DNA from: Amphiura filiformis
Taxonomy: Eukaryota > Echinodermata > Ophiuroidea > Amphilepidida > Amphiuridae
Direction: 5' to 3'
Assembly: GCF_039555335.1 (NCBI RefSeq)
Contig: NC_092628.1
Span: forward strand, 60,933,547-60,997,546
DNA length: 64,000 nt
The notes beneath the pieces were generated by a model. The model was not told where the DNA came from and searched no databases. It saw only the letters and a list, made by a program, of their open reading frames with translations. This document shows positions 1-64,000 of the stretch, piece after piece. The first letter of the stretch is position 1. Each line of letters opens with the position of its first letter. The position numbers were made by a program, and so were the translations under genes.

Positions 1-591
1 TGAAAAACGAGAGGATTTGCCGTACTATCCACAGCAATTTTTGACACGAAGATATAGGGATGATGACCCTGTGTGACATACACTTTGCAATTGCAAGTTT
101 ACACAGAAATGAATGGTAAAAAAATAACACAATAACAAATAATAAGGACCTCCCTCACCGATTTTTTTAAAAAGTCCGGACGATATACTGTATGTTATTT
201 TTGTTACTTGGTCTAAAGCCCGGGATGTAACTTTTGTAAGCTTACCAAATTTAAGCTTACCAAGTTAAGTACATGTCAGTATGACACCATGCAGTCATGC
301 ACAGAGATTGTAATTTATACCATTATACACCAATATCCTGATTACACATAAGAAAATAAACATAATCTAGACAAGAAACCTTGAGAAAAAGCGAAATTTC
401 CAGGAAAAGAACCTACCTCGTCATTTTCATTGACTATTTACAGCGCGTCTACCAAAACACCCTCATCGATCAATCAGCAGAAGTTGATCTCAGCAGTCAT
501 GATGCGATATGATATGATATGTTCAGACATGGTGGACGTGTTTCTTTCGAGCTCGCATTTTAATTGATTTTTCACGCCTTTTACCGAGAAA
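1..591. other. Intergenic, no gene seen
   Basis: AT-rich sequence with no supported exon, RNA gene or recognisable repeat. It is the only upstream sequence visible for the ORF that starts at 592, and no TATA box is obvious. Confidence 0.4.
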
Positions 592-1474
592 ATGGACATG
601 CCAATCTTCTCTGGACTAGGCCAGAAACTCCAACGAGTGCTCCAGGCTCTTGACATCGGCAATCTTGAGACCCCAGTGTGGACTTTAAAGGAAAACCGAG
701 GTAAAATTTACCTGGATATTTGCTGGTCAAAATTTCCCGCGGCAAAGGTCATCCAGCCCACCTGTTCGACAACAACCAATGAGGTGGAACCAACCAGCTC
801 AAAGCGTAAAAACTCGAATCAACAAGGCGTGGACAAATGTACTAACGCATGGAAATCCAACAATATCCCAGTGAATTCCCACGATTTTCCATCTCTGAAC
901 AAAAAGACAAAGAAGAAGAAATCTCCATCAACCCAGAAACGGGATAAACAGAGACTTGCCAAATGGCTAGCATCTAAACGGAGCTCGAAAATCGACACCA
1001 GTTCAGTTGCTCAGCAGGCTGGCAGTCCCAGTGTTTCAACAGAACCAGAGAAACAACAACCTGCTGTTGAACCAGCACCTGAGCTTGGAACCCAGGCTAA
1101 GAAACTGGAAGTAATTGCGAACCCTGTTTCTGAGATTAATACTAGCGTGCAACAACTTCAATGCTCTTCTTCACCTCCCAGCCACTCTGAACCCCGCTCT
1201 GAACAGCACACCAAGCCAAAACAAACCAAGGCTAAAACAAAATGTGATGTCTGTTCAGATTTGGATTGTACAGATTTAGCATGCATTGACAATGAACAAC
1301 ACAGACAATTGGTCTTAAAGAAAATCACCCATTGTTTCAACCCTGACTGTAAGATTCCAGCTTCTGAAGCTCCGGAGGTCTTAAAAGTGCACGCGTTGTT
1401 TAATTGCAAAATACTGCAGCAGGGCATGCCAGACCAAAGACTGGAAAGCGCATAAAAACAACTGTGAATTTTAA
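592..1474 (+). CDS. MYND zinc-finger ORF broken by a +1 frameshift; probable retrotransposon ORF1-like gene
   Basis: An open frame runs from an ATG in a strong context (gaaaATGG) at 592 to TAA at 1453-1455, 287 codons, without introns. The N-terminal ~50 residues (to IYLDICWSKFPAAK) look folded. A long low-complexity, Lys/Ser/Gln-rich middle contains KKSPSTQKRDKQRLAKWL. The Cys-rich end begins CFNPDC. At 1388 the +1 frame continues as CTRCLIAKYCSRAC, then DWKAH and a final Cys, ending at TAA 1472-1474. Together the two frames give the complete MYND pattern (C-x4-C, C-x2-C, Y-C-x3-C, H-x3-C), so the true end is 1474 and the in-frame stop at 1455 is secondary. MYND fingers bind proline-rich peptides. 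Intronless form, basic middle and the LINE-like tail just downstream suggest a retroelement ORF1, but a host retrogene is possible. The frameshift may be mutation, sequencing error or recoding. Confidence 0.6.
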
Positions 1475-1895
1475 ACTCGTTTGCACCTTTTTGCTGTTCT
1501 GCACCTTGTTTGTTGTGATCTTCAATGTAGTTCCTTCGGATTCACCAGGAACTCCTGCCCCGAGACAGCCTTAGCAGTGGTCCCGCAGTGCATTTGTTTT
1601 TTTGGTTGAAGACGTCGAGTTTTAGTTTTTGTGCAGTGTGACTCACCAAATTATTTTTGACTTTTAATGCTTCAAGTATAGTACTCACTGACTGAAATAT
1701 TGTGTACTTTTGCGATTTGCTGAACTTATTGTTAGATAGCTACATATTTACTGTGTGACTGCTTTTTACCCAATTGTAGCTTTTTGTACTTTGTTCTATT
1801 TGTTGTGAACTTTATAACTTTTTGATTACCCTGTTATCAGGGGTGCGCCTACATAAAGGCGGGAGTTACGATCTACTACTACTACTACTGATGCT
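1475..1895 (+). mobile_element. LINE-like 3' tail (hairpin plus CTA repeat) after the MYND ORF
   Basis: A T-rich non-coding stretch ends with a short hairpin (GCGCCTACATAAAGGCG, near 1845) followed about 20 bases later by (CTA)5 near 1875. The LINE at 58.1-60.06 kb ends the same way: a hairpin (GGTCTCATGGGAGACC) about 20 bases before a (CTA)n/(CTG)n tract. The architecture, not the sequence, is shared. I infer that the MYND ORF and this tail belong to one retroposed unit. Confidence 0.4.
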
Positions 1896-2972
1896 GTCTA
1901 CTGAAGATAGCACTCATAGCAGTGTTTGAAATGAAAGGCACGCTTTTGATTATTTATTGATTAAAGTAATGATTTGTTATTTAATAAGTGGAGGACTATA
2001 AAAATATATAAAAAATTATCCTTTTTATATTTCTACCAAAGATATTACACCGGTACCTCATTGAATTCTAAACATAGGCCTTTATCTTGTATAGACTTTA
2101 CAAGTTACAGTAGGCTTATATAAAAGATTTCAAAATATAGGTCTAAAAGGGCCTTGACATAAATATCATTGGCTACTTAACCAAAATGGTCTCACATTAT
2201 TCGTCTCGCAAAATAAGCAATTCAAATCAAGAATAGTTTGCACCATCGACTAGTAACGTCTAAACTAGGTCAAGGTCAATTGGCCTTTGGTAACTGGTAA
2301 TAACCATGATAACGATTCAGAAATAGCCTAGTATTCTTTATTTGAATTGGTATCACAACTCATATAATTAGATACCACTTGTTATGAAACCGGTCCTTGG
2401 GGGGGGGGCCGGATTAACCCAGTGGAGCCCAAATTGCGACCTTTTTGCTCATAATTATTCAAAAAGAACTTTTAATTATTTATAGAATCTAAGGCCTACA
2501 TCTCAGATAGGCTAGGTCAAACCCCTAAGTTTATTTACTCTAATTTTACACTATTCGTTTTTCTGACAACATTAATCCATTTCAATTTGAATAGGTTCTA
2601 TTATACCCCACCCGGAGAAGATAAACTATTCAAAGTTCATTTTTTGGTAATTTTTGTCATTTTGATGAGAAACTCCGATTCATTTTGAATTATATCACTC
2701 ATACATAAATTCTAGACAGTTCATTGGTTGATTACCGTTTATCATTTTTACTATCACCCTCTCCGTGTGATAGTCTTTACCATCATGTGCTCTGTCGTAG
2801 TGCGCCTGCGCAAAGCCGTGCGCTGACTCTTGGACTCGCCGATTTAGTTATGGGGTGGACCCCAAAATGTGAAGTATATCACGGCAAAACATGGTGATAT
2901 GTTGATGAAAAAATATATTTCCTACCTTAAATAGTATTTTAGTAATAGAATTTATGCATGAGTGATATAAAA
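1896..2972. other. Non-coding, dispersed-repeat scraps
   Basis: No exon is supported. Bases ~2180-2300 resemble 15195-15320 (shared words include accaaaatggtctca and aactaggtc), so this is a dispersed repeat. A run of ten G lies at 2399-2408. Confidence 0.4.
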
Positions 2973-3136
2973 CAAATATTAACTGTCTTAAATTCGTGTA
3001 ATGGTCGAAATATAATCACTCGGTGAAAGATGTATTGTTCCATTCCACTCGCCGTTCCGGCTCGTGGAATGGAACAATCCATCTTTCACCTCGTGATTAT
3101 ATTTCGACCATCACACTCATAGACAGTTAATATTTG
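2973..3136. repeat. Foldback repeat, arms about 75 bp
   Basis: The left arm (about 2973-3049) is the inverted complement of the right arm (about 3064-3136), with a loop of about 14 bases. The inner 48 bases of each arm (3001-3048 and 3065-3112) pair almost perfectly around the core GGAATGGAACAAT. No coding content. Probably a small non-autonomous DNA element. Confidence 0.75.
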
Positions 3137-3818
3137 TATAAGGAAATCTGTTATGTCCCCCTCCAAATAGTCATATTTGTCAAATCTGAATAGATTCTAT
3201 TGATTTTAGAGTGTAGGCCTACCGTGGCGTAATTTATAACATAAAGTATATATTTTTATTATGAGGTCAGCCGCTGGACCTTTTAATTACAAAAAGCTCA
3301 CGGAATTTCCCTTACGTACTTTGGACCATTTGCATGCTGTTTGCGATGCCTCATGCCCAATTCCTCTTTGGAAAATTTTAATTTTATTTAAAAATAGAGC
3401 GGTCCATAACCATGTATTTTATCGTGAAATCGTAAAACTATCTGAAGTTTGACATGACATAGGCTAGGCCTATGCTGTATATTTAGGCCTGTTGAATAGG
3501 CCCTAAAATTGATTTTATTTTTTAAAGAAAACTGGAATAGCCGTTATTTGAAATGTAGCCCGTCTATAGCTTTTATATTTCATCGGCAATCCGCAAACAT
3601 GGTATTTAAATTTAAAATGTGGACAGGACTCTGCTTCAAAGTCTTCTTTTTCTTCCTGCTCTGTGTCCGAGTGTTTTTTTTTTTAAATTATGACTTTGAG
3701 TTGGAGTCTTCTTCTTTGGTTCGAGTTATATTTTTGCCTAAATGTTTTATTTTGCTTTCTCTACCAGTGGGACAGGCCCAGACACTATGGACACGGATCA
3801 AAGTGGACCGGTCGATCT
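3137..3818. other. Intergenic, no gene seen
   Basis: Short open frames here lack any recognisable domain or splice context and look like chance openings in T-rich sequence. Confidence 0.4.
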
Positions 3819-3850
3819 CGCGTATATAACGCGTCCTATAGAGCGCGCCA
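3819..3850 (+). promoter_or_regulatory. Candidate TATA-type promoter of the 4126 gene
   Basis: GTATATAACGCG sits in a locally GC/CpG-rich patch about 300 bases upstream of the candidate start codon at 4126. Position and CpG context fit a core promoter. There is no transcript evidence. Confidence 0.25.
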
Positions 3851-4125
3851 AAACGGGCGTTAAACTATCCACGCCAGCGCACGTAATTGCTAACGCACGC
3901 GTATTCTAACTTTAATCGCACATTATTATAAACACTGCAATCCACTTTGCAGTACGTATTTTGGAAAGAAGACACACACAAAAAAACCCTCATAAACCTA
4001 AAACCGATTTTATGTGTCAAAGGATGTATTTTTTTAATTACCCTTTCCATGTCTAAGAGTTTACATCCGAGTGCAGTGATCATCTGGTGATTGGCGTTTG
4101 AAAATAACCCAAAAGGTATAACGGA

Positions 4126-4189
4126 ATGACGCCAAAAACACAGCTGCAGATTTTCTTATTATTATCCACTGTGTTCGCTGATTTATTAG
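4126..4189 (+). CDS. Exon 1 of the 4126 gene (signal peptide)
   Basis: It encodes 21 residues starting MTPKTQLQIFLLLSTVFAD and ends in phase 1 before GTAAGT. A hydrophobic core with small residues before Asp is typical of a cleavable signal peptide. Confidence 0.5.
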
Positions 4190-7100
4190 GTAAGTGTATT
4201 GTTTTCATTTTATCATGTTTATAAAGCCAATAATATTATACTTATTTCATATTTCCTTTACTGAATCTGAAATACTGTAAGCTGCTGTAGGCCCATTCTC
4301 AGAATGGAGTCATGGGGGGGGGGGGGGGGTTATGGTCAAAATTTGGAATAGATAATAGAGTTAGGTCTATCTGAAATCTCGAACTTTTTCATGAAAAGTT
4401 TTCCATCATGTCCATTACACTTGCAGAAACTTTGTCCTAAAATTTGATATTTTATTTTGCATGGGGGAAAATAATTTTACATTAAGTCTACCGGCCTCAT
4501 AAAGAAAGTTGGTAATAATTACGTCCATCGCTGCGCAGAATTATAGGCCTAACTTAACAATCAATACACTTAGAAAATACAATTTCAATTTGAAAGTGAG
4601 TAGGCCTAATCAGTCTTTTTGATTATATATGATTGCAACTAAGTGAAATAATAGGCCTATATATTGGCAGGAGTCATATTTGTTTATGTTTTAGCCATTT
4701 AAAGCCATGTAAAAGACGTATTATAGCCTACCAGATATATAAGAAGTGTCATTTGTTATTGATTTGGATGTACCTACAACAAAACATGACGTCCTGGCAA
4801 CATTCTAACTAAGTTTCTCCCAATTTAAGCTTTATATGAATAGGACCCTTTCCTTGCGCTTCATCTTCCAGCAATATGGCTCTGGCACTGGAAGAAGGCC
4901 CTGATCAGTGGTGCATTCAAAAGGTTCAAAATCATCCCATGCTAATTACAGATGTAAGATAATGGAACACAATCCTCTCTATAAGTATATAATTATGGAG
5001 GCCTATCCAACGATTGAAGGTACATCACAAGAACCAAAAAACAAAATAGACTACATTTGAATAAATGCGATAGTTTCAAGACGCGCGTGATTTCCGTCTG
5101 CCTGAATTTTTATAGCTCAAAGACGCAAGATTCTTATTTTTGGCAAACATTTTCAACGACAATATCAGGCATGAGAATTTTCAGGCTTTTACCTGAATTC
5201 AGGCAGTTTTGATTTACGTATTATTATTTTTTCAGCCTGTTTTGGCGGCGCATCGTATTATGAATTGCGACAATTCACGCGCTTTTTCAGGCAGTTTTCA
5301 AAAAAGCCATGCATTCCACTGCCTGCAATATAAGTACTGTAGGCCTGTAGGTAAATAATGTAAAATGTCTAACCATTCACTTTAAATAAACGTGTAGGCC
5401 TAAGCATTATAAGAAAAGGGGTCAGAGACAGCGTGTATAATAATTATTGAAATACATGATGCAGTCATGTCTACAGTAGAATTCACCACGACATTTGCAG
5501 GACTTAAACCCCATTAAAAGCTATAAACCAAGATAACACTCATTGAAAACAGCTCAACTGATTAAATCAGATCTTCTCTGGTTAAATCCACACTACACAT
5601 GTTTCTGTTTTACCTGTGCAATGAGCAATGAGCTGGTATTATAGTTTCAGTTGGGTGAACGATTATAAAGCAAACGCAAGGTAACAATACTGTGTGAGCT
5701 TTTGTTTACGAAATGAGACAATAGTCTGCTTATTGTTAACCAGCATTCTTGAAAATTTAAGAGAATACTTTAAATAATATTGGCCGGTTATTTTTAACAC
5801 AGTGACGTTAACTAGGCAAATGCCTATACTTCTAACAGACACTATTGGTAGAGGTCACACGTCAATGGTGAGAGCACTGTGTATTGTGTATAGGAAAACG
5901 GACAGTAACTGCAGTATGAAATAATTTGACACTTTTGTGTTTTTGCCGTTGTGTTTCAATCATGGGGTGGGGGGGGGGTGCATACTTCCAAAAATTGGAC
6001 CTTTTTCGAATTAAAAGTACATGCGCTTCCGCAGATTGTTTTGCAATAAGTGTTGTTTTACTTTTTGAACACCTTATCACCAAACAGTGGACCTTTTGTC
6101 AATTTCTCCTACTTTTGGACCTTATTAGTGACAAAAATAGCAAAAAAGGGACCTTTGTGGACGGGCATACCTGTGTACGAGCCCGACTTCAATACGACTT
6201 CAATGAATGAAAACGGAATCGCCCTGATAAGGAATCTCTGATTTCAGGTAAAGCTGTAGTCAATTATTTTCGGTTTTGCCATTTTGTGCCAACAGTTGGT
6301 GCTTACTCGTTAAGGAATAGTGGAAATAGCGACAAATCATTGACCAAACGTCAGGTGAACACTACTGACAACTACTGGACACTCGTGGACGAAAAAACTG
6401 ACGATGCAAGTGGGTCAGATAAGCATTTTTTTGTCAAGAAATCTCGACATATATTGTTCAGATCAAAACGTCAACCAAGGTCGGTAGAAGACCTCCAGGA
6501 TGTTGCCGCAGTAGAGTTAGATAACCAAGGTGTTCCGTATGAAGAGGCAGATCAGGCGAAGAAGAAGAAGAAAACCAAGAGGGTTAGTGTACTTTGTTTG
6601 ATTTTTAAAACAGAATTGTTGACCACGATATTAGCCTGGTATTTTTGGGGTAAAAGACAAATGCAAATGTGCTGAAAGTTTCAATAGGCCTATGAAGTGA
6701 ACTATGCTGTAAGTCGAGATATTTGTATTTTCTCCCGTTGTCATTTCCGTTTCTTATAATTTAATGTTCTTCTGTTTTGGTTTCATTGACAGGTAAGTTA
6801 TACGGTACTGCTTTAATTCAGGCTGTATGGAACATGTTTCTTAATGTTCTCAATTTTGTGTTCGGCATTTGATATTGACACCCAACTAATGGCATCTACA
6901 TATTTCCGATTGATTTTCAAGATATCGTTTCTTCTTATTGCTGAGTATCCTGTTTATCTTCTTGGGCCGATACGAGATCCCGGCAGTCTTCCCACTACAC
7001 CGGTGTTGGTCGTTATCCGTGACAATGATGACTTTCGTCACATTCTATCAGAAAGTTGCACATCTTTGCTTAGAATTGCCATACTGGAGCTCATCGTCAT

Positions 7101-10100
7101 TTAGGATTGTTTTGAGAATTTGAAAGAATTTTTCTGTTTTGACATGTGTCAAAGGCTTTACTCATGTCGAGTATATCAATTATGATTTCGTAGTTCGATG
7201 TTATTATTTATTACAGGTGCTCTACAAGACTACTAGGGGCCGGGCACACAACGCCTGCACTTGGTTTATCCCGATCCATGCTCGCTCTCGCAGGTTTTCT
7301 CCGGTTTCCTCCTGCTTTCAAAATCGGTGATTAGTTGTTTCGTTATCAAAAACTTCCTTCACCCAATGGAATTTGGGGAGTTGCAGAAAATGGGTGGATG
7401 TTACAATCTAAGTGCGCATAGGTTTGCGCCAGGTTCGGCTGCAGCTAGCCTAGTTGATGCGACCTGATTGTGATGATTCACCACGCAGCGAAATTACAGC
7501 GCTTTGAATCCTCTGGAAAACCGCTATATAAATTCCGAAATTTATTATTTATTATTTATTTATTTATTATTATTTATTTATTATTTATTGATTATTATTA
7601 TTTATTTTTATTATTATTTTATTTATTTATTTGTTTATTTATTTATTTACGGTAAAACGCAGAGATGCTTAAGATTGGTCTGTTTGCAGAATTGGAATAT
7701 TCCCTGATTCATCTCTGTTGCTGTTTTACCGGCGCGGTGTCTGCCATGAGCTGCCATGTAAGGTATTAGCGATTTGGTATTATGTCTTCTGGTCCGAATT
7801 TAATAAATTCTGCAGTCATATGTTGTCAATGCCAGGGCTTTTGTTATTTTTTCAGGAGATTGCATGGTATCTTCATTCATTTGCCGTGAAAGGTTGATTA
7901 ATTTTGGTTGGATTCATATTGTGATGTGATCAAGCAAAATCAGTCGGAAGGCGGAATCATTTAGGCCTATTTTATGATACAGACAGTTTCCTATTGTCTT
8001 AGAAGTCTTTTGAACTGGTTGTCCATTTTCAATGGGAATTTCTGCACAATGTAGCTTTGCAAATGCTTGTTACAATCCAATAAGAAACTGAAAAGTGAAT
8101 ATAACCGACTTCAGACTGATTTTGCTTGTTATAACGTCTTTACATCAATCAAATTTGGTTCAATTTCAAAGCAAAGGAGCTTAATTAATATATTATGTTC
8201 GACTTGGTCAAAAAGTGTTACGATTGTCCGCAGCTGCCAAAATCACCTTTTACCCGAACTCACACGAATGCACAACACAAAATAATACATTGTTTGATTA
8301 AGGGCTGGGGTATGAACGTTTGGACAGTATTTATTTTGGGACATCAGACATATCGAATTGCATTCTGAATACGAAGAATGTCATTCTGATATCAAATAAT
8401 TTTGATTTTTGAAATTCGCAATTTAATACACATTTTATGGCAAATCATTAAAATTGATATTTTTGATATTTAACAGTACTTGAAGTAAACTTTATAAATC
8501 TGATGATTTATACTTAAAGTGTATGTAGGTGGGATGAAAAAGCCGACGATCAATTGAAAATTTTGACCTTTCGTATTGAAGATATGGATTTTTTCCCAAA
8601 ACACCAAAAAAAATAAGGTCTTTTTGGGAAAAAATCCATATCTTCAATATGAAAGGTCAAAATTTTCAATTGACCGTCGGCTTTTTCCTCCTGCTACATA
8701 CACTTTAAGAATATATCATTAGATTTATATAATTTACTTCGAGGACTGTTATATATCAAAAATTTGAAAAATATCAAATTTTTATAATTTGTCATAAAAT
8801 TTGTATTATATTGTGATTTTCAAAAATGAAAATTATTTGATATCAGAAAGACATGCTTCGTATTCAGAATGCAATTCGATAGGTCCGAGGTGCTCTAAAG
8901 TCCCACAAAAAAATACTGTCGAAACGCAATAAACGCTCATTTTAGATCCCTTAAGCTAACAAAATCTAAGTCTTTTGAAAACAAAGTATGATTGGTACAT
9001 AACAACAATACGGTATTGCATATACAATAAAATCACACAATCAGTTTTATTCTATCAGTACTTAACCAGCGGTCTTCTTGTTGGTGATCCTAGAGTTCTT
9101 GCAATGTTCTGGACGACTGATGTAATATATCCTTATTCACTTATCCTGCGAAAATCAGCGAAGTCCAGTGTACACTTGCGTTTGTAAATATCATTGCGTA
9201 TAAAATCCTCACACGAAAATGATGCTGCTTTCTCCAAAATATATCTCCTTGCGCTGCTTTCTCCAAAAATGGTGCCATAGTTTCTTTCACCAATCGCTCT
9301 TTCTCCAGGGAACAGGTTTGACAGATGTGTGGTTTTCATAAACCCAGCAAACTCCAGCAATTCGACAGAAGAACTTTAATCCTTTGATGAGGAAGAGCAC
9401 ATTCACGTAGGCCTACTCATAAATCTCCTTCGTTGCTGTATTGAAATAGCTCAATTATTGGCTATGTAAACTGGTTAAAATGCACTTCTTGTTTGAAGCA
9501 CGAAGACCATCACACACATGTGTAGTTTTGCAATCTCCCATGACATTCTGTAAAGTCCAAACTCAAGCCTCCAGCTTTTATACTGTGATGTGCCCTGAGT
9601 AATTTAATTTGATAATTTATCTCTGTGTACAATTAAAATCTATTTTATGAAACATTTTAGGGATTCCCCTTTCTTGCATCAACTTGATCAAGAACAAATT
9701 GAATTATTTCTAATTTTGGATCATATGGGAATACCCCTAGAGATTGTAAAGTGAAGATGATGTCACGGGATTCCCCTCAGGAAGTGATGTCAGGGGATTC
9801 CCCTCAGGAAATGATGTCATGTGAAAGGTTAATGTTATAATTAAGGCTTGGGAATTTCCAAGATCACATTTGGCTATTAATATTTGGGATTTCCCACTGC
9901 TTGATAAATTAAAAAAATGTAAACACAATTATTATTGACACAGTTGATAGTGTTGATCTTGGCTAGCTAGCTAATATGCTTACAGTACAGTTCCTTCAAA
10001 GAAAGGAAATTGCAAACCAGAAATATTTTATGTAGTCAAAGTACTACTATTTGCCAGTGTTGTCGGAGAAGATCTAGAATACGTCAAAGAACGTACTTCT

Positions 10101-11709
10101 TCCAAGAAAGGAATATGCCTATATATTCTTCTGTCGACTTGCTGAAGTCTGGTGTTTTGATTCAACGCAACTGTCAAAATAAGTGGGGACAACTGCATCG
10201 CAGTCCTGCTTCCTGAAGATATTGTGTGAAATGTGGAAATAGCACCATAGCTAGCAGCGCAAGGAGTTAAGTTTGGAGAAAGCAGCGCAAGGAGTTAAGT
10301 TTGGAGAAAGCAGCGCAAGGAGAAAGTAACGCCATTTTTGTGTGAGGATTTCATACGCAAGGATATTTATAAACGCAAGTGTTCACTGGACTTCGCTGAT
10401 TTTCACAGGACAAGTGAATAAGGATATATTACATCAGTCGTCCAGAACATTGCAAGAACTTTATGATCACCAAGAAGAAGAATGCTGGCTAAGTACTAAA
10501 TAGTTAAAGAGTGATTATATTTGATTATTGTGTATGTGCATTTGTTGTCATATATTGTACCAATCATAACGTGCTTTCAATTAAAGACTTGGATTTTGTT
10601 AGCTTAATCAAACAGTGTATTTGTGTTGTGCATTCGTGTGAGTTCGGGTAAAGGGTGATTTTGGCCTTCAAGTACGACTCGTAACAATACCCATAATCTA
10701 TTAATAGACCATTCTGTCACATTTACTTCCTGGGGGACTTTCCAAAATGATCTCCATTTCACAATCCAAGGGATTTTCCCCTGATGGTGCAACTATGCAC
10801 AGAATATTGAGTAATATGGAAAATCCCCTATGACATTAATAACTCTGATTCAGTTTATTTTGATCACCCGATGAATGAAAGGGAATTTCCCCAGAACATG
10901 CCATAACACACAAACTCTTGCAAGTGCAAGGGGGTTTCGCCTCTCATGAAATACTTTCAGCTTGTAAACAAAAATAAATAATTAAATTAAATTACTCAGG
11001 GCACATCACACTCCCTAGACTTCTTCGTAGTCCACTTGTCCATTTTGCATATTACATTTAAGCATAAAACTCTGATTTACATTAATTTTGTGCAATTGAT
11101 AAGGAATTTCACATCTGATCTTTTCAGTCACCGTACTCCCTCTGTCTGTTCAGGTGTTTGTTAGCTTTTTACTCGGGCTTTCGCGATCAATAAACTGGTA
11201 GATTCCAAAATCAGAATTGTTCAGTATTAAAGTTTGCCATTATGCAAGATATGTTGCACTGACATAAGTATACTTAACTTTTACTCTCACTAATTTATAT
11301 CAACTCTTTATGACCATTTTACTATTAATTATAATACACATCAGTATGATTTTGAGCTCCAACAGGATGCGTTCATCATGATTAATAATAACATATTTTT
11401 ATTTATCAAAATTTGACTATGGCATATAGTCTACTGTCTACCCTACTACAATATGTAGAATTGCGTGAAATAATAAATCTAATGAATGAGATTTGATGTA
11501 GGGGACATGGCTGTATTTTCCCTCTCTCTTTCTTTGATGTTAATTGAACTAAAACTTATTATTGACTCGGTATGTGATATCTACATTTTGTTTCGTTTCA
11601 GAAAAAGGCGTTCGTCGCTCTTGATGCCACTGTCACTCTGTGTTCCCTGGTGATCCTTGTTTGTGTATTTGGGACATCATATATATTGAGAATACTTTGC
11701 ATGACATAG
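4126..11709 (+). CDS. Predicted three-exon gene for a ~152-aa secreted or membrane-anchored protein with dibasic sites
   Basis: Model: exon 1 4126-4189, exon 2 6296-6582, exon 3 11602-11709; donors GTAAGT and GTTAGT, acceptors AACAG and TTTCAG; phases 1 and 0 agree at both junctions. Residues 1-20 form a signal peptide (LQIFLLLSTVFA). The middle is hydrophilic with possible convertase sites: LTKR followed by Q, RSKR followed by Q, and KKKKKTKRKK just before a hydrophobic stretch (TVTLCSLVILVCVFGTSYIL) that ends six to seven residues from the C-terminus. It could be a peptide precursor whose soluble part is released from a membrane anchor, or a small type I membrane protein. An in-frame alternative acceptor at 6247 (ATTTCAG) would add 16 residues. 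I do not recognise a family; an exon hidden in the 5-kb second intron cannot be excluded. Confidence 0.5.
4190..5449. other. Intron 1 (first part) of the 4126 gene
   Basis: AT-rich non-coding sequence with a run of 15 or so G near 4314-4329. No domain-bearing frame is present. Confidence 0.4.
5452..5919. repeat. Dispersed repeat, second copy in intron 1 of protease A
   Basis: About 460 bases match 24352-25145 in the same orientation, from ATGATGCAGTCATGTCTACA through TATTGGCCGGTTA to GGAAAACGGACAGTAACTGC. The second copy carries an extra tandem duplication. Confidence 0.8.
6296..6582 (+). CDS. Exon 2 of the 4126 gene (dibasic-site region)
   Basis: 287 bases, phase 1 in and phase 0 out. Two in-frame acceptors, at 6247 and 6295, 48 bases apart, could be used alternatively. 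It carries the LTKR and RSKR sites and an acidic segment rich in Asp and Glu. Confidence 0.5.
6583..7255. other. Intron 2 (first part) of the 4126 gene
   Basis: No additional exon with good splice sites was recognised. Confidence 0.3.
7256..7650 (+). mobile_element. 5'-truncated tRNA-SINE (same family as 54170-54567)
   Basis: From GCACTTGGTTTATCCCGATC onward it matches the SINE at 54170-54567 nearly base for base, through the 3' hairpin (GCGCTTTGA ... CGCTATATAAAT) into a (TTAT)n tail at about 7540-7650. The tRNA-like head is missing, so it is 5'-truncated. Confidence 0.85.
8302..8950. mobile_element. TTAA-flanked foldback MITE (copy 1)
   Basis: A 649-base near-perfect palindrome centred at about 8610, flanked by TTAA at 8298-8301 and 8951-8954. 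Ends are GGGCTGGGG... and ...TAGATCCC. The uninterrupted target TAGCTTAATCAAACA is present in sister LTRs at 10600-10612 and 48761-48773, which proves a TTAA target duplication. TTAA is the target of piggyBac elements, although their ends usually begin CCC. There is no ORF, so it is non-autonomous. Confidence 0.9.
9584..10686 (+). mobile_element. Solo LTR, 1103 bp, ATAC target duplication
   Basis: It starts TGTGATG and ends CGTAACA, with ATAC on both sides (580-583 and 687-690 of the local kilobases: 9580-9583 and 10687-10690). A Gypsy/BEL-type LTR is likely. It lies in opposite orientation inside an older copy of the same LTR. No internal region flanks it, so it is a solo LTR formed by LTR-LTR recombination. 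Confidence 0.8.
10254..10336 (+). repeat. Three tandem 28-bp units inside the LTR
   Basis: Units read GCAGCGCAAGGAGTTAAGTT plus TGGAGAAA; the third is shortened. The sister LTR has the same array at about 48423-48497. Confidence 0.85.
11011..11601. other. Intron 2 (last part) of the 4126 gene
   Basis: AT-rich and unremarkable, ending in the acceptor at 11600-11601. Confidence 0.35.
11602..11709 (+). CDS. Exon 3 of the 4126 gene (hydrophobic C-terminus)
   Basis: Preceded by a good pyrimidine tract ending TTTCGTTTCAG. It encodes 35 residues starting KKAFVALDAT, including a hydrophobic span of ~20 residues, and stops at TAG 11707-11709. No nearby AATAAA is evident. Confidence 0.45.
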   Translation, partial: KKAFVALDATVTLCSLVILVCVFGTSYILRILCMT

Positions 11710-11751
11710 TGAAAGTTATCGATTAACACTGAACTATATAAACTCACCCAT

Positions 11752-12062
11752 ATTCAACATGCAAGTCAAATTATGGAATGACTCACCCCTAATTGCACCA
11801 TAATCCAATTCACATGCACCAATCTCCCAAAAGCTCAAACAAAAACATATCAGAAGTCTCGGAAAATATAAGTTGTGGAACAGTGCCTGTAATGTGCATT
11901 CAAATATGGCAGCAGGGGTGAAATTTGAAAGTTGGTAAAATCTGGCTTAACTTTCGTCATGGTTTTGTGTGAGCTTTTGGGGGAGTGGGATGCGCAAGAA
12001 ATAGATTATGGTGCAATTAGTGATGGGTTATTCCATATTTTGCCGTAATTTGACTTGCCTAT
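11752..12062. repeat. Foldback repeat
   Basis: The arm 11752-11830 (CATGCAAGTCAAATTATGGA, then TAATTGCACCATAATC) recurs inverted at about 11985-12062. About 310 bases in all, just downstream of the stop codon at 11709. Confidence 0.7.
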
Positions 12063-12187
12063 AATCGAAAGAATTTATAATCATGAGTTGCATTAAATCT
12101 CTGTCTATGAAAATGTGCATCCGTGTGAATAGTTATGTGATCTTGTGTCTTGTACTTGTAGAACATAAAAGACAAATTAAGATAAAC

Positions 12188-12553
12188 TTATACCCCGTTC
12201 ATACATACTCGCTATATAACAGCATGCGTGATTGGTCGATAGGCGGGCATAAACAACGTTTATGCCCGGCGTTCCGGTCATAAACAAGCCGCGCGAGAAC
12301 TGATGGACGCTCGCGAGTAGGATATTACGCGTCTATGTTCGCGAGCTATTTACGCAAAGCGCGAGTGATGTACGCGATGTTCGCGCGCGTCCAAGCACGA
12401 TGGACTGAGCAAGAAAACGTTTTCTTACAATTAGCGATGGAGAAACTGTTAAAAAATGATAAGGAACTGGTAGTTTTTAGTTTAAAATGATGGTATTTTT
12501 AGTTTTGGAGGGAAATAACAGCAAGCAGAATGTTGCGTATGTATGAACGGGGT
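12188..12553. mobile_element. MITE with terminal inverted repeats ACCCCGTTCATACATAC
   Basis: ACCCCGTTCATACATAC at about 12191 is inverted at 12537-12554 (GTATGTATGAACGGGGT). The interior is CpG-rich (repeated CGCGAG, TTCGCG words), unlike its surroundings. No ORF. Confidence 0.7.
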
Positions 12554-12653
12554 TCATTCATATATTTTCATGACTAAACGTTGTTTATACCCTCGGGCTA
12601 AAGCCCTCGGGCATAAACAATCGTTTAGTCATGAAAATATATGAATGAACCCC
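12549..12653. repeat. Near-perfect 50-bp-arm hairpin
   Basis: GGGGTTCATTCATATATTTT at 12549 is matched by its complement ending at 12653, with a loop of only a few bases (CTAAAG) at 12596-12602. Such a hairpin would extrude easily as a cruciform. Confidence 0.85.
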
Positions 12654-14315
12654 TAATTTACATTGGGCAAAAGTCGTAATCGACTTAGGGCGTGTTCACA
12701 TTACACAATGTGGGTTCGTACCTAGGTAGTGAAGTGGTGTCGATCCACATCGAATCCACATTGAGTTCGCGTTCACACTACCAAGCTAATCTACATCGAA
12801 AGTGGGTTATGACGTAAGTGGAGCGAATCCACATACCTGGATGTTAGAACGACCCGGAAGTAAAGCGCTGTTACCACGCAGCATACTAGTCCCAGAGAAG
12901 CGATTAGCGGTAACATTGTGGCGGCTAAAACGCCGAATACAGAACCATAGGCCTATACTATGATCAGCTCTTAATAGGCTGGAATTATTAGGTTTTTGTT
13001 ACTGCGCGAGTCGATAAAGTTCCAACTTACGCACGCGTAAATTCACAAAAGCACGCGTCATTCACGCAAAACGCAAAGCGCAGTTCGCGTAGGCGCTGCG
13101 CCTAGTTGTGTGTACGCCATTCGTCATTTGTTCCATTGACGTTCACCATTTCGGCCCGTACGACCACAGCCACTTCCGGTATAATGTGGAGTCGATCTGG
13201 ATCGACTCCACATTATCGCGTCCACATTACGAAATTTAACCCACCTCCTAGGGTCGAAACTACCTCAACCAGGTAGTTTCGATCCACATTGTTGATGTAG
13301 GGTCGAATCCACTTACTTTGTGTTCACACTACACAGGGAAGTGGTTTCGATGTAGGGTCGACTCCACGTCCCTACATCAAAAGTGCCTGATGTGATCAGG
13401 CCCTTAAGCTGTATTTTGAATTACGACAGCAGATTATACCCCGTTTACATTGGGCAAAAGTCGTAATCGACTTAAGCTGTATTTTTAATTACGACAGCAG
13501 ATTAATACCCCGTTTACATTGGGCAAAAGTCGTAATCGACTTAAGCCGTATTTTGAATTACGACCGCAAATTAATTCGTTTAGTGGGTGTTTACACGGTA
13601 GATAAATACGAATTCAACAACGTGTTACTGCAATTCGATTTCAAATTCGCATTCACGAATATCGAATTCGTTTGTTACCAATGGTAACGGTAGATAAATA
13701 CGAATTCAACAACGTGTTCGTTTACAATAGAAAAAAGTCGTAATTAATGACGACTTATTCGAATTCACTTGAAATGAATGATGATACAAGTCATCATTGG
13801 AATTACGACTTTTGAATTACGATTAATTACGACTGTACCTGTTTACACGCATGATACGAATTAAGTCGATTACGACTTTAGTGAACTCGATTACGACTTT
13901 CGCCCAATGTAAACGGGGTATAAGTCGTAATCGAATTCACTAAAGTCGTAATCGACTTAATTCGTATCATACGTGTAAACAGGTACAGTCGCAATTAATC
14001 GTAATTCAAAAGTCGTAATTCCAATAATGACTTGTATCATCATTTATTTCAAGTGAATTCGAATAAGTCGTCATTAATTACGACTTTTCGCTAATATAAA
14101 CGAACACATTGTTGAATTCGTATTTACCTGCCGTAACCACTGGTAACAAACGAATTCGATATTCGTGAATGCTAATTTGTAATCGAATTCAGCCGAAGTA
14201 GTGTAAACACCCACCAAACGAATTAATCTGCTGTCGTAATTCAAAATACAGCTTAAGTCGATTACGACTTTTGCCCAATGTAAACGGGGTAGTACCCAAT
14301 GTAAACGGGGTATTA
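12654..14315. mobile_element. Large foldback element, ends CCCCGTTTACATTGGGC, interrupted by a TTA-flanked insertion
   Basis: The left arm starts after 12653 (TTACATTGGGCAAAAGTCG), is cut by the 12688-13403 element and resumes at 13404. It is then repeated in tandem (13440, 13509). The right arm runs about 13921-14300 and ends TTGCCCAATGTAAACGGGG. The two arms pair over about 450 bases, full of alternating motifs GTCGTAAT / ATTACGAC. No ORF. Confidence 0.8.
12688..13403. mobile_element. 716-bp Harbinger-like MITE with TTA target duplication
   Basis: Ends are GGGCGTGTTCACATTAC and GCCTGATGTGATCAGGCCC, flanked by TTA at 12685-12687 and 13404-13406. The uninterrupted target (AATCGACTTAAGCTGTATTT) is present in tandem copies of the host repeat at about 13466 and 13537. 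A 3-bp TTA duplication with short terminal inverted repeats is typical of PIF/Harbinger elements. The interior holds further inverted segments. Confidence 0.8.
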
Positions 14316-14754
14316 CTGCTGAATTATGACATATGGCACATCCTTAAGGGTATATGAGGTATTGTTGGTCGAAGCATCGATTTTCATTATCTGAATCAAT
14401 ATATTATTGAAAAATCACACTTTGGTGTTTTGAAAAAGTTCATTCTACAAATCATATACTTTGAATTTATTGTTGTTAATGAGTTATGGACGTTTTACAA
14501 AAGTGTTGTTGTTTCAGCCCTCTTTACAACATAACTCAAGAACCACAGGACCTACAAAAGTATATCTGTGATATTTGAATTCTTCTACACGCTCGCTATG
14601 AATTGAGCAATGCAATTTTTGCTGAAGCTCACTACCATTCGCAAGATGCTGTGAACTATATTCTTTTGTTGCTGCTTCGACCAACAATACATCGTATACC
14701 CGTTAGTGGTATCAGTGAGCTGTATTTGTAATTTGTGGGAGAAGGGGCATTTAA

Positions 14755-15044
14755 GGGATCCAAAATGAGCGTTTATTGCGTTTCGACAGTATTTTTTGTG
14801 GGACATGAGAGCACCTCAGACCTATCGAATTGCATTCTGAATACGAAGCATGTCTTTCTGATATCGAATAATTTTCATTTTTAAAAATCACAATATAATA
14901 CAAATTTTATGACAAATTATAAAAATTTGATATTTTTCAAATTTTTGATATATATATAACAGTCCTCGAAGTAAATTATATAAATCTAATGATATATTCT
15001 TAAAGTGTATGTAGCAGGGAGGAAAAGCCGACGGTCAATTGAAA
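14755..15044. mobile_element. Half copy of the TTAA foldback MITE
   Basis: After TTAA at 14751-14754 it matches one arm of 8302-8950 and 42651-43288 (GGGATCCAAAATGAGCGTTT...), then stops at the palindrome centre near 15044. The second arm is missing, as expected if the palindrome was resolved by deletion. Confidence 0.85.
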
Positions 15045-15560
15045 ATTTTGGCTATTCCTCGAGTCATAACGATTCAGAAAAAATATAGTTTGCCATATCT
15101 GTGATGTACGGTTCTTGAGTTATAACCGAAAAGGTCAAAGGTCAAATGTTGGGTTCCACAGAGGTCAAAAAACTAAACATTGTCTGATTTTAACCAAAAT
15201 GGTCTCAAATTATTCGGCTTGCAAACATAATTCATTTAAAGAATATTTGCACTGTTTAGTTTGTTTAATTACATGCGTAACATCGAAAACTAGGTCGGGG
15301 TCAATAGAGTTCAATGGTCAATGACCTCTTTTACCCTGCTACCTAGGTAACGAAACATCCAAGATATGGCAAACTATTCTTATTTTGGAGTGTTTTTAAA
15401 GGACGAACACATTGAGACCATTTTCAAGGAGATCGGAGCATTTTTTCGAAGTTGACCCACGTGGAGCCCAAAATTTGACCTTTGACCTTTTTGCTTATAA
15501 CTTGAGAATGGTACATCACAGATATGACAAACTATACTTTTTCTGAATCCTTAAGACTAG
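15045..15560. repeat. Dispersed repeat with internal inverted symmetry
   Basis: The motif ATATAGTTTGCCATATCTGT near 15085 recurs inverted near 15520 (ATGACAAACTATACTTTTTC). The middle matches ~2180-2300. The family word GGTCAAAGGTCAAA is present. No ORF. Confidence 0.6.
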
Positions 15561-15989
15561 AGGGATGCTATGGTATAGTTTTTATAAAGATTAAAGCAAT
15601 TTTGAAATTTTACCCCTGTATGACCTTTTCCCGCCAAAAACTACCTTTCCACCAAGTATATTTTGGTATATTTTTGGTATGATGTTCAGGGGACATCTCT
15701 AAAATGCATTAAAGTGAAAACAATTCTGTTGCAATTAGTGGTGGGTGACACCACTAATTTGTTTAGATTGACTGGACTACCAGGGTTAGAGCAAAATTTA
15801 ACAGCAAGAAGAAACGGCAGGATTACAATAAACAGCCAGGTCTTTTAACATGTTTTATCTTTTCCATCTAAACTCAAAAGCTTATTAGAGTCAGGAATAG
15901 AGCACATCGTCGTAAATTCTTAAACTCCCCCAATATTTGAATTTCTAATTAATTAATTTAAGGACAAGTCACAAAGTTAAGAAATGTGA

Positions 15990-16150
15990 AAAGCAATGTG
16001 AACCGTTTTTGGTTCTACAAAACCATTTTCTTGGCTAAAGAACCATTTTTTGGCTTTACCTTTCCAAGATTTGTGGTTCTACAAAGAACCCCATGGAAAA
16101 CCATGGGATAAAAAGGTTTTAACTTGCACCTTTTTCTACCACAGTTGTGG
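15990..16150. repeat. Palindromic repeat with GGTTCT/AGAACC motifs downstream of protease A
   Basis: Several alternating GGTTCTACAAA and AAGAACC words form short hairpins. It lies 80 bases beyond the protease A stop codon, so it may be in the 3' UTR. Confidence 0.45.
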
Positions 16151-16231
16151 TGTGGAATGCCAATGGATTATTATTATCTTCATATTTAAAGTTCTTATTT
16201 TTAATTAGCAATTATGTCCATCATCATTGCT

Positions 16232-25455
<9,224 letters not shown>

Positions 25456-25759
25456 TTTGTACCTTTCTAATGAAAACAATGATACAAACTTAATATGCAA
25501 TACATTTACAAACATATTTTTTATGATTGGTATTTGTTTTTCATTCTGTTAAAATAACCAATAATAAAGATGATAATACAAACAGATGCAGATACCATAC
25601 GATTCTAAATATGACATTCGAGCAAATATTCTGTTGCAGCCCAAGTTTGTACATAATGGATACTACTTACTTTTAAAAAAATCCACACTTACTGATTGTC
25701 GACTTAAATATAATATGAATGATCAGCTCTCTTGGTTCATTGGTATTAGTTCATTACCT

Positions 25760-26025
25760 GCCTCGTGTATCGGGTTTTTGTGCTGTTTGTCTTCACAAGT
25801 TTATTGCAAGATTTTATCTTGTGTAAAATTATCAGCTACAAATGTAGCTGTGTAAAATTATCAACTACAAATGAACCTGGTTCAATGCCTTGTAAATTAT
25901 CAGTTTTAATCGTTAATTTCATTTAGTTTATTATCTTATATAAATTTATCATCAAATGAATGCGTCATGCTAGTAACAGCAGATCAAGTTCACATAAGGT
26001 TATGTGCCGTATTAAGATTAGGTGT
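25760..26025 (-). promoter_or_regulatory. Candidate upstream region of protease A, conserved at 53.65 kb
   Basis: About 190 bases (AAATTATCAACTACAA ... CATCAAATGAATGCGTCATG) recur at 53645-53850, upstream of protease B. On the minus strand it contains TTTATATAAG (about 25934-25943), and GAGGCAG|GTAATG near 25760 could be a donor for a 5'UTR exon joined to the acceptor just before the ATG. Inference only. Confidence 0.3.
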
Positions 26026-26264
26026 TTTTTGTCACGTATTGACAAATGGCAAAAAAGAGACCAATTTTAATCTACATGCATGTAATAATTATTTAAACTT
26101 AAAAGTGGTCTTATAGAAAGTATACATTTTTAGAATGGCAAAGACTTGATTAATAATCTATGAGGTCAAATATGGGCCAAAATGCTCATTTTTGGAGAAA
26201 ATCCAACTTTGAGAAATTTGCACCAAAAATGGTCATAAAAATCATAAAAAGGCCTGATTTTCGC

Positions 26265-26415
26265 CCAAATTTCATATCAATTTGTAAGCACTCTTTAGCG
26301 AAGTCATACTTTATTGAATTTACAACCGTATGAAAAAACAGGCGAAAATAGTAACTTTTTGCACAAGAGTTGCAATTTAAAGAGAATTGGCCATTGCTCT
26401 TTGAAATGAAGCTAT
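26265..26415. repeat. Dispersed repeat (copy at 42480-42610)
   Basis: Shared words include ATATCAATTTGTAAGC and GGCGAAAATAGTAACTTTTT. The second copy is in intron 4 of protease B. Confidence 0.75.
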
Positions 26416-26741
26416 TTGAAAAAATATCCACTTTCAAAGAAAGTCATGAAAGAAAAGTGTTAACATTCGCTGAGACCTAACGGGATTTTTGTGTTTCTAA
26501 AGCATTGAGTAAGAGTTTACCAGAAATTCTATTGAAATTGGAAGGTTTTTCTCAACACTTTAAAAATAATCCGGTAGAAGTTGGGTACCACTATTTTGGA
26601 AGGTTTCATTATACAGATTTGTAGGTATTGTGATTTTGGACAACTTGAGGAGGTAGAAACAGTAATGAATAAAGAGCTTACTCATATAGACAGATGGTTT
26701 AAAGTAAACAAACTATCTGTAAACGCCAAAAAACCAACTAC

Positions 26742-27156
26742 ATGTTACTTGGCAGTGGTAAAAATACATGCTCTGACTATACTCTACATCTTTGTCTTGA
26801 CTCAAATGAAAGTGAAGTCACTCCTCTTGAAAGAGTCACCAGCACAAAGTTTCTAGGCCTTCAAATTGATCAAAATCTTACTTGGAAGGAGCATATTGTA
26901 AATGTCATTAAAACTTGTTCTCGAAATGTCGGCGTTATTAACAGAGTTAAACATTTTCTACCCAGTGAAGCTTTGTATACATTATATTGTTCGTTAGTCT
27001 TGCCGTACATGAATTATAGTATTTTAGCATGGGGATGTGCCTGCTCTTCATATATTCATAATCTGTTTAAAATTCAAAAAAGAGCATTGCGTATTATTAG
27101 TAACAGTAATTACAGATCTAGAACTAATCCTCTGTTATTTAAATATAATACTTTAA
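26742..27156 (+). pseudogene. LINE reverse transcriptase fragment, upstream part
   Basis: Open to the insertion point at 27156. It includes the TKFLGLQID motif (thumb/connection region) and HFLPSEALYTLYCSLVLPYM. The polymerase active site lies further upstream and is lost. Confidence 0.85.
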
Positions 27157-29102
27157 GGGGTTGTTTGGAATGACAGGTGAGTCAGGGGTCAAAAACTAAA
27201 TTTTTTACCTTTTTGACCTCAGCACATGTGTATGTATGATCTGCCATACAAAAATTAAAAAACAATACCTCAAAGTATCATTTTTAAATGTTTTTTTTGT
27301 CATAATCACGCTTTTCTACAAATTTCATCTGTTTGTACCGGGGGCGTGTCTGTTGCCAGGTAGGCCTACATGACAGCATAAACACACGTTACAACCTTGA
27401 ATAATAATACAGAATTGTGACGTTATATTCTTCTTAACCTATCTTATAACTGCCTATTATTTCAATTGTTATACTGTTCTGGTTGGTTTGTTGCATATAC
27501 TGTATAGAAATTATGCAATATGACGTCGAGCATGACAGAGTCATCTTCATTCAAATAAAATTCAGGTACCCGTAAGGTACCACGGAGCAATTCGCACGAT
27601 AATACAATAAAACAGATGAAAGGTATGAATGGTTGTGGAATCGAATTGCAGACCTGTCCCTCTGTCACCTTAGAACTGCATCTCGTAGGCAATGGTAGGT
27701 AATAAACCAACCGGAACGGCCTGATAACAATTGAAATAACAGCATGTCTTGGTCTCAATTCAAGATGTGCAATTTGGACACACCTACTCGTTGGCTGATT
27801 TATACTTCAACAGTTCCTCAAAGCGATATCAGAAAAGCCACTATCTCATTGTTCATTGGCCCGCAGTATGCGCTCGCCCAGGGGCACTCAACGGTAGAAT
27901 TGATGGGTATATGTGCCTACAAGCGTCGCGAAGTAGGCGCATATCAGTACAAAACGTTGGGTTTTTTTTTAAAAAAAAAAAGGGTCATTATGTACAATCA
28001 AAATGAAAAAGGGGTCATTGGGTATAATATTTTGAAAACTGAAGGTGCCTGGTCATCGGGTATAGTCGGCTTCAAAAGAGGGGCATATATTGACAGGCAC
28101 ATACCGTCACCTCTAAAGTTGATGCCCCCCGGGTGCTCGCATTATATTTTGTTCATGGCTCAGCTTTTAAAACTCCCACACATCACAATAAGGCTATTGA
28201 AAAGTGTATAGAATAGCTAATGATAGACCGGTCCCTGCGATTAGTCGCGGACCCGAGCGACAATATAGTAAACACATCGAGTTTATAACACAAGTGACAG
28301 TAGTCATGAATTATGGAGGGTTTCATTGAACTTCTACCAGCAAAATATGGAATAATACTAACACAAGACACCAATCGAGATGATGATACCAGCCATAATG
28401 GAAGGCTTGTATTTGACCTTCTTATGAATCCAATTTCGTGGCGAGAAGTTAAAAAGGTAATGTATATTTCAAGAAATTTGGGTTCAAAAATTCCGTATCA
28501 GCTCGTATCATCAATTCCGTAAATATGGCGTATAGAGGCACAACTTGACAATAAACTGAACTATTTAAACGTAAAGGACGCACTGGATATACATAAATTT
28601 GTGTTTCCTTGCTGGCGGAATAGTTGCAAAACTCTTTTTGTCAAAAAGTTGGACAATTTATGAATTATGATTGGCAAAATAGCGAAAGGAAATAGACTTT
28701 TCCAACCATGTAAAACTACACTGGGTTGTTGACATGGTCGACATACATTAAGGCATACGCATGTTCCTAAAGTAGGAGGTAAGTACTATAATTAATTGTT
28801 TAAAGTGCTCAACATACCAGCAAAAAGTCATAGAGTCATCAGAGTACAGGGACTTTGTGAAATACTGGGTACAAAAAAAAAGTGCGTGAGCCGATATGCA
28901 ACATCAAATATAAAAGCCGATTTACATAATTTCCCATGACCTTACAGAAGTGATCGTGCTCCAATATAAAACTATAGAGTTTGGTCCTTGATATGCACCA
29001 TCAATTGTGTACTTGTGATCAATATTGCTAGGCAAACAATCACAGCAAACATGCCAAAATCCTCCCATTTCTCCTCCATTTACACACATATAAACCCATC
29101 CC
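27157..29102. mobile_element. TTAA-flanked insertion of 1.95 kb inside the LINE
   Basis: TTAA at 27153-27156 and 29103-29106. Ends GGGGTTGTTTGG and CCCATCCC. Removing the insert and one TTAA puts the LINE reading frame back in register. Internal frames (27744-28211, 28922-29176) show no transposase motif I can recognise, so the element looks non-autonomous or degenerate. Confidence 0.8.
27876..28137. repeat. Small inverted-repeat element nested in the TTAA insertion
   Basis: CCCAGGGGCACTCAACGG at 27877 is related, inverted, to GTTGATGCCCCCCGGGTGC ending at 28137. Internal lines with GGGTCATT and GGTATA words resemble 55322-55617. No ORF. Confidence 0.6.
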
Positions 29103-29402
29103 TTAAGCATCAAAGATATGTACGCTCTAGAGCTTGGGACATTCATGTATAAACATACAAATTGCTTATTACCCAATGTTTTTGATGACCTTTTTACAAA
29201 GCACTCTGAAATTCACGCTATAAACACTAGATATAGAAACAATCTCATCTTACCTCGAGTCAAGAAAGTCTTTTGTGAGAAATCTATTAAATATGCAGGT
29301 ATAAAGCTTTGGAATGCTATTGATTCTGATATCAAGTGCTCGTCATCAGTGAAGCAATTCCGGAAAAAGTATAAACAACATCTTATGCAAAGCTATTCTT
29401 AG
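29103..29402 (+). pseudogene. LINE ORF2 C-terminus, downstream part
   Basis: Reads LFTKHSEIHAINTRYRNNLI and SIKYAGIKLWNAIDSDIKCS, then stops at TAG 29400-29402. This is the usual end of CR1-like LINE proteins. Confidence 0.85.
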
Positions 29403-29815
29403 TCTTTCAATCATGTGTACCACACCAATATTTTGTTCACTAATTTCATTAATTTACTTTCAATAATTAGTTTTTGATATGTGCATTTTGTTTTTCTTTG
29501 TTTTTTTCCTTAAATGTTAACATAGGATATGTCATTGATGGACATAACAGCTAGTTGGTTGGACTCGGCATTTTTGTTGTCTACAAACCTGCCATGTCAA
29601 ATAAATGCCATATACCTGTATCAAGGGGTTACAGAGCTACAGGCCTTTGGGCCTTTACTGTAATTCCTTCACTCATCGTTGTATTATGCATTTCCATAGT
29701 TATTATATATGTATTATTATTTATATCTTTATAATGTATTATTCTTATGTATTATTCTTGTATCATGTAATGAGTGAAAAGATAATAATAAATCTAATCT
29801 AATCTAATCTTGGAT

Positions 29816-30834
29816 AGTGAATGGATGAATAGTAAATTAATTATACTCCTCACCAAAAACATTTTATAAAAATGAAAAATATAATTCAGTTCATAAAATG
29901 CAGACAGTGTTTCTAATTGGCATATTTATTCTTAGTGTATTAACTCAGTGATCCCAGCTGTCCCTCAACCAATTACAACAATTCGGCGCGGTATTTGAAT
30001 CTTGTTCTGTGCATGCTTTTGGCTTGGCCCAATTCCAAGAAAATACAAATTGTATGCCCTATGAATGTTCTGATGTTATTGGTGAGGATTATAATTCACA
30101 ATACACTCCAGACGCATAGTAACTTGCCCTATCATTTGTTATAATGCACCAACTGACATCTTTTGAGTTATATAGGTTGTGCATGAAATTATTGATTGGC
30201 TCCAAACAAAGGATTTGAACCGGTGTCCTTCACCGAAATCATGGCACAGTGCAGTCCATTCAATCAAATTATTGTCATCAACCTATTTGATCGTAGTGTA
30301 TTTGTTATGCATGTGAGACGACCTCTCGCGGTAGATTGCAAACATGCTTTTGTTGAATGCATTTGAGTGAATTAGTAAAAGGATCCAAGAAAAAAGGGTG
30401 GTATCACTGATCAATATGCATGATTACAATGTTCAAACACCCCTTATTGTAAATAGATTATCCCATCAAAAGTTTCAAGGCATTAGGAATATTCGGCTGG
30501 ACCCAGATATCTTGCTGTAAATCGGTCAAAATTGAATAAAAGTAGACAAGGAAGAATATTTTTTCATCGCTTTACTAATAATTTCTGTTAGGTCTGACCG
30601 TGTTTAGCAGCTTTTCTTTCATGACGTTTTACCAAAGTAAAAACTTTTCGAAATATATCCTAAAAACCGGGTGTCTAAGTTATTTGGACAGACAATAGTA
30701 TATGGACAATTTATAAGTGTGTTCTTTCATTTAATGACATAAAATTTGAAAAAATATTGTATGGAACACTTGAGGTTTTGAATTTTTGGTCAAAAATGTG
30801 CTTGACGTAATGAGAAAAAAAGTATTTTTAGGGG
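29816..30834. other. Non-coding; possible tRNA-like scrap at ~30190-30300
   Basis: On the minus strand, GGACACCGGTTCAAATCC at about 30206-30223 resembles a tRNA B box, so an old SINE head is possible. At 30718-30770 a stretch matches the flanks of the TTAA element 42651-43288 with nothing inserted. Confidence 0.35.
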
Positions 30835-31173
30835 GAAGTGTTAGCTTTCGTTCGATATAAAAAAATTCTTATTGGATGAAGGGAACACTTGAGGTTTTGA
30901 CAAAAACCGATTACAGATTCCTATTTTCCACTAGATCTTTAGAATTCTTTGGCCTTTTTATAAAATACTGACACTGTGCTTCATATAATTCAGAATGAGC
31001 AGGGTGGCGGGGGTGGGGATGTGGAGGTGGGGATGTGGTACACACAAACTCTATGGGATTGATATTTTAGTGCATAAAGGCTGTAAATTGGATTTTGACT
31101 CTATTTAGCATCTAAATGATTCTTGACCTTACAGGTAAGCAATTCTAATAGTTGTTTTTAATCATTTATGATT
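30835..31173. repeat. Left 339-bp direct repeat flanking the Tx1/L1-like LINE
   Basis: Runs from GAAGTGTTAGCTTTCG to CATTTATGATT and is repeated at 32748-33090 with only about six to eight differences. The poly-T of the LINE starts directly after it. Confidence 0.9.
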
Positions 31174-32747
31174 TTTTTTTTTTTTTTATCTTTTATTTTA
31201 TTTGCTTCGTTGATTTCATCACATTATATATTTACATAACTCATTTGTTCTCACTTAACTAATTTCTGACTTTGCTAATTTCTACAATTTTTACTACATA
31301 AGCTTTCTGATTCTTAATTCAGAATGTAATAGACTGATCAAATCTGGATATTTCCCGTAACGATATTTACTAATTGACAGTTTACTAACACTTATTATTT
31401 TATTGATTGTAGTATTACATTTTCCTGCATGGTAGTAACCAAAGATAACATCTGCTTGTGTGGTTTTAATTTTAACATTGTAGTGTTGCAAAATTATTTT
31501 GTCCACTTCGCTCCATATCTTTTTATTTTTTTTTGTAAAAAAAAAAAAAAGTGTTCAATATAATCTACTTCGTTACAAATTTCACATACATTACTTTGTT
31601 CTTTTCCTATTTTGTTAAGAAAGACTTTTGTTGCATAAATATTACTGGTTATTTTCCAATTCAATGTCATTAGCCTAGGTTCTTTTGTTGCCAGAATATT
31701 TTTCCAAATTTTGCTCCAATTGAATTTCATATTTTTGAATTTATTTTCCCAAAAGGTTTGACATATTGGTTTAGTCGAAATCTTTGATAACATAGCTTTC
31801 CTATATAATTGTGTGGTGCAATTCATTAATGCAACAAAAGTTTTTCCATCATAAAAGTATATGTCCTTGTTAATAGCATTCTGCTGTTTATTTTTGCATG
31901 TCTTTAAAATTGCTTGTTTTAGAGCTAAATATTGTATACAAACACTGGCTGGCTGTGGAAACCTACTTTTGATTTCGTCTAGTGAATGAAAGACACCGTT
32001 TTGATCATACAAGTCTGAAATACATATTATACCTCTTTTAGCCCATTCCTTGTAATAAAATGTCTTACCTCTGCTAATTATACAAATATTGTTCCAAATA
32101 ACTTCATCTCCCCAGTTTTGCACTTGGTTTTTGTCTTGAGTACTTTTTGTTGACAACCATACCTTGATTAGATTTCGGTAAAACATGGGCATCTCATTTA
32201 TTATATATCTTACAACTGCATTGATATTTTCAAAATTACAGTTGCACTTAAAAATATGTACGCCTAACTGGGTTTTATTAATAATATATAAAGGAATATT
32301 TTTCCACGTGCTGATTTCTGACGATGCCAACTTTTTTATCCATAACAACTTCAATGAGTCCAGAAATATTTTAAAATTGAACATTTTTAGGCCACCGTTG
32401 TCGTACTCGTTTACTAGTGTTGTTCTTTTAACCTTTTCCGAACCTCCCCATACAAACTTAAAAAACATACTATTTACTTTATTTACAAAACATTGTGGTA
32501 AGTCTATTATTGAACCTATATTTGAAAATTTTGATGCCATCAAATTTTTTACTATGAGTATTTTACCAACCATTGATAGGTTTCTCATTGTCCAAGCTCT
32601 TATGGACTTTTCTATTAAGACCATTTTCGGTTCCCAATTTGCAGACAACTCTTCAATATTAATTAATGGGTTAACTACTACTCCTAATAATTTGACACTG
32701 TTATTTGGTTCGAATTTCCAATTGATGTCACCGACCTTCTTTTTCAA
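31174..32747 (-). mobile_element. 5'-truncated Tx1/L1-like LINE
   Basis: Minus-strand insertion with its poly(A) tail seen as a T run at 31174-31188, and its truncated 5' end abutting the right direct repeat at 32747. The coding part is the region after the reverse transcriptase of L1-clade ORF2. Confidence 0.9.
31294..32747 (-). pseudogene. Tx1/L1-like ORF2 C-terminal portion
   Basis: A frame of 417 codons from 32747 down to about 31494 contains KILIVKNLMASKFSNIGSII, MFFKFVWGGSEKVKR and GGLKMFNFKIFLDSLKLLWI, the signature of the post-polymerase region in Tx1/L1 LINEs of aquatic animals. A Cys-rich motif near the end (CEICNEVDYIEH) is the usual C-terminal zinc knuckle. Near an A-run at 31537-31550 the frame slips and continues as 31506-31294. 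Endonuclease and polymerase domains are absent by 5' truncation. Confidence 0.9.
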
Positions 32748-33090
32748 GAAGTGTTAGCTTTCGTTCGATATAAAAAAAATTCTTATTGGATGAAGGGAAC
32801 ACTTGAGGTTTTGACAAAAACCGATTACAGATTCCTATTTTCCACTAGATCTTTAGAATTCTTTGGCCTTTTTATAAAATACTGACACTGTGCTTCATAG
32901 AATTCAGAATGAGCAGGGTGGCGGGGGTGGGGGATGTGGAGGTGGGGGATGTGGTACACACAAACTCTATGGGATTGATATTGTTAGTGCATAAAGGCTG
33001 TAAATTGGATTTTGACTCTATTTAGCATGTAAATGATTCTTGACCTTACAGGTAAGCAATTCTAATAGTTGTTTTTAATCATTTATGATT
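32748..33090. repeat. Right 343-bp direct repeat flanking the Tx1/L1-like LINE
   Basis: Second copy of 30835-31173; differences are single-base changes (TCTAAAT/TGTAAAT, TATAATTC/TAGAATTC) and extra bases in A and G runs. Confidence 0.9.
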
Positions 33091-33094
33091 GGTT

Positions 33095-34010
33095 TAGTCT
33101 AGAAAGTACAGATTTGACATTTAATATGGAATATATTTTCGCAAAATTCCACGACTGGTCTGGACGGAGTCTGCTTAAAGCGCACGGACTAAATATTAAT
33201 TGGGGTGTGTCGGGAGATGGTGTAAAATAATTATTTGATAGAAAATGTGCTTCCCTTAGTTAACATTATGGTGCTCATAATGTAGGCAATTTGCATAAAA
33301 TGGCGGATTTAGGGAGGCTGAATTTGAGTTTTGTGGGGTACACAATTTCGGACTTTATGCAACATTGTTCTATTATTATCAAATTTATAGGGGTTTGAGG
33401 TTGTATTTCCTACACTTCGTCAGCAAATGGCATTCATTACAGCTGAAATACACTTGCAGTGTACCATTTTTTTTTAAATGTGAGGAGCTTAAAACATGGC
33501 TCTTAAAAGTGGTACGTACTCAGAAAGTTTGAATGGCCCACTGGGGTCAAATGTTATACACTTACGGTACAAAAACATTTACGCGGATTCCTGGTTGTCC
33601 AATGAACACTTTGTGTACAATAAGTTTATAACATTTGGCCCCAGGGGCCCATTTAAAATTTCTGAGTGCCTACCCATTTAGCTCCCTTTTTAAAGCCATA
33701 TTTTTCAAAGCTCCTCCCTCTGTCAAAACCGGTGGATTACAAGTGCATTTCAGTTCTGACGAACACTTATTGGTATTTAGGTTCAGTAAATATCACCTCA
33801 AACCTCAATACATTTGATGATATCAGAGTAATGTTGCTCAAATTCAGAAATTTTACACGCACAAAAATCAAATTCAGTCTACTTTTACACCATCTCCCGA
33901 CACACACAAATTAATATTTAGCCCATGCGGTTTATGCAGACCCCATCCAGACCAGTCTTGGAATTTGCAAAATATTATTCCATTATTAAATGTCAAGTCT
34001 GTACAAACCT
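33095..34010. repeat. Large foldback element
   Basis: The segment ~33110-33235 (GACATTTAATATGGAATAT ... GTGTCGGGAGATGGTGTAAA) recurs inverted at ~33884-34000. A second inner pair is ~33520-33560 and ~33600-33650 (CAAATGTTATA / TATAACATTTG). No ORF of interest. Confidence 0.75.
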
Positions 34011-34289
34011 TTCCATACAAAACTACCCGTTTTCATATTAAACACTGTGGTAAGTAATGTGGATGTCTTCGAGTTCGGGTGAAATCGTGCTAAATCTGGT
34101 GGTGTCAAATTCTGCTGCATGACCCATCGGCATGATAAATTCTATTCAAAAATAAACAAAAAGATGTGCACCAAACCATGATTTGTCAGTAGTTATTAAA
34201 AGAGAGGTTAGTTGACAAAGATAAATAATTCGAGTGTAACTACATGTAAACCAACCGCTGATCTTGAAATGCTGACCCACAAGATTTCT

Positions 34290-34560
34290 CGGCCACATCA
34301 CTGTATCATTTCATATCATTTTATTTGCCAGTAAAAAACACATACATATAAAATATTGCACAATATCAAAATTACACACTTACATATAAATTACACATGC
34401 AAAAAATATAAAATGCAAACCGTGGAAGGTCATATACCAGAGATGGCATGCCTTAACCAGGAACAAAAACAAAGGACAAGACAACCCCTGACAGGGATAG
34501 CCAGATAGTGACAAAGTCACTTTCTAAGTGGCTAAACCTAATTGGTTCCTACAGGATCAA
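34290..34560 (-). mobile_element. Possible retroposon 3' end
   Basis: Read on the minus strand it ends GGCAAATAAAATGATATGAA ATGATA, a repetitive A-rich tail like those ending LINEs/SINEs. No coding or tRNA-like part is recognised. Confidence 0.35.
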
Positions 34561-36589
34561 AGATAAGCAATACAGGGGAACCGGACAAAGGATGCAATCT
34601 GCCTATATTCTCCAACATAAGAAGGTAAAAGTAAGCCCAACTAAAAACTTCAGGTAAAAGTGACCTCAATCAGACTTACCCAATTTTCGGTTCATTGGTG
34701 CTTTACTCTAGCACCGTAGTCAACGTTGTGTGATTTTCTTTACCTACTTACAAAATCAATAATACCGGGAGCCACTGTGCCATTATGTCTGACCAGTGAA
34801 TATTGATATTTTTTCACACGATGACAAGGTTTTCGTAGCTACAAATGATACTTCTATATTCACGCATTTCCTTCGTATTATTGATAAAAGGCCTAATTTC
34901 GACATTATTATTGCAAGAGGTCTTTCCATATCAAATGAGACTACTTTATTTTTTTAAATCACTGCTGCCTAATGGGATTATAGTAGCTTGACTCATTTCT
35001 GTATGTCGTAACCTTGTAGATGGCGTTTTCAATGTCTGCAACATTGACGTTTTAATTAACCAAAGAACTAGCCATATTATTTCACCACACTTTACCCAAA
35101 CCAAAGATACCATTACAAACGCTAAGTGATTAATATTTTAAGCTAGATCTAAAAGTGTCGGCATATGCATTATAAATATGGACTATTGCAGGATATCGTG
35201 TTGTTATTAATTTGAATGTTTGGTAACCTTTTTTTTTTTTTTTTACCCAGAAGAAAATGGCGTACTTGTTGGATTATTCCATTTTATGTTGTTTTTGTAT
35301 ACAAAAGCTTCCAAAATAGTCTTTATTAGTTAAAATGGTTATTGGCCACAATTTGGCCATAATTATTTCACTCGACAAAATGCGAACTTCTTCCAAAAAT
35401 GACGGTGTCTACCAGTTCTATCAAACCGCAACTCTCGTAGGTTCTCGTATAGCCTCAAAGAAATGACGAAAATCAACGGACTTAAGCTTCTATTCATCTA
35501 TTCTGTCCGATTTGAGCGCTGCTTAAATTTTTCCCAATCAATATTCATAAGATATAATCAACGTTCAGTTTCCGAAATTGGGTGACTTCAATACCCATTC
35601 AGTCCTATTGGTTGTGATCTATTTTACTGTGCTTCCTAGGAACCAAAATGTCATAGATAGGGCAAAGCTCTGTCTTTAGCTTGGTATAAAGACATTGACT
35701 TTGAGACCATTTTCATCAAAATCAGAGGAAATTTTCTTTTTTTAACCAGTGCATAGCCCTAATGTTGACCTCGGAATTGTCGAATTGCACAAAGGGCTGA
35801 CGCTGTGTTTTTCAAGGATAGTATTATGCCAATTTTGTCACATGCTTGTATCATCTTGGGGTCAATTGTGTTTAATCTGCTGTACTAAGGAATGGGGCAC
35901 AAAGCATAAAAAACTGGGTGTTAAAAATGACAAGAATTATCTACCAAAATGAAACAATGGAAAAAAATAAATACTAGTTAAGTGCAACATCCATTTTTTA
36001 TTTTCCACTTACTATTTCCTTCAAAGACGTCCGAGGCGTTTCCACTTTTTAATGGTATGTCTCTGACCTTGACGTTATTTGATGGCATGTAAAACTGTAT
36101 TCATTTTCAGTAAAGTTGGACACTGATGGCGCTATTTATTCTAAATCTTATTTGCATCTTTACAAAGGGTAGACACTTGAATGATGACATTAATACATTA
36201 TAAAAATGAGTAACATAATAGCATAAGGAAATTGTCAAAATTCTTTTTTATCGTGAAATGAAAGGAATAGCTCATATTATTCATGTTATCAAATTTAAAA
36301 TATGTGTAAATATAGCGCCCTCAATTTGCACACTAGTAGTATATAGAATAAAAATTATCACCAAAAGGCAGAAAAAGTTTGTAAAAAATAAGGAAAAGAA
36401 AAAATCTAATTAAAAAAAAGCCAAAAATATGTGTATAGTGTGATAGCTGTTGGATTGAACATTTTGTAATGTTTTGTTAGAAATTATCACATCAAACAAG
36501 AATTTTAAGACAGACTGCTCCATGTAGGTTCTGTTCTCTGAGGTTTTTTTTCCCCTCAGTTTAATTTAATTTTGCGTGATTTTGTATAT
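34561..36589. other. Non-coding, dispersed repeats
   Basis: 34790-35090 belongs to a repeat family with members at ~47140-47530 and ~56130-56600 (shared CGTATTATTGA ... CCTAATTT(C/T)GACATTA and CTGATGGGA words). 35640-35740 resembles the family of 15045-15560. No gene. Confidence 0.45.
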
Positions 36590-37310
36590 GTAGCGTATTG
36601 ATTTTATGCTAATGCTGTTACGTAATCAAGTATGTGGTATCATATAATACATGTGTGGTTTGGAAGACAAAGGTATATTCTAAATAAAGCAATGTTATCA
36701 AAATAATGCAGATATGGGGTAAACTTACATACTGACAACACCCCTCGTATCGGGGACAAAGTATTTTCAAACCATCTACCAATATTGGGCTATTCCATTT
36801 AAAATCAACACTACCCCTGTCAGTGGCGTACCGTGGCCGCCCCAACCCCGGGGGGCTGAAGAAAATTCAATATTGCCGCCCATTCCTCAACAGCCCGAAA
36901 AGGTTGACCCAATTTTGTTCTTGGTCGTTTGAAAAAGTGAAGAGCAAAAAAAAGCAGCACATTTTGATGTATAGTACCATTTTTTCACAAACTTTTATGC
37001 TTTATCAAATTTTTCCGCCCTTTTTTATTTACTAATTCATTTTACCGCCCCTTCGTTTTTGCCGCCCCTGTTTTTGCCGCCCCTTCTTCTTCCGCCGCCC
37101 CTTCATTTTGGCCGCCCCCTGCTTTTACCCCTGGGGGCTCCCAAAGCCCCCCCAAAAATACGCGCATGCCTGTGAAAGATTTTATTTCCATAGGGGTGTA
37201 TAAAGTTTTAAGTGGAATGAACACGTTAGGTACATCCATTAGTTTTGAATTTCATACACCATCTGATAAAGATTCAACCTGAATCAAATAGAGTGGGCTA
37301 ATGTGCTAAT
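36590..37310. repeat. Dispersed repeat (copy at 63500-63915) interrupted at 36821
   Basis: 36590-36820 plus 37169-37310 matches ~63500-63915 continuously (TTGATTTT(A)TGCTAAT ... GTGCTAATTC). The gap is the 348-bp element below. Confidence 0.85.
36821..37168 (+). mobile_element. CAGTGGCGTACC...CGCGCATG element with 5-bp target duplication (copy 1)
   Basis: 348 bases, CCTGT at 36816-36820 and 37169-37173. The empty site CTACCCCTGTGGAAG is at about 63765. The interior is a run of CCGCCCCTTC/TTTTTGCCGCCCC units. Ends are weakly inverted (CAGTGGCGTAC / CATGCGCGTAT). No ORF. Confidence 0.85.
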
Positions 37311-37844
37311 TCTATTTGGAATACATACTGGAATATATTACCACCAAATTCTTCCAGGTGGGAATGTGGACTTTAAATGTATTAGCCCATTGTATCATGT
37401 GTATGGTGTACTGAAATTAGTATTTTGTTTAAGAACATGATTTCGCGGCGCTTGGACCATTGTACTATCGCTCTGTGTTCATTGGTAAACATTTTCTGTG
37501 TTACTGTGGGTGTTGAAAATACTTTGCAGAAGTTTGTGAAAGTCATCGAAAAAAACAAAGCACAAGCACATAAATATTATTATGAACAATCGACCGACCC
37601 TAAATCTTGAAAAATCAGGGTCACAATATTTTTTTTGAATGATGATTTTTACAGATTTGTTCACAATCTCAGTGTGATTCACTTTAAATTAATATTTTAT
37701 TGAAAGACTAGTCTTAAATTGAATATCTAACATGTCTAAAAAGTATCCAGAAGTCAAAATTGACAAAATGTCCACAAATTGAATAAGCATTATTTAATAT
37801 TTGAGGGAACTTTTAAAAACTAAAGCTTGAAAAACCATCGGACC

Positions 37845-37945
37845 GACTTACTTAATTAATCAATTAATTAATTAATTAATTAATTAATTAATTAATTATT
37901 ATTAATTAATTAAGTAATTAATTAATTAATTAATTAATTAATTAA
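37845..37945. repeat. (TTAA)n microsatellite
   Basis: About 100 bases of ATTA/TTAA repeats with few interruptions. It offers many TTAA targets. Confidence 0.9.
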
Positions 37946-38738
37946 ATCTAGGCTGGTCAAAACCCATCTCTGCTTTCTCTGTCTCAGTATGTCAATGAGA
38001 AAAAATAGTTTCAAATTATACTATTTCATATCATTAAGTTTGGAGGAACATTATTACAAAAATTACAGCAATATAATGTAATACATTGATATTATGGCAA
38101 CACACGACTATATTCATGTAATTTTGAAGCTGTATGTATATCTTCTGATTTATTAGCGTTCTGATTTAGCGTTGACCTATGAACCTATTATGGCCACAAT
38201 TCTTCCTACTAAATTTATGACACCATAAACCGCCTTATCCTAAAGAGTCATAAAAGGCTGGTCGGTCAAATCCCATCTCTGCCGTCTCTGTCTCAGTATC
38301 AATGATCACTGTATGTATATCTTCAGCTGAGTTATAACAGATAACTTTTAGAATGTGTCACTGGAACTCCCTGGGGATTTAATCCCGACACTAAATGCAT
38401 CTGGCCCCTTGGGGCCAGACGCGAAAAAAAGATCGAGATTTTTATACCATCGAAACCTTGGCTGGCTACATAATGTATTTTTAACTTGGTGTGCAAAATA
38501 TTCCTTGCAGATTTATTCGCATGACCACAATAGCGCCATGTGTATATGTTCTGTTAACCGAATCAAAATCAACTGAAATTTTCGGAATAAGGTTTTTTTT
38601 CATAGATATCTACTGAAGCATACCATAAAAAGAGGATGTTAGAATCCCAAAATATATTCCTTTAAGATAATGATTAATATCGTCATTGAATTACAGTTCT
38701 TTGATAAGGATTGATTTCCATCACAGCTGCATTACACT
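37946..38738. other. 3' flank of protease B
   Basis: No gene. The words CTGTCTCAGTAT and CCCATCTCTGC occur twice (37960 and 38268), indicating a small local duplication. Confidence 0.4.
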
Positions 38739-47691
<8,953 letters not shown>

Positions 47692-47811
47692 TTTGTATCT
47701 TCTGATAAAAACAATTAATCAAAAATAAGTATTTAGCTTTTTGTTCTTTCAAGGATCTGTGTTTATTTTTCATTCTGTCAAAAACCAAAAATACGACGAT
47801 ATTACTAAAAT

Positions 47812-48857
47812 AAATATGATGATATTTAATTTGATGATTTATCTTTGTTTACAAAGTTACATGAGTGATGACATTTTGGGGGAATTCCTCTCTCAAATTG
47901 AGCAAAACAAGTTGAATTATATCTAATTTGGAATATTTGGAAACCCCCCTGAGGTTGTAAAGTGAAGATGACATTACGGGATTCCCCTCAGAAAATGATG
48001 TCATGTGAAAGGTTAATGTTATAATTAAGGCTTGGGAATTTCCAAGATCACATTTGGCTATTAATATTTGGGATTTCCCACTGCTTGATATATAAGAAAG
48101 TGTAAACACAATTATTCACAGTTTGTAGTGTTGATCTGGGCTAGCTAGCTAATATGCTTACAGCCCAATTCCTTCAAAGAAAGGAAATTGAGAACCAGAA
48201 ATATTTTATGTGGTCAAAGTACTACTGCTTGCCAGTGCTGTCGGAGAAGATCTAGAATACGTCAAAGAACGTACTTCTTCCAAGAAAGGATATATATATT
48301 CTTCTGCCGATTTGCTGAAGTCTGGTTAATGGAGCAACACAACTGTTAATATAAGTGGGGACAACTGCATCGCAGTCCTGCTTCCTGAAGATATTGTGTG
48401 AAAGGTGGAAATAGCACCATAGCAGCGCAAGGAGTTAAGTTTGGAGAAAGCAGCGCAAGGAGTTAAGATTGGAGAAAGCAGCGCAAGGAGAAAGCAACGC
48501 CATTTTTGTGTGAGGATTTCATACGCAAGGATATTTATAAACGCAAGTGTTCACTGGACTTCGCTGATTTTCGCAGGACAAGTGAATAAGGATATCAGTC
48601 GTCCAGAACATTGCAAGAACTTTATGATCACCAAGAAGAAGAATGCTGGCTAAGTACTAAATAGTTAAAGAGTGATTATATTTGATTATTATGTATGTGC
48701 ATTTGTTGTCATATATTGTACCAATCTTAACTTGCTTTCAATTAAAGACTTAGATTTTGTTAGCTTAATCAAACAATATAAATTTATTTGTGTTGTGCAT
48801 TCGTGTGAGTTCGGGTAAAAGGTGATTTTGGCCTTGAGTCAAATACGACTCGTAACA
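47812..48857 (+). mobile_element. LTR (third copy), ~120 bp upstream of protease B start
   Basis: Matches 9584-10686 from TTTAATTTGAT to CGACTCGTAACA, including the 28-bp tandem units and an ATTAAA signal. The first ~20 bases are degenerate. It is transcribed, if at all, away from protease B. Confidence 0.8.
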
Positions 48858-48944
48858 ATAGTCATTGCATGACCATGATAACTTAATGTACCGTGAATGA
48901 TGTGAATCCTCATGTGATATGTAGCTTCATGTGCAGTGCCCGAC

Positions 48945-49270
48945 AAGGGGGGGGGTTAAGGGTGCGTTACCTCGTGCCCGGGGTCCTATATGGGACCCGT
49001 AAAGATAACGAAAACAGGCCTTAATGCGCCCGTAAAAGAAGAAAGGGCCCGTAAAAAGTAAAGAAAGATACCTTGTATTTTGCGGGCCAACTCTTTGTTT
49101 TTATGGGCCCATTGAGGTATTTTTTCTTTTTACAGGTCCGTGGTATATTTTCTTTGTTTGCTTTTGTACGGGCCCACTACGGTATATCTTTTCTTTGCCT
49201 TGTACGGATCCATTGTAAGGTCTAGCAAAGTAAACAAAAGAAATTAATGGGCCCGTAAAAAGCAAAGTCT
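48945..49270. repeat. Repeat rich in GGGCCCGTAAAAAG and its complement
   Basis: Alternating GGGCCCGT and ACGGGCCC words with AAAGAAAGATACC give loose inverted symmetry. Confidence 0.5.
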
Positions 49271-49606
49271 TTGACCCGCATCTTTCGTACTTTCTAATAA
49301 AATGTTTAACTTGAATTACGTTACTTGTTAGGTCTGCTTTTGCCACAATGATCATCCTCACTCGATATAATGAAGTTTTTGAAAAACCAGGGAGTGCTTA
49401 ATCGATGGAACACACTTTTAAATCTGAGAAAAATTTTGCGGCTCACAATGTTACGATGAGATTAGTGAAAAGCGTTTCCCCACGAATACGCCCACATCCG
49501 GACCCAAACCCTTTAATTAGTCTAGGAGCAAGGGGTTTTCAAAAATGGTCGAGTTCACCACTCATGTCTGCCAATTCTTGATAGACCCTCTAGACATCTA
49601 GACCAC

Positions 49607-50720
49607 TGCTAGGGGGCAGTGGGCTCAAATCGTAGTATACGCTTTTCGCTAGAGGTCACGAAAGATCACACAGGGTTAAAGAAATGAGAATACTTTGATC
49701 TTGTTGAAAGATATACCAAGTTACTCGTCAAATGACAAGGATTACAGAATGTATAGTTTGTGTTATCTACGACCTATCGTTATTGAGTTGTGCTACAAAA
49801 ACCTCTTTTTTAGGCTAAATAACACGTTTTGGTTGTACATGGATCAAAGTTTCAACTTACTCCGATTTGGGCAAAAATGGTAGCAAATTGTTTGTGTAGC
49901 TGAATAGAATCAGAAAAAGAATAGTTTTGCCTATCTACTAAATGTAAATAAAATAAATGTAGATATTTATATAGCGCTTTATGCCGTAAACAGCCTCAAA
50001 GCGCTTTACATTTATTCCGCCGTTATTAGAATATGTCGGAACCACGTTTACTGCCTACAAATGGCGCAGGGTTCATCAGTACAACGACTGTGACTACCCC
50101 TAACAGCTTCCCATTGCACCTGGGTGGGGTGAGGCAAGCGTGACAAAGCGCCTTGCCCAAGGGCGCAACACGGTGGCGGGACGGGGACTCGAACCCACGC
50201 ACGTCAAGCAAGCTCTCAGATTATGAGTCCAAGGCCGTAACCACTGAGCCACCGTGCCCTCTTACTGTGTTCTACTGTGTTCACTTACTGAGATAGATGG
50301 CAAACAAGGTCAAAGGCCATTGGGTGGCCATAGGCCACTGTTAATCTTTGACTTCCATTGCACATAACAAGTAAACAGTTTAGAAGGTAAGTAAATACCG
50401 TTTCTTGATTCTTATATCAAGACGAGCTATTTGCCATCATTTACCCCAATCGGAGTACTTTAAGTTGAGATTTTGACCCGTTTGCAACCAAAAATGTGGT
50501 CATTTTGCCTAAAAAATGAAGTTTTTGTAGGATATCTCAATAACGATAGGTCGTAGATGGCACAAGCTATACATATTTTAAATCCTTGTTATCAGACGAG
50601 TAATTTGATATATATTTCAATAAGCATGATAAGATCGAAGCATTTTCAATTTGTTACCCCTGTGTGACCTTTCGTGACATTTACCGAAAACGTACACTAC
50701 AATTTGAGTCCACTACCCCT
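49607..50720. mobile_element. Foldback element carrying a SINE in its loop
   Basis: Arms ~49607-49885 and ~50440-50720 are inverted copies (CTACGACCTATCGTTATTGA on the left, its complement near 50540). The ends match as AGGGG(C/T)AGTGG. The loop holds the SINE 49945-50262. Confidence 0.8.
49945..50262 (-). mobile_element. tRNA-derived SINE (type-II tRNA-like head)
   Basis: On the minus strand: GGCACGGTGGCTCAGTGG (A box) ... GTGGGTTCGAGTCCC (B box), with an extra arm between them as in Leu/Ser-type tRNAs, a ~150-base body, then the 3' hairpin (AAAGCGCTTTGAGG ... AAAGCGCTATATAAAT) and a T/A-rich tail. Confidence 0.88.
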
Positions 50721-51582
50721 CTCAACATTGGTTGACAAGGCCCAATAGCTCATAGACTAAATAAAGAAAATTGAATAAAGCAAGAAAAAAGTCCATTTAT
50801 CGTAAATCTTGTGGTATACTCCATGTCATCCCTCAATGTTATGCAAAGGAATGTTTCTTACCAAATTTGAGCGAGATAGATATTAGATAGATTTACTTGG
50901 AACTTCACTTTTATAACAGTGGCACTCATCTTCCCAATTGTGCGTCCACATCAATATGACAACACAAAATAAAAGTTAAAACATTTAAAGATGACAAAAT
51001 AAGTGGAAGTACAAAGCCTCAATCAAAACATAAGAAATAACAAGGAGAAACATTTACAGATGTAAATAATGTGTTAGCCGATAAATTGCTAATTTCGAGA
51101 GTTTCGCGCGCATTGTCTCCTTCAACATGTTCAATGTTTATATTTCATTATTTTAGATTCAAATTCGCCATTTTTCTGCGCTTCGCGAGCAACATCCTAC
51201 TTTAGCTTCGCCTCCACATATTATGTTCAAAGATTTTACACTAACCTCCATCCCCCAAAGTCACAAAGAAGTTTACGCCACTGCTGTTAACACGCTCCCC
51301 CCGCCCCCACACACACACTTACGAAGTCCTGTATGTTATCGCCGATCAGAGGGGCCCGTGTGGTGTTCATTTTACCGCCGGGCCTGATAGTTCTCGGCGC
51401 CACTGCTCATGTGTTGCGCTGCAACAGGTAGTAGTAGTTCAACATCATAATTCGAAATGTGCACCACTTGTAAAAGCTTGTAAAATTAAATCGTACTATT
51501 TTCAAAATATTTGCTCGATCGAAACACATACAGTGCCTATATGACAATATAAATCCAATAAAACAGCCATAGGTGTCAATTG
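50721..51582. other. Non-coding, nothing recognised
   Basis: AT-rich, with short CpG words near 51100 and a C-rich stretch near 51300. No exon supported. Confidence 0.35.
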
Positions 51583-51812
51583 CCTTTTAGAAAAGGGCTC
51601 GTAATTGGTAAAAGTAATATCTTGGCTATTTATATTCCACTAATACATAATTGTCCCGAAAATACAAACGCATACTTTGATTACTTTCGGGACAACTATG
51701 GGTTAGTGCATTAACACATAGTTGTCACGAAAATACATGGTGTAATTTGTATAAAGAGCAAAGAAATTGCTTTCTAACAATTACGAGCCCTTTACCAAAA
51801 GACTAATTTTGA
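51583..51812. mobile_element. Small MITE, ends TTTTAGAAAAGGGCTCGTAAT
   Basis: Near-perfect terminal inverted repeats of about 22 bases (AAAGGGCTCGTAATTG / CAATTACGAGCCCTTT) over 230 bases, with inner TTGTCCCGAAAATAC repeats. Confidence 0.8.
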
Positions 51813-52394
51813 CACATATTGGCCATTTAATGGTAATTATATCATTATAAGCACTGCATGCACACATGTTTATTCAAAGTACATGGCATCATGAGAGTGC
51901 TACAAACGGTTCAACCATTTGTTCACAACTACATTAACTGCAAATTGTAGACTTAGTGTATATATATTGCATTTGAAAATCACTTACTGGTCCAGTTGAA
52001 TGACTGATCAGCTCCAGTGGTTAGTTGGTGACAGTTATCCAACAGCCTTATACATCAGCTTTTTATATGAGTCTTATCTTCACTTGTCGAGCTATTAGGG
52101 ACGTTCAATATTAACGCCAGTGCAGGGGGATGGGACAAATCAAAATCCAATCAAAACGACTAAAATTCGCCTTCCCTCTCGTGTCCGCTCAAAATGTACG
52201 GATTCCCCCATTGAAATTTCTCCATTTAAACTTAATAGTCCTCCCCATGATTCCAATAAAATGTCAGATTCCCCTTTAAGACCCCCAAATAGTCGAGGAT
52301 AGAGAGATAATTCAAAAATTGAATAGCCAGTATGAAAGCGGAGGGCTAATTCACGGAGGAATCAATATTTACGGAAGTAACTAAGGGCCATGTG
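51813..52394. other. Non-coding, nothing recognised
   Basis: 52250-52330 shares TCCCCTTTAAGACCCCC ... AGTCGAGGATA words with 53235-53290, indicating an ancient local repeat either side of the minisatellite. Confidence 0.4.
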
Positions 52395-53020
52395 GGTTCG
52401 CTTTGTAACGCAAGAAGTCAGGATCTTGTGATCACAAATCCCGACTTCTTGTGTTCCTGACTTAGCCAGTTTGAAATAAAGAGATAGTAAAGATATAAAA
52501 ATAAAGAAATAGTTAAAACAACTCAGGATCTCAAGAACTCATGAAATCTGTTCAATTTTCACGGCATTAGTATTTTAATTGTAAGCCCATCCACTTTAGT
52601 TATCTCAAGATCCTATTTTCATGACTTAAAGTCAGGAACTCGTGAACTCAAGCCACGCTTGAGTTCCTGACTTCCTGACTTCAAGTCAGGAACACAGGAT
52701 CACGAGATCCTGACTTCATGACTTTAAAGTCAGGAACTCGTGAACTCAAGCCGCGCTTGAGTTCTTGAGTTTCTGACTTCATGACTTTAAAGTCAGGAAC
52801 TCGTGAACACAAGCCGCGCTTGAGATCCTGAATTCACGACTTTAAAGTCAGGAACTCGTGAACACAAGCCGCGCTTGAGTTCACGACTTCCTGACTTTGA
52901 AGTCAGGAACACAAGAACTCAAGCGCCGCTTGAGTTCACGACTTCCTGACTTTGAACTCAGGAAGTCACGAACACAAGAACTCAAGCACGGCGTGAGTTC
53001 GCGACTTCCTGACTTTAGCA
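52395..53020. repeat. Palindromic minisatellite (AAGTCAGGAACTCGTGAAC/CAAGCCGCGCTTGAG)
   Basis: Units of about 65-75 bases, each itself palindromic: GACTTTAAAGTC and CAAGCCGCGCTTG centres alternate with AGTCAGGAAC and GTTCCTGACT words. At least seven units from ~52610 to 53020, with looser ones from 52395. Confidence 0.88.
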
Positions 53021-53644
53021 CGGGTGTTGCTAGTGCCATCATTTGATATTATATGCATGCATTTAGGCTCTCTCAGCTGGTAGGTGCCACCGAACTGCCT
53101 GTATCGAGTATCGCCCAACCATAAAAGAATATAGACATTATGGTATCAAACAGGTTTACGCCAATGATCTGACAGCCCGGTAAATATTCATATTGTGGGT
53201 CCTGTTCATATCTTAACAATAAAAATGCCACATTCCCTTTCAAGACCCCCCAAGTAGTCAAGGATATGGAGATAATTGAAGAGCCAGTATGACTGTGAAG
53301 TTGCGTAGGCTCTACTAATGCATCTTTTAAGGGTATGTACGAGGGTAATCACTGGTCCTTATGTGTACATTATGGTGCAAAAATAGTCCCATAAGTATGT
53401 GTAGTTTACTTTCTTTGCAGATTGTAGATGGCGCCCAAGACAAATGTTAAGGGGCACCCTCTGTAGAGCTCGCCCCAAAAAGTTAAATCCCTTGTGTGAC
53501 CATTGACAACAATAATCTTAATAATTTACCCAATTGTACCTTTTGGCACCGGTCGGATTCTTAATCTTCAGCCACTGGTTGTTAATGAAAGTAAAAAATA
53601 AAAAGCTTTCGGAAAATACTGAACGGTCCCTTTTGGGATATCTT

Positions 53645-53850
53645 GTTTAAAATTATCAACTACAAGATTATTAGTGTTCAACCACAGACTAGTTCAACCC
53701 AGTTCAATAACTTGTAAAACATCAGTTTTTATTGTTGATATCAGATTAATATCTTTTAAATTTATCATCAAATGAATGCGTCATGCATAGTATTAAACAG
53801 CAGATCACTTTCTCATATTGATAAGTGATGACGATATAGATATAGTATTA
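53645..53850 (-). promoter_or_regulatory. Block shared with the upstream region of protease A
   Basis: Matches 25850-26025 (AAATTATCAACTACAA ... ATCAAATGAATGCGTCATGC). It lies ~6 kb upstream of protease B in the same orientation, so it may be the original 5' flank or first-exon region. It could also be a dispersed repeat. Confidence 0.3.
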
Positions 53851-53894
53851 ATGCACAGTTGGCCGCACAATTTAGCGTTGTGAAGCCAAATAAA

Positions 53895-53992
53895 CTTATT
53901 ATTTCCTAGGCTTGAAAAAAATTGCAGGCAGCGGTGGGAATCGATCTCGGTATCTCCCGGTTAAAGAGCACAGTGCAAGACCACTAAGCCAG
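53895..53992 (-). mobile_element. tRNA-like SINE head
   Basis: Minus strand TAGCTGGCTTAGTGGTCTTG resembles an A box and GAGATCGATTCCCACCGC a B box at suitable spacing. No recognised tail. Confidence 0.5.
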
Positions 53993-54169
53993 CTAAATAT
54001 CTGTTGTGAGACGTGTAACATTTAATCAGTAATAAAAGAAGTAGATTCTTATTTTGGGCTCAAATTGTAGAAAATGGGAAATATTTGTCCCTGCTCTAAA
54101 GAAAATTAAAATTGAGATCTTTAAACAAAATGTTACGGCTCTATTGAAAAAACAGATTGATATCTGAGG

Positions 54170-54567
54170 GGAGGGCGAGTTAGCGCAGCGGTAGTTCCCT
54201 CGCTTTGCACCACTGAGGTCCCGGGTTCAAGCCCCGGCGTGGCCCAAGGACTCATGTGCACTTGGTTTATCCCGATCCATGCTCGCTCTCGCAGGTTTTC
54301 TCCGGGATCTCCGGTTTCCTCCTGCTTTCAAAATCGGTGATTAGTTGTTTCGTTATCAAAAACTTCCTTCACCCAATGGAATTTGGGGAGCTGCAGAAAA
54401 TGGGTGGATGTTACAATCTAAGTGCGGATAGGTTTGCGCCAGGTTCGGCTGCAACTAGCCTAGTTGATGCGATCTGATTGTGATGATTCACCACGCAGCG
54501 AAATTACAGCGCTTTGAATCCTCTGGAAAAAGCGCTATATAAATTCGAAATTTATTTATTTATTTAT
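54170..54567 (+). mobile_element. Full-length tRNA-derived SINE
   Basis: Head: GAGTTAGCGCAGCGGTAG (A box), GGTCCCGGGTTCAAGCCC (B box). Body ~250 bases shared with 7256-7580. 3' hairpin ACAGCGCTTTGAATCC ... AAAGCGCTATATAAATT, then a (TTTA)n tail. Probably copied by a LINE recognising that hairpin. Confidence 0.9.
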
Positions 54568-54667
54568 ATCAAAATAACTTGTCTATTTTATATTTATTTA
54601 TTTCACGAGGCGGCATTGTCACAGGCGAACACTGTATAGGCTAAAAACTAGATCCTTATCACTAGAT

Positions 54668-54738
54668 GCCGTCGTAGCTCAGTGGTAGAGCATCAGACTT
54701 GTGATGCCAAGATCGTTGGTTCGAGTCCTCCTGTCAGC
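54668..54738 (+). mobile_element. tRNA-like sequence, probable second SINE head
   Basis: GCCGTCGTAGCTCAGTGGTA and GTTGGTTCGAGTCCTCC give good A and B boxes. The anticodon stem (TCAGA/TGCCA) does not pair and the acceptor stem has mismatches, so a functional tRNA is unlikely. A (TTTA)n tract follows at ~54785. Confidence 0.6.
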
Positions 54739-54784
54739 AATGTAAATTTTTGTGAATGCAATGCTACGATACCATTTGTTCAAA

Positions 54785-54850
54785 TTTTTCTTATTTATCT
54801 ATTCATTTATTTATTTGTTTATTTATTTATTTATGTAAATAATTATGTAT
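54785..54850. repeat. (ATTT)n microsatellite
   Basis: Imperfect tetranucleotide tract after the tRNA-like sequence; possibly the SINE's tail. Confidence 0.85.
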
Positions 54851-55039
54851 TTATTTTGTTTAATCACTCACTCACACTCTTTAGAAAAAAGGGCTCTTGG
54901 TCGATCAATTTATTCATTGTTTGATACGTCTATTGATCGAAATTGAATATCATATAATTTATTCATATTCATTCTTTGTGAATTGATTGATTAATTAATT
55001 AACTGATTCAAGTGAGTGCGTGAAATGTTAGAGGTGAGT

Positions 55040-55115
55040 TACTTGATAATAAATAAATAAATAAATAAATAAAAAAATAAAAAAATAAATAAATAAATAG
55101 ATAAATAAATAAATC
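55040..55115. repeat. (AAAT)n microsatellite
   Basis: About 75 bases of AAAT units with two AAAAAAT interruptions. Confidence 0.9.
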
Positions 55116-55312
55116 GCTTTCCCCTCTCAGCCTGCCAAAAATATTGTGACCACCCACCTGTTGGACATTAAAATTATTTGGATCCCAAATAATGATTAAA
55201 TACATCAGATTTGTAGATGTAGGCCTACAGTAAGAAAACCTTTAAAAAAACCTAAACCGATATTTCAAAATAAATTTTCCATATCATAAGCGTTTCCGGA
55301 CGTTTACTGTTA

Positions 55313-55617
55313 TCCCCCCCCCCCCCCCCCCCGGGGAGGGGGGTACTCACGTACCAGGTTTTCCACGAAAAATCCTTAGACATGGGTCTATTGATGAAAA
55401 AATCCCTTTTAGATTTTCCGTGCTATGTGTGAAAAACATCATGCGGGAAAACATGCTTTTACTATTTTCAAGCTCAAATCCTTAGATATGGGTCCTTACT
55501 TTCCTGACAATCCATATGGGTACCTATTTTCGGTAAAATTGTGACCCTTAGAAATGGTTATGGGTTCGGAAGCTCGGGCCGCACATCTCCGTCGAAAAAT
55601 AATCCAAGTACCCCCCG
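55313..55617. repeat. Inverted-repeat element with C/G-run ends
   Basis: A run of about 20 C, then GGGGAGGGGGGTACTC; the far end is AAGTACCCCCCGG. The interior repeats CTTAGA(C/T)ATGG words about five times. No ORF. Confidence 0.6.
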
Positions 55618-56845
55618 GTTATCCTAAGCCTTTTAAAGCGTTTTAAGGCCAAAATCGCACCCCTCTCACCCCAATTTTACCCTCCCCAGGACTCATAATT
55701 ATTGCACAGCCCCTGATAATCTCCTAAATTATTCAATTGTTTTTTCGATGGGCCTAAACTCTTGTAATAGGCCTGCACATATTAAATACAGCAAGCTACA
55801 TTCAAATTATACATGCACGATACAAGTGCTACTCCAGAAACGCTGCATATCAGTGACATCACTTAATTAATATTACTACCGGTAGTGAATTGCAAGCTTC
55901 GAAGGTTGAAAGTGCGCCCGCTTTACTACCTGAGAGCAATCCGGTAGTGGCGTTTCACTACGTGTTGGAAAATCCACAAGATCAAATAGAACGGTTAGTG
56001 ATGATTATTTACTTGTTTTTAAAAACAAACTTCTTAGGCCAGTAATAAACTACGTTCACTGCCGACAACTATAGTTTGAATGATATTTAATATCACACGA
56101 GGAAATAAAAACAAACGAATATGGCGCCTCACGTGCTTCACGTCAGGTCAGTGGTCAAAGGTTTTTTTATCGCTAAATCGCTGGCTGGATATCGTATCAA
56201 ATTCAAGTGATACACTACCGTCGTATTATTGACACCAATTCCTAATTTCGACATTACTATTGCGAAAGGTTATTCCATTATCAAATTAGTAGACTTTCTG
56301 TAAAAAACAAATCACTGGTGCCTGATGGGAAATACTAGTGCGCCATCACCGGATTACTCCCTGCTATCCTAGCTGGCGCGCTTTCAAGCTTGATACTCGC
56401 ATTGAACAGGCAGAGTTCGCAAAACTAACGGCGTCGTTATTTGCCAACCCTAATTAACATGATCGAAATTAATTATTCATAACCGATCGATAACTGGCCT
56501 CATTTTCTAACTAGCAAACCAGCGGGATTTGTCATAGGTTTGCGTTGATAATAGAACAACCGTGAAGTTAGTGTCACCCCTTGCAGTTACTCGCCAGTTG
56601 CGCTTCAGAGCAAGTCCCAAAAATACTAGTTTAGTAAGATACTCGGCAGTTGCGGAGTAACTACTAAAGAAGTAAGCTACTAAACTAGTAAGTTACGCGG
56701 ATTTGGTGCACTCAGCGGTTGATGTTTTGAAGTTTGACATTTGTAGATTTTACGTGTGTTTACAAATCGAGGACAAAAAAGTGTTCAATCTCTAGACACA
56801 GTTTTTGCAGTGTGCCTTTGGTCAATTAACACAAACTGCAACTGT
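55618..56845. other. Non-coding with a dispersed repeat
   Basis: 56130-56600 is the third member of the 34790/47140 family. ACTACTAAA/TTTAGTAG-type words near 56590-56700 form short hairpins. No gene. Confidence 0.4.
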
Positions 56846-57000
56846 ATTGGAATTGGAATTGAATTGGAATGATTATGAAATTGAACAATTGAATTGGAAT
56901 CGAATTGAATTAATTCTAAAGCAAGGTGGATTGAATTGGAATTGAATAGCAAGACTTCGGGTGTAGAAAGAATTGAATTTGAATAGAATTGAAATCAATT
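56846..57000. repeat. (GAATTG/GGAATT)n low-complexity tract
   Basis: About 25 irregular GAATT units in 155 bases. Confidence 0.85.
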
Positions 57001-58100
57001 TTCTGGAGTGAAATAACAATATACCTAACTAACAAGTAAAAAGTCAGTAGCTCTTGGAATTATTTTACACGAGCGAAATGAAAACCACTGAATTAACTGT
57101 AGAAACCAATGGTGGGCCTCACCAACCCTCCCCCTCTATGTACATCTTTGACGGCCGGTCATACCCCGGTATCATCTGACTAAAATGAGCACAAAGGATG
57201 GATCTACGATTAGCTTAGGTCGTTTGGGCGTAAACGCGTGCGTTTTTTTTATGATGGATAAAAATCTTAGGGGGACAACTACCCCCCTCTTCGTAGACTA
57301 AATACTTATTTGGCACTATTTAACATTGCGAGAAGCTTTCGACATGATGTTTTGTGAAAACCAACTCACATAAAATTACTACACATGTTTGCATTTAATG
57401 ATAAAGTAAGTAATAATAGTATATTATCAATGTTTTTGGGTGTAGACTGGTGAGTTATTATCTTCTTAGATAACCAAATGATGATTTCTCACATTTACAA
57501 CATTCGTAATGAGGGTGAAATAAAGGCTAAAATTTAGCTATTATGTTTGATGACCATTTTCCGGTTGCTATCAGGGCATTTTTGTACCACATGATGTCAA
57601 CTATACCTCTGATAATAGTGTAGCTTTGCCCCCTCCAGCCACTACTTGGACTGTTTGCCTACACCATGGAGGGTTGCAGAGGGGTGGGTGTGCTTATGTT
57701 TCTGTTTATTTGATTGTGTGTGTTTGTGCCCCTCTCAACACAAAAGTGGACCTGAAATCAATGCGTGTTCTTCAATTTTCAAAGACCCATTTGAGATGCC
57801 TTTTCATCATGTTACCCCTCTTATGCAAAATCATGATCAAAATCATTAAGTGGGAAAAAATACCCCTATTTTGTGGTTTTCAATTACTACAATTTCAAAC
57901 ACCCTTTCTAATAACACCTAATACCAAGGAGGTTGTAATAAACACGGAGAGTAATAGATTACGCAACGCGTTGTTCCTTTGCGCCCAATTTATTTGCCGA
58001 CAGGCTATTCATAAAAGTGGTACCATTGTTTCGAACAAAAGGGTTCCGATATTAAATTGGTAACTGACCCAAGAGCATATTAACGTTTTATCGCGCAGGT
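57001..58100. other. Non-coding; dispersed repeat at 57955-58110
   Basis: 57955-58110 matches 46600-46760. The remaining open frames (e.g. 57626-58063) carry no motif. Confidence 0.4.
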
Positions 58101-59021
58101 GTAGTCCAAGCTAAGCTCAATGATAATTCACATCAACCTTGTTTTGTGATTATACAACATTCTTTTTGTGGTTTCAAGTCCATTTTAATGTGCTTGACAA
58201 TCTTAGTGTAAAACTTTTGAAATTAGCGTCTCCAATCATCTGTACCTCTCTTGCTTATATTTGCAATCCATCTCTTAAAACATCTTTTTTCCCTTCTGAT
58301 TGGAAGAAAGCTAAAGTGACGCCTATTTTTTAAAATGATGATAAATATGATGTAAGTAATTACAGGCCCATCTCTGTACTTCCAATTATCTCTAAAATAC
58401 TTGAAAGGGCTGTTCACAATCAACAATAAATATTTGACTAACAAACACATCTTGCATGTCAATCTGGTTGCAGACAAAATAATTCCAATTCCGCTACTCT
58501 TTTAGATGTATCTGATTTTATTCTAAAGAACATGGCAAAATCACTGGAGCCTTATTTCGTGATTTAAAAAAGGCATTTGACACTGTAAACCACAAAATTC
58601 TTCTTGCAAAACTTAAAAGCTATGGCATTACTAGCTAAAGTCATATCTACATGGTAAAATTCATGCTGTAAATGTAAACTCAATACTGTCAAACTTTAAT
58701 GCTATTGACATCGGGGTTCCACAAGGATCAGTCTTAGGACCCCTATTGTTTATTATCTATGTACATACCTTACCTGATTATATAGTAAATTGTAATATTG
58801 ATGACACAACACTTCTTTTCAGTTCCACAGATCCAAATGACTTGATTTCACAAATGCATTGTAACATGTTAAAAATAGATAATTTATTGTATTTGGGACC
58901 AAACATAGTTTAAATAACTTTTGTGATATCTCTCTTACTTACAAAAATAATGTTTTTGAACGAGTAGATGAATTCAAATACCTGGGTGTCATCTTTGATC
59001 CACATTTGTCTTGGAATAAAG

Positions 59022-59168
59022 CAGGGGCGTAGCCAATGGGGAGTCTTGCCCCATCTTTCCCCCTGTGAGAGGCCTTTTATGTATTTTTAGCACATTTTTT
59101 ACCATTTTCGTCAGTTTGCCCCCTGGAAATTTGCCTTGCCCCCTGAAAATGTCCTGGCTACGCCACTA
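59022..59168. mobile_element. 147-bp hAT-like MITE inside the LINE
   Basis: Ends CAGGGGCGTAGCCA and TGGCTACGCCACTA, relatives of 21546-21697. The flanks GAATAAAG and GAGTAAAC are a near-match 8-base duplication. It splits the codons after FDPHLSWN. Confidence 0.75.
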
Positions 59169-59659
59169 GAGTAAACATGTTGATTACATTTCTTCGTATT
59201 GGAGTAATACGTAGAGTTAAATTTTATTTACCATCAGATGTATTGAAAATATTAGCCCAAGCACTGATATTTCCTCATTTTCTGTAGTCTGTTTGGTCAA
59301 ACTGCAATGCTGAAAATTGTTATGCTCTCTAAATCCTCCAAAATAAACTTGCTCGTGTGCTCTTATCTGCTGATATCAGAGCCCAAATTATTTGTGATGT
59401 TATGAATGTCCTCAACTGGAATAAACTAAGTAAAAGGTGGACAAACCATCTGCTTCTCATGATTTTTAAATGCCTCAAGCATGATGCACCATCATATCTT
59501 CATGGTTCATCTTTACTCATGATGTTCACTCTCAGAGAACTCGCAGTCAATCATGCAATACCGACCTTCTTGGAGTATAAATCCTGGGCAGCGTACATTC
59601 CTGTATAGAGGCGCTACAATTTGGAACAAGCTTTCATCTGATATCCGTATAAGTTTGCG

Positions 59660-59925
59660 CACCCCCTGATAAATTTTGTGACTAATTTTGCCTTTTTCTC
59701 AAAAAATAACTAAACACTGGTAACAAAAGTTATGTATATTAATAGGGGCAAGGAATCCAATTACTTCACTGAAATGTCAGTGATTCAAGACAAGTGATTC
59801 ATTATAATACGTCAAGAAATGAGGTACATTCTAGCGGTACCTCTTTTCTTATCATAAATAACGTACCGCTTGTCTTGAGTCACTGAAATTCCAGTGTAGT
59901 AACTGGATTCCTTGCCCCTAGATTG
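59660..59925. mobile_element. Partial copy of the 41267-41633 foldback MITE
   Basis: Starts CACCCCCTGATAAATTTTGT and ends GGATTCCTTGCCCCTA; the outer part of the right arm and the TTAA are gone. Confidence 0.8.
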
Positions 59926-60058
59926 CTTTGTAGTTACAATAATATTAATGTAGTTATAAAATCATAATTGTATGATAATGTTAAATTTGCTTCGTATCAG
60001 GGTCTCATGGGAGACCAGTAATTGAGTTTTCCCTACTACTACTGCTGCTGCTTCTACC

Positions 60059-60860
60059 GATGCACTCTGATGAATGGATTGCTGAAGAAGTATTCAACAC
60101 TTTTCCTGCAAATGATTGCCCACATATATATTAATCTCAGTGCTGAAGTGAGCCGATAATCTGTAAGCGCAGGAAGAGCCTTCCGTGGGTTATTGATGGC
60201 AGGAAAAATATATGCATGCTTACAAGGTTTGATCTTGGTATCTCAACCGCAAGGTTATGGAATCTAACAGATCTTCAGATCTGGTGCCTCCCAGTAAAAC
60301 ATGCAGTGTAAATATATGAGAGAGTACACAATCAAAAGAAGACGTGGGTGCCGGAAGGTGCGACCTGCAGGCTGAAAGATACGCCAATGCAGCTGTCAAT
60401 GGGTACTGGGAGGAGAGATATGCTGTTCAGAGTACACCTGTTGTTGATGACAGATCAGAGTTTAACCCTGTTCAGGAAGCCCTGTTCTTGACGGTGAGGT
60501 GTCGGTTTCATCATAGAAAACATTTTGTAACACAATCAACGTAATTTAACGCATTTTTACGCTTCAATTGGCGCATTTCGTTACCCAATCGATGCATTTC
60601 AGGACGTAATTGAAGCATTTTGACACAATTGACGAATTGGACGTGCGTGTGGGGGTGTGTGCGTGTGTGTGGTGGATTGACTCATTTCATGACTCATTTC
60701 TGCTCAATTCACTGCTCATCGAGTTATTTCACTGGTCATTTGCTCAATTAACTGCTCATTGGAACATTTCACTGCATTTGCTTATTTCACAACTAATTGA
60801 CTCAATGCACTGCTTATTCAACAAACAGTATCAAGTAATAGATGCTGTTTAGCCGTGATT
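60059..60860. other. Non-coding; degenerate repeats
   Basis: 60600-60830 alternates CATTTCACTG, TGCTCATT and GACTCAATT words, an old short-period repeat. No gene is supported. Confidence 0.4.
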
Positions 60861-61522
60861 ACCTACAATACAATACAATGCAACTGAAATTTATAAAGCG
60901 CCTAAAACCAAACAATTGTACTAAGGCGCTGAAAAACACTTGAACTAAATAAATTTACAGTCCATAGGCAACATTAAACAAATAGCATTTCAAGAGTCTT
61001 TTGAAAATGAGAAGAGAGTTTACATTTCTGATGTGTTTTGGCAGCCGGTTCCATTGACGAGGTGCGTAGCATGTAAAAGCACGGTCTGCAAATGTTCTAT
61101 GGTGAGTTCTAGGTTCGAACAGTAATGGTGCAGAGGAGGAACGTAACGGCCTGCGGTCAGTCTGTATTTGAAGCATGCTAGAAAGCTATTCTGGATAATG
61201 TTGGTGGAGAGATTTGTATGTTAGAACCATGATCTTAAAGTCAATTCTTTGCTTAACAGGCAACCAATGCAAGTGGATGAGATCATCAGAGATGGGGTCA
61301 GATTTTCTTTTTCTGGTGATCAACCTAGCTGCAGTGCGCTGAATGTTCTGGAGTCTATTGAGGAGATTGTTGTTAATACCTGCTAATAAACTGTTGCAAT
61401 AATCGAGTCTAGATGTGACTAAGGTGTGAACAACTAATTTGGCAGCGTCCGTGGTTAACATTTTCCTTGCCCTACCAATATTGACAAGTTGGAAATTGGC
61501 GGACTTGGTGATATTTGCAACC
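60861..61522 (-). pseudogene. L2/CR1-like LINE, 5'-truncated
   Basis: Minus strand: VHTLVTSRLDYCNSLLAGI, NIQRTAARLITRKRKSDPIS, HLHWLPVKQRIDFKIMVLTY, one stop, then RTHHRTFADRAFTCYAPRQW NRLPKHIRN to FKRLLKCYLF. 3' end: AGCGCCTTAGTAC ... TTTAGGCGCTTTATAAATTT, then (ATTGT)n. Only the last ~190 codons remain. Confidence 0.9.
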
Positions 61523-62330
61523 TATGTTCAGGGGCGTTGCAAGCTGGGGGACAGGGTGGACGAAGTCCATGGGCCCCGAGCACAAAAGCGACAATTAGAT
61601 AAGGGCTGATAATGGAGAGCAAGGCCAGATTTACCATTGGGCCAGTTGGGCTCGGGTTGTAAATTTGCAAAATTGTAAAATTTTCCTCGTTCCGCATTCA
61701 AATACCAAAATGTTGATCTGGGACTAAAATAGTCTGATATTGATTTTTTTTTGGCGTGCTTTGCGCGCAAATGCTCTAGTAACATCGGAACAAAATATGT
61801 TAGTCCCTCTATATTATACGTAAACCAAAATTCATACAGCGGCAGTGGGGCAAGTTTGTATTCGCTGACTGACGACGTGACTCGTACGATCGTATTCACC
61901 CATTTTCAAATGAAATAGTCATTTTCGCATTGCTAATGAATGATCACGTCAAAGAAATGATAATATAGACAAGAAGATACTCTCGACCCCAGAAAGTGTT
62001 ATCCTCTGACCTCCCAGTATTAAGCAACATTTACGTGTGGCAAATGCTTTCACATGGTTGACATGGTTGAGGCTATTTTCCGCCATGTTAACGTCGCCGA
62101 TAACAGCTCGAAGATATCAGCTTATATTTACTTTCAACTTTTAGGATCGTATGCATCAAAAATATCAAAAGGTAAGCTTGAATCCACTAAAGCATATAAT
62201 GGCACGCTAATTAGAGTGTGATAGTGCAGCAAGGAAATATATAAAGCATTTTGTCATTGTTTATATAACGGTGCACTTTTATGAACCGGACACCAATTTT
62301 TTTCAGGAATATCTTGTTTAATTGATAAGA
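61523..62330. other. Non-coding, nothing recognised
   Basis: The GGGGCGTTGCAAGC motif near 61531 resembles a MITE end and may mark what truncated the LINE. No gene. Confidence 0.35.
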
Positions 62331-62334
62331 ATTT

Positions 62335-62545
62335 GCAGTGTCTACCCCCTCAATACCCACTAGCGACTGCCTTGCAGGAAACCAAAAGCAAATTTATAAT
62401 TCTTCATGCCGCCCCTTCTGCCCCGCCCTTTTTCTTTAATAATTATTCTTTACGCCCCTTCTTCTTCCGCCGCCCTTCTTTTTGCCGCCCCTGCATTTAC
62501 CCCGTGGGGCTCGCGCCCCCAAAGGCCCCCCAAAACGATTAATTT
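62335..62545 (+). mobile_element. Degenerate relative of the CCGCCCC-rich element
   Basis: TGCCGCCCCTTCTGCC, CTTCTTCCGCCGCCC and GGGGCTCGCGCCCC words follow the interior order of 36821-37168. No clear ends. Confidence 0.6.
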
Positions 62546-63499
62546 TTTATACAAAAGCAAGATTCAAAAATAAAAGTTTTGTCAAAGCAGTTTAAAAGCA
62601 TTGTAACCGAGTGCTGCTATATGGTGACATTGTACACGAACTTCCGGGTCGTTTATCTATTTCCGCGTACTCCTTCAAGATATGCCTCGGCTATGGGTGT
62701 GGGACGTGGAGAGTTTGAATTCGCTACCGCTGGCCTCAATACTTAGTTTGTAACATCAACCGAGAGTATTCACGAAGGTCTATTTCCAATTAGATTTAAT
62801 CATGTCGTGGAATATCTTTATTACAGGATCTGTCAAAATAGCACAATAAAATAACTTCAAACTTTCATGATGCAGTCAGTTGCTATAGGTAGGCACATTG
62901 TAACCACTCTGTTTGCTATCCGTGAAAAACGGGCACTTGTCTTTAAAAGGGCATATCTTCAAAAGTTGTGAGCCGATTGAAATAATTGTTTTGGTTTATT
63001 AAAGCTAACAATTAAAGGTTTCTTCACATACCAAAATATTTTCAGAAATAGGCGAAAAAGAGGGCGCAATGGGGGCCTCTTTTTTGGGACACCCTGTATT
63101 CTTGGCCATGGGCGCCACAATCCCTAGCTACATCACTGCAGCTAGTGACAAATCTTCAAATGTAAAGACATTGGAGAAGATAAAATCATTTTTTATTATC
63201 ACGAAGTGCATTAAAACATGAAATAAATTTGATCTGAAACACTATTTTGTAAGTTATTCGGTAGGTCTATGGGTTTCAATAAAGTGATTAGCTCTGTACC
63301 ATGCACACCCTTGGTCAGGGGCACCCGATCTACTTTCGGCCCCGGGCACCCTGACCCAAAGTTACGCCACAGATACTTTGGCCGTCAATTTAGCAGTTAT
63401 GAGGCCGAAAGTAAGTTTCCATAATTCCAGGGTTAAGACCACCCTTCAGGCTGTATTAAGTGGCATACATGTGTACATTTTCTGGCATTCAACCCTCGA
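62546..63499. other. Non-coding, nothing recognised
   Basis: TTTTTTGGGACACCCTGTAT near 63080 is a word common at DNA transposon ends; nothing more can be supported. Confidence 0.3.
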
Positions 63500-63915
63500 T
63501 ATGTAGTGTATTGATTTTTATGCTAATTCTGGTACGTAATCAAGTACTCAGGTATCATATACATGTGTGGTTTGAAAGACAAAGGTATATTCTATATGTG
63601 ATAATAAAGAAATGCTATCAAAATAATACAGATATGGGGTCAACTTTCATTACATACTGACCACCCTCGTATCGGGGACAAAGTACATGTATTTTCAAAC
63701 CATTTTCTCGACTTATGCCGAGTAATGCACCTTCTACCAATATTGGGCTATTTAAAATCCACACTACCCCTGTGGAAGATTTTATTTTCCATAGGGGTGT
63801 ATATGTTTTAAGTGGAATGAACACGTTAGGTATATCCATTTGAATTTAATACACCCTCTGAGAAAGATTCAACCAGAATCATAATAGAGTTGGCTAATGT
63901 GCTAATTCCATTTGG
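63500..63915. repeat. Uninterrupted copy of the 36590-37310 repeat
   Basis: Supplies the empty site (CTACCCCTGTGGAAG, about 63765) for the 36821 insertion. The following bases to 64000 are unremarkable. Confidence 0.85.
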
Positions 63916-64000
63916 AATAAGCCCATTCGCCATTCTAACTTCCGGTTTTTGAGAGCAGTTTTGGGACACTTTGACCTCTGACATATCGGGGAAATTGCTG

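Follow-up and report, generated by a model that had tools for sequence, protein, structure and literature searches.

A 5′-truncated LINE between near-identical 340-bp direct repeats in Amphiura filiformis, most likely a long target-site duplication

The window analysed here, i.e., the whole 64-kb stretch of Amphiura filiformis DNA, contains a 5′-truncated LINE on the minus strand, each end of which abuts one copy of a direct repeat of about 340 bp. The features of the locus are the following.

30835-31173, left copy of the direct repeat, on the LINE's 3′ side, 339 nt, 98.25% identical to the right copy
31172-31187, minus strand, poly(A) tail of the LINE, read as 16 T on the plus strand, the first two T being common to the left repeat
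31192-31202, minus strand, two overlapping AATAAA motifs just upstream of the tail, presumed polyadenylation signals
31174-32747, minus strand, 5′-truncated LINE insertion, 1574 bp, bounded exactly by both repeats, with an open frame, a weak zf-RVT match and a poly(A)
31294-31554, minus strand, putative remainder of the ORF2 C-terminal region after a change of frame, 86 aa to the stop, with no Pfam match
31494-32753, minus strand, C-terminal part of the LINE ORF2, a 419-aa open frame whose first two codons lie inside the right repeat
32748-33090, right copy of the direct repeat, on the LINE's 5′ side, 343 nt, as aligned to the left copy

The 419-aa frame is open from the right junction down to its stop at 31494, and a frame shift near the T/A homopolymers at 31526-31550 separates it from the 86-aa frame. 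Apart from this single frame shift, the LINE coding sequence is unbroken for about 485 codons, which is in keeping with the 2 substitutions per 339 bp found between the repeats. Beyond the stop at 31294 lie about 105 bp of 3′ untranslated sequence and then a poly(A) of 14 to 16 nt, beside which the AATAAA is taken by us to be the polyadenylation signal. In a Pfam search, the 419-aa frame gave a weak zf-RVT match (residues 341-404, E 3.4e-4, below the gathering score) and a second match at chance level, and neither a reverse transcriptase nor an APE endonuclease domain was detected by Pfam in this truncated copy. A PDB sequence search with the LINE protein returned no useful relative, the only match having an E of 0.24, and a structure model of the ORF was unusable (mean pLDDT 33). 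The label Tx1/L1-like is tentative and goes by motifs in the C-terminal part. A second copy of the LINE was not found in the 64-kb window by tblastn at E <= 1. Relatives of its protein were also sought in non-eukaryotic collections, where 6 pattern stretches in viral contigs and 15 in prokaryote genome contigs yielded no confirmed relative and no phage protein matched at E <= 0.01; because these collections are not eukaryotic, the missing relatives say little.

The self-alignment of the window pairs the two repeat copies at 98.25% identity over 343 columns (E 1.6e-167), which bears out the near-identical repeats placed by the initial annotation at 30835-31173 and 32748-33090. Where that annotation counted six to eight differing positions, the alignment gives 6, i.e., 2 substitutions and 4 one-base indels (A7/A8, T/G, G4/G5 twice, one G insertion and C/G); A or G runs hold three of the four indels, and every extra base is in the right copy. 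The substitution divergence of 2 in 339 bp, or 0.6% (95% interval 0.07-2.1%), is small, suggesting from the repeat sequences that the insertion is young. Among the 9 direct pairs in the 64-kb window (at least 25 bp, at least 90% identity, at most 10 kb spacing), the pair of about 340 bp is by far the longest; the next two, of 144 and 105 bp, are both tandem repeats, and the remaining six are 26-40 bp long, 100% identity being found in two short pairs of 31-32 bp. As a separate observation, five of the six differences consist of a G in the right copy against T, C or nothing in the left, a bias that counts against the single-insertion reading set out below.

Both junctions are flush, as the initial annotation had claimed for the poly(T) against the left repeat and for the truncated 5′ end against the right one. 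The end of the left repeat runs at once into the T-run at 31172-31187, 2 of the 16 T being shared with the repeat, and the right repeat begins at the base next to the truncated 5′ end of the LINE. The outer flanks (TTTTTAGGGG before the left copy and GGTTTAG after the right) are unlike the LINE ends at the corresponding junctions, which are TTTTTCAA before the right copy and the poly(T) after the left. The plus strand of the target ends in ATTTATGATT, with the poly(T) continuing directly from it, and at the left junction the primer strand end ATGATT is thus followed by the poly(A)-derived tract and the AATAAA. Judged by its sequence, the left junction has the normal form of a target-primed 3′ end, although its primer site, GATT/GG, differs from the L1 consensus TTTT/A. 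The locus therefore presents what is expected of a LINE insertion, namely a 3′ poly(A) with an upstream AATAAA and flanking repeats of 339 and 343 nt flush with both ends.

Boundary hairpins were considered as the cause of the cut sites and were rejected after folding and random-position tests. The repeat unit folds with stems at both ends (z -1.75), and 5 of 100 shuffles fold equally well. Once G-T pairs are excluded, a stem matching that at the end of the unit is found at 463 of 3000 random positions, or at 810 of 3000 when either side is counted. Under the same rule no stem forms at the start of the left copy, so that the test there compared against zero and was empty, and the start of the right copy forms a weak stem of -2.8 kcal/mol (random 5% quantile -3.4, 10% quantile -2.1), which was not ranked alone.

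In our assessment, the element and both repeats are likely to stem from a single LINE insertion that duplicated about 340 bp of its target. A nick in the plus strand would have fallen just after what is now base 33090 (or, equally, 31173), with an ambiguity of 0 to 2 T, and the LINE's poly(A) tail would have been reverse-transcribed from the exposed 3′ end. The opposite strand may then have been cut, or an existing nick used, about 340 bp leftward at 30834/30835, after which the freed strand end would be joined to the cDNA and the two single-stranded stretches of 340 nt filled in, leaving a target-site duplication of 339 bp. With the nick on the plus strand and the other boundary 339 bp leftward on the opposite strand, a stagger of this kind gives a duplication and not a deletion. 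What kind of break the second one was, a nick or not, and which enzyme lay behind it, we can only infer. That the repeated stretch exceeds 100 bp is a measurement, and that it was duplicated by the insertion itself is what we infer.

The same final sequence would be reached by one event without a two-nick stagger, in which the end of the cDNA was joined by template switching or replication-coupled repair, e.g., to a sister strand 340 bp back, so that the 340 bp were copied again. A stagger of 340 bp requires melting or gap filling of the whole stretch, and host repair status governs large duplications at L1 sites in the cells described in PMC5223499, both of which speak for such a route; however, nothing at the present locus speaks for it directly, and we regard it as quite unlikely. 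The serious rival is an assembly misjoin between haplotypes, which is unlikely but carries more weight than any other alternative. Here, a contig ending in the LINE, itself longer and with an ordinary short duplication, would have been joined to a contig of the empty haplotype starting 340 bp before the site, creating a false repeat. Indeed, the right repeat passes without interruption into the unfilled site (GATTGGTTTAG), with GGTTTAG following the copy, which is how an empty allele would read. The differences between the copies are also rich in indels, the ratio of indels to substitutions being 4:2 against 206:1177 over all 47 other pairs in the window (Fisher p 0.006), 67:255 over the 20 other pairs at 85% identity or more (p 0.02), 25:98 over the 11 other pairs at 90% or more (p 0.02) and 42:129 over a hand-picked 8 pairs (p 0.04), and none of the 47 other pairs reaches 4:2. 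The homopolymer setting of three indels and the extra bases on the right side likewise favour a misjoin, and the excess of indels would be compatible with errors in the sequence, with slippage in homopolymers or with problems in the assembly. However, the indel evidence is of modest weight, because there are six differences, three of them in homopolymers that slip in living cells, also after an insertion, and because the comparison pairs overlap one another and are older repeats. A misjoin would moreover require joining inside the LINE without a long overlap, no Ns are present in the 64-kb window, which counts against it, and a rare but documented biological route gives an identical picture.

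A third copy of the unit was not found in the 64-kb window: the best low-stringency match outside 30000-34200 is 47 bp at 70% identity (E 0.022), and the sole outside match in the standard self-alignment is a 19-nt exact piece of the unit at 30763-30781, 119 bp upstream. A 25-nt piece of the unit gave 0 matches to viral contigs. The 19-nt piece is an argument for a 340-bp tandem duplication that came first, with the LINE landing later exactly at its junction and making no duplication of its own. In a gapped alignment the match extends leftward to the unit's second base, scoring 25 where the highest of 100 shuffles reached 22, and a start that near to the start of the unit is uncommon (within 3 bp in 51 of 2000 shuffles, which moved blocks of two bases). 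However, with the 19-nt core held fixed, the score of the extended alignment is reached in 214 of the 2000 shuffles. Of the four neighbouring 339-bp blocks, two per side, that were compared with the unit by alignment, the one immediately to the left scored 25 owing to the 19-nt match, whereas the next left block (12) and the two right blocks (15 and 15) are at chance level and hold no remnant of the unit. With no array remnant beside the pair beyond the 19-nt match, a pre-existing array needs the LINE exactly at a unit boundary, i.e., at one position of about 340, as well as the absence of any duplication, and this order of events is very improbable. The stretch 30715-30781 was tried as a degenerate version of the first 66 bp of the unit and set aside, since beyond the 19-nt core the resemblance is not significant by that score, and it stays a loose end. 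An origin of the unit as a dispersed repeat, or as the long terminal repeat of a different element, is equally improbable. The left flank at 30681-30767 resembles a dispersed repeat found at 42599-43324, there interrupted by a small transposon, which lends the idea some colour; however, the unit has no further copy in the window even when short search words are used, it lacks TG...CA ends (it runs GAAGTG...ATGATT), no short outer duplication is seen by reading, and the interior is a piece of LINE whose own poly(A) abuts one of the repeats. A single insertion with a long target-site duplication thus remains the best explanation, as the initial annotation had proposed in writing that one event made both, given the flush junctions, the absence of a further copy of the unit in the window and the lack of an array remnant beyond the 19-nt match.

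The duplication was also called exceptionally long, a description to be tempered, since published LINE duplications in cell assays range from 100 bp to several kb. For the zebrafish L2 element ZfL2-2 in wild-type chicken DT40 cells, one of 25 insertions had a long duplication, of 1228 bp (PMC2666801). In HeLa studies, L1 duplications over 100 bp never exceeded 10% of events, whereas in NER-deficient human cells the median L1 duplication was 1495 bp, with most events over 100 bp; in complemented cells the median was 14 bp, although 3 of 9 duplications were still longer than 100 bp (PMC5223499). The authors proposed the use of a distal, unrelated nick, and suggested that loci with long duplications may be short-lived as their repeats recombine (PMC5223499). 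Extremely long duplications in a HeLa assay went with 5′-truncated L1 copies (PMC2912911), and the LINE at 31174-32747 is likewise truncated. These cell-culture cases are LINE insertions like the one proposed here, from which they differ in that the pair of about 340 bp is one case at a natural genomic locus.

HERV-K is integrated by integrase and, as an LTR retroviral element, differs from the target-primed reverse transcription of a LINE. Its HML-2 group nevertheless offers natural insertions with very long flanking duplications, of 111 and 250 bp, polymorphic in HERV-K, for which a "pseudo-TSD" rearrangement was raised as a rival (PMC5488345). Closer in kind is R9 of rotifers, a non-LTR element with a target duplication likewise over 100 bp, i.e., 126 bp (cited in PMC6895275); R9 is rDNA-specific by the title of its paper, whereas the 64-kb window contains no rRNA match at Rfam gathering scores. 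Second-strand cutting in LINE insertion is described as still poorly understood (PMC6895275). Among shorter duplications, fly LINE-like elements show medians of 12, 25 and 11 bp (PMC8090852) and 7-12 bp is given in PMC2861651, and none of the open-access passages and abstracts consulted gives a natural LINE duplication that reaches 300 bp. Two surveys of natural insertions counted duplications of 5-30 bp only (PMC2912911) and of 5-25 bp only (PMC12016303), and because of these limits longer natural duplications went uncounted in both.

The locus thus most probably represents a real long target-site duplication, an outcome of a known type that is found here in a natural genome. Long LINE duplications are not a new class, and nothing mechanistically new is implied, because cell assays and R9 already provide them; a natural locus is less usual. 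The distant second nick was probably a host-dependent accident and not a habit of the LINE. That this lineage habitually duplicates hundreds of bp in its natural host is improbable; if it did, every insertion would leave a long direct repeat able to recombine, deleting the element or seeding tandem duplications. Long duplications are the readout affected by a lack of host repair factors (PMC5223499), and a well-preserved natural example argues for surveys of duplications without a tight length limit. A short note on the locus and a count across the host genome are accordingly warranted, whereas a new mechanism should not be claimed.

Several other features lie in the window. The left end of a palindromic MITE (33107-34003) is 16 bp to the right of the right repeat; it has TA at both ends, followed by CAGATTTGACAT on the left and preceded by ATGTCAAGTCTG on the right, and its terminal inverted repeats of about 122 bp are 89% alike in a gapped alignment. 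Another palindromic MITE, flanked by TTAA (42647-43292), sits inside the dispersed repeat, of which an uninterrupted version lies at about 30681-30767, just left of the LINE repeat, and related copies occur at 8297-8954 and 14748-15050. A reverse transcriptase fragment of another retroelement is found on the plus strand at 58635-58910 (RVT_1, E 1.6e-4, below the gathering score). Exon-like frames of a subtilase (Peptidase_S8) are present on the minus strand at 39074-39358 (E 2.4e-13) and 18583-18957 (E 1.4e-4), and the stretch at 20867-21349 resembles a further subtilase exon by eye, with no Pfam match. Finally, a degenerate cluster of tandem repeats at 40084-40645 is built from TAGTCCGA-based units in both orientations.
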